Source of the DNA: Lactobacillaceae bacterium
Lineage (GTDB): Bacteria; Bacillota; Bacilli; Lactobacillales; Lactobacillaceae
DNA length: 40,576 nucleotides
Assembly (NCBI GenBank): GCA_031289615.1
Contig: JAITPD010000022.1
Span: 1-40,576 of the forward strand
Reading direction: 5' to 3'
Of the stretch, positions 1-40,576 are shown piece by piece (position 1 is the stretch's first letter; each line of letters begins with the position of its first letter). Below the pieces are notes generated by a model. It saw nothing but the letters and a program-made list of their open reading frames with translations, was not told the DNA's origin and did no database searches. Position numbers and translations under genes: made by a program.

Positions 1-193
1 ATTCGAACCACCTTCGTTACTAAGTCGCCCAGCTGTATGACACAGCTGCCCAACTAAGTACTGCGGATCGTGTTTTGGTAAGCGATAAATCGCTAACAAA
101 ACGCATAATGAATCGTGCAAGGCCAATCCGAAACGCAAAGAATCTTTAGCGAAGCTGATCAACCAAAGCCAATTATTATTACATAACTAGCAA
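1..193 (+). repeat. Diverged or partial copy A of the intergenic structured element
   Basis: The right half matches the other copies in the window: the AATCTTTAGCGAAGCTGATC block (141-160) is followed by TTACATAACTAGC at 179-191, the same terminal repeat that closes the copy at 38641-39056. The left half is diverged but still hairpin-rich. CAGCTGT/ACAGCTG can pair around a 5-nt loop (about 30-48), and GTTTTG...CAAAAC forms a long stem (about 71-102). The left end lies outside the window or is lost. It occupies the space downstream of dnaN. I see no gene in it. Confidence 0.6.
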
Positions 194-204
194 AATACAT
201 TAAA

Positions 205-1335
205 TTAATACGTCCGAACTGGTGTAATTAATTGAATAAAGTTCGTTTCGTTATTTGTTGGCACCAAAGTAAATGGATCCAGCGCCGTTTTGAAGCCAAT
301 TTGAATTTGTTCATCACCAAATGACTTCAATGCATCACGCATATAATCAGGGTTGAACGAAATTGTTAACTCATCTCCAGCAGTTTCAGCAGCGAAAATT
401 TCTTCTTCAATTTTACCAACTTCAGGTGAATTAGAAGAAATCATTGACTTGGCATCTGAAACCATGAATTGAATCACATTTGAACGTCCTTCATGAGAAA
501 GCAACGCCGCACGGTCAATCGTTTGCAACAATTCACGCGCATTAATTGTGATAGTTGTACGCTTTTCAGTTGGAATCAATCGTGACGCATCTGGGTAATT
601 TCCTTCCAACAAACGTGAATAGAAAATTGTATTTGGTCCCAATTGGAAGATCACTTGATTTGAAGCCACACGAATTTCAACGGTTTCAACTTCTTCCAAC
701 ATTCCTTGCAATTGAAGTAATGATGCTCCGGGAATAATAATATCAGCATTGACATCACTTGTTCCAAAAGCCAAAGTCCGTTGTGCCAAACGATGACGAT
801 CAGTGGCAACAGCAGTCAAATTTCCACCAGCCAAAATAAAATGCACACCAGTCAAAATCGGTTGACTTAGTTGTTTTGAAACTGCAATAACAGTTTGCCC
901 GATCACTTCAATTAAAGTTGATGCAGGCAAAACTAAATTATTTTGAATATCAACTTCTGGCAAGTGTGGGTAATTATTCACATCTTGTCCATGAATATCG
1001 AATTCTGCTGAACCAGAGGTGATCTTGGCTTGTAATCCAGTGGTGTTTGCCAACGTAACTTCTTCACCAGGCAAACGCTTCACGATGTTTGAGAAGAATG
1101 TAGCTGGCAACGTAATTCCGCCAACTTCAGTAACTACTAATTTAGCAGTGTCATCTGTTGTTGGGATTGTTGTTTCAATTGAAATATCTGTATCTGAACC
1201 TGTCAAAGTCAATCCATTATCAGTCAATACCAACTTGATATTGGTCAGGATTGGCATGGCAGTTCGAGACGAAATTGCTCGATTGACATTATTAAGTGCT
1301 TTGATGAAAGCTTGACGATTAATTGTAAATTGCAT
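205..1335 (-). CDS. dnaN: DNA polymerase III beta subunit (sliding clamp)
   Basis: The 376-residue product has the usual length and the three-domain architecture of bacterial beta clamps. It starts MQFTINRQAF and ends with the typical LITPVRTY tail (compare L-P-[VM]-R-[TL] C-termini). The clamp encircles DNA and tethers replicative polymerase. The start is supported by GAGGAG 8 nt upstream of ATG. It is the second gene of a leftward dnaA-dnaN pair, separated from dnaA by 203 bp that hold DnaA boxes and the predicted unwinding region. Identification is secure by sequence and synteny. Confidence 0.98.
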   Translation of the reverse strand: MQFTINRQAFIKALNNVNRAISSRTAMPILTNIKLVLTDNGLTLTGSDTDISIETTIPTTDDTAKLVVTEVGGITLPATFFSNIVKRLPGEEVTLANTTGLQAKITSGSAEFDIHGQDVNNYPHLPEVDIQNNLVLPASTLIEVIGQTVIAVSKQLSQPILTGVHFILAGGNLTAVATDRHRLAQRTLAFGTSDVNADIIIPGASLLQLQGMLEEVETVEIRVASNQVIFQLGPNTIFYSRLLEGNYPDASRLIPTEKRTTITINARELLQTIDRAALLSHEGRSNVIQFMVSDAKSMISSNSPEVGKIEEEIFAAETAGDELTISFNPDYMRDALKSFGDEQIQIGFKTALDPFTLVPTNNETNFIQLITPVRTY

Positions 1336-1387
1336 ATTTGGAACTCCTCATGAAAATGAATCAGATTGGGCTAAGGGCGGCGAATGA

Positions 1388-1536
1388 TTAATGACTTATT
1401 TATTAACTTAGAAGTTAGTAGTAATAGTAGGCCCTGTGGAAAATGTGTAAAACTGTTCTTAGGCTTATTATACCAATATTTTTGCTCTGTATATAACTCT
1501 GTGGATAAATCAAGGATAATTTAATAGTTATCCACA
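1388..1536. other. oriC: oriC, unwinding side: DnaA-trio, AT-rich DUE and DnaA boxes between dnaA and dnaN
   Basis: Read on the plus strand there are five consecutive trinucleotides TAG-TAG-TAA-TAG-TAG at 1416-1430, then GCCC, then a DnaA box TGTGGAAAA at 1435-1443. To the left lies the AT-rich stretch 1388-1412, the probable duplex-unwinding element. Two perfect boxes follow: TGTGGATAA at 1500-1508 and TTATCCACA at 1528-1536. In the dnaA-to-dnaN direction this gives box, GC-rich spacer, DnaA-trio, AT-rich DUE, the arrangement known for the Bacillus subtilis unwinding region. Assignment rests on motif order; melting has not been measured. Confidence 0.85.
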
Positions 1537-1538
1537 GG

Positions 1539-2936
1539 CTATTTTTGCAGATTAGCACGAATCTCTTGCATTTGATGCTCAAGATTTTTATCTTCTAAGA
1601 CTGCTTCTTCAATTTTACTCGTTGAATGCATAACTGTCGTGTGATCTTTTCCACCAAAGGCGCGACCAATGGCTGGCAATGATTCTTGCGTGATTTCGCG
1701 GGATAGATACATCGCGATTTGACGTGGAATCACAATCTCTTTGACCCGGCTCTTACCAGTTAGATCGGTGAGTGTGACATTAAAATACTTTGCAACAGCA
1801 TTTTGAATCATCTCGATTGAAATAATGTTGGCACGTTCGAAATCAAGATCTGCTAGAATGTTACGAATTAAATCAACGGTCACAGTGTCATTACTAAATC
1901 TAATTTTAGCGACAACCTTTGAGAAAACACCTTCAAGCTCACGAACGTTAGTATTAACAGCGTTTGCAATCTCTGACAAAACGTCATAGGCAATTTCGAT
2001 GTTGGCTTCTTCAGCTTTGTTCTTTAGAATGGCGATCTTTGTCTCAGGATCGGGCTTCGTCAAATTGGCAGGATAACCCATGGCGAAACGCGATACAAGG
2101 CGATCTTCAATTCCTTTAATATCCTTTGGAAGCTTATCAGAAGTCAAAACAATTTGGTGACCGCTACGAGTAATGGCATTAAAAGTATTAAAAAATTCTT
2201 CTTGAACGTTTTCTTTACCAGCCAATAATTGAATATCGTCGACAAGTAACAAATCAACATTGCGATACTCTTCTTTAAACTCGCTCGTCTTTTGGAAACG
2301 CAGTGCATCCGTCCAATCATTCATAAAATCATCGGTTGTGATAAATTTAACGTTTGCATCTGGATTCCGACGAAGTAAATCATTTCCAATTGCCTGCATT
2401 AAATGGGTTTTACCAAGCCCTGAATTACCATATAGAAGTAACGGGTTCCATTCTTCACCAGGATGCTCAGCAATCGCTTCTGCTACTGATTTAGCTTCAC
2501 GATTAGGTGTAGATGCTATAAATGTGTCAAAACGAAACTTAGGATTAAGTTTTGCTTGTTTAGAAATTTTAACCGAGACTGAAGCTGATGATTCAGCAGG
2601 AGTATCAATTGTAGGTAAGCCATTGGATTCAACCGCAATCGGAACACGTTGATTAATAAATGTTACGACCGGTAAGATCACAGTTGCGTTACCGGAAATA
2701 TTTGCAGAAGCTTGGAGCGCAGCAGCAATAAATTGTGAGTAATACTGGCCTGCAGGTGTACTCCATTCTTCAGCAACATTTTGATGGGGGGTTGATAAGT
2801 ATAAATTGTTTCCATTGGCGGATTCAATAAAACTCAGCGGGGTGAGCCCTTCTACGTACGATTCAAACGTCATTCCTGGCGCAATTGTTTTCCGTAGTTC
2901 TTCCTTAATGGCGTCCCAAAGCTGGATATGATCCAT
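1539..2936 (-). CDS. dnaA: Chromosomal replication initiator DnaA
   Basis: The 465-residue AAA+ initiator binds DnaA boxes and opens oriC. Visible parts are an N-terminal domain (about 1-90), a variable linker (90-130), Walker A GNSGLGKT at 170-177, Walker B LLLVDDIQ with the acidic pair near 233-234, and a C-terminal DNA-binding domain with the signature GKDHTTVMHS. AAGGAGG lies just upstream of the ATG. Both flanking intergenic regions carry DnaA boxes, so autoregulation of dnaA by DnaA is likely. The gene runs leftward, divergent from rpmH. Confidence 0.99.
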   Translation of the reverse strand: MDHIQLWDAIKEELRKTIAPGMTFESYVEGLTPLSFIESANGNNLYLSTPHQNVAEEWSTPAGQYYSQFIAAALQASANISGNATVILPVVTFINQRVPIAVESNGLPTIDTPAESSASVSVKISKQAKLNPKFRFDTFIASTPNREAKSVAEAIAEHPGEEWNPLLLYGNSGLGKTHLMQAIGNDLLRRNPDANVKFITTDDFMNDWTDALRFQKTSEFKEEYRNVDLLLVDDIQLLAGKENVQEEFFNTFNAITRSGHQIVLTSDKLPKDIKGIEDRLVSRFAMGYPANLTKPDPETKIAILKNKAEEANIEIAYDVLSEIANAVNTNVRELEGVFSKVVAKIRFSNDTVTVDLIRNILADLDFERANIISIEMIQNAVAKYFNVTLTDLTGKSRVKEIVIPRQIAMYLSREITQESLPAIGRAFGGKDHTTVMHSTSKIEEAVLEDKNLEHQMQEIRANLQK

Positions 2937-3056
2937 GGGAGAGCCTCCTTAATATTTATAGAAATAAAATTTCATTTTAAGCTGACTGTATTTTTATCAG
3001 CCTAAAATTCTGATTTAATTTTGAACATAAAGTTATTCTACCAGTATTTAGAATAG

Positions 3057-3397
3057 TTTTCCACAGGTTCATTAAAATTCATTTATTTACAGTGGAAAAT
3101 TAGCTAACATTTTGAGATATTCACAGGTTGTGCGTAAAGTTATTCATAAATCCACAAGGTTGTTTATAACAAAACGAAGACAAATGTGTAAAACTTGCAA
3201 AACTGCTTTCAATGGTTAGTTATCAAGAGGTCACTGTGTAAAAATAAGCTTAAAATAAAAGGTTATTAACAGAGTTTTCCACATATCCACAGGCAAATAT
3301 TTGTTTTCTTTCCACACGCTGTGGATAATGTGGATATCTTGTGGATAACGAGGAAAACTGCATAACATACAGTTATTTTGTAATAATTAGTCCACAT
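3057..3397. other. oriC: oriC, upstream DnaA-box cluster between dnaA and rpmH
   Basis: The 641-bp gap between dnaA and rpmH is AT-rich and contains no gene. Perfect DnaA boxes (TGTGGATAA) are at 3320-3328 and 3340-3348. One-mismatch or relaxed boxes are at 3057-3065 and 3275-3283 (TTTTCCACA), 3117-3125 (ATATTCACA), 3283-3291 (ATATCCACA), 3329-3337 (TGTGGATAT) and about 3389-3397. With the boxes on the other side of dnaA this makes a bipartite origin. The region should also hold the divergent dnaA and rpmH promoters, which I could not assign with confidence. Confidence 0.88.
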
Positions 3398-3578
3398 AAC
3401 GGAGCGTTATTTTCTGGAAAACTAAAAAGAGCAAAAAAATTGTAAATTATTTTATAGAATGATTAAAACGCCGAATTTACTTGCTTTCCATGCTGTGAGA
3501 TGGTATCATAATTCTTGAATTGTTTTTGGTATTAAGAGAAAACAGACAAATCTGACTACGAATGGGAGGTGTAATCAC

Positions 3579-3713
3579 ATGAAGCGCACATATCAACCAA
3601 AGAAGCGTCATCGCGAACGCGTGCACGGCTTCCGCAAGCGCATGAGCACTAGCAACGGGCGCAAAGTGCTTGCACGTCGCCGCCAAAAGGGCCGCAAGGT
3701 ATTGTCAGCCTAA
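3579..3713 (+). CDS. rpmH: 50S ribosomal protein L34
   Basis: This is a 44-residue, strongly basic protein starting [12 protein letters not shown] and ending GRKVLSA, the standard L34 pattern and length. It is part of the large ribosomal subunit. The start is set by GGGAGG upstream of the ATG at 3579. It is the first rightward gene from oriC and lies upstream of rnpA, the conserved bacterial arrangement. The local base composition is noticeably more GC-rich than the flanks, as expected for a highly expressed ribosomal gene. Confidence 0.98.
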
Positions 3714-3750
3714 TTGGGCAGGGCCTTTATTAGGAAACTGATAATAAACG

Positions 3751-3796
3751 AACACGGGTAGTTCGGCCAATTGGCTGGATCATCCGTGTTTTTGTT
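3751..3796 (+). terminator. Hairpin with T-run between rpmH and rnpA
   Basis: AACACGG (3751-3757) pairs with CCGTGTT (3784-3790), with an inner GGCCA/TGGCT stem, followed by TTTTG. It can act as a terminator or attenuator, lowering rnpA expression relative to rpmH. Confidence 0.7.
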
Positions 3797-3829
3797 TTAA
3801 TGATTGTGTTTTAAATAGAGGAGAGAAAA

Positions 3830-4195
3830 ATGCGTAAGAGTTATCGAGTAAAAACAGAAAAGGATTTTCAAACTGTTTTTGAGCAACATAATTCAGTAGC
3901 AAATAAAATGTTTATCATCTATACAATGGAGAAACCTGAGCAAAAGCATCTGAGACTAGGAATTTCGATTTCTAAGAAGGTTGGCTTGCGTGGGCATGAA
4001 CGAGTTTGGGTTAAGCGTCGGATTCGCCAGAGTGTGCTTGAGTTTATGCCAGAGTTAAAACAAGATGTTGATATTTTAGTAATTGCTCGACCTTCTGCGC
4101 ATGATCAAGAGATGCCAGTGATTAAACAAAATTTGGCTCATGCGTTTAAACTTGCGGGACTTTTAGCTAAGGATAAAACGATTGAGAATGTCTGA
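3830..4195 (+). CDS. rnpA: Ribonuclease P protein component
   Basis: The 121-residue basic protein is the protein cofactor of RNase P, which trims the 5' leader of tRNA precursors. It shows the family pattern: N-terminal LRK-like start (MRKSYRVKTEKDF), central SISKKVG, then a basic helix and VIARPSA. The usual RNR motif (as in MRNRIKRLIR) is replaced here by ERVWVKRRIR, so the second and third positions differ while the following KRxxR is kept. GAGGAG precedes the ATG at 3830. It lies between rpmH and yidC, as is typical. Confidence 0.96.
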   Translation: MRKSYRVKTEKDFQTVFEQHNSVANKMFIIYTMEKPEQKHLRLGISISKKVGLRGHERVWVKRRIRQSVLEFMPELKQDVDILVIARPSAHDQEMPVIKQNLAHAFKLAGLLAKDKTIENV

Positions 4196-4248
4196 TAACT
4201 AGGTGTGGTAAGAAAATAACAAACTATAACTTATATTTGGAGAATAAT

Positions 4249-5097
4249 ATGAATTTAGCTGAAAAATTGCCGAAGTTAGCAAACTATCGGAAATCAATTG
4301 CCGCAGCGTTGGTTGCCCTAATCATAATGGTTGTGGCCGGAGTGATGTTTCAAGGACCAGCAATTGGCCATGGTTTCTGGGGTGGAACGATCATTGGAAA
4401 CTTTGCTCGTTCAATTCTAGGGGTTTCATCGTGGTTTGGTGATAATTATGGAGTTGGAATTATCGTCTTTACGCTTTTGATCCGGATTCTGGTGTTGCCT
4501 TTGATGGTTTACCAAACTGGTTCAATGAAAAAGATGCAAGAAGTGGCTCCGGTCATTAAGAAGTTGCAAGAAAAGTACCCAAATCGTAAAGATCCCGAGC
4601 AAATGCGCTTAATGCAAGCTGAAACGTCAGCGTTGTATAAGGAAGCTGGAGTTAATCCATTCGCATCATTCTTGCCATTAATCGTTCAAATGCCAATCTT
4701 GATTGCGTTGTACCAATCAATCTACAACACAAAGGTTTTGCAAACTGGAAACTTTTTGTGGACGCAACTTGGACAACACGACCACACGTATATTTTGCCC
4801 ATCTTAGCAGCGTTGTTCACATTTGCATCATCATACTTGGTAATGTTGGGACAGCCTGAGAAGAACGGTATGACGACCACGATGACGTATGCGATGCCAG
4901 TGATGATCTTTATCTTCGCGATCAATGTGCCATCAGCTTTGTCACTGTACTGGGTGATCTCAAATGCGTTCCAAGTGGCGCAAACATGGACGATTCAAAA
5001 TCCGTTTGAAATTCGTCGTGAACGTGAAGCAAAGAAAGCGGCTGAAAAAGCTAAAGAACGTGCTATTCGCAAGGCAACTAAGTCAAAGAAGCGTTAA
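4249..5097 (+). CDS. yidC: Membrane protein insertase YidC/OxaA
   Basis: The 282-residue polytopic protein inserts and folds inner membrane proteins with or without SecYEG. A hydrophobic N-terminal segment (about 18-35) is followed by the conserved 60TM region, with the groove arginine in TLLIRILVLPL and the hydrophobic LYQSIYNT and ALSLYWVISN segments. The tail is very basic and lysine-rich, as expected for ribosome contact. I chose ATG 4249, 6 nt after GGAG, over a TTG at 4237 that overlaps this site. Gram-positive homologues often carry a lipobox cysteine after the first segment; here the equivalent stretch reads VVAGVMFQ with no cysteine, so lipid modification is unlikely. Confidence 0.96.
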   Translation: MNLAEKLPKLANYRKSIAAALVALIIMVVAGVMFQGPAIGHGFWGGTIIGNFARSILGVSSWFGDNYGVGIIVFTLLIRILVLPLMVYQTGSMKKMQEVAPVIKKLQEKYPNRKDPEQMRLMQAETSALYKEAGVNPFASFLPLIVQMPILIALYQSIYNTKVLQTGNFLWTQLGQHDHTYILPILAALFTFASSYLVMLGQPEKNGMTTTMTYAMPVMIFIFAINVPSALSLYWVISNAFQVAQTWTIQNPFEIRREREAKKAAEKAKERAIRKATKSKKR

Positions 5098-5112
5098 TCT
5101 GATAATAAAAAT

Positions 5113-5150
5113 GGTGGTTGAGACTATGAATCTCGACCACCCTTTATTTT
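5113..5150. terminator. Bidirectional terminator between yidC and tetR
   Basis: GGTGGTTGAGA (5113-5123) pairs perfectly with TCTCGACCACC (5131-5141). T-rich tracts follow on both strands, so it can end both yidC and the converging regulator gene. Confidence 0.9.
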
Positions 5151-5698
5151 AGAGTTTGTTGAATGCTAGGAGCAAGAAAATCCCAAAGTGCTTCAAATTT
5201 TTCTTCAAAATCATTACTGAGCCAAGCCGGTGCGAACGCTGGTGCCGCAAACCAAGTGAAAGTTGTAATGATATTCACAGAGTTTTCTTGTTCCCAACCA
5301 ATCAGCGAAGTCAACTTTTCGGCCAATTCATTTAAGTGTCTAGCCAATAACTCAGGATCTTGATCCACATAAGCAGTATATAGCGCAAACATTTTAGCGT
5401 CTTTTTTATAGCTATTCCGTTTTGCATTAACAAAAGACCATAACCAATCGTGAATTAACTGGTTTTTATCAACGGGTTCGGAAGCTTTAAATGTAAGTGT
5501 TTCTATTAAAATGGTATCCAACCAGCGAATTGATAATGCTCCCCACAAAGTTTTTTTATTTTTAAAATATTTATACAAAGCAGCGTGTGTCATGCCGAGT
5601 TCTGAAGCAACACTGGATAAGGAAACATTTTCCATCCCTTTGGCTTCAATTAATTGTTCGGCGGTATTTAAGATTAATTCCTCTGATAATATTTGCAT
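5144..5698 (-). CDS. TetR-family transcriptional regulator
   Basis: The 184-residue protein has an N-terminal helix-turn-helix of TetR type (LILNTAEQLIEAKG... VSLSSVASELGMTHAALYKYFKNKKTLW, about 9-47) and an all-helical ligand domain. It is divergent from the DUF2798/NTF2-like pair and most likely represses it and itself. The gap contains inverted repeats of TTACAA type. It resembles the regulator at 30177-30749 along its length (HDWL and ALYK blocks), so the two are probably paralogues. A TAAAAT box only a few bases before the ATG suggests a very short or absent leader. The inducer is not deducible. Confidence 0.85.
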   Translation of the reverse strand: MQILSEELILNTAEQLIEAKGMENVSLSSVASELGMTHAALYKYFKNKKTLWGALSIRWLDTILIETLTFKASEPVDKNQLIHDWLWSFVNAKRNSYKKDAKMFALYTAYVDQDPELLARHLNELAEKLTSLIGWEQENSVNIITTFTWFAAPAFAPAWLSNDFEEKFEALWDFLAPSIQQTLK

Positions 5699-5741
5699 AG
5701 GTCTATTTTACCACGTTAGTTACAAAAATAAAAATGTGTAG

Positions 5742-5810
5742 TTACAATTGTTGACATTTGTAAATGGAGGGTGTATTATTAATTTCAGTTACAAAATACT
5801 AAAAATGTAA
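5742..5810 (+). promoter_or_regulatory. Promoter and probable TetR operators of the DUF2798 operon
   Basis: TTGACA (5751-5756), a 17-bp spacer and TATTAT (5774-5779) make a near-consensus sigma-A promoter. An inverted repeat TTACAA-N10-TTGTAA (5742-5763) covers the -35 box. A second, TTACA-N12-TGTAA, lies in the leader at about 5789-5810, and a further TTACA element sits to the left. Overlap with the promoter fits repression by the divergent TetR protein. The operator assignment is inference. Confidence 0.75.
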
Positions 5811-5823
5811 ATGGAGCATTAAT

Positions 5824-6273
5824 ATGTTTAATCAAAGAAATTTTCACACCTTGTTTGTAGTTACAATGTCACTTATTTTCACGTTTATCATGTCTGCAAT
5901 TTTGACGTTTGTGTTTGTAGGATTTTCAGAACACTACTTTATTGAATGGATGCAAGATTGGGCGGTCGCATTTGTTATTGCAGTCGTACTAAATAGTTTT
6001 ATTCCAGAAATGATTCAAGCGCGCATCAAAGGAATGTCACATCCAGTCATTCGCTATGCAGCAATCGCAGCGTTGATTAATACAATCATCTTGTCATTTG
6101 CACTAGTTAGCTTTGCATTACGTGGTTGGTCAAATCCGCAGTTCTTAGAATTTTGGTTGCTACATGCATGGCCGGTCGCAATGGTTTCCGCATTCTTAAT
6201 CAATTTGGTATTACCAAAATTGGTGGGACGTTTTGTTTCAGAACATTTAATTAAGAAAGAGGTTGTCGCATAA
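5824..6273 (+). CDS. DUF2798 family membrane protein (two-repeat form)
   Basis: The 149-residue protein has four predicted membrane segments, arranged as two copies of a two-helix unit (about 8-65 and 75-135). Each unit follows the DUF2798 pattern: a phenylalanine/threonine-rich first helix, then W-x-x-x-W/F-A-V-A-F and a conserved P. No biochemical role is established for the family. GGAGC lies 6 nt before the ATG. Its stop overlaps the next start (TAATG at 6271-6275), so the two genes are translationally coupled. Control is probably by the divergent TetR. Confidence 0.8.
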   Translation: MFNQRNFHTLFVVTMSLIFTFIMSAILTFVFVGFSEHYFIEWMQDWAVAFVIAVVLNSFIPEMIQARIKGMSHPVIRYAAIAALINTIILSFALVSFALRGWSNPQFLEFWLLHAWPVAMVSAFLINLVLPKLVGRFVSEHLIKKEVVA

Positions 6274-6593
6274 TGGAACTCCCAATTACTATTCAAAAAT
6301 TTATTGATACAACTAACTCGGCAGATAACGCAAATTTTGTTGCTACATTTACCGAAAGCGCGGAACTGGTTGACTGGGGACGCCGATTTACTGGACTGAC
6401 TGGCATTGCAAGCTGGAATAAGACAGATAATATCGGGAAGCAAGCTCATTTTGAAGCAGTTGATGCTCAAAAGATTACAGATATTGATTATATTGTGACG
6501 TTAAAGGTTACAGGTAATGGATTTAATGGCGTGAGTGATTTTAAAATTGAGATTCAAGGTGATTTGATTCAAAAATTAATCATCGAAGCATAA
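6273..6593 (+). CDS. NTF2-like/SnoaL-like small protein
   Basis: The 106-residue soluble protein matches the NTF2-like pattern: N-terminal helix (IQKFIDTTNSADNANFVATFTESAELVDWGRRFTGLTGIASW), then a sheet ending KIEIQGDLIQKLIIEA. This is the typical domain of small stress- or polyketide-associated proteins whose ligand varies. It is translationally coupled to the DUF2798 gene and shares the TetR-controlled promoter. The substrate cannot be read from the sequence. Confidence 0.78.
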   Translation: MELPITIQKFIDTTNSADNANFVATFTESAELVDWGRRFTGLTGIASWNKTDNIGKQAHFEAVDAQKITDIDYIVTLKVTGNGFNGVSDFKIEIQGDLIQKLIIEA

Positions 6594-6598
6594 AAAAT

Positions 6599-6639
6599 GG
6601 TGAGCCCCTGAGTAATTTTAGGAGTTCACCTTTTATTTT
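6599..6639. terminator. Bidirectional terminator
   Basis: GGTGAGCCCCT (6599-6609) pairs with AGGAGTTCACC (6620-6630) with one mismatch. A T-rich run follows on the plus strand and an A-run precedes it for the converging gene. Confidence 0.85.
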
Positions 6640-7717
6640 ATAGATTTTGATACCACAGCTGTTCTGTAGTTTGAACTGCCTTACCAGATTCAATTGCATC
6701 TTCAATCAACAATGTCAAATAGAAATCTTGTGCAGCTTCGGCAAAACTATAGATGCTTGGTCCATCATTCAACACGTAATCACGCATCTTTTCTAGACAA
6801 AGCGCCAACGCAATTTCATCATCAGAGAGCATTGCTTGATCATATGGATTTTGGAAGAGCCATTCGTCATTAAAAGTAAGACCCTTTAGCCCAATTCCTT
6901 CCATATTTTCATATTCGCCTTTGTTGACCCGCTTTATTCCAGACAACATCGGCGTTGCAAAGTCCTTTAAATAGCGCACTTCATGGTTATTGATTTCGCC
7001 ACGATCACCTTTGATTTGGATGTGCTGGCTCCGAATAAAGCTGCGATGTTGATCGTCTTCAAAGTTGTAGAGACCCATTTTGCCTTGACCAAAATCGAAC
7101 GTGGCAAGGGTTTGGTTGTAATCACGAAACGTCTCTTCTGTCACGGTTCCACCACGTTCAAAGCCGGGTTGTCCAGTGATTTTAAATCGTTGGGCAGTAA
7201 TAGTGGTCTGAGTTGCGTTAGTGTTTAATAATTCACGCATCAGAGCAATGGCGTGATAGTTATTGGTATATGAAATCGTGGCTGTTTGTGGGTGGCCGAT
7301 GATTTTTTTCATCAAAAGAGCTTTTTTAGCCTGCATATCTGGCCGCAAATGATATTGTTCTGCGACTTGGAACTTAGCATCTTTAGGCATGTTAGTAGCA
7401 AAACGTTGCAGATCTTCTAGTGTTGCGCCGACGGGAGTTTCTGAAAAGACTGGGATTCCAGTGGCTAGTGTTGCTAGGTTAACATTGGTTGCGACAGTAT
7501 GAGGAACGCAAACGACGGCAAATTGTGGGTGTTCAATGGTGAGTGCCTCGTCCAACGTTGGCACACATTTGAAGCCCCATTCAGTGTAATAGGTCAGCTG
7601 ATCGGGGTTGATTGTCACAATGGCTGTGATGTGAAATAAATCAGGCATGCGTTGGCTTAGACGCATATAAAATTCGGCTCGCCAGCCACCACCAATTAAA
7701 ATAAAATCTGTGCGCAT
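6638..7717 (-). CDS. Gfo/Idh/MocA-family oxidoreductase
   Basis: The product is 359 residues long from the preferred ATG (7717), with GGA 7 nt upstream; an in-frame ATG at 7729 has no usable ribosome site. The N-terminal Rossmann segment (ILIGGGWRAEFYMRL), a central PVFSETPVGATLEDL block and an EQYHLRP stretch match NAD(P)-dependent sugar or inositol dehydrogenases of this family. Most members act on sugars or their derivatives; the substrate here is unknown. It stands alone, with a structured repeat copy between its start and lepB. Confidence 0.82.
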   Translation of the reverse strand: MRTDFILIGGGWRAEFYMRLSQRMPDLFHITAIVTINPDQLTYYTEWGFKCVPTLDEALTIEHPQFAVVCVPHTVATNVNLATLATGIPVFSETPVGATLEDLQRFATNMPKDAKFQVAEQYHLRPDMQAKKALLMKKIIGHPQTATISYTNNYHAIALMRELLNTNATQTTITAQRFKITGQPGFERGGTVTEETFRDYNQTLATFDFGQGKMGLYNFEDDQHRSFIRSQHIQIKGDRGEINNHEVRYLKDFATPMLSGIKRVNKGEYENMEGIGLKGLTFNDEWLFQNPYDQAMLSDDEIALALCLEKMRDYVLNDGPSIYSFAEAAQDFYLTLLIEDAIESGKAVQTTEQLWYQNL

Positions 7718-7784
7718 TTCGTTGTCCATCCTATGAATATGATTTTATTCATTGTAGCAAGGAGTTGTGAACAAATTATAATAT

Positions 7785-8044
7785 TGTGCTAGTTATGAAA
7801 CATCTTGATCATTTCAAACCACCACGCTTTAAATAATGACCGAGTGCATCGTATAGTGTTGAACAGCGAAGCGATTCTGTCGTCGGATGATAGTTCCTGC
7901 TGAATCTAGGCGAACCTTTTCACGCGTGCTTTAGCGCCGTGAAATTGGCAAATTATTTTGCCATTCGCCGTGACTCGTGTAGGGCAATCCGAACGTAAAG
8001 AATCTTTAGCGAAGCTGATCAACTTAGCACAATATTACACAATA
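7785..8044 (+). repeat. Structured intergenic element, copy B (palindromic module missing)
   Basis: The left terminal repeat GTGCTAGTTATG (7786-7797) is identical to that of the 38641 copy. The right terminus is decayed (ATTACACAATAAAA). The core 7868-8021 contains the GCGAAGCGATTCTGTCGTCGG start, the TTTCACG/CGTGAAA stem, the TGGCAAATTATTTTGCCA hairpin and the AGAATCTTTAGCGAAGCTGA end. Only the right arm of the palindromic module remains (TCAAACCACCACGC about 7815-7829), so the module was lost here. It fills the 375-bp gap between the oxidoreductase and lepB. Confidence 0.88.
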
Positions 8045-8081
8045 AAAATCCACCTCCTCACACAACACGAGAAAGTGGATT
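8043..8081 (-). terminator. Terminator of lepB
   Basis: On the minus strand AATCCAC and GTGGATT pair, with an inner CTC/GAG pairing, followed by TTTTTATT. It abuts the end of repeat copy B. Confidence 0.8.
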
Positions 8082-8092
8082 CAATTTATAAA

Positions 8093-8716
8093 TTAGTTTT
8101 TAGCAAAGTAATTTTTGTATTCTTGATTAATTGCTGTCTTTTCAGCAGCCTTTGTCCAGAATCCAACCTTTACAACACCAACCATTTTCTTCTTTGGCAC
8201 GAATCCCCAATAACGTGAATCATTTGAAACAGAACGGTGATCACCAAGAACGAAATAGTAACCCTTTGGTACCTTAACGGCCTCACTATTCTTTTCCCAA
8301 CGCATGTGCTGTCCAAGTTCAGTCAAGCTATCCCAGTTTCCAACGTTATTGACATCGTTGGTTGCCTTTTGCTCGCTAGTTGAAATGTATGATTGGTCAA
8401 CTTTCTTGCCGTTAACCTTAATCACACCGTCAGTTGCACTCACAGTGTCTCCAGGAAGCGCAATGACCCGCTTAACGTAGTCTTTATTTTCAGTGACTTC
8501 AGGGTCAGAACCCAAAGCATTAAAGACGACGACACTCCCCCGGTGAATCTGATCAGTACGCATTACGAACACGCGCTCGTTATTGACCAAATTTGGCTCC
8601 ATTGAAGTTCCATCCACTCGAACAATTGTGAACCAGAATTCACGAATTGAAAAAGCGATGATTAACCCCAAAATAATGGGCAAAACCCATGACATTACTT
8701 CTTTAAAAGCCTTCAT
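8093..8716 (-). CDS. lepB: Signal peptidase I
   Basis: The 207-residue type I signal peptidase has an N-terminal membrane anchor (about 9-30) and an extracytoplasmic catalytic domain. It removes signal peptides from exported proteins. The catalytic serine is in GTSMEP (Ser38) and the lysine in YVKRVIALPGD (Lys82); the GDHRSVSNDSR box is also intact. GAGGAAAG precedes the ATG. It is monocistronic with its own terminator. The metalloprotease and LPATD proteins at 32-35 kb would be among its likely substrates. Confidence 0.96.
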   Translation of the reverse strand: MKAFKEVMSWVLPIILGLIIAFSIREFWFTIVRVDGTSMEPNLVNNERVFVMRTDQIHRGSVVVFNALGSDPEVTENKDYVKRVIALPGDTVSATDGVIKVNGKKVDQSYISTSEQKATNDVNNVGNWDSLTELGQHMRWEKNSEAVKVPKGYYFVLGDHRSVSNDSRYWGFVPKKKMVGVVKVGFWTKAAEKTAINQEYKNYFAKN

Positions 8717-8815
8717 TACGTGCTTTCCTCATTTCATAGTTAACTATTTTTAATTGTAACACAAATGAAATCAGATTAATCAGCTAAATTACGGTCTTAG
8801 TAAAGTCTTTTAAAA

Positions 8816-10183
8816 TTAATCCGTAATTTCGTCATCGTCTGGACGAAGCAACATATGTCCAACGATCATTGCTGCGAAAAAGATGAAGGTTAATATGACC
8901 GAAACAGTTGTCGCTGGGCTCAAGAGCAAGATTACCAAGACAACAGCATAGAACGCCAAAGTTACATAGCTCGTCATTGGGAACCAAGGCATTTTAAAGC
9001 CAGTGTCAATCAGATTATCTGAAGCTTTGTACTTAATGTGCGCTAACATTATGAGAACCCAAACAAACATAAATGAAGTGTTGGCAACACCGGTGATCAA
9101 CGTGAACGCGTCATTTGGGAAGAAATAGTTCAGCAGGACAACAATCAAGAAGATAACTGATGAGGCAAGCATTCCTGTGATAGGAATATTATTCTTTGAG
9201 AGGCGTGCCAATGACTTAGGAGCCTGATTGTTCTTAGCCAAGACATAGAGCGTTCGAGAAGTTGAAAAAATTGCTGAGTTGGCGGCTGATAATGCGGCTG
9301 TCAACACTACGAAATTCACAATTGCAGCGGCAAATTTAATTCCGAGCCCCGCGAACACTTGAACGAATGGTGATTGTCCGGTATTGATTTGATCCCATGG
9401 AAAAATTGACATGATAATTGTGATCGCACCAACGTAGAAGAGGGCGATTCGGACAGGCACAGAATTAATGGCCTTTGGAATGTCGCGCTTTGGATTTTCA
9501 GTTTCTCCGGCCGTCAACCCAATCATTTCAATTCCAGTAAAGGCGAAGATTACCATTGGGAAAGCCATTAGGAAGCCGTGGAAACCTGTAGCAAAGAAGC
9601 CACCGTGGCTGACCAAGTTGTTAAATGACGCTGTGTTGGCTCCGTCGTGGAAGCTCGTGAAGATCATAATCAATCCACTAACAATCAAAGCTAGAATGGC
9701 AATGACCTTGATTGAAGCGAACCATGATTCTAGCTCACCGAACAGTTTAACGGTCGTCAGGTTCAAAGCTACGAGGATGATGATGACGATCAAAGGCGTC
9801 AACCATTGTGGAATGAATGGGAACCAATAGCGCAGGTACATTCCAGTTGCAGTCAAGTCAGCCATGGCCAAACTTGCCCACGCGAGCCAATACGCCCAAC
9901 CGATTGCGAATTCCCATTTTGAACCAAGATAAATCCGTACAAAGTCAATGAACGAACGAATTTTGGTATTTGAAAGGAGCAATTCACCAACCGCGCGCAT
10001 CATTAGGAATCCAAAAATTCCAGTGATGAAGTAAGCTAAGATTAGTGATGGTCCAGCTTGTTTGATCGCTGATCCTGATCCTAAGAATAGACCAGTTCCA
10101 ATGGCGCCACCAATGGCAATCATCTGGACGTGACGGGCGCTGAGACCCCGGTGTAATTCGCGTTCTTCTGTCTTGTTTTCCAT
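8816..10183 (-). CDS. APC-family amino-acid permease under T-box control
   Basis: The 455-residue permease has twelve predicted membrane segments and the family signature GLSARHVQMIAIGGAIGTGLFLGSG-like N-terminus shown in two parts: HVQMIAIGGAIGTGLF at about 18-34 and the E-N-P-K-R-D-I-P-K-A loop. This is the AnsP/GabP/LysP type of amino acid:proton symporter. A T-box leader upstream links expression to an uncharged tRNA, so the substrate should be the cognate amino acid; the best specifier readings are AAT (Asn) or ATG (Met), not resolved. GAGG lies 9 nt before the start. A second permease of the same family is at 37240-38583. Confidence 0.9.
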   Translation of the reverse strand: MENKTEERELHRGLSARHVQMIAIGGAIGTGLFLGSGSAIKQAGPSLILAYFITGIFGFLMMRAVGELLLSNTKIRSFIDFVRIYLGSKWEFAIGWAYWLAWASLAMADLTATGMYLRYWFPFIPQWLTPLIVIIILVALNLTTVKLFGELESWFASIKVIAILALIVSGLIMIFTSFHDGANTASFNNLVSHGGFFATGFHGFLMAFPMVIFAFTGIEMIGLTAGETENPKRDIPKAINSVPVRIALFYVGAITIIMSIFPWDQINTGQSPFVQVFAGLGIKFAAAIVNFVVLTAALSAANSAIFSTSRTLYVLAKNNQAPKSLARLSKNNIPITGMLASSVIFLIVVLLNYFFPNDAFTLITGVANTSFMFVWVLIMLAHIKYKASDNLIDTGFKMPWFPMTSYVTLAFYAVVLVILLLSPATTVSVILTFIFFAAMIVGHMLLRPDDDEITD

Positions 10184-10220
10184 AAAATAAACCTCACATA
10201 CGGCGATGAAAGCATAGAAA

Positions 10221-10446
10221 AAGCCCCCATGCCAAAATTAAATTTGACATAGGGACGTTTGTAAACGCGGTTCCACCCTATTTCTTACCTCAGCACCATT
10301 GATGAGATAAACAACTTAATTGATTAAGATCAATTGGCTCTGTCAGGTCCATTGAATTTCAGCCATAACTTGTTTGCACCACCACAAGCTCTCTAAATAT
10401 GGATTTGAAATTAACCTCTGACTTCAACGCCGGAATGAATTTAATA
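10221..10446 (-). promoter_or_regulatory. T-box leader (tRNA-responsive antitermination)
   Basis: On the minus strand the T-box sequence AGGGTGGAACCGCG lies at 10265-10278. It is followed by a terminator (CCCTATGTCAAATT pairing with TTGGCATGGGG, then CTTTTT; 10221-10254). Stem I can be drawn: GTCAG/CTGAC at the base, then ATTTCA/TGAAAT, CCATA/TATGG, an AGAGAG bulge, CTTGT/ACAAG and a GGTGGTGC apical loop. The specifier strand is TCAATGGAC, which contains AAT and ATG as the best-placed codons. The fold is drawn by hand. Confidence 0.93.
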
Positions 10447-10451
10447 GGGTA

Positions 10452-10480
10452 AGTATATAGACCCAGGGGCGGTACGTCAA
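10452..10480 (-). promoter_or_regulatory. Promoter of the T-box leader
   Basis: On the minus strand TTGACG (10480-10475), a 17-bp spacer and TATACT (10457-10452) fit sigma-A. Transcription should begin near 10445, just ahead of Stem I. Confidence 0.8.
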
Positions 10481-10484
10481 GTGT

Positions 10485-11150
10485 TTAGTTTCCAGTTACT
10501 AATCGGTCAAACTTTTGAACATTGTCGCAGGTTCCAATCACTGTTAGAACGTCACCAATATTAATTACATACGAAGCTTCTGGTGCTACGACGAATGATT
10601 CATGCGCTTTAACTGCAATGACATTGAGCCCGTATTCGCTCCGAATGTTAAGATCCGAAATGGTTTTATTGACGAACTCGAAATTTGTAATCTTGATTTC
10701 ACCAATTGAATAATCATCGCTTAGAGTAATATAGTTCAGCAAGTTTGGCGAAACTAGGCGATTGGCCACTTGTTGAGCCATTTCATGTTCAGGGCGAACC
10801 ACTTCATCAGCGCCAACTTTTTCCAAGACGCGCGCATGAAGATTATTTTCCGCCTTTGCAATGACGTGCTTACAACCAAGATCCTTTAGCAAAATGGTTG
10901 CCAAAATAGAGGCCTGTTGATTGTGGCCGATTGCGACGATAACGTGATCCAAAGATGGGAGGTCCAATTCACGCAATGATTCTTCATCTTGAGCGTCAGC
11001 AATTACAGCGTGCGTGGCTAGATCCATATAATCTTGAATAGTTTCTTGATTGTTATCAATTGCCATCACTTCTTGGCCGTCATTGATCAACGACTCCAAT
11101 AATGAACTTCCGAAGCGACCGAGGCCGACAACTGCAAATGTTTGTGCCAT
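10485..11150 (-). CDS. ktrA: Potassium uptake regulatory subunit KtrA/TrkA
   Basis: The 221-residue cytoplasmic protein has an RCK-N nucleotide-binding domain (VVGLGRFGSSL near residue 7, then D-acidic turn MAIDNN) and an RCK-C ligand-binding domain (about 140-221). It gates the KtrB channel in response to ATP/ADP or NAD(H). The partner KtrB-like gene lies at 12354-13697 on the other strand, separated by rlmH and a DnaA-box array. GAGGG is 6 nt before ATG. The split arrangement means the subunits are not co-transcribed. Confidence 0.93.
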   Translation of the reverse strand: MAQTFAVVGLGRFGSSLLESLINDGQEVMAIDNNQETIQDYMDLATHAVIADAQDEESLRELDLPSLDHVIVAIGHNQQASILATILLKDLGCKHVIAKAENNLHARVLEKVGADEVVRPEHEMAQQVANRLVSPNLLNYITLSDDYSIGEIKITNFEFVNKTISDLNIRSEYGLNVIAVKAHESFVVAPEASYVINIGDVLTVIGTCDNVQKFDRLVTGN

Positions 11151-11212
11151 GATTTTCCCTCTTTCTTAAACGATATATCCATTATAACAAGGTTAGCAAG
11201 TTAAACCTATGC

Positions 11213-11692
11213 TTACTTGTGATATGGCGAACCAATGTTGATCATGTATGCGCGGTAAATTTGTTCTGTTAAGACGAGGCGCATGAGTTGATGGGGGAGC
11301 GTGAATCGTCCAAAGCTAATCAATGCGTTGGCGCGGGAATTGACTTCGGGAGCAGTTCCGAGCGAGCCACCGATGATAAAAGTAATATCTGCCACACCCT
11401 TAGTTGCTAAGTGATCAATTTCGGCGGCTAACTCTTCTGAACTGCGCTCTTGACCTTTAATGGCTAGAACAAAGACATATTCCTTGGGCTTGATACGGCT
11501 TAGGATGCGTTCACCTTCTTTTTCCATTACTTGTGCCATTTGATTTTCTGAAAGTTGCTCAGGAGCTTTTTCGTCTGGCACCTCAATCAGTTCAAACTTA
11601 GCAAACTTTGACAGGCGTTTTTGATATTCGGCAATGCCATCTTTGAGAAATTTCTCTTTTAGTTTACCAACTGCAATAATTTTGATATTCAT
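11213..11692 (-). CDS. rlmH: 23S rRNA pseudouridine-1915 N3-methyltransferase
   Basis: The 159-residue SPOUT methyltransferase modifies helix 69 of 23S rRNA. It starts [15 protein letters not shown], has the SAM-binding FIIGGSLG segment and ends with the knot region [19 protein letters not shown]. Length and C-terminal YHK match the family exactly. AAGGA precedes the start. The rlmH gene is often near oriC in Firmicutes, so this is expected synteny. Its upstream flank is the 11.8-12.3 kb DnaA-box array. Confidence 0.97.
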
Positions 11693-11835
11693 TATTTAAA
11701 ATCCTTTGCATGAAAGACGATTTGCTTTTCCACACACGCATAAATGTATGTATTTTGACACAAATATTATTATAACACGCCTAAGGGTCCTTATTTACGG
11801 ATACTAGAGTAGTTTTACACAGATACTAGTGATGT

Positions 11836-12280
11836 TGTGGATAACTCTGTAATAACCTTATATAAAGCCATTTTAAAGCTGTGGAAAGAATTTTAAATAA
11901 GAGCGATTGTTAATAAAAACAAACGATTATTTAAAGTTAGCTGTAAAACACGAACTATAAGATTTATAAATGGGATAAAGTTAAGTTTTTATGTGATTAT
12001 TAGATAAAAAGCCTATTAAATCGGCAATGTTATCCACACTTACTAAAGGTTATCACTAACTTCTAAACTTATTCACAATTGAAAATGTTATCCACAAACT
12101 AAAACATCTTACTTGTTCAAAGTACCCTTATAAAACAAGCATCTTGCATTATACAACTTGTTACTCACAAGTTATCCACAGGACTTTTATCCACGCAGGT
12201 AATTGTTTTCATTTAACAAGTGGGCTACTTTTACACAAGTTATCCACAGGCGAGTTGGTTTGTCCACAGAGTTATTCACA
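11836..12280. other. Second large DnaA-box array, 8.4 kb from oriC
   Basis: The 661-bp gap between rlmH and ktrB holds no gene. It carries perfect DnaA boxes at 11836-11844 (TGTGGATAA) and 12030-12038, 12088-12096, 12172-12180 and 12240-12248 (TTATCCACA). It also has TTATTCACA at 12069-12077 and 12272-12280, and one-mismatch boxes at 12161-12169, 12187-12195 and 12260-12268. Seven or more boxes share one orientation. The left part (11890-12020) is very AT-rich. Possible roles are DnaA titration, initiation control or an auxiliary origin module. No DnaA-trio is evident here. Confidence 0.85.
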
Positions 12281-12353
12281 GCTTTACACACATTTAAATG
12301 AGAAGTTATTTGCTAAGTAATGTATAATTTTCTTCATAAGGGGAATTAAAGGT

Positions 12354-13697
12354 ATGCACGCAATTATAAAAAAATTAACACCACCTCAATTATTGACGGT
12401 TGGGTTCCTAGCAATTATTTTAGTTGGAAGTCTTTTGTTGACGATGCCTTTTGCACACAATACGAATACACACGTGCATTTGATTGACGCAATTTTTACG
12501 GCTGTCTCGGCAACTACAATTACCGGATTGACGACTTTACAAACTTCGTCAACGTGGACGATCGCTGGGCAAATCATTATTTTAATCATGATTGAAATCG
12601 GCGCGCTTGGATTTATGACGTTCGCCGTACTATTGTTTGCGTTAACTGGCCGTCGCTTGGATTTGAAATCGCGTTTATTAGCCCAACAAGCTTTGAATTT
12701 AAAAAGCCTATCAGATGTTAAGTCTGTTTTGAAATACGTTTTGTCATTATCTGGCATTATTCAATTGATTGGAGCCGTATTACTTGCGTTTGACTTTATT
12801 CCACAGTTTGGGTTGGTCCAAGGAATTTATTATTCGATCGCGCATGCCATTTCTGCATTTGCCAACGCCGGCTTTGTCTTCTTTAAAGCTCCATTTAGCC
12901 AATTTGCTTCTAATCCGTACGTTTTGATCGTAACAATGTTTCTAATTTTAGCTGGTTCGTTAGGGTTTCTGGTTTGGCGTGATATTTTAGTTGCTCACAA
13001 AGGAAAGCGAGTCACTTTGCACACACGCTTAGCCGTTGTCGTGTCAGCTTGGTTGATTGGAATTGGCTTTGTCGGTCTGATGATTTCTGAATTTTTCGGC
13101 GGACATTTGCCAGCAAATCTCAGCTGGGGTAATAAAATAATTGATACATTATTCTTAGCAGTGACTCCTCGAACGGCTGGGCTAGAGGTGATTCCGACAT
13201 CATCAATCTCAACTGCAGGCATCATGTTGATTATTTTCCTCATGTTTATCGGTGGAACGCCAGGATCAACTTCAGGTGGAATCAAGACAACGACCGCTGG
13301 AATTCTGATTGCACAGGTGTGGGCGTCATTACGTGGGCAAGAATCAGTTCGCTTTGGTGATCGTCAATTTTCAAAGCGGACAGTTAACAAAGCTTTGATG
13401 TTAGCAATTGTGTCGATTATCTTTATCTTCGGAGCGGCATTTACACTGAGTCTGACAGAAAAACTACCGACGGGAACAGGGCTCGAGTATTTTGTATTTG
13501 AAGTTGTGTCGGCATTTTCAACAGCCGGATTATCGCTGGGATTGACACCGTACCTGACAGTGTTTGGGAAAATTATCATCATGATTGTCATGTTTATCGG
13601 CCGAGTTGGGCTATACACCGTGATGTTCTCCGTTTTGGACGTTCAGGCACAAGCTACTCATTTTGAATATCCAGAAGAAGAAGTAATTATTGGTTAG
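12354..13697 (+). CDS. ktrB: Potassium uptake channel subunit KtrB/TrkH
   Basis: The 447-residue membrane protein belongs to the Trk/Ktr/HKT superfamily of K+ (or Na+-coupled K+) transporters. It has four M1-P-M2 repeats with pore-loop glycines in segments such as TTITGLTT, AFANAGF, PRTAGL and FSTAGLS. These sit in the selectivity filter. GGTPGSTSGGIKTTT is the intramembrane loop after the third repeat that gates the channel. It works with the RCK subunit encoded at 10485-11150. A HAD phosphatase gene starts 13 bp downstream and probably shares the transcript. Confidence 0.94.
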   Translation: MHAIIKKLTPPQLLTVGFLAIILVGSLLLTMPFAHNTNTHVHLIDAIFTAVSATTITGLTTLQTSSTWTIAGQIIILIMIEIGALGFMTFAVLLFALTGRRLDLKSRLLAQQALNLKSLSDVKSVLKYVLSLSGIIQLIGAVLLAFDFIPQFGLVQGIYYSIAHAISAFANAGFVFFKAPFSQFASNPYVLIVTMFLILAGSLGFLVWRDILVAHKGKRVTLHTRLAVVVSAWLIGIGFVGLMISEFFGGHLPANLSWGNKIIDTLFLAVTPRTAGLEVIPTSSISTAGIMLIIFLMFIGGTPGSTSGGIKTTTAGILIAQVWASLRGQESVRFGDRQFSKRTVNKALMLAIVSIIFIFGAAFTLSLTEKLPTGTGLEYFVFEVVSAFSTAGLSLGLTPYLTVFGKIIIMIVMFIGRVGLYTVMFSVLDVQAQATHFEYPEEEVIIG

Positions 13698-13710
13698 AAA
13701 GGATTTTGCA

Positions 13711-14535
13711 ATGGGACAACCACAATTATTTGCGAGTGATTTAGATGGAACTTTCTTAAATGACGGGAAGAACTTTGATAAAAAGCATTTTGGTACGATT
13801 CTGACACGGCTGAAAGAAAATGATGCACATTTCATTGTCTCAACCGGACGTGATCTTAATATCGTGACTGATTTGTTTAAGGAGTTTGCTGGAAAAGTGG
13901 ATATTGTCGCTGATAATGGGGCGATTGTTTTGGCGGCGGATGGAAAAATTTTAAATACCGAAGTGCTGGCTCATCAGTCGCTAATTGATGCGATTGATGT
14001 AATTGAAGCGATGCCATTTGACATGACCCGTGGAGCAATCTTTGTTGGTGAGAATAAAAAATTCATGCTTAACCGGCACAAAAATTTACTTGTGATGAAT
14101 TTAGTCTTCAGAAAAGCTGTTGGAGTTACCAATTATGTCGAGAATCTTGATGAGATTGACGAACCCATTTTAAAGGTGACGTTTGGCTTTGAAGAAACGG
14201 ATACGATGTTCTTTATTGAGCAGGCGCAAAAGAAGCTGGCTGGCGCTGCGCATGTGACAACGTCTGGATATGGTTCGGTCGATATTGTTGGGACCAATGT
14301 TAACAAGGCCAGTGGAATCAAGTTTGTTGCTGAGCATTATGGACTTGATGCGCATGACTTGGTAGCATTTGGCGATGGGCTGAATGATTTGGAGATGCTC
14401 AAAAGTGCGCACTATCCGTATGCCATGCCAAACGGTGATCCCGGGTTACTGGAAATGTTTAACGTTGCGATTGATGATAATAAACATGATGGGGTTTTGC
14501 GAACGATTGATGAAATTATTAATGAAAAAAATTAA
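13711..14535 (+). CDS. Cof-type HAD-superfamily phosphatase
   Basis: The 274-residue hydrolase has motif I DLDGTFLND near the N-terminus, motif II (ISTGRD-like FIVSTGRD), motif III lysine region and motif IV FGDGLNDLEML. This is the pattern of the Cof/YidA/YwpJ (IIB) family, which dephosphorylates sugar phosphates, FMN or similar small molecules. I chose ATG 13711, 7 nt after AAAGGA, rather than a TTG at 13690 that overlaps the end of ktrB. The substrate is unknown. It ends at a strong shared terminator. Confidence 0.88.
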   Translation: MGQPQLFASDLDGTFLNDGKNFDKKHFGTILTRLKENDAHFIVSTGRDLNIVTDLFKEFAGKVDIVADNGAIVLAADGKILNTEVLAHQSLIDAIDVIEAMPFDMTRGAIFVGENKKFMLNRHKNLLVMNLVFRKAVGVTNYVENLDEIDEPILKVTFGFEETDTMFFIEQAQKKLAGAAHVTTSGYGSVDIVGTNVNKASGIKFVAEHYGLDAHDLVAFGDGLNDLEMLKSAHYPYAMPNGDPGLLEMFNVAIDDNKHDGVLRTIDEIINEKN

Positions 14536-14545
14536 GTGATCAATA

Positions 14546-14591
14546 AAAAGGTTTGGAATTTTTCGAGATTAGTCGAATTTCCAAACCTTTT
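14546..14591. terminator. Bidirectional terminator
   Basis: AAAAGGTTTGGAA (14546-14558) pairs with TTTCCAAACCTTTT (14578-14591), with an inner TCGA/TCGA segment. It separates the converging HAD and YwaF-like genes. Confidence 0.9.
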
Positions 14592-14596
14592 GAATT

Positions 14597-15349
14597 TTAG
14601 CTATTAACGGGTTCAACCTTTGTAGCTTTGCGATCGGTAAGGGCCCACGGTGCATACAAGAAGAACCAAAGAATGCCAAGGCAAATGATGAGCGTTGGCA
14701 AATACCATTTACCGGCAAAGTTTTGAATTGGCGTTAATGGCGATCCGGCGGCAGCAACGTTTAGGAACCAGAAGTTGGTACCCCAAATGTTGTTTAACCA
14801 GAGAACTAGAGGAATGACAATAACCAGGTAAATCATTGGTTGCCATAGTTTCCGCCAGTTTGGTCGGAATTCGCCACTGACGAGCAACATCATTGGATAG
14901 GTGATCAGCAGTGAATGAATGATGAAACTTTGCATCAGGAAAACGTTGAAGAGCGGAAACATTGTCCAATCTGGGAAGAGAAGTGCAGCAAAGGCGCCCC
15001 AAATGTTGAGGCTGTACAGAATTTCGCGCGCAGGATGGTTGGGCCGAATTGCATCCCAAGCGATAATGAAAATTCCGATGCCACAAAGATGGAAAGGAAA
15101 TTCGCCCATAGTAAATTGATGCGATGCGACAAGAATAGTATCGCGCATTAGCTCAAGAGAGACAATGATGGCGGCAATGGTACGGCGAATCGTTTGTCTG
15201 CGATGTTGGTCACTTCTTTGGTAAAATGTGACTAGGACATAAATCAAACACGCTAGAACCAGCAGCCAAGTGAGATGAAAAATTGAAAAATGCTGAAAAC
15301 CATGACCGGCTGGCATATTATTTTTATAAGTTATGAGATATTTAAACAT
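14597..15349 (-). CDS. YwaF-like integral membrane protein (TIGR02206 family)
   Basis: The 250-residue protein has about seven predicted membrane segments. The motifs HLTWL near residue 28, the ELMRD helix and FPFHLCGIGIF follow the TIGR02206/YwaF family, whose function is unknown. Histidine and cysteine in HLC are conserved features within the membrane region. GGAG is 7 nt before the start. It is transcribed away from rnhA and has no evident operon partner. Confidence 0.8.
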   Translation of the reverse strand: MFKYLITYKNNMPAGHGFQHFSIFHLTWLLVLACLIYVLVTFYQRSDQHRRQTIRRTIAAIIVSLELMRDTILVASHQFTMGEFPFHLCGIGIFIIAWDAIRPNHPAREILYSLNIWGAFAALLFPDWTMFPLFNVFLMQSFIIHSLLITYPMMLLVSGEFRPNWRKLWQPMIYLVIVIPLVLWLNNIWGTNFWFLNVAAAGSPLTPIQNFAGKWYLPTLIICLGILWFFLYAPWALTDRKATKVEPVNS

Positions 15350-15400
15350 TGTTGGGCTCCAAATGAATTACAATTAATGGTAATAGTTTACCACAGTAGC

Positions 15401-15515
15401 TTTTGATCTAAAATTAATTCCTTTGGTCATTAATTAAGATCAAAGACGCACCTTATAAGGGCGACAAGGTCACACCAGCCGCTACACGTCTGGCGTTCTC
15501 TGTCTACTTTACCAA
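15401..15515. other. Hairpin-rich, GC-richer intergenic segment before rnhA
   Basis: TTTTGATCT...AATTAAT pairs with ATTAATTAAGATCAAA (15401-15444). It is followed by a GC-richer stretch containing the palindrome CCTTATAAGG and a CCAG/CTGG hairpin around 15474-15493. The composition differs from the AT-rich flanks. I do not recognise it as a known riboswitch. It could be an RNA leader of rnhA, a small RNA or a relic. Confidence 0.35.
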
Positions 15516-15554
15516 ATTAACGCTAAAAATAAAAGAAAGTACAATGGCAAAAAC

Positions 15555-16253
15555 ATGAAAACATACGCAATTGTCGGAAATCAATACGAAGGTTTGTACA
15601 CTAAACCGTGGTCAGAAGTGCAAAAATATACGCAAACTAAGCCAGCGCCAAAATACAAGGGCTTTACGACGCGTGGAGAAGCAGAGAAATGGTTTGCAGA
15701 TGCGACGGGAGCTAGTGGCAATCTATCACATGCGTATGAGACTGCTTACGAGGGTGAATTCAAATGGCAAGCAGAGCGGTATTATATGTTTACAGATGGA
15801 GGCAGTCGCAATACAGGGAATGTTGCTGGCGGACACGTCAAAGAGACAGACAAAGCAGCCTGGGCCATTGCAGTTTATCGTGGGGATAATCCTCATCAAC
15901 CAGTTTTTTCGGATGCCGGAGCTTTTTTTGGCAAGACGAATAATGAAATGGAAATTTTTGCGCTGATTAATGCATTAAAGCAGGCGTTGAAGGTTAAAGA
16001 AAAAGTCGTGATTGTAAGTGATTCAAAGTATGTTTTGGACACTGCGACGGATTGGATGTACAACTGGCAGGCTGCTGGTTGGCGTAAAAAAAACGGCGAG
16101 ATTGCAAACCTGGCCGCTTGGCAAATGGTGTATGATTTGATTCAGCAACAAGCAGAACGGCTGAGTTTAATTTGGGTGAAAGGGCATGCTACCAGTGCGG
16201 GGAATGTGTTGGTTGATGAGCTTTTGAATGAAGCGATGGATGGACTGAAATAA
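15555..16253 (+). CDS. rnhA: Ribonuclease HI with N-terminal hybrid-binding domain
   Basis: The 232-residue enzyme degrades RNA in RNA:DNA hybrids. It has an N-terminal caulimovirus-VI/RHBD domain (about 2-48, YAIVGNQYEGLYTKPWSEV... GFTTRGEAEKWF) and a catalytic RNase H domain. The four acidic residues are present: Asp81 in FTDGGS, Glu133 in NNEMEI, Asp156 in SDSKY and Asp221 in NVLVDELLN. The ribosome site is weak. A near upstream ATG at 15544 is out of use because its frame stops at once. Confidence 0.93.
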   Translation: MKTYAIVGNQYEGLYTKPWSEVQKYTQTKPAPKYKGFTTRGEAEKWFADATGASGNLSHAYETAYEGEFKWQAERYYMFTDGGSRNTGNVAGGHVKETDKAAWAIAVYRGDNPHQPVFSDAGAFFGKTNNEMEIFALINALKQALKVKEKVVIVSDSKYVLDTATDWMYNWQAAGWRKKNGEIANLAAWQMVYDLIQQQAERLSLIWVKGHATSAGNVLVDELLNEAMDGLK

Positions 16254-16258
16254 ATATA

Positions 16259-16289
16259 AAAATACCGGCTGATAAAGTCGGTATTTTTA
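16259..16289. terminator. Terminator between rnhA and araC
   Basis: AAATACCG (16259-16266) pairs with CGGTATTT (16279-16286) and runs into TTTTT. The A-rich left flank makes it usable in both directions. Confidence 0.88.
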
Positions 16290-16297
16290 AATTTGTG

Positions 16298-17119
16298 CTA
16301 TTGAGCTGATTTTCTAACTTGACGAGGAGATGCACCATAATATTCTTCAAACAATTTCGTGCCTAAGCGAAGATTACTGATGCCATTTTTCATAAACACA
16401 TCTTTGACAGTCGTTTCAGTCGTCATAATTTCCCGATAAACATGGGATAGGCGGATCAAATAAATGTAGCGACTAAGGGTCATGTTTGCCTTCTTTTTAA
16501 AATAACGGCTCAAATAGTCGGGATGATAGTGAAATTTAGTAGCCAAGTTAGCCACATTTAATTTCTCACAATATGCCTGATTAATATAGATTAGCAACTC
16601 TTTAAAATGCTGATCTTCGCCTATTTCTAGAACAGTTGATTTATGAGCGTAATTCAACAAAATCGTATGCAAACAACTCATCAAGTATTCATTAAACTTC
16701 AAGCGATAACCGGTATCCTTAGTAGTATAAACATCCAGTAATGCCTTTAAATTTGTCACAATTGTTTGATATTCATCTGATAAATTTTGCGGATGCACAT
16801 TAAAACTCAAGAGCTCTGGATCTGGCCAATATTTAGCTAGAAATTGGACTGGAATTTGCAAAACAACGGATTTATTTTCTGTATTAGTCGATGAATGTAA
16901 AACGCTTGACCCAATCGCAATAAAATCATTTGGATGCAAAACGACTTCCTGATTTTCGTAGTTAAATGTGACTTCGCCTTCTAGAACGAGCACAATTTCG
17001 ATATGACGATGCCAATGCAAAGGAACAAAACCAATTTGTTCGCACGAATGATAGATTCGTACATCAACATCAGTATTGTCCATTACAAGTTCATGCTGTC
17101 CAGCAACTCTATCAGCCAT
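16298..17119 (-). CDS. AraC-family regulator of the xylP-xylQ operon
   Basis: The 273-residue protein has an N-terminal cupin-like sugar-binding domain (HSCEQIGFVPLHWHRHIEIVLVLEGEV region, about 24-90) and two C-terminal helix-turn-helix motifs of AraC/XylS type (about 165-265; YHPDYLSRYFKKK and the SPRQVRKS end). It is the third gene of a leftward operon, 30 bp after the alpha-xylosidase. It therefore probably activates the operon in response to isoprimeverose or a related sugar. Lactobacillus pentosus instead uses a ROK-type XylR. AGGA lies 7 nt before ATG. Confidence 0.88.
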   Translation of the reverse strand: MADRVAGQHELVMDNTDVDVRIYHSCEQIGFVPLHWHRHIEIVLVLEGEVTFNYENQEVVLHPNDFIAIGSSVLHSSTNTENKSVVLQIPVQFLAKYWPDPELLSFNVHPQNLSDEYQTIVTNLKALLDVYTTKDTGYRLKFNEYLMSCLHTILLNYAHKSTVLEIGEDQHFKELLIYINQAYCEKLNVANLATKFHYHPDYLSRYFKKKANMTLSRYIYLIRLSHVYREIMTTETTVKDVFMKNGISNLRLGTKLFEEYYGASPRQVRKSAQ

Positions 17120-17149
17120 CTAAAAATCCTATTTTTCATTTTTAAATAT

Positions 17150-19288
17150 TTAATCAAGTCGGCGCCAAACTGGTAAGCTCAAGAAATCATAATTTTCATG
17201 GAACCATGCTCCGTGTTGATCAACCGTCAAAGTTCGCTCGTCAATGACGTGTTGCCAATGTCCTTCTGGCAAATAATAATCGACATCGCCGGACTTATCC
17301 ATGATTGGTGCTACTAAAATATCATCACCAAACATGTATTGCCGATCTAACGGCGCACAATTCGGATCATTTGGAAATTCCATATACATTGGGCGCATCA
17401 GAGGAATCCCGAGCTCGACTGCTTTTTTGGCTTGACTATAAATATACGGCATTAACCGTTGCTTAAGTTTAGCAAAATCACGCGTCACTGTCACGGCTTC
17501 TTCATCAAACAGCCAAGGAACCCGGTATTGAATATTGCCATGATAACGCGAATGACTGGATAACAAGCCAAATTGCGTCCAACGCTTATAGATTTCTGGG
17601 CTTGCATTTTCCTCAAAGCCACCAATGTCGTGACTCCAGAACGTAAATCCTGACGACATGAGACTCAGACCACCACGTAAACTGTCAGCCATTGAATGGA
17701 ATTGGCTTAAATTATCGCCACCCCAATGCACAGGATATTGCTGTCCGCCAACTGTTGCAGAACGGGCAAAGACGACGGCCTCATCAGCACCCTTTTCTTC
17801 CTTCAACAAATCAAACACAGCTTCATTGTAGCGATGCGTGTAATAATTATGCTCTCCAGCTGGGTTATTTCCATTATGATAAATTGCATCATGCATCGGA
17901 ATTCGCTCACCAAAGTCGGTCTTAAAGCAGTCAACACCCATGTCTAATAAGTTCTTTAATAGCTTTTTGTACCATACAACTGCTTCGGGATTCGTGAAAT
18001 CAACAATCGCATTTCCAGGTTGCCAAAGATCCCATTGCCAGACGTTGCCATCAGATTGCTTGATGAAATATCCTTTTTCTTTCCCAATCTTAAACAGCGC
18101 CGATTTTTGCGAAATATACGGATTAATCCAAACACAGACTTTCAGGCCGCGATCATGGAGACGTTGTAGCATTCCAACTGGATCCGGAAATTGTTCTTTA
18201 TCCCATTCGAAATTGCTCCATTCAAAGCCCTTCATCCAGAAGCAATCAAAGTGAAAGACTGATAGCGGAATATCACGCTCAGCCATGCCATCAATGAATT
18301 TCATAACCGTTTCTTCAGAGTAATCCGTCGTAAATGAAGTTGATAGCCACAGACCAAACGTCCATTCTGGTGGCAAAGATGATCCACCAGTCAGACGGTT
18401 AAACTTTCCGACAACATCCTTTGGTGAATCTCCAGCGATTATATAATATTCCAAGGTTTGGCCACGGGTTGAGAAGCTCACACGATCCACGACTTCATTT
18501 GCCACTTCAAAACTAGTGGGCTGGCTCTCATTTACGAAAACGCCATAGTAAATTCCTGGCTCATTTTCAGTCACGCCAGGCTTTGATGCAATATAAAATG
18601 GAATCGACTTATAACTTTGATCAGAACCAGTTCCACCATCGCGATTAATGATGTCGATGGTTTGACCATTCTTCACAAACGCACCAAACGTCTCACCAAA
18701 GCCATAGACATTCGTTCCAGGCAACAGACTCAGCTGTTCACGCATATAGTGATCGGCTCGCTGAATCGTTCCAGCTGGCGCCTGTGCTTGTGCGCCAGTC
18801 ACTGTGCTAGGATGGAGAACCTGTCCGAGCTGGTGACCAGTCAAGTCATCAATTGAGCCCTGCGCCTTGTATTCTGAACCTGTGATGCGACGACCATGAT
18901 AATTAAAATCAATATTAAAGCTGTCATGCAAATCAAGCGTTAATTCAAGATCGCCGCTTTTAAACACAGCCTGCTTGGCGTCAACTGAAATCTCAGGGGT
19001 CACAGTATCGTTAGTTAATTTATAGAGTGGCATATGATCATCTTGGTCAAAGTGCTTGAGCTCCACACCGATAATATCTTCTGCCGGTGAAAAGATGGAA
19101 ATCGTTGTATTTCCAATGTCGAGCATGTCGCTGCGGGAGTTTAACTTTTGATAGCTTGCATAAACTGCCAATGTTTCGCTGGCTTTTTGACTCGTTGCTT
19201 GGTCAATAATTTTTGCATCAAATGCTTCGAGTGGCGAGTTAATAATAAATTCATCTTTTGCCAACCAGTATCCATTTGTAAATTTCAT
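17150..19288 (-). CDS. xylQ: Alpha-xylosidase, glycoside hydrolase family 31
   Basis: The 712-residue cytoplasmic enzyme (no signal peptide) is of the YicI/XylQ type. It splits isoprimeverose and other alpha-xylosides into xylose and glucose. The nucleophile is Asp458 in FKTDFGE and the acid/base is Asp525 in HWGGD. The HFDCFWMKGFEWSNFEW motif (345-362) marks alpha-xylosidases rather than alpha-glucosidases in GH31. It lies 24 bp downstream of the transporter gene and upstream of araC. The neighbour pairing supports import followed by intracellular hydrolysis. Confidence 0.94.
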   Translation of the reverse strand: MKFTNGYWLAKDEFIINSPLEAFDAKIIDQATSQKASETLAVYASYQKLNSRSDMLDIGNTTISIFSPAEDIIGVELKHFDQDDHMPLYKLTNDTVTPEISVDAKQAVFKSGDLELTLDLHDSFNIDFNYHGRRITGSEYKAQGSIDDLTGHQLGQVLHPSTVTGAQAQAPAGTIQRADHYMREQLSLLPGTNVYGFGETFGAFVKNGQTIDIINRDGGTGSDQSYKSIPFYIASKPGVTENEPGIYYGVFVNESQPTSFEVANEVVDRVSFSTRGQTLEYYIIAGDSPKDVVGKFNRLTGGSSLPPEWTFGLWLSTSFTTDYSEETVMKFIDGMAERDIPLSVFHFDCFWMKGFEWSNFEWDKEQFPDPVGMLQRLHDRGLKVCVWINPYISQKSALFKIGKEKGYFIKQSDGNVWQWDLWQPGNAIVDFTNPEAVVWYKKLLKNLLDMGVDCFKTDFGERIPMHDAIYHNGNNPAGEHNYYTHRYNEAVFDLLKEEKGADEAVVFARSATVGGQQYPVHWGGDNLSQFHSMADSLRGGLSLMSSGFTFWSHDIGGFEENASPEIYKRWTQFGLLSSHSRYHGNIQYRVPWLFDEEAVTVTRDFAKLKQRLMPYIYSQAKKAVELGIPLMRPMYMEFPNDPNCAPLDRQYMFGDDILVAPIMDKSGDVDYYLPEGHWQHVIDERTLTVDQHGAWFHENYDFLSLPVWRRLD

Positions 19289-19311
19289 CGTTGTTAATTC
19301 CTTTCGTTGAA

Positions 19312-20706
19312 TTATTCAGCCGTCTCTGCTGCGTGTTTAGCATTCAAATCGCTCACCATTTGTGGTTCGAGCTTATCAATGTTGTTGAACAACAGCGCCA
19401 CACATGATGCGACATAACCAAACAGTGGAATCCAGATGAAGCCAATGCGAATGGCGGTCAATGCAGCGCTACCTTGAGCCACGGTATGACCTGCAGTCGC
19501 CGCAATATAGCCACCGTTAGCAAGGACGGCTGACAAAATCATACTTCCAAGACCCATTCCAAGCTTGGCACTAAATGAGCTAAACGAAGTCACGAAACCT
19601 TCCGCGCGAATGTTGTTCTTCCATTCACCAAAATCAACGGCGTCAGACAACATTACGGCGATCAGCGCTCCAGTCAGGCCATAGCTGATGAAGTACAAAA
19701 CAATTCCAACGAGAATCACAGGGACATTTCCATTCATCTTATCTGCCACATACAAAATGAGTTGTGACACGGCCGTTCCAGCCATTCCAACGAGCATGGT
19801 GTTCCGCTTTCCAATGTGCTTTGCGACAAGAGGAACCAGCGCAGTTGAGAACAATGTGATGACGGTTCCAGCAAGCACCAAGCTTCCAAGCGCTTCGTTA
19901 TGCAACACGTATTTGAAGTAGTAGGGCAGTGAGCTTGAACGAACGGCGAAACCTCCCCAGTAAATAAAGTTGATGAAAATAATAATCACCCAAGGATAAT
20001 TACCCTTTAAGGCTTTGATTGATTCGCGCATCGGGATCGAACGTTGCGAATCTTTGGTTACGACCCGTTCGCGCGTTCCAATGAAGGCTGTCATCAAGCT
20101 AATGACAGTAATAATTCCAAGAATCAATGCCCACACGAACCAACCGGATGCCGACGTAGAAGAGCCACTTTTTCCATCAAAGATTTTGCCAAAAAATGCA
20201 ACAGCTGGCAATGTGAATGGCAAGAAGATTGCGGCCCCACAGTTACCAAAGAATTGACGAATCGTTGATAGTGTTACCCGTTCTTGCGGATCAGTGGTCA
20301 ACGTTGGCAAAATTGAGGTCACTGGAATATTAATTCCTGAGTACAAAACCTTGGCGCCGATGTACGCAACGTAAATCCAAACGACTTTCCAAGGTCCTGG
20401 TAAATTCGGCGCTGTAAATGACATGATACAAAACAGCGCAAACGGAATTGAAAACCAGAGCCAGTATGGACGTGATTTCCCCCATTTGGTATGGGTTCGG
20501 TCAATGAATTGCCCCCAGATGACTCCGTCGACAGAGTCAATAATCGCAGTTACTGCAAACAGCCCAGCAACGACAGAAGCCTTGATACCCATCGTGTCGG
20601 TACTAAAAACTAAAAAGTAAGTTCCGACAATCTGAAAAATAGTGTTACACCCGAAGTCCGACATCGCATAGGCAAATCGTTCAGGCCACTTAACTTGTTG
20701 TTTCAT
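19312..20706 (-). CDS. xylP: GPH-family sugar:cation symporter (isoprimeverose type)
   Basis: The 464-residue transporter has twelve predicted membrane segments. It belongs to the glycoside-pentoside-hexuronide family (MelB/XylP), with the loop motif GxxxDRTHTKWGKSRPYWLW (about residues 62-82) typical of the group. XylP of lactobacilli imports isoprimeverose; specificity here is inferred from the adjacent alpha-xylosidase. AAAGGA lies 8 nt before ATG. It lacks the C-terminal IIA-like domain found in some GPH members. It is the first gene of the operon with a cre site upstream. Confidence 0.9.
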   Translation of the reverse strand: MKQQVKWPERFAYAMSDFGCNTIFQIVGTYFLVFSTDTMGIKASVVAGLFAVTAIIDSVDGVIWGQFIDRTHTKWGKSRPYWLWFSIPFALFCIMSFTAPNLPGPWKVVWIYVAYIGAKVLYSGINIPVTSILPTLTTDPQERVTLSTIRQFFGNCGAAIFLPFTLPAVAFFGKIFDGKSGSSTSASGWFVWALILGIITVISLMTAFIGTRERVVTKDSQRSIPMRESIKALKGNYPWVIIIFINFIYWGGFAVRSSSLPYYFKYVLHNEALGSLVLAGTVITLFSTALVPLVAKHIGKRNTMLVGMAGTAVSQLILYVADKMNGNVPVILVGIVLYFISYGLTGALIAVMLSDAVDFGEWKNNIRAEGFVTSFSSFSAKLGMGLGSMILSAVLANGGYIAATAGHTVAQGSAALTAIRIGFIWIPLFGYVASCVALLFNNIDKLEPQMVSDLNAKHAAETAE

Positions 20707-20752
20707 GATAAAATTCCTTTCAAAAATAAAAATAGAGAAATGAATGCTTTTT

Positions 20753-20768
20753 AGGAAGCGCTTACATT
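20753..20768 (-). promoter_or_regulatory. cre site (CcpA binding) upstream of xylP
   Basis: On the minus strand the site reads AATGTAAGCGCTTCCT, matching the cre consensus TGNAANCGNWNNCW. It lies about 47-62 bp ahead of the xylP start, just downstream of a possible TTGTTT-N16-TAAACT promoter. This fits glucose repression by roadblock. Confidence 0.8.
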
Positions 20769-20868
20769 CGCAAGTTTATCAATCTGTTGTGGTAAAACAA
20801 TGAAGTTTTTGATTTGTGTCGGGTTCATGCACATAGTAGGTCGGAAATGTACATTTTGGTGAACAATG

Positions 20869-20896
20869 AAAAAGCCCCAGATTTAATATCTGAGGC
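20869..20896 (-). terminator. Terminator of the YczE-like gene
   Basis: On the minus strand GCCTCAGATATTAAATCTGGGGC forms a hairpin followed by TTTTTCATTG. A second hairpin, AGCAGA-N5-TCTGCT, sits just before it (about 20900-20916). Confidence 0.8.
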
Positions 20897-20952
20897 GGTA
20901 TAGCAGAATCGCTCTGCTGATTAATCTCCAATTCCACAGGCGAAAATAAATT

Positions 20953-21621
20953 TTATAAACTTCTTCGGTAAACCAAACTTGGCATCACATGATCATCAGC
21001 CCAGCCAATGACAGCACCGATTCCAAAGAAAGAAAACAGGGTTCCGATGTTGATTGACGTGATTTTGCCGGTCGTAATCCAAATCAAGAGCGAGATTACC
21101 ATTGGGAATGAAAAATTTACTACTTGCGAAATGAGCGGGTTGCCCTTGAAATAACGAAAACGGGTGTAGATGACGAGATCGTCCAGGGGGTGCGTGATTA
21201 GACTGACGCGCATCGTAATCGAAATTCCTGTTCCGACGACAACAACAGATAGTGCGTCAATGATAATGCGAATTACCAGCGGAAAATCCGAAAAGATAAT
21301 GAAAAATTGGCTGGCAAAGTTGACTAAGTAACTAAAGAAAAGCACGAACAGCATATTGCCAATGAAATGCTTTAGGTCGAATTTTTTGGTTAGAATGATG
21401 ACGCTCAGGGCTGATAGAAAACCGAACAAGAACAAGAAGTATCCTTTTGGAATGAGTGTGATGACTTGTAAGTTGGCCGAAGCGGCGGTCCATGCAGCTG
21501 AACCCATTCCAGTCGTAACAGCGATTCCGTTGCCGATTCCATTTAGAGCTAAGCCAATGAGGACAAAAATAATTGATTCGTAATTTTTAAGGGGACGAGA
21601 TGCCCCGTTTTTAGTGAACAT
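20953..21621 (-). CDS. YczE/YitT-like integral membrane protein
   Basis: The 222-residue protein (from ATG 21621, with AAAGG 6 nt upstream) has about five predicted membrane segments. The ALNGIGNGIAVTTGMGSAAWTA stretch and the L-I-T-H-P-L-D-D-L loop fit the YczE/YyaS group of small membrane proteins, seen split here as GIGNGIAV near residue 28 and THPLDDLV near 135. The family has no firmly known function; some members sit next to regulators or antibiotic genes. It is transcribed divergently from dedA, with repeat copy C between them. Confidence 0.75.
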   Translation of the reverse strand: MFTKNGASRPLKNYESIIFVLIGLALNGIGNGIAVTTGMGSAAWTAASANLQVITLIPKGYFLFLFGFLSALSVIILTKKFDLKHFIGNMLFVLFFSYLVNFASQFFIIFSDFPLVIRIIIDALSVVVVGTGISITMRVSLITHPLDDLVIYTRFRYFKGNPLISQVVNFSFPMVISLLIWITTGKITSINIGTLFSFFGIGAVIGWADDHVMPSLVYRRSL

Positions 21622-21684
21622 GTTTTGCCTTTCTGATAGTTTGTTGGATAAAATGATCAATTAGCGTAAGTAATAATATTGCTT

Positions 21685-21844
21685 ATCAGCTTCGCTAAAG
21701 ATTCTTTACGTTCGTATTTACCCTGCACGATTCATGCTGAATGGCAAAATAATTTGCCAATTTCACGGCGCTAAAGCACGCGTGAAAAGGTTCGGCTAGA
21801 TTCGGCAAGGGCTGGTCATCCGACGACAGAATCGCTTCGCTGAT
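21685..21844 (-). repeat. Structured intergenic element, copy C (core only)
   Basis: The 160-bp core runs from ATCAGCTTCGCTAAAGATTC to GCGCTGAT-like end GCTTCGCTGAT, in the reverse orientation to copies A, B and E. It contains the TGGCAAAATAATTTGCCA hairpin (about 21741-21758) and TTTCACG/CGTGAAA stem. The palindromic module and the terminal repeats seen in the 38641 copy are absent. It lies between the divergent YczE-like and dedA genes and fills most of that 375-bp gap. Confidence 0.88.
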
Positions 21845-21996
21845 CCAGCAAACTAAAGTATTAGTATGGGAAAAAGTTTAATCATTTTAGCAACGCATTA
21901 CTCTATAAATTGTTATATAAAATGAGTCTTTGTTTTAAGCTTTCTTTGGTACAGTGTACAATAAATAGAGAGAGTAAAAAAGGGCTGTGGAGAAAT

Positions 21997-22659
21997 ATGA
22001 TGTTTATGATTGCTGCTGAGTTACCAAATTGGATCAATCAAATTGTAAATGTGAATGGTAGCTTCGGTCTTACTGAGTTCATTATTTTTTTCATGCTGAT
22101 TTTTATTGAGACAGGTGGGATATTTATTGGCTGGATTCCTGGCGATGCTTTGTTGATTACTGTTGGCAGTATTGCAGGGATGCATCATAACTTTACTGAG
22201 CTGGGATTATTGATTTTAACATTTGGGTTTGCGTCATTGCTGGGCGATGCAGTTAACTATTATTTTGGGGCATGGCTGTTGCGACAGGCTCGGCGAATTA
22301 AATTTGTGGATCGCCATTTGAACGGAAAGTTAATGCAACGTTTGTCGGCAAGCTTTCATCATCGACGCTGGTTGTTGTTCATCGTGGCCGGACGTTTCTT
22401 GCCATTTGTGCGAACGGCGGTCCCATTAACGGCGCATCAACTTGGATTGGCGTTTGTGGATTACATTCGCATGGCTGCATTTGCTAGTTTTGTGTGGGCA
22501 ACGTCAATCCTCTCGCTGGGCTACTTCTTTGGTCATCTATCTTTGCCAGATGGTGGCAGCTGGTGGCTAATTGGCGGATTCTTGGTGCTAGTCGGATCTG
22601 CATTAGCACTACCAAAAGTACGTGAAAGAATCATTAAATTATTTTTGGATGAAAAGTAA
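21997..22659 (+). CDS. DedA-family membrane protein
   Basis: The 220-residue protein has about five predicted membrane segments and the DedA pattern FIETGGIFIGWIPGDALLITVGS, shown here as ETGGIFIGWIPGD (about residues 47-59), then GRFLPFVRTAVPLTAH (about 130-145). DedA proteins are linked to undecaprenyl-phosphate or phospholipid recycling across the membrane. The start is set by GGAG at 21989-21992; the adjacent ATG at 22000 is equally possible, while an upstream ATG at 21910 lacks support. A palindrome GTACAGTGTAC at 21949-21959 overlaps a TACAAT -10 box and may be an operator. Confidence 0.9.
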   Translation: MMFMIAAELPNWINQIVNVNGSFGLTEFIIFFMLIFIETGGIFIGWIPGDALLITVGSIAGMHHNFTELGLLILTFGFASLLGDAVNYYFGAWLLRQARRIKFVDRHLNGKLMQRLSASFHHRRWLLFIVAGRFLPFVRTAVPLTAHQLGLAFVDYIRMAAFASFVWATSILSLGYFFGHLSLPDGGSWWLIGGFLVLVGSALALPKVRERIIKLFLDEK

Positions 22660-22687
22660 AACGAGCTCCAATTTCGGGGCTCGTTTT
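22659..22687 (+). terminator. Terminator of dedA
   Basis: AACGAGC (22660-22666) pairs with GCTCGTT (22679-22685), followed by TTTTT. Confidence 0.88.
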
Positions 22688-22701
22688 TAGGTGCGCTGGG
22701 A

Positions 22702-22878
22702 TTACTTTTTTTCAACAAATGAATCAAATTCAGCGTTAAGTTCATCTGTAGTATGTGTATCTTGAACGCTTGCTTCAATACTTGGATTAACCTTAGCTGA
22801 TGCGAAAGGTTCGTCAGCAAGGTGAGCAACGGTCTCGGCATTAACAACAGCTTTTTTAAGAGGATGCTTTTCTGTCAT
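22702..22878 (-). CDS. Small acidic protein of unknown function
   Basis: The 58-residue reading frame starts at ATG 22878 with AAGGAG 9 nt upstream, a strong site that argues it is translated. The product is hydrophilic, with a basic N-terminus (MTEKHPLKKA) and an acidic C-terminal half (DELNAEFDSFVEKK). It has no signal peptide, membrane segment or cysteine. I do not recognise a family. It lies between dedA (converging) and guaA (upstream end). Confidence 0.6.
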   Translation of the reverse strand: MTEKHPLKKAVVNAETVAHLADEPFASAKVNPSIEASVQDTHTTDELNAEFDSFVEKK

Positions 22879-22980
22879 GATGCAATTCTCCTTCAATTTT
22901 TAATGTCTTAATTATACCAGAATAACGATGAGCGATGTGGGTATAAAATTGGGAGTTTTCGTGTGTTAGATGTTTTGGGA

Positions 22981-22996
22981 TGTTCCACGTGAAACA
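22981..22996. other. parS: parS site 1
   Basis: TGTTCCACGTGAAACA is a one-base variant of the Bacillus parS palindrome, bound by ParB/Spo0J for origin segregation. It is intergenic, between the 58-aa gene and the guaA terminator. Confidence 0.92.
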
Positions 22997-23012
22997 TTAC
23001 CTGTCACCAACT

Positions 23013-23043
23013 AAAAACACCCCCGCCAAACCAGCAAGGGTGT
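23013..23043 (-). terminator. Terminator of guaA
   Basis: On the minus strand ACACCC and GGGTGT pair around TTGCTGGTTTGGCGG, followed by TTTTTAG. Confidence 0.8.
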
Positions 23044-23059
23044 CCACATATAAAATTTT

Positions 23060-24613
23060 TTATTCCCATTCAACAGTTGCAGGTGGCTTAGCTGTAATGT
23101 CATACACTACGCGGTTGATTCCACCAACTTCATTGACAATGCGGCGTGAAATTTCTTCCAACGCATCCCAAGGGAGTTTCGCAAAGTCAGCCGTCATTCC
23201 ATCAACTGAAGTAATCGCACGAATGGCAATCGTGTAGTCGTAAGTCCGGCCGTCACCCATGACCCCAACTGAACGCACGCCAGTCAAAACCGTAAAGTAT
23301 TGCCAAACTTCTGAATCAAGACCACGCTTTGCAATCTCTTCGCGCAAAATGGCATCAGAGTCACGCACGATTTCCAACTTGGGTTCTGTAATGTCACCAA
23401 GGATCCGAATTCCGAGTCCTGGTCCAGGGAACGGTTGGCGCCACACAAGTTCATGTGGCATACCCATCTTCTCACCAAGAGCCCGAACTTCATCCTTAAA
23501 CAAAGTCTTCAGGGGCTCGATCAAGCTAAATTGCATGTCATCTGGCAATCCACCAACGTTATGGTGTGACTTGATTGTTTGTGCCGTGTCAGTTCCAGAT
23601 TCGATGATGTCAGTGTAAAGTGTTCCTTGCGCCAAGAAATCAATTCCTTGCAACTTGGTAGCTTCTTCATCAAAGACTTGAATAAATTCATTTCCGATGA
23701 TCTTACGCTTCTTTTCAGGGTCTGAAACTCCAGCTAACTTGCTTAAGAAACGCTCTTGAGCATCAACCTTGATAATATTTAGGCCAAACTTGCCACCAAG
23801 CGACTCCATCACTTCGTCAGCTTCATTCTTACGAAGCAAACCATGGTCCACAAAAATAGAAACTAATTGGTCACCAATCGCTTTTTGCAACAAAACCCCA
23901 ACGACAGATGAATCAACTCCGCCAGACAAACCGAGCAAAACCTTTTTATCACCAACTGTTTCGCGAATTTCAGCGATTTGTTGGTCGATGAAGTCATCCA
24001 TTGACCAGTCACGCTTGGCATGCACAGCTTTGTCCACGAAATTTTCTAGGATCTCATGGCCGAATTGCGTGTGTTGCACCTCAGCGTGGAACTGAATTCC
24101 ATACAAGTTGCGATCAGTATCCTGCATTGCGGCGATAGGGGTGCTCTCAGACGTTCCAACAGCAGTGAAGCCATCGGGAACTTGTTCGACGTAATCACCG
24201 TGAGACATCAAAACAACTTGTTCTGCGGGCGTTCCTTGGAACAAGAGCGCATTGTCGACCGTCACTTGCATTTCAGTCTCGCCATATTCAGCTGAATCAT
24301 TTGAAGGAACCACTTTTCCACCAGGGAGTTGATGCGCCATCAGCTGCATTCCATAACAAACACCCAAGATCGGGATGTTCAAGTTATAAATTTCAGGATC
24401 AATTGTAAATGCATTTTCATCATATACCGAATTTGGGCCACCCGAGAAAATTAATCCGGCGGGGTTAAGCTCTTTAATCTCCGCCACGCTCAACGTATGA
24501 GGCTTTAATTCAGAGTAGACCCCCAGTTCGCGAATACGACGGGCAATTAGTTGATTGTACTGAGATCCAAAGTCCAAAACTAGGATACTCTCGTTGTTTT
24601 TAGCGTCAGCCAT
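23060..24613 (-). CDS. guaA: GMP synthase (glutamine-hydrolysing)
   Basis: The 517-residue enzyme converts XMP to GMP using glutamine and ATP. The N-terminal class I amidotransferase domain has nucleophile Cys86 in GVCYGMQ and the histidine in FHAEVQHT. The PP-loop ATP-pyrophosphatase domain has GLSGGVDSS (about 229-237). The C-terminal dimerisation domain ends in PPATVEWE, as in all GuaA. GGAGG lies 6 nt before the start. I see no purine riboswitch in the 260-bp upstream stretch. It is monocistronic. Confidence 0.98.
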
Positions 24614-24816
24614 GAATGTCCTCCAGATTGATTTATAGCAGCATTTAGGTTAGATTTTACTTGGCAATTTAAACAAATTAAAATCAAATTTTCCTGCACT
24701 ATTAATGTTTTCATTATACGGGAGTTGTGGGCAGATTTAAAGGGGCGATATAGTAAGTAACTGATGAAAATTTTCATCGGCTATTAAATCACTTTAAAAT
24801 CCAAGCAATTTCAAAC

Positions 24817-24860
24817 GAAAAGCCCCACAATTTTGGGAAAATTCATCCAAAACGTGAGGC
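24817..24860 (-). terminator. Hairpin terminator reading leftward
   Basis: On the minus strand GCCTCACGTTTTGG pairs with CCCAAAATTGTGGGGC and is followed by TTTTCG. It is the first terminator-like structure downstream of the MFS gene, with repeat copy D lying between. Confidence 0.65.
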
Positions 24861-24873
24861 TCATTTAATGTTA

Positions 24874-25252
24874 GTGTTGTTTATGTGCTTTGTTGATCAG
24901 CTTCGTTAAAGATTCTTTACGTTCGGATGGGTCTGCACGAGTCATGTCGAATGGCAAAATAATTTGCCAATTTCACGGCGCTAAAGCACGCGTGAAAAGT
25001 TTCGCCTATATTCGGCAAGGGCCGGTCATCCGACGACAGAATCGCTTCGCTGATTGCCCAAGAACAAACACCTGGTTCATTTTTATTTAAAGCGTGGTGG
25101 TTTGAAATGATGATAGTAGGTGGAAACGCGAGGTAGCGGCACCAATTCGACTTAATTTCGGTCTACCGAAATTAAAAGTCGAATGGGACCGTGTCGCCAC
25201 TTACTATCATTATTGAAAGACCACCACGCAATTGAAAAATGAACTAGGCGTT
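24874..25252 (-). repeat. Structured intergenic element, copy D (core plus palindromic module)
   Basis: This copy is in reverse orientation. The core is 24895-25054 and includes the TGGCAAAATAATTTGCCA and TTTCACG/CGTGAAA hairpins. A 138-bp palindromic module follows at 25092-25229: the GCGTGGTGGTTTGAAATGAT left arm is complementary to the right arm near 25205-25229, and the apical hairpin is TTAATTTCGG/CCGAAATTAA. Decayed terminal repeats are recognisable at 24874-24885 and 25241-25252 (ATGAACTAGGCG compared with CATAACTAGCAC). Together with the copy at 38641 it defines the two-module structure. Confidence 0.88.
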
Positions 25253-25274
25253 TCTAGTCAGCACTACATTTTAA

Positions 25275-26738
25275 TTATGCTACTTCTTTTGCAGGCTTTG
25301 GATCTGCCTTGTGTGAAGCCAAGAACAATGCTGGGATGATTGCCAACAATGAGAACCCAGCTGACCAAGCAAATCCCATGTTATACGCATGTGACATTGT
25401 TAGGACTGGAGTAGCTTTCACAGAGTTCAATGCGATGTTAGCCACAATCATTGCCAAGACGGCTGAACCAGCTGAACCACCGACGTTTTGAATGATCCGA
25501 GTTGCCACTGAAATTTGGCTGATGTCTTCCTTTGGTGCGCCAACGAAGGCTCCCATCATAAGAGGAACTGAAACCATTCCCATAAATGCTCCACGTAAGA
25601 AGAGAATTCCAGCTAGGAACCACAGATTTGTGCTTGGGTCGATCCAGACGAATGGAAGGGTGAACACGACCGCTCCTGCCAAGCCAATCATGACAGGAAT
25701 CCGTGGCCCACGTGAATCTGACAGATTACCAGCCCATGTCCGAGTGACGAACATCCCAACCGCTTGGGCCCCCATGATGATTCCAGACATGAGGAGTTCA
25801 TTTTTACCGAAGCTTGCAATTCCCTTGCTGACCCCTTGCATATAAAGGGGCAAAATCAGCATTGGACCGTTAGTTGTAATTCCAGCCACCAAGAGCAAAA
25901 GAGTAGTCATGTTAAAGTTACGGTTCTTAAACAACTTTAATGAAACAATGACTGACGCTGGCTTTACTAGCGCATAGACGACATACAAAATTGCTGCAAC
26001 GATCGCCAATGAAACCGCCAGTACAACATCGTGTTGGCTAAAGAATGAAACATTGGTCTTTAAGTTTGAAACACCGATGATCAAGGCTGCAAATAATCCT
26101 GATAATAGGGCAATTCCTACAAAATCAATCTTTAATTTTGGCTTAATACCAGGCATACTTGGCAAAAATAATACTACCAAGATAATAGCAATGATTGAGA
26201 TTGGAATATTCACCCAAAACATCATGTGCCAGTTGAAGTTTTGCACGATGATCGCACCAAGGGTTGGTCCCAAGACAGGAGCAATCATGATTGGCATGGC
26301 CACGATTGCCATTATTTTACCAAGCTTTTGTCCATTGGCGGCCCGCATTAGCAAAGTCGTCAAGGCAGGCATTAGCAATCCGGCTCCGGCTCCTTGGATT
26401 ACTCGACCGACGAGCAAAGTATCCATTGAAGTCGATATTCCAGAAAGTGTTGAACCAACCAGGAAGAAGACCATGGCTGTCGTGTAGACCCACTTACCAT
26501 TGAAGCGATCGGTCGCCCAACCTGCAAGAGGCACCGTGATTCCCATCATCAATGTGTAACCTGTGACAGCCCATTGCATTGCTGAAAGCGTGGTGTGTAA
26601 GTCTTTCGTCATTGTATCAATGGCAATATTGACCATCGTTGAGTCTAGCAAAGGCGCAAGTGCACCAAATGCCAAGATCAACGCAATCTTCAATAGACCT
26701 GGATCCAATTTTTTAGTGCTGTTAATTTCTTCAGTCAT
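25275..26738 (-). CDS. MFS multidrug exporter, DHA2 (EmrB/QacA) type
   Basis: The 487-residue protein has fourteen predicted membrane segments. It shows the DHA2 features LDSTMVNIAIDTM in segment 1 (about 31-43), the GWATDRFNGKWVY loop (motif A) and the VLGPTLGAIIVQNFNWHMMFWVNIP region (motif C). It expels drugs or other toxic molecules by proton exchange. It is divergent from a TetR-family gene whose product probably represses it. AAAGG is 8 nt before ATG. The transported substrate is unknown. Confidence 0.9.
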   Translation of the reverse strand: MTEEINSTKKLDPGLLKIALILAFGALAPLLDSTMVNIAIDTMTKDLHTTLSAMQWAVTGYTLMMGITVPLAGWATDRFNGKWVYTTAMVFFLVGSTLSGISTSMDTLLVGRVIQGAGAGLLMPALTTLLMRAANGQKLGKIMAIVAMPIMIAPVLGPTLGAIIVQNFNWHMMFWVNIPISIIAIILVVLFLPSMPGIKPKLKIDFVGIALLSGLFAALIIGVSNLKTNVSFFSQHDVVLAVSLAIVAAILYVVYALVKPASVIVSLKLFKNRNFNMTTLLLLVAGITTNGPMLILPLYMQGVSKGIASFGKNELLMSGIIMGAQAVGMFVTRTWAGNLSDSRGPRIPVMIGLAGAVVFTLPFVWIDPSTNLWFLAGILFLRGAFMGMVSVPLMMGAFVGAPKEDISQISVATRIIQNVGGSAGSAVLAMIVANIALNSVKATPVLTMSHAYNMGFAWSAGFSLLAIIPALFLASHKADPKPAKEVA

Positions 26739-26788
26739 AATAATAACCTTTCCTTTTTAGAAACACTATGTCTCTTATTTATGTAATT

Positions 26789-26858
26789 AGAATACACCAT
26801 CCTAAAATAAAAGTCAACTTGTATCTTATTTTTGATGTTATAATGAGTTTAACAAACA
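26789..26858. promoter_or_regulatory. Divergent promoter and operator region of the MFS exporter and tetR
   Basis: For the exporter, on the minus strand, TTGACT (26817-26812), a 17-bp spacer and TATTCT (26794-26789) match sigma-A. A TATAAT box for tetR lies near 26837-26842. The inverted repeat AAAATAA-N15-TTATTTT (about 26804-26832) overlaps the exporter -35 and is a candidate TetR operator. Confidence 0.65.
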
Positions 26859-26880
26859 AATATGAAGGAGGTGTGATACG

Positions 26881-27468
26881 ATGCCTGAAAAGAAATCCCG
26901 TAAGCGCGGGGACGAATTAACTGATGAAATTTATAAGGTTGCACTAGAGATTGTTCGCAAAGATGGTTATATGGCTTTGAATTTTAATGAAGTTGCTAAG
27001 CGGGCTGAAACGAGTCGTTCGGTTTTGTATCGGCGTTGGGACACACCTTTTGAGCTGATGTTTGAAGCCGCACGTCATGGTGTTCCTGAACGGAAGGCCA
27101 GCGATTTTGATACTGGTAGTCTGCGGGGCGATTTGTTGGCGATTTTAAATACTTATTGGGCCAGCACAAACGCACGGATGGGATTCTTGGCGGTTGCCAC
27201 TGCACTTGAGGTGAGTCGAGGGAATCAAGCGGTTGCAAAACGGATTCAAAACATTAGGGACATTAATAAGACGCGTTTGAATGAAATATTTGATCGGGCC
27301 ATCGAACGTGATGAAATGAAGCGTTACCCCGCCGAAGTTGTTTATAATGTTGTTTTGAATCACATTCGGCTTGTTGTGATGTGGGATTTGACAGTCACGA
27401 AAGAAGATATTGTTTCATTAGTAGATGATGTGTGGATGCCATCGATTTTAACAGCGCAGGCAGATTAA
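26881..27468 (+). CDS. TetR-family regulator of the divergent exporter
   Basis: The 195-residue protein has a TetR helix-turn-helix (GDELTDEIYKVALEIVRKDG... MALNFNEVAKRAETSRSVLYRRWDTPFEL, about 10-60) and a TetR_C_11-like ligand domain with the W-ST-N-ARMGFLAVATALEVSRG segment. It is divergent from the MFS gene with promoters overlapping, so local repression lifted by a drug ligand is the likely role. AAGGAGGTGTG precedes ATG, one of the strongest ribosome sites in the window. Confidence 0.88.
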   Translation: MPEKKSRKRGDELTDEIYKVALEIVRKDGYMALNFNEVAKRAETSRSVLYRRWDTPFELMFEAARHGVPERKASDFDTGSLRGDLLAILNTYWASTNARMGFLAVATALEVSRGNQAVAKRIQNIRDINKTRLNEIFDRAIERDEMKRYPAEVVYNVVLNHIRLVVMWDLTVTKEDIVSLVDDVWMPSILTAQAD

Positions 27469-27519
27469 AAAGCTGAACTAACTCGTAAAATGTGCGAATT
27501 GGCTCAGCTTTATTTTATT
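27468..27519 (+). terminator. Terminator of tetR
   Basis: AAAGCTGA and TCAGCTTT pair, with inner CGAATTGG/CTAACTCG complementarity, followed by ATTTTATTTTTAC. Confidence 0.82.
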
Positions 27520-27561
27520 TTTACAATTTTTTGTTCATCAGGTCTATTTGACATAGAGATC

Positions 27562-29001
27562 TTATTTCTTGGTGAACTTGACGATGCCTTCCCAGCGAGC
27601 GGTTTGCGGGAACATGTCGATCGGTTGGATGTACTCGACGTTGTAGACCTTAACTAGATCAACGAGATCCCGGGCGAGCGTTGATTCGTTACAGGAAATG
27701 TAGACGAATTTTTCTGGCGCATGTGCAAGAATCGTGTTGATTAAGTTTTCGTCGAGGCCAGTGCGCGGTGGATCAACGACGAGAGCATCGGCATGCCAAC
27801 CAGCTGCGGCCCATTGAGGAATGAGTTCTTCAGCGGCGCCAACAAAGTACTTAGCATTTGTGGCGTGGTTTTCTAATGCGTTTAGATTGGCATCATCAAT
27901 TGCCTCTTTGACAGTGTCCATTCCACGAATTTCAGCAGCAGATTCAGCAAGTGAAATTCCAATTGTTCCAACTCCAGAGTATGCGTCTATTAATTTTTCA
28001 GCATGTGTGAGATCAAGAGCGGTTAAAGCCTCTTGATATAGGCGAGCAGTTTGCTTGGGATTGAGTTGTAGGAACGCACGAGGGGAGAGCTTAAACTTTT
28101 TACCATTAATTTCTTCGGTAATATACGCATCACCCCAAAGAAGCTTGGTTTCATTACCCCAAATCAAAGATGTTTCGCCGGGATTGATGTTTTGGCTGAT
28201 TGAAACAACTTCAGGCAACTCAGTGTTAATCAGCGAGATTAGTTCTGCAAGGTCCGGAATCTTGGCTGTATTTGTGACAATTGTGAGCTGGACTTCTCCG
28301 GTTGATTCACTAACTCGCGCGACCAAGGTTTTAACGACACCATCATCACGTTTTTCATCATAAATAGGAGTTTCTAGCTTAACAAGGTGGTCACGAACGG
28401 TGCGCACAGTTTTGAGAGTGGCAGGATGTTGAGTTGACACCTTTGGTAAGTCTACCAAGAAATGCGAATTGCGTTTATACATACCAACAGAGACAGACCC
28501 GTCTTTCATTTGACGAACCGGGAACTGCGCTTTGTTACGGTAACCAGTCGGATCTTCCATTCCGATAGTTGGCTTGATTTCGATTTTTTCGAAGTTGGCT
28601 GGCTTGTACTTTTCGAGTGCTTGGAGAATCACGTCTTGCTTAAATTCTAACTGTTTTGGATAGGCTAGATGCTCAAGCTCAAAACCACCAACTTCTTGAT
28701 TATCGACTGGCTCAACACGATCAGGAGAAGTTTGCTTAAACTTGCGAATCTCAGCTTCAATAAACTTGTTCGTGAAGTTAGTGACCTTTACATCAACCAC
28801 CTCGCCAGGTAGAGCACCAGGAATGAATGTAATCTTGCGTTTGAAAGATCCAATTCCTTCACCATTGATACCAAGTCGTTTTACGGTGATCAGCAACTTC
28901 TCGCCGATTTTAACTTGGACATCTTGTGGTTTTTGATTATTTGTTCCACGTGAAACATTTTTAGATTTATTAAATTGATTGGGGCGTTTATTATATGCCA
29001 T
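27562..29001 (-). CDS. rlmCD: 23S rRNA (uracil-5-)-methyltransferase, RlmCD/TrmA-like
   Basis: The 479-residue enzyme has an N-terminal lysine- and asparagine-rich tail, a TRAM domain (about 30-88), then a SAM methyltransferase core with LIDAYSGVGTIG (about 340-351), DPPRTGLD and the catalytic cysteine in YISCNEST. Gram-positive RlmCD methylates U747 and U1939; which sites apply here is not visible. Proteobacterial RlmD has four cysteines for an iron-sulfur cluster near the CGGCQ-type motif. Here the segment reads VGGFELEHL and lacks them. A parS site lies inside the N-terminal coding part. Confidence 0.9.
   Translation of the reverse strand: MAYNKRPNQFNKSKNVSRGTNNQKPQDVQVKIGEKLLITVKRLGINGEGIGSFKRKITFIPGALPGEVVDVKVTNFTNKFIEAEIRKFKQTSPDRVEPVDNQEVGGFELEHLAYPKQLEFKQDVILQALEKYKPANFEKIEIKPTIGMEDPTGYRNKAQFPVRQMKDGSVSVGMYKRNSHFLVDLPKVSTQHPATLKTVRTVRDHLVKLETPIYDEKRDDGVVKTLVARVSESTGEVQLTIVTNTAKIPDLAELISLINTELPEVVSISQNINPGETSLIWGNETKLLWGDAYITEEINGKKFKLSPRAFLQLNPKQTARLYQEALTALDLTHAEKLIDAYSGVGTIGISLAESAAEIRGMDTVKEAIDDANLNALENHATNAKYFVGAAEELIPQWAAAGWHADALVVDPPRTGLDENLINTILAHAPEKFVYISCNESTLARDLVDLVKVYNVEYIQPIDMFPQTARWEGIVKFTKK
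28942..28957. other. parS: parS site 2 (inside rlmCD)
   Basis: TGTTCCACGTGAAACA, identical to site 1, lies in codons for the N-terminal tail of the methyltransferase (protein NVSRGT). The tail is low-complexity and tolerates the sequence constraint. Confidence 0.92.
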
Positions 29002-29070
29002 ATTCGTTCTACAAGGGATAAACCCAGCTCCTTTTTTATTGATAGTTTAATTTTAGCACGCCAGGCAAAT

Positions 29071-29110
29071 AAAAAATGGAATTGAACAGGATTAATGTTC
29101 GAATTCCATT
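29071..29110 (-). terminator. Terminator of the aldo/keto reductase gene
   Basis: On the minus strand AATGGAATTCGAAC pairs with GTTCAATTCCATT, then runs into TTTTTATTTG. Confidence 0.88.
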
Positions 29111-29121
29111 AATTTGAAAAT

Positions 29122-29979
29122 TTAGAAATCAGTTTCATCAGGGTTAGTATGGTTGCCAGCAACTCCTTGCAACTTGTCGATCTTTGTCATATCTTCGTCA
29201 CTTAACTCAAAGTCAAAAAGCTGTGCATTGTGAATGATGCGTTCTTTGTGGGTAGACTTTGGCAAAGGCAAGAAACCATGTTGCAATGACCAACGAAGAG
29301 CAGTTTGTGCGGATGACTTACCGTATTTTGCACCAATTTCACGCAATTCAGGAACAGCCAACAAACGGCTTGTTGCTAATGGGGAGTACGCTTCTGTCAA
29401 AGTGTTTTGTTGATCATTAAATGCAACAGCTTCAGTTTCGAGATCAGAAGGGTTTGCAAATAGTTGATTAACAGCTGGAATAACTTTAGCTGTTTTCAAC
29501 AATGCTTCATAGTGATGTGGTTGAAAGTTTGAGATTCCAATTGCGCGAACCTTTCCTTCAGCATACGACTCTTCCATCGCGCGCCAAGATTCAGCATTGG
29601 CAGTTTCCCAATCTTTACGAGTTTTCACTGGATTTGGCCAATGAATCAGATAAAGATCTAGATAATCTAGTTGCAACTTTTCTAGTGACTTAGCCAGAGC
29701 TCCCTTAGCCTCTTCATATGAATGCTTATCATTCCATAACTTTGAGGTTACAAATAATGTTTCACGTGGAACACCAGAATCTTTGATCGCTTTACCAATT
29801 GAAACTTCATTGCCGTAGATAGCAGCCGTATCAATGTGACGATAACCTGCTTCAAGTGCATCAAGTGTGCTTTGGTAAGCCACATCGCCTTCGGGGGTTT
29901 GCCACGTTCCAAAGCCAATGATTGGAATTTTGACACCGTTATTTAATTCGTAAGTGTCCGTGAGTGAAGTAATAGCCAT
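29122..29979 (-). CDS. Aldo/keto reductase
   Basis: The 285-residue NADPH-dependent oxidoreductase is of the 2,5-diketo-gluconate reductase (AKR5) type. The catalytic tetrad is visible: Asp and Tyr in RHIDTAAIYGNE (about 47-58), Lys in VTSKLWND (about 80) and His in YLIHWPNP (about 112). The C-terminal cofactor site LPKSTHKERI is present. Substrate is unknown; these enzymes reduce small aldehydes and ketones. It is divergent from a TetR gene that may control it. GGAGG is 9 nt before ATG. A parS site lies within the coding sequence. Confidence 0.93.
   Translation of the reverse strand: MAITSLTDTYELNNGVKIPIIGFGTWQTPEGDVAYQSTLDALEAGYRHIDTAAIYGNEVSIGKAIKDSGVPRETLFVTSKLWNDKHSYEEAKGALAKSLEKLQLDYLDLYLIHWPNPVKTRKDWETANAESWRAMEESYAEGKVRAIGISNFQPHHYEALLKTAKVIPAVNQLFANPSDLETEAVAFNDQQNTLTEAYSPLATSRLLAVPELREIGAKYGKSSAQTALRWSLQHGFLPLPKSTHKERIIHNAQLFDFELSDEDMTKIDKLQGVAGNHTNPDETDF
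29758..29773. other. parS: parS site 3 (inside the aldo/keto reductase gene)
   Basis: TGTTTCACGTGGAACA, the reverse complement of sites 1 and 2, overlaps the codons for VPRETLF near the middle of the first quarter of the enzyme. Confidence 0.92.
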
Positions 29980-30176
29980 AGTTTTAATCCTCCAAATAAA
30001 TTGGACTTCCTAAGTCTGTTTGCAGCTGATTTTGATGGATATGTTAGAAACACGTGTTCCACGACAGAACTGAACCATCTTTTTGCCTATACACTTATTA
30101 TATTCCATATTAATAGAATTAGCATAGTTAAGATTGTTGCTTTATAATAGGTAGAAGATTAAAGAAAGGCAGAAAT

Positions 30177-30749
30177 GTGATGGCTAAAATTACAAACGGC
30201 GAAATCTTTCAGGCGGCTCGTGATGTTTTGGAAGAAAAAGACGTTGATAAGGCGCGTTTAGCAGATGTAGCACGGAAATTAAACGTTTCGCATGCTGCCT
30301 TGTACAAACACTTTGAAAATAAAGAAGCGTTGTTTGATGCAATGCACAGTGAGTGGCTTGATCGCATTGACCAACCAATTTTAAAACAGGCAGTTAGAGT
30401 TAATGTTGACGAACGAGAGGACAAGTTACATGATTGGTTGCAAGCATTTTTGACCATTCGGGAAGATGCGTTTCTAAACGATCGAGTGATGATGCACTAT
30501 TATAAGTTAAAAGTGGCTGAAGCACCAGAGTTGATCAATGAGCGTTTGATAGAGTTTGCTGAAGCTGTTGAGCGAATCATGGCGTGGGATACTTTTCGAA
30601 GCCAACGTGGTTTGACTGTCATGATGGCATTTACTTATTTTTATCATCCGTTCTTTGCTGATAAATGGAGCGATAATTTGTTCCAACCATTATTTGAGTC
30701 GACCTGGCTAGAATTATTGCCTGTCATTCGGCAAGAATTGGAAGAATAA
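30177..30749 (+). CDS. TetR-family regulator
   Basis: The 190-residue protein has an N-terminal helix-turn-helix (EIFQAARDVLEEKDVDKARLADVARKLNVSHAALYKHFENKEALF read in two parts: about 8-22 and 26-52) and an all-helical C-terminal domain. It resembles the regulator at 5144-5698. It is divergent from the aldo/keto reductase gene. GTG 30177 and ATG 30180 are both possible starts after AAAGG. A near-palindrome GAAACACGTGTTCC at about 30046-30059, in the reductase leader, is a possible operator. Confidence 0.85.
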   Translation: MMAKITNGEIFQAARDVLEEKDVDKARLADVARKLNVSHAALYKHFENKEALFDAMHSEWLDRIDQPILKQAVRVNVDEREDKLHDWLQAFLTIREDAFLNDRVMMHYYKLKVAEAPELINERLIEFAEAVERIMAWDTFRSQRGLTVMMAFTYFYHPFFADKWSDNLFQPLFESTWLELLPVIRQELEE

Positions 30750-30765
30750 TGTTCCACGTGAAACA
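30750..30765. other. parS: parS site 4
   Basis: TGTTCCACGTGAAACA starts at the end of the TetR stop codon and lies between it and the acyP ribosome site, so it fills the 28-bp gap between these genes. Confidence 0.92.
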
Positions 30766-30777
30766 AAAGGTGGCTAG

Positions 30778-31053
30778 ATGAATAAGACAATTAAAATCAT
30801 AGTTTCTGGTCGTGTTCAAGGCGTGGGCTTTCGTTGGTCAACCAAAGCAGTCGCAGAGAAGTTAGCGATTCGTGGAACTGTCAGAAACCTACCAGATGGC
30901 ACAGTTGAAATTATTGCGCAGAGTGGTGAACAAAGATTGAGCGAATTTATTCAAGCAATTAAGGCTGGACCATCAACTTTTGCAAATGTTTCACAGTTAA
31001 AAATTGAAAAGTTGGACAATCATCACGAATATCCAACATTTCGCATCATATAA
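30778..31053 (+). CDS. acyP: Acylphosphatase
   Basis: The 91-residue enzyme hydrolyses acyl phosphates such as acetyl phosphate or 1,3-bisphosphoglycerate. The phosphate-binding loop VSGRVQGVGFRWST (about 9-22) holds the catalytic Arg, and the GTVRNLPDGTVEI strand holds the catalytic Asn (about Asn38). Length matches the family. AAAGGTGG lies just before ATG. It probably shares a transcript with the upstream tetR or the downstream AI-2E-family gene, 12 bp away. Confidence 0.95.
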   Translation: MNKTIKIIVSGRVQGVGFRWSTKAVAEKLAIRGTVRNLPDGTVEIIAQSGEQRLSEFIQAIKAGPSTFANVSQLKIEKLDNHHEYPTFRII

Positions 31054-31065
31054 GTCGAGGAAATT

Positions 31066-32178
31066 ATGTTAGAAAAATTAAAGAAAAACTCCATTTTATT
31101 TTGGTCAGTCGAACTGTTAGTGATAGCAATCTTGTTATTAGTGGTATCACAGCTGACATTTATCTTAGAACCGATTTTTAAATTCATCGGCGCAGTCTTT
31201 GTTCCAGTGTTGATTTCAGGATTGTTGTACTATATTTTAAATCCGATCGTTAACTTACTAGTCAAAGTTAAAATATCAAAGAAATTGACAATTCCGCGCT
31301 GGCTCGCATCATTATTGATGATTTTAATCTTATTAGCAATTATCATCACTGCATTAGCGAACATGTTGCCAAGAGTTGTTGAGCAAATTATAAACTTGGT
31401 TCATTCTGCACCAGCCGTAATAAGCGAAGGAAAGCATTGGATCGAGCTGTCATCTAAGTGGCATTGGGTTCAAACGTTGGGATTGAGTATTGATTCTGAT
31501 ACGATTCAAAATGGTATTCAAAAATTTGGTTCACAAATCCTTAATGGGATGGCGAGTGGGGCTGGGCAAATCGCCAGCTCAGTCATCGGATACGTTGTAT
31601 ATGCTTTGACGATTCCGGTGATGACTTTTTACATGTTGAGCGACGGGCATAAGCTGATTCCCTTTATTCAAAATTGGTTCCCACATCGGAAGGAAGACTT
31701 GGCTGAGGTTGCGGCACGGATTAATGATACGTTGTCACACTATATTATGGGGCAAGTATTTGAAATGATGTACGTTGGTGTTGCGACTGGGATTGGGTAC
31801 TTCGCGATTGGCCAAAAATACGCGTTGTTGCTAGGTATTATTGCCGGAATTGCGAACATCGTACCGTACTTGGGACCTTATATCGGGATCGTACCTGCGC
31901 TCTTTGTTGCTCTTTCAATGGGCGGATGGCAATTGGTCTGGACGGTTGTGGTCGTTGGAATTGTGCATTTGATTGATGGAAACATCATTTATCCACGGAT
32001 TATTGGTGGACGGTTGAATATTCATCCGTTGACGATTATTATTTTGTTGTTAGCAGCAGGAAATGTTGCCGGCGCATTAGGAATGATTCTGGTCATCCCA
32101 ACTTACGCAATTCTGCGAACACTGGCTGTCTATCTTTGGGAATTCTTTTATAAGAAGGAAGCAGAACTTAAAGCATAG
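31066..32178 (+). CDS. AI-2E/PerM-family membrane protein
   Basis: The 370-residue protein has about eight predicted membrane segments with a central soluble stretch, and matches the UPF0118/PerM/YtvI family. The GGWQLVWTVVVVGIVHLIDGN and YPRIIGGRLNIHPLTII stretches are typical (about 283-325), the latter read in two parts. Proposed roles are autoinducer-2 export, Na+(or Li+)/H+ exchange or a general permease; specificity cannot be assigned. GAGG is 5 nt before ATG. It follows acyP closely. Confidence 0.88.
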   Translation: MLEKLKKNSILFWSVELLVIAILLLVVSQLTFILEPIFKFIGAVFVPVLISGLLYYILNPIVNLLVKVKISKKLTIPRWLASLLMILILLAIIITALANMLPRVVEQIINLVHSAPAVISEGKHWIELSSKWHWVQTLGLSIDSDTIQNGIQKFGSQILNGMASGAGQIASSVIGYVVYALTIPVMTFYMLSDGHKLIPFIQNWFPHRKEDLAEVAARINDTLSHYIMGQVFEMMYVGVATGIGYFAIGQKYALLLGIIAGIANIVPYLGPYIGIVPALFVALSMGGWQLVWTVVVVGIVHLIDGNIIYPRIIGGRLNIHPLTIIILLLAAGNVAGALGMILVIPTYAILRTLAVYLWEFFYKKEAELKA

Positions 32179-32186
32179 GTATTGTT

Positions 32187-32333
32187 GAAACGTCATGATT
32201 AATTTCATGGCGTTTTTATTATGTTACAAATGACGATTATTTTGTAATATGTTAAAAAAACGTTTATTCGGACGTTATTTAGTAGACTAAAATATTTTAT
32301 GTAAACGTTTTACTTTTAAATTTTAAGGAGATG
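32187..32333 (+). repeat. Duplicated promoter region, copy 1
   Basis: This ~147-bp block recurs at 34349-34495 with only scattered differences. It holds the terminator, an inverted repeat TTACAAA-N10-TTTGTAA (32224-32247), an AACGTTTA/TAAACGTT pair bracketing the segment about 32259-32309, and a TAAAAT -10-like box near 32288-32293. It is the probable promoter of the metalloprotease gene. The repeat and pairings suggest a shared regulator of both transcripts. Confidence 0.85.
32189..32217 (+). terminator. Terminator of the acyP/AI-2E-family operon
   Basis: AACGTCATGA and TTCATGGCGTT pair, followed by TTTTATT. The same hairpin, with altered bases (AGCGGCATGA/TTCATGGCGCT), recurs at 34351-34379 as part of a duplicated upstream region. 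Confidence 0.85.
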
Positions 32334-32341
32334 ATAGTTTT

Positions 32342-33710
32342 ATGAAAGTTCGTCAAATAGTGCTTTGGTTAAGCGCCTTTGCATTCGCAATGGTTTTTTT
32401 CTACTGAAGCATTTGCGGATAATTCAGCGACGGTTACTTATCAAGCACATATTGAAGAGACTGGTTGGCAGGGAACTGTTAAGAATGATCAAGTGGCTGG
32501 CACAACTGGAAAAAGGTTGCGAATTGAGGCATTTAAAATTAATTTGCAAAACGATTCTGGTAAAACAGGCACATTGCAGTATCGCGCGCATGTTGAGAAC
32601 ATTGGATGGCAAAATTGGGTTGGAGCTGGACAAGTTGCAGGTACAACTGGGAGAAGTTTGCGAGTAGAAGCTTTTCAAATTCATCTTACTGGACAGTTAG
32701 CGCAATATTATTATGTGCAATATCGTGCGCATGTCGAAAATATTGGTTGGCAAGATTGGACAAGCAATGGTGGCACTGCTGGAACAGTTGGTCAAGGGTT
32801 ACGAGTAGAGGCGTTCCAGATTAATATCGTACCCAAAAACTGGTGGAAGGTTGTATCAACATCAACGTATAGTTATAATAAATCTGGCTATCAATTCTAT
32901 GCACTTAGACAAATTGGGCGTGCAGATGGATTATACAGTTCCCCATGGATGACAAGCGCAGACGCGACTGTTGAAAATCATGATGCGCAGGGATATAACG
33001 GAACGATTGTGTATGCAGATAAGGAAGCTGTAGTTAAGGATCCTGCCGGTGGAAATCACGCTGTTGTGCACATTAACTTGAATGGTAAATGGTCTTGGAT
33101 TGATAAGGGTGGCTTGAGCTGGGACACAAATGCTACAGCTACAACAACTGATGACCATTATCCAATGTATCAAGGTAATTCGTTGAATGCGAATAACCAA
33201 ATTGTTTATAAGGCTGATGGTACGGCATACTCAGATTTGATTGATAAAGCGGCCAATGATTGGAATGCCAAACTTGGTCGAATCGTCTTTGTAAAGGCTG
33301 GGTCAGATTTAAGCAAAGTTAATTTGAAGATATCTGATTCACAAGATGGATTAAATGGTAATGTAGCAATTACTTGGTATACTGTCGGTAAAATGGAGCT
33401 CAATACCTCATACTTTGGTAAAAGCTTTACAAATGCTCAGGTAAACCAAGGAATCATTGAACATGAGATGGGACACGCGTTAGGAATTGATCATACTGGT
33501 CGTGATGGACAGACTTGGTCATGGTCAAATCCGCAAGACGCCATGTGGTCAAGTTCTGCACCTAACAATGTTCAAAGACTTACAACTGCTGATATAAATG
33601 CTGTTAAATTGGGCATTAATTTGGGCCTTGCAAGTAATACAGCATATCCATATGTAAATAAAGCTAGTGACGGTGATGATTTTGTAGCTGTTACCACGGT
33701 ATCAAAGTAG
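32342..33710 (+). pseudogene. Secreted ChW-repeat zinc metalloprotease, frameshifted in the signal peptide
   Basis: ATG 32342 follows AAGGAGATG and encodes a signal peptide (MKVRQIVLWLSAFAFAMV). A seven-T run (32394-32400) shifts the frame, so translation stops at TGA 32405-32407. With one T less, the frame continues as FSTEAFADNS, giving a normal AFA/D cleavage site. The mature part holds three ChW repeats of about 45 residues (each with GW and GxxLR(I/V)EAF), then a linker and a metzincin-like protease domain with HEMGHALGIDH at 33462-33494. It is secreted and likely binds the wall. The state may be phase-variable, a true mutation or a sequence error. Confidence 0.85.
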
Positions 33711-33725
33711 GAGGGGATTAATAAA

Positions 33726-34307
33726 ATGACTAGTGATAAGAAATTTTTAAGTTTGATTTTGATTAGTACGATTGCCCTAACGGCGTTTGGTGGACGAATT
33801 ACGTCTAATGTATATGCGGACAATAATCCTGTTGCTTCAGATTCCGTAACTGGCTTCACAGGAGTAGGGCCAATGTCTGATACTGATCCAAATTCACCAT
33901 TAGGGTATTTTGTAAATGGTCGACTAGTTAAGCCAGTTTCGAATACTGAAAAAGATGAATTTAATCAAGGATGGGTTTATGAAAATGGCGAATTTGTTGA
34001 TCCAAACACGTTAATAGCAGATGGCCCAGGATCGAACATGATAAGGATCGATCCTACCACACCCACTAAAACGCCAGCAACACCGAACCAACAAAATAAT
34101 CCAAGCACGACTGCAAGTCAAAGTGCAGCACCAACGACGGCAACTCTAGCTTCTGGAAGCACAACTGTAACCAAGCAAGCTACAGACGGAAAGACTCTAT
34201 TGCCTGCAACCGATGCTACTTCTAACTTTGGAATTACTGCATTGGTTTTATCAGCAACAGCAGGAATCTTTGGATTATTTGGTTCATTGTTAAAGCGCAA
34301 CAAGTAA
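33726..34307 (+). CDS. Secreted protein with LPATD-type wall-anchor signal, paralogue 1
   Basis: The 193-residue protein has a signal peptide (cleavage after VYA, about residue 33), a proline/threonine/serine-rich stalk (about 113-155) and a C-terminal sorting-signal layout: LPATDATSN, then a hydrophobic stretch and KRNK tail. The LPXTG glycine is missing (LPAT-D). The conserved middle part includes PLGYFVNGRLVKPV and a WVYENGEFV motif. No family is recognised. It starts 16 bp after the metalloprotease stop and its ribosome site AGGAGGGG overlaps that stop, so the two are co-transcribed. Confidence 0.82.
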   Translation: MTSDKKFLSLILISTIALTAFGGRITSNVYADNNPVASDSVTGFTGVGPMSDTDPNSPLGYFVNGRLVKPVSNTEKDEFNQGWVYENGEFVDPNTLIADGPGSNMIRIDPTTPTKTPATPNQQNNPSTTASQSAAPTTATLASGSTTVTKQATDGKTLLPATDATSNFGITALVLSATAGIFGLFGSLLKRNK

Positions 34308-34348
34308 TAAAAATTTTAATACGCTGATATTTAACAGCTAAAGAAAAT

Positions 34349-34495
34349 GAAGCGGCATGATTAACTTCATGGCGCTTTTATTATGTTACAAATGACAATT
34401 ATTTTGTAATATGTTAAAAAAATGTTTATTCAGGCTTCTTTTTCTGGACTAAAATATTTTATATAAACGTTTTACTTTTAAATTTTAGGAAGATT
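34349..34495 (+). repeat. Duplicated promoter region, copy 2
   Basis: This is the second copy of the block at 32187-32333, including the hairpin terminator for the first cassette and the TTACAAA-N10-TTTGTAA inverted repeat (34386-34409). Most differences fall outside these motifs. It is the probable promoter of the second LPATD gene. Confidence 0.85.
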
Positions 34496-34501
34496 AATAA
34501 A

Positions 34502-35092
34502 ATGACTAGTAACAAGAAAGTTTTAAGTTTAGTTTTGTTTAGTACACTTGTATTTATGGAGTTTGGCGGAGGGATTACATCTAATGTACATGCTGACGAT
34601 AATCCTGTTGCTACAGATTTAACACCTGATGCACCGGAATGGGTTACTGATGTTTATCCAAATTACGGATATACAGGTGTCAGGCCAATCTCTGATACTG
34701 ATCTAAATGCTCCCTTGTGGTTTTATGTAGATGGAAAACCTGTTAAACCAGTTACAGATCCTCAAAATTGGGTTTATGTTAATCACAAATTTGTTGAAAC
34801 AAAAACAGGATCAGGAACTACCACACCAACGAAGACAACTGGATCAGAAACTAATACGCCAGCGACACAAAATCAACAGGGCAATCCAAGCACGACTACA
34901 ATCCAAAGTGTTGCACCTACAATCGCAACACCAGCTTCTGGAAGCACAGATGCAACTAAGCAAGCTACAGACAGCAAAGCACTGTTGCCAGCTACAGATG
35001 CTACTTCTAACTTTGAAATTACAGCATTGGTTTTGTCAGCAACTGCCCTAATATTTGGACTGTTTGGGTATTTGTTAAAGCGCAACCAGTAA
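34502..35092 (+). CDS. Secreted protein with LPATD-type wall-anchor signal, paralogue 2
   Basis: The 196-residue protein is a tandem paralogue of the one at 33726, matching at the signal peptide (MTSNKKVLSLVLFSTLV), the DTDLNAPLWFYVDGKPVKPV segment, the Thr/Pro-rich stalk, and the C-terminal LPATDATSNFEITALVLSA tail followed by KRNQ. It also lacks the glycine of LPXTG. It has its own copy of the promoter but no protease gene before it, so the duplicate cassette seems to have lost the protease. AGGAAG precedes ATG. Confidence 0.82.
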   Translation: MTSNKKVLSLVLFSTLVFMEFGGGITSNVHADDNPVATDLTPDAPEWVTDVYPNYGYTGVRPISDTDLNAPLWFYVDGKPVKPVTDPQNWVYVNHKFVETKTGSGTTTPTKTTGSETNTPATQNQQGNPSTTTIQSVAPTIATPASGSTDATKQATDSKALLPATDATSNFEITALVLSATALIFGLFGYLLKRNQ

Positions 35093-35129
35093 TGAAAATT
35101 TAAATATGCTGATATTTCCAGCTAAAGAA

Positions 35130-35160
35130 AATGAGCCCTTTAGATCAGGACTCATTTTTT
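35130..35160. terminator. Bidirectional terminator
   Basis: AATGAGCCCT (35130-35139) pairs with AGGACTCATT (35147-35156), then TTTT. It ends the LPATD gene and can serve the converging 35171 gene. Confidence 0.88.
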
Positions 35161-35170
35161 GAATTAATAT

Positions 35171-35578
35171 TTACCAGTTTGGATAACCTTCTGGCGTAAG
35201 ATCTTTCACACGCTTTAGCAATGTCTTTAAAATACCATTTTCAGTCATTGCCGCCCACATACCTTCCATTTGTCGTTCGTTATGAATCAACAATGAAGCA
35301 ATCGCGCGCAATGTGAAAAAATCATCAGACTCATTAGCAATCTCTCGTACATCGTCTTCAGTGATTTGCTCCCTGAACCCTTTTTGCATCAAAGTTCGCG
35401 CAAAGTTAACATCAAAATAATCTGAAGCTTCAAACTCACGGGCAAGTGCTAACATTTCTTGATCATATAATGGATGTTCTAGATGATCAGGTCCTTGTCC
35501 CCAAGCTACTTTCACGCCGAACATGTCTGTTAAATATTTGTCCCATTTTGAGAAATTAAAATCGTGCAGTGTGGTCAT
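35171..35578 (-). CDS. Conserved-looking hypothetical protein
   Basis: The 135-residue protein starts at ATG 35578; GGGAGG lies 11 nt upstream. An earlier TTG at 35602 overlaps this site. It is soluble, acidic and helical, with WDKYLTDMFGVKVAWGQGPDHLEHPLYDQEM near the N-terminus, a helical middle, and a C-terminal KTLLKRVKDLTPEGYPNW. I do not recognise a domain. Its gene starts 41 bp after the stop of gshA in the same direction, so the two may be an operon. Confidence 0.7.
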   Translation of the reverse strand: MTTLHDFNFSKWDKYLTDMFGVKVAWGQGPDHLEHPLYDQEMLALAREFEASDYFDVNFARTLMQKGFREQITEDDVREIANESDDFFTLRAIASLLIHNERQMEGMWAAMTENGILKTLLKRVKDLTPEGYPNW

Positions 35579-35619
35579 GATTAATTCATCCTCCCTTATC
35601 AATAATCTAGTTTAGCAGA

Positions 35620-37095
35620 TTATTTTTCAAACTGATGAAAAAAGTCATCTTTCAGGAGCTCAGGGAAAAGGACAGTTAAGTCTGTCGGATGATTAACAAC
35701 TTCACGATGATCTTTAAATGCTAGAAGCAGTTCTTTATCTGAATAATTAATTACTCTGAGACCTAATTGTAGTGCTTGAATGTGTGTGTCAGTTAGAGTG
35801 TTGTCAGCAAACAAATTATTTTTCAGTTCATCATGTTTCACGTGGAACATTTTTGTTCGTTCACGAGCCGTTTCTAGCATTTCGGTAGCCAAAGTATCAA
35901 GTCCCTGCGCAGCCTGAATCATCTTAGCTGCTGGCGTTTTCGCTGGAGACAAAATTCGTTCAGACAATAGAGACAGGCCATCATTAAACTTCATAGGGAA
36001 TAGCTCAGCGGTCTTGCCAAGTTCAGCCAACAATTCTTTTGCTTCAGTCAAATTAGGCAATTGATCATTTGGGTTTTGTAGCGCAACTGCATTGCTTAAG
36101 GCTAATGCGTCAGCCAATTCGTCCCGCGAATAAACGTGGTCAGTCAAAATGAAGTGTGCAGCCAGCAAATCAATGACATTCAAAGTATTTTCAGAAATTC
36201 CAACACTGTCGAATGGATCTGTATCTAGAACGCGCAGCTCGAGGTAACTAACTCCTTTTTCTAGTACGTCGTCGCCCTTAAATCGAATTGTTCCATAAAA
36301 TTCAGCGGCTGAAAATAGCTTACCTTCATCAATATGGGAGTTCATTTGTGCTAGGGTTTGTTCAACAGAAGTGCCGTAATCTATGTCAATATCTGCATCA
36401 TTGGCAAAACCATAAGCACTTCCACGTAGCGAGCGAACTGGCTCAGAAATGTTATCTGGAATTCGTGAATCACTATCATTAAACGTATAAGGCGCCGCAC
36501 CAAACAGATAAACGAGCAGCCACCGATGAGCAGAAAAAGCCTGTGCTAATTTGAAGTAGGTTTGATTTTGGAACTTCACGAAATCATTTTCAGCAGATGC
36601 ATCAAATAAAATCTGAATCAGCTTTGGAGAAATAGAAATATTCACGTGAATACCTGTCATGGTTGCATGGGTTGAACCATATTTTTCTTTCAACCAATCA
36701 CGGTAATCTTGGTACCAAGTGCGTTTAAAAGTAGTATCAAGCCAATCAATGTCAGCTTGATCATAGCGCGGAGGCATACTAATGGGCCAAATCGCCTCGT
36801 CTGTTTGCAGTTGTTCGCGAACCACCCACTCCAACTGAGCAAGGCGCAAACGTGCATCAGATAAAGATTTAGATGGTTCGGTCACGAGCTCTAGTTGCGA
36901 TTCAGCATAATCAGTGACAATATATGGGTGGAAGAACCGGTTACCGAGCGTCTCTGGATGGGGAATGCGACTTAGTTTCCCTTGCTGGTCAATGCGATGT
37001 GCTTCGATTTCTAGGCCGTATTGACCATTAAAAAGCTCAGCAAGACTATTGGCCGCCGTCAGTTTCTTAAAAATGGGTGAGTCTTGAATGTTCAT
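35620..37095 (-). CDS. gshA: Glutamate-cysteine ligase (GshA-type)
   Basis: The 491-residue enzyme joins glutamate and cysteine to gamma-glutamylcysteine, the first step of glutathione synthesis. Family features are NGQYGLEIEAHRI near residue 25, MTGIHVNISI (about 146-155), and YGTIRFKG and LELRVLDTDPF further on. It lacks the C-terminal ATP-grasp domain of bifunctional GshAB, and no gshB is seen nearby. AAGGAG is 6 nt before ATG. A parS site lies in the C-terminal part, coding for MFHVKH. Confidence 0.92.
   Translation of the reverse strand: MNIQDSPIFKKLTAANSLAELFNGQYGLEIEAHRIDQQGKLSRIPHPETLGNRFFHPYIVTDYAESQLELVTEPSKSLSDARLRLAQLEWVVREQLQTDEAIWPISMPPRYDQADIDWLDTTFKRTWYQDYRDWLKEKYGSTHATMTGIHVNISISPKLIQILFDASAENDFVKFQNQTYFKLAQAFSAHRWLLVYLFGAAPYTFNDSDSRIPDNISEPVRSLRGSAYGFANDADIDIDYGTSVEQTLAQMNSHIDEGKLFSAAEFYGTIRFKGDDVLEKGVSYLELRVLDTDPFDSVGISENTLNVIDLLAAHFILTDHVYSRDELADALALSNAVALQNPNDQLPNLTEAKELLAELGKTAELFPMKFNDGLSLLSERILSPAKTPAAKMIQAAQGLDTLATEMLETARERTKMFHVKHDELKNNLFADNTLTDTHIQALQLGLRVINYSDKELLLAFKDHREVVNHPTDLTVLFPELLKDDFFHQFEK
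35834..35849. other. parS: parS site 5 (inside gshA)
   Basis: TGTTTCACGTGGAACA lies in the gshA coding sequence. On the coding strand it reads ATGTTCCACGTGAAACAT in frame, giving the residues MFHVKH. Confidence 0.92.
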
Positions 37096-37239
37096 GTTGC
37101 TCTCCTTGGGAACTGGTAAAAAGTAAGTTAATTATATACCTATCGTTTTAAAATTACTAATGAAAGCTACGGATTCATGGTAAAATAGGGTTTATACATT
37201 TTTATGACTTTGGAATTAATAAGAAGGAATGGAATTTTT

Positions 37240-38583
37240 ATGGATGATACAAATAACGAAGACCAAATGAACCGGGGATTAACATCTCGACATGTGAGCA
37301 TGATTGCCCTTGGTGGGACGATCGGGACAGGTCTTTTCTTGGGGGCTGGTAATTCAATTGCAACGGCAGGTCCGGCGATTGTTTTGATTTACATCATTGT
37401 TGGGGCGTTTATGTTCTGGATGATGCGCGCGCTGGGTGAATTAATCCTGAGTGACCCAAATAATCCAACGTTTATCAATTATATCGAGAAATACCTTGGT
37501 AAACGAGCTGGATATGTCATGGGTTGGACCTATTGGATTGGCTGGATTACGATCGCGATGTCTGAACTGACGGCGGTGGGGGTCTATATGAAGTTTTGGT
37601 TCCCAAATGTTCCTTCGTGGATCTTTGAAATCGGCTTCCTGTTAATCCTATTTGGTCTCAATATCGTGACTGTTTCAGCGTTTGGCGAGACGGAATATTG
37701 GTTCTCGATGATTAAAATCATTGCAATTGTGGCGATGATTGCAACTGGGATCATTATGGCGATTGCGCATACACACACAGTTGAAGGCGCCACGTCAATT
37801 ACGAATCTGTGGTCGCACGGCTTGGTTGCTCATCATGGGCATCATCTTCTTGCTGCCTTCCAGATGGTCTTCTTTGCTTTCTTAGGGATTGAGTTTGTGG
37901 GAATGACGGCTGCTGAAGCCAAGGATCCGAACAACACGATTCCAAAAGCAATTAACTCTATTATAATTCGAATTTTGATTTTTTATGTCGGAGCGCTCTT
38001 GGCAATCATGACAATTCAACCATGGACGGCTTACAATGCTGATCAATCGCCATTCGTACAAGTTTTCTCTGGAATTGGAATCACCGCAGCGGCGGGAATT
38101 ATTAATTTCGTCGTGTTGACCGCAGCAGCTTCATCGTTGAACAGCTCGATTTTTACAACTGGAAGAATGTTATTCGCACTAGCAACGCCTGGTACTAAGC
38201 TTGCTAAGCTCAATCGCCGGCAATTACCAATCAATGCGATTAGCTTGTCAGCGACATTGGTGGCATTGACGGTTGTCGTGCACTTTGTCTTCCCGGGTGA
38301 TGCGTTTCAGTTGATCACATCAGTTGCCTCGGCGGCGTTCGTTGTGATGTATATGATGCTTGTATGGACACACGTGAAGTACCGGCAGTCTGATGATTAC
38401 AAAGCTGGGCAAAAGTTGTTCAAGATGCCAGGTGCACCTGTTTCAAACTATGTCACATTAATCTTTATGGCCGGAATATTCGTGATTCTGTTGACGCAAA
38501 AAGCAACGATGTGGCCAACGTTGATTGCGATTACTTGGTATTTAATCATGATCATCATCAGCATGCGCAAATTCAAAAAATAA
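37240..38583 (+). CDS. APC-family amino-acid permease
   Basis: The 447-residue permease has twelve predicted membrane segments and the same family pattern as the one at 8816 (TSRHVSMIALGGTIGTGLF near residues 13-31, then the ELTAVGVYMKFW and KAINSIIIRILIFYVGA blocks). It imports an amino acid with a proton. I chose ATG 37240 over an upstream ATG at 37204 that has no ribosome site. The leader has no T-box, so the two paralogues are regulated differently. It ends at a terminator beside repeat copy E. Confidence 0.88.
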   Translation: MDDTNNEDQMNRGLTSRHVSMIALGGTIGTGLFLGAGNSIATAGPAIVLIYIIVGAFMFWMMRALGELILSDPNNPTFINYIEKYLGKRAGYVMGWTYWIGWITIAMSELTAVGVYMKFWFPNVPSWIFEIGFLLILFGLNIVTVSAFGETEYWFSMIKIIAIVAMIATGIIMAIAHTHTVEGATSITNLWSHGLVAHHGHHLLAAFQMVFFAFLGIEFVGMTAAEAKDPNNTIPKAINSIIIRILIFYVGALLAIMTIQPWTAYNADQSPFVQVFSGIGITAAAGIINFVVLTAAASSLNSSIFTTGRMLFALATPGTKLAKLNRRQLPINAISLSATLVALTVVVHFVFPGDAFQLITSVASAAFVVMYMMLVWTHVKYRQSDDYKAGQKLFKMPGAPVSNYVTLIFMAGIFVILLTQKATMWPTLIAITWYLIMIIISMRKFKK

Positions 38584-38592
38584 CGTACAATG

Positions 38593-38627
38593 AAGGTATT
38601 GAGTTTTATGACTTGATGCCTTTTTAT
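38593..38627 (+). terminator. Terminator of the 37240 permease gene
   Basis: AAGGTATTGAGT can pair with ACTTGATGCCTT, including G-T pairs, and runs into TTTTATT. It abuts the left end of repeat copy E. Confidence 0.75.
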
Positions 38628-38640
38628 TACATAGCGTATT

Positions 38641-39056
38641 GTGCTAGTTATGATACATCTTGGTAATTTTTCACTGGCGTGGTGATTTGAGATGATGATA
38701 GTAAGTGGCGACACGGTCCCATTCGAATACAAATTTCGTTTCACGAAATTTAGTCGAATTGGTGCCGCTACCTCGCTCAATCACCTACTATCATCATCTC
38801 AAATCACCACGCTTTAAATAAAATGACCAAGATGTTCAGAAAGATATTGTCCTTTGCTTGATCAGCGTAGTGATTCTGTCGTCGGATGTAATTTCCTGCC
38901 GAATCGAGGTGTACTATTTCACTAACACCAGGCTCCAACGGTTAGTGAAATTGGTGAATTATTTCGCCTTACATCTCGATTCGTGTAGGAAAATCCGAAC
39001 GTAAAGAATCTTTAGCGAAGCTGATCAGGCAAAATTCAATATTACATAACTAGCAC
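38641..39056 (+). repeat. Structured intergenic element, copy E (full length, with terminal inverted repeats)
   Basis: GTGCTAGTTATG (38641-38652) is the exact inverse of CATAACTAGCAC (39045-39056). Between them lie a palindromic module (38677-38812), a linker and the core (38860-39026) whose ends GATCAGC/GCTGATC pair. Inner stems are TTTCACTAAC/GTTAGTGAAA and GGTGAA/TTCGCC, where copies B-D have TTTCACG/CGTGAAA and GGCAAA/TTTGCC. The layout is that of a non-autonomous miniature transposable element with a conserved fold. It codes for no protein. It fills the 507-bp gap before the esterase gene. Confidence 0.9.
38677..38812. repeat. Palindromic module within copy E
   Basis: GCGTGGTGATTTGAGATGAT at the left is the complement of ATCATCTCAAATCACCACGC at the right. 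ATTCGA/TCGAAT and AAATTTCGT/ACGAAATTT pair inside. Between the arms, GGCGACACGGTCCC and GGTGCCGCTACCTCGC do not pair well but are identical in copy D (25092-25229). Confidence 0.9.
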
Positions 39057-39090
39057 ACCGCATTACATAAAATCTGGGGAGGATATTACA

Positions 39091-39984
39091 ATGGCAGAGC
39101 GATTTATTGATGGGACATACGTTTTTCAGCCGGCAGAGACTGAGGCTGTGCAGGAAAAGTATTTGGACTTGAAGTACATGGCGGGCGAACGGCATGATTT
39201 GGACATTTATTTGCCAAATACGGGGGCGCGACCATTTCCAGTTATCATCGACATCTTTGGCGGTGGCTTGTGGCGGGGCGAGAAGAGTTCGTTCAAGTTA
39301 AATCCAGCGTTACAAATATTGGAAAATGGTTATGCTGTCGTAAGTATTAATTATTCTTTGATTTGGCAACAACATTTTCCGACGCAGATTTATGAAGTGA
39401 AGGCAGCAATTCGGTGGTTGCGTGCAAATGGCGCAAAATATGGCCTAGATATGAACCGTGTGGCTTTGATGGGAGAATCTTCCGGAGCACATTTGGCAGC
39501 CTTAGCGGGCGTTTCAGCGAGTGTGAATGAATTATCCAATCCGCAATTTGGGGAGGCACCCGATGAACCTGAAACTGTGAACGCCATCATTGCTTTGTAT
39601 GGACCATATGCATTTGACCATTTTGTGGAACAATTTAAAGAGAGCCAGACGACACCGAAGTATGCTGAAACTGGAACGGCGGAATCATTTGAAGGCCAAA
39701 TGTTTGGTAAACAAGCGCCAAAAGATATGCCAGAGCTAGTAAAACGGTATAATCCGGCGACGTATTTTAATCCAAAAATGCCACCGATTCTAGGATTTGC
39801 TGGAACTGCTGATCAAGTTGTTCCGTATCAACAGACGATTAATATGATTGAAAAAGCGCAGACAGTGATTGGTGATAAAGCCGAATTGGTACTTGTCGAA
39901 GGTGCTGGGCATGGTATAGCTGGCTTTATGGATGAGGCTAATACTGCGTTGAAGGTTAAGTTTTTGGATCATTATGTCAAATAA
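39091..39984 (+). CDS. Alpha/beta-hydrolase fold esterase
   Basis: The 297-residue enzyme is of the BD-FAE/carboxylesterase group. The oxyanion region is IFGGGLWRGEKS (about 54-65). The catalytic Ser is in MGESSGAHLA (about 129-138), Asp in AGTADQVVPY (about 246-255) and His in GAGHGIAG (about 274-281). No signal peptide is seen, so it acts in the cytoplasm on short-chain esters or acetylated sugars; substrate unknown. GGGGAGG is 8 nt before ATG. Two small membrane-protein genes follow within 300 bp. Confidence 0.9.
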   Translation: MAERFIDGTYVFQPAETEAVQEKYLDLKYMAGERHDLDIYLPNTGARPFPVIIDIFGGGLWRGEKSSFKLNPALQILENGYAVVSINYSLIWQQHFPTQIYEVKAAIRWLRANGAKYGLDMNRVALMGESSGAHLAALAGVSASVNELSNPQFGEAPDEPETVNAIIALYGPYAFDHFVEQFKESQTTPKYAETGTAESFEGQMFGKQAPKDMPELVKRYNPATYFNPKMPPILGFAGTADQVVPYQQTINMIEKAQTVIGDKAELVLVEGAGHGIAGFMDEANTALKVKFLDHYVK

Positions 39985-40007
39985 AAATGTGAACGAAGGG
40001 GCGAGCA

Positions 40008-40232
40008 ATGAAACAACAATTTATTAATGGATTTATTCGTGCAACGCCGGGGTCGCTGTTCTTCACAATCGCAGTTGACTACATTTTGGTGTGGTATATT
40101 CAGCCGCAAACTGTGCTGATGAAAATCGCGGTCTTTTTGATCTTGGTGGTGCCAGATTTGTTTTCGGTGATTGCCAGCTTCTACAATTATTTGCAGGATC
40201 ACAAGGACGAATGGCCGGGAGCGGACAAATAA
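40008..40232 (+). CDS. Small membrane protein, unknown function
   Basis: The 74-residue protein has two predicted membrane segments (about 14-32 and 38-58) and a short charged C-terminus (DHKDEWPGADK). AAGGGG lies just before the ATG. It starts 23 bp after the esterase gene and is probably co-transcribed with it. I do not recognise a family. Confidence 0.65.
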   Translation: MKQQFINGFIRATPGSLFFTIAVDYILVWYIQPQTVLMKIAVFLILVVPDLFSVIASFYNYLQDHKDEWPGADK

Positions 40233-40283
40233 ATTTGTTTGTGTGATAATGAACGATATAAAAGAGAAAAGGACACAAATAAG

Positions 40284-40427
40284 ATGCAAGGAATTAATAT
40301 TGATATTACTGGAATTTGCTGGGTCATCATGGCCTTCGCGGTTTATAAACTCGGTGTGCGTGCGCTTGATCTCTGGGAAAAGCAGTTGAACAAAAAAGAC
40401 TCAGTTGAAAAACTAAACAAAGACTAA
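40284..40427 (+). CDS. Small single-pass membrane protein, unknown function
   Basis: The 47-residue protein has one hydrophobic segment (about 9-28; ITGICWVIMAFAVYKLGVRA) and a lysine-rich tail. I chose ATG 40284, preceded by AAAAGGAC, over a TTG at 40239 that overlaps the site. It is close to the IS end, and its terminator may be the GGGCTCC hairpin of that element. Small size makes its reality less certain. Confidence 0.5.
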   Translation: MQGINIDITGICWVIMAFAVYKLGVRALDLWEKQLNKKDSVEKLNKD

Positions 40428-40451
40428 AAATAGAAAAGCCCTACCCTAACT

Positions 40452-40576
40452 TGTCACAATGAAGGGCTCCAAGAAAGTTAGACAAAATCTAACCAACTTG
40501 GAGCCCTTTTATTATGACAAAATATAGTTTTGAACAGAAAGTTACAGTTGTGCAAGAATATCTTTCAGGCAGCTTG
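40452..40576 (+). mobile_element. Left end of an IS3-type insertion sequence (runs off the window)
   Basis: TGTCACAATGAAGGGCTCC at about 40452 is the probable left inverted repeat. A hairpin GGGCTCCAAG/CTTGGAGCCC (40464-40473 and 40497-40506) with inner GTTAGA/TCTAAC follows and ends in TTTTATT. A transposase reading frame begins 8 bp further on. The hairpin can block transcription entering the element. The exact left end is not proved because the right end is missing. Confidence 0.75.
40514..40576 (+). CDS. IS3-family transposase OrfA (5' part)
   Basis: The first 21 residues, MTKYSFEQKVTVVQEYLSGS plus L, match the helix-turn-helix start of IS3/IS150-type OrfA proteins, which bind the element ends. 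The frame is open to the window edge. It has no strong ribosome site, as is common for such genes. Confidence 0.75.
   Translation, partial: MTKYSFEQKVTVVQEYLSGSL

Follow-up and report, generated by a model that had tools for sequence, protein, structure and literature searches.

Multi-hairpin intergenic elements of one Lactobacillaceae genus, probably MITE-like and with constrained folded cores

A family of folded elements is present in well over 100 copies in the genome of a Lactobacillaceae bacterium, and five of these copies lie in the window analysed here (the whole of contig JAITPD010000022.1, 40,576 nucleotides). The family is probably a MITE-like one of multi-hairpin elements, moved in trans by a putative transposase, with cores that are constrained, possibly as RNA. 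A preliminary description had proposed a miniature transposable element, possibly with a second role as an RNA or DNA structure, and this is the reading that best survives, given the copy number, terminal repeats, excess of direct repeats, covariation and conserved loops. The elements would thus be genus-restricted, non-autonomous, non-coding and interspersed, each unit being bounded by a terminal inverted repeat predicted to close a multi-branch fold and comprising two hairpin domains, which in this genome are A and B. An inserted MITE would in general be expected to decay; here, in many copies of a single genome, the ends decay while the folded cores persist, and the relatives carry the same unpaired motifs on different stems. 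Since the relatives keep the shape while the letters change, the folded shape itself may do something in the cell, as these comparisons suggest. The family therefore offers a testable case in which a selfish repeat may have become, or may carry, a functional fold, as well as a natural collection in which to study how long the arms of a hairpin remain matched during sequence turnover.

The window copy, its modules and the copies in the genome

The window is the entire contig C23 of the draft genome G000 (2,010,465 bases in 65 contigs). The most complete of its copies is a full element of 428 bp on the plus strand, which contains both modules, likely extends from 38634 to 39061 (GCG...CGC), and has an amino-acid permease gene on one side and an alpha/beta-hydrolase gene on the other. 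Its inverted ends, described earlier as 12 bp long, are real and perfect and one base longer: the 13-bp left repeat occupies 38640-38652 on the plus strand, and the right one, 39045-39057 on the minus strand, is 100% complementary to it. Just outside, the putative target-site duplication ATTACATA, read from the sequence and recovered by the flank scan, stands at 38626-38633 and again at 39062-39069, both on the plus strand. The eight letters of ATTACATA are also found within the right arm (39042-39049), and the duplication of this copy alone is for that reason weaker than it looks.

The two separate structured modules of the preliminary description are both real, and their arms can be located in this copy. 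Module A (38655-38835, plus strand) is a long hairpin with an asymmetric internal loop, formed by outer arms at 38655-38670 and 38820-38835 and inner arms at 38677-38707 and 38782-38812 (31 nt, 97%). Its core, on which signature counts and covariation were based, consists of a 5' side, GGCGACACGGTCCCATT (38707-38723, plus), and a 3' side, TTGGTGCCGCTACCTCGC (38759-38776, plus). Module B (38844-39042, plus strand) is a branched hairpin with two terminal hairpins and conserved internal loops; its outer arms lie at 38844-38866 and 39020-39042, and the 3' signature used for the genome-wide pattern count, AAAGAATCTTTAGCGAAGCTGATCA, lies at 39003-39027 (plus). The copy is predicted to fold into a three-way junction, closed by the terminal repeats and with A and B as two arms; the predicted energy of 38641-39056 is -201.7 kcal/mol (z -21.3) on the plus strand and -184.5 kcal/mol (z -17.2) on the minus strand.

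All five copies noted in the window are present, and the states ascribed to two of them hold. On the plus strand, the first (about 1-201) is the 3' part of a module B with a nested module C (about 10-108), the copy being cut by the contig start, and the second (about 7783-8037), described as the copy at 7785 with a single end, retains its left end, a remnant of A and module B at 7859-8021. On the minus strand, the third (21683-21851) is module B alone, and the fourth (about 24880-25265, profile match 24894-25228), described as the copy at 24874 with decayed ends, has A and B between ends that are indeed decayed. Elsewhere in the window, at 32186-35117, the genes at 33726-34307 and 34502-35092 and the DNA preceding them resemble a diverged tandem duplication, pieces of which are 81-88% identical; a gene with ChW repeats adjoins the pair, which matched no Pfam family above the cut-off (one weak MGC-24 match).

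Genome-wide, pattern counts gave 180 matches (95 and 85 on the two strands) to the 25-nt B signature with up to three mismatches, 115 (68 and 47) to the A 5' signature with up to one, and 64 and 44 to the A 3' signature with up to two, with no control match in any of the three (for B, the control was the reversed pattern). The terminal-repeat signature, with up to three mismatches, gave 100 (48 and 52; control 3 and 1). BLAST of the unit against its own genome returned at least 76 matches, and 40 of 245 first-look candidates were scored. At least ten contigs, including that of the window, carry the B signature 74-137 from the first base, at a few recurring distances (C1, C2, C12, C19, C34, C37, C39, C46, C57 and window 1-205, the starts of C1, C12 and the window having been read). 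The draft assembly thus seems to break inside the element, so that the count may fall short of the real number of copies. Contig C39 also has exactly the length of the window, 40,576 bases, with different element positions, probably by coincidence.

A census of architecture, made by profile search of 337,956 bases of this genome (about 338 kb), resolved 151 groups. Most were A-B units (57), B alone (38), A alone (20) or A-B with an insert, C (9), followed by a B end (7), B with C (6), A with a B start (5), C with a B end (3), A with a B end (2) and four arrangements that occur once each, two of them with an inverted piece. A precedes B in the same orientation in 75 of the 77 groups that have A together with a B or C piece, the other two containing an inverted piece. 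Modules A and B are thus also found apart, and further structured modules are nested inside them: in 12 of the 20 A-alone cases a structured insert, D, follows CTACCTCGCTT, with B following in the four that were read through, and three cases (one read through) have an insert, E, within D. Inserts C (L003, L017, L029), D (L151, L174, L180) and E (L151) occupy fixed points inside B, A and D, respectively.

Conserved folds and cores across the genus

Of 28 genomes that represent the genus, this one included, 7 contain the A 5' signature, and a control pattern matched in 2 of the 28, once each. Besides the 115 matches of this genome, there were 45 in G022, nine in G011, four each in G007 and G008, three in G006 and two in G005; those in G005 and G006 have one mismatch each, and all five loci, when read, proved to be elements. 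Three lineages were compared, namely the own genome G000, G022, and a third lineage comprising G005-G008 and G011. With a covariance model of the A core, matches were obtained in 5 of 397 genomes sampled from the family, each belonging to this genus, and in 1 of 395 sampled from the order, the own genome, so that no other genus was matched in these two overlapping samples, which were searched under strict filters with nine candidates per genome scored among the matches listed. The same search missed the carriers G005 and G008, and may miss other weak relatives.

In the third lineage, where units measure about 0.6 kb, A is followed by a central hairpin, and this in turn by an A-like hairpin in inverted orientation, by some other hairpin, or by one that has a B-like loop; this loop, CGGAGCGAT / ATCTTTGTCGGAG, resembles by eye the own-genome GAAGCGAT / ATCTTTAGCGAAG. 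In G022, copies occur in tail-to-tail pairs (L061, L063, L064, L078, L082, L090 and L147), with a spacer of 77-221 bp in six of them, L147 having been judged by eye. Many G022 copies, again by eye and uncounted, adjoin gene ends and terminator-like hairpins. To the right of the A hairpin in G022, a short stem covaries by eye (AACC/GGTT, GGCT/AGCC, GACC/GGTC) around the fixed loop CAGTCGCTTTAGCTCC. A pseudoknot beside that hairpin is possible; its first stem covaries by eye, and its second does not do so clearly.

The fold is kept where the letters have changed. For module B, in an alignment of 42 of the 96 own copies with the structure drawn on one of the aligned sequences, 91.1% of cells were paired, 18 of 52 pairs had changed on both sides, and the covariation score was 0.151 as against 0.086 in shuffled alignments, none of 500 shuffles scoring as high. 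For the A core, compared in 33 selected copies of the three lineages, 99.6% of cells were paired and 6 of 14 pairs had changed on both sides, a number reached by 2 of 500 shuffles; the score was 0.322 as against 0.122, again with none of 500 shuffles as high, and the number of further pair types (10, compared with 11.4 when shuffled) was not above the shuffles. The inner base pairs of the A core vary from copy to copy, being CGG/CCG, GAG/CTC or GGG/CCC. In G022, the A arms of about 40 bp are near-perfectly matched within most of 22 two-armed copies (L128 is an exception) and unlike between copies, and at a site shared by G007 (L293) and G011 (L318) the arms of the second hairpin differ, each being matched to itself around the same loops. 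The loop motifs persist across the three lineages while the arms turn over.

Constraint within the genome was assessed as identity to the own consensus in 47 plain A-B copies, of which 41-47 were scored per segment. Mean identity was 0.62 and 0.60 at the ends, 0.71 in the A-B link, 0.92 in the A arms and 0.43 in the left flank, compared with 0.990 for the A core and 0.973 for the B core, so that the link, inside the same units, has diverged far more than the cores. Where the ends have decayed furthest, in one third of the copies, they were no more alike than the flank (0.43 in both), and the cores still stood at 0.985; end decay and core identity were not correlated (rho -0.19, P 0.21, n=44). 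These values carry the caveat that copies were found via their modules, whereby decayed cores are under-sampled, and that ends may be lost by deletion. Selection on the fold, or repeated gene conversion between copies, would either of them keep the cores alike.

Insertion, movement and the folding strand

The copies, described from the window as all intergenic, are so throughout the sample: 17 of the 151 element groups were too close to the end of their stretch, and none of the other 134, each flanked by 400 bp or more on either side, lies inside a spanning open reading frame of at least 120 codons. In the 125 groups with a gene called on each side, the flanking genes are co-directional in 98, convergent in 19 and divergent in 8.

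Direct repeats were sought in the flanks of 66 A-B copies. A wide first scan, with the expectation taken from mismatched flanks, gave a small excess, with scores of at least 8 in 17 of 66 copies (10.5 expected) and of at least 9 in 6 (2.4 expected). A narrow scan just outside the ends, placed after inspection of the best cases of the wide one, found exact repeats of at least 8 bp in 8 of 66 copies as against 0.93 expected, and of at least 9 bp in 6 as against 0.40. The best are of 14 bp (C2:6415), 10 bp (C8:5613 and C18:33398), 9 bp (C33:1954) and 8 bp (the window copy); clear duplications are a minority, no repeat of at least 8 bp standing outside the ends of the other 58 copies. The comparison of occupied with empty sites proposed in the preliminary description was achieved in part: two third-lineage loci could be compared, and the relatives have remnants or short unmatched stretches there, with no clean empty site. 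At an orthologous site in G006 (L279) and G007 (L298), about 275 bp, the second half of the element, are gone from one of the two near relatives. One derivative in the own genome, of 69 bp, keeps little besides the ends (C30:41113-41181, match coordinates).

An autonomous element sharing the ends was looked for among the terminal-repeat matches. Of the 100 matches, 32 were fetched (in 20 regions) and 29 examined; these proved to be element copies (A or B), deletion derivatives and a few chance-like matches, and no gene-bearing unit or transposon was present among them, in a draft assembly that breaks in repeats. The units read, of about 0.4-0.7 kb, are filled by hairpins and have no room for a transposase. 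Reverse transcriptase (RVT_1) was found in none of the seven carrier genomes and in 3 of 21 non-carriers, and a Y1 (RAYT-type) transposase (Y1_Tnp) in one carrier, G005; the carriers are drafts, and G008 is 66% complete. Retro-transposition is argued against by the former result and a REP/RAYT system by the latter, within these drafts; REP-type movement needs the Y1 transposase. Carriage by plasmids or phages was likewise rejected, as the element had no match in plasmids, part of one third-lineage locus had none in phages, and three element patterns had no exact match in viral contigs.

The terminal repeats, the duplicated targets, the 69-bp derivative and the lack of RVT_1 in the carriers favour movement as DNA. 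Spread would then be the work of a transposase that acts in trans on the terminal repeat and makes a staggered cut, whereby about 8-14 bp of target would be duplicated; that it would act in trans follows from units too full to hold a transposase and from carriers without a reverse transcriptase. After insertion, selection on a folded strand would keep the cores, and this strand would more probably be RNA than DNA, since end-decayed copies keep near-intact cores and the wobble-type mismatches in the A arms of the two relatives fall mostly on one strand.

The wobble evidence was gathered as isolated wobble-type mismatches in distinct contexts, which are not fully independent of each other. In the A arms there were 24 A.C and 2 G.U contexts in the third lineage (P 1e-5, 17 copies) and 15 and 4 in G022 (P 0.019, 22 copies); the own genome, with 83 and 72 in 73 copies, showed no significant difference (raw counts 196 and 75). 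Own B contexts, A.C as against G.U, numbered 29 and 25 in the inner arms and 58 and 61 in the outer ones. In one alignment of own B there were 75 G.U and 26 A.C cases, 43 of the 75 coming from three columns, and a fixed-stem count gave 83 A.C and 76 G.U for own A and 121 and 244 for own B, with 96 of the 244 in one helix. As to folding energy, the minus strand gives the more stable fold of A in 37 of 46 own copies, 16 of 18 of the third lineage and 23 of 24 of G022 (two of the 24 truncated), and the plus strand gives that of B (34 of 46 copies in one lineage, 5 of 5 in another). For whole own units the better strand is the minus one in 36 of 47 cases; the window copy has the opposite, plus-strand preference. 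The preferences of A and B would fit RNAs read outward from the centre of the unit. Sigma-70-like promoters showed no excess in the centres, scoring 8.25 against 8.55 when shuffled in G022 (six spacers, each in both directions) and 7.64 and 7.59 against 7.87 in the third lineage (39 stretches, not all of them element centres). We infer the RNA step rather than assert it, because the centres are without promoter excess and strand-biased mutation could mimic the asymmetry.

Several other accounts have to be weighed against constrained cores in a DNA-borne MITE-like element. A DNA foldback element without RNA function, whose hairpins would be a by-product of movement, whose arms would be matched by template-switch (quasi-palindrome) correction and whose loops would be transposase binding sites, is possible, though less likely than not. 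Arms that are near-perfect within most G022 copies and widely different between them, differently matched arms at one orthologous site of two relatives, and the balanced wobble contexts of the own genome are all as such an element would have them. The lean of A-arm wobble to one strand in both relatives speaks against it, however, as do the opposite strand preferences of A and B and the intact cores of end-less copies, which are presumably no longer mobile. The two asymmetries would instead accord with two separate structured RNAs per element, directed outward from the centre, A on the minus strand and B, or an inverted second A, on the plus strand, and in several units of G022 and the third lineage a B-like hairpin or an inverted A does stand opposite A. 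This arrangement is nevertheless rather unlikely, given centres without promoter excess, A and B modules that nearly abut in the own genome and leave little room for a promoter, and the mutational bias already mentioned. Doubtful to a similar degree is its furthest extension, in which the family would represent mobile structured-RNA genes of one genus, with two outward hairpin RNAs per unit, fixed internal-loop motifs binding a common cellular partner, well over 100 copies kept working in one genome, and stems free to change or swap.

Kinship with established systems is far less probable than any of these. Hairpins with fixed unpaired features, and the frequent abutment of G022 and third-lineage copies on hairpins like intrinsic terminators (by eye, uncounted), recall REP/RAYT elements, integron attC sites or retro-elements of the group II intron type; the reverse-transcriptase and Y1 results for the carriers, the presence of terminal repeats and target duplications, the dispersal of the copies (for attC) and the absence of any Rfam intron match make a relative of these very improbable. 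Membership of a described Gram-positive repeat family (BOX, RUP, bcr1 or similar) would suit a small, intergenic, modular and tightly folded repeat, and is equally remote. Rfam returned no match for the window at the gathering threshold, and five for 11 loci at E up to 1, all of them microRNA-precursor models far under their cut-offs, such as long hairpins can give. The covariance model was also silent beyond the genus in its overlapping, strictly filtered samples, and the plasmid, phage (third-lineage query) and viral-contig (three patterns) searches were empty. The family thus goes as unrecognised by Rfam, over the window and the 11 loci, as it did by the preliminary description, and no title or abstract among the matches listed in the open-licence PMC literature describes it.

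Comparison with known repeat families

Structured interspersed repeats occur in other bacteria, such as bcr1 and similar repeats of the Bacillus cereus group, which are smaller and show paired changes. The present family shares with bcr1 its dispersal and structure, and is set apart from it, going by description, by size and by the genus in which it is found. A further likeness is offered by the repetitive hairpin-forming and double-hairpin elements of mitochondria, which, as described in PMC2800124, are intergenic, possibly mobile and composed of one to three hairpins; by that description these are much smaller than the hairpins of the present family, with which they share an intergenic position and possible mobility.

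The nearest in kind are the BOX elements of Streptococcus pneumoniae and S. suis, which are presented in PMC3049150 as modular, many-copy and intergenic repeats whose modules may be absent or repeated, and which are taken to be mobile and non-autonomous, with a strong predicted fold if transcribed. Both families are thus intergenic, many-copy, modular and strongly folding. BOX modules, those of 115 and 133 nt being called comparatively large, are by the same description mostly smaller, whereas the modules of the present family are whole hairpin domains with others nested within them; its terminal repeats also close a multi-branch fold and its loop motifs outlast the arms, unlike BOX as described there.

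Three marks of a MITE were found, namely terminal inverted repeats, target-site duplication, which is clear in the minority of the copies, and, in the units read, the absence of a transposase. MITEs such as RUP, Correia/NEMIS and ERIC, in part as described in PMC3049150, share with the family their terminal inverted repeats, target duplication, shortness, base pairing and non-coding nature. The family differs from them in that no parent insertion sequence was found among the ends read, and in that its cores are far better conserved than its ends. From BOX, its nearest counterpart in kind, it is set apart, going by description, by its nested hairpin modules, its fold-closing ends and loop motifs which outlast their stems.
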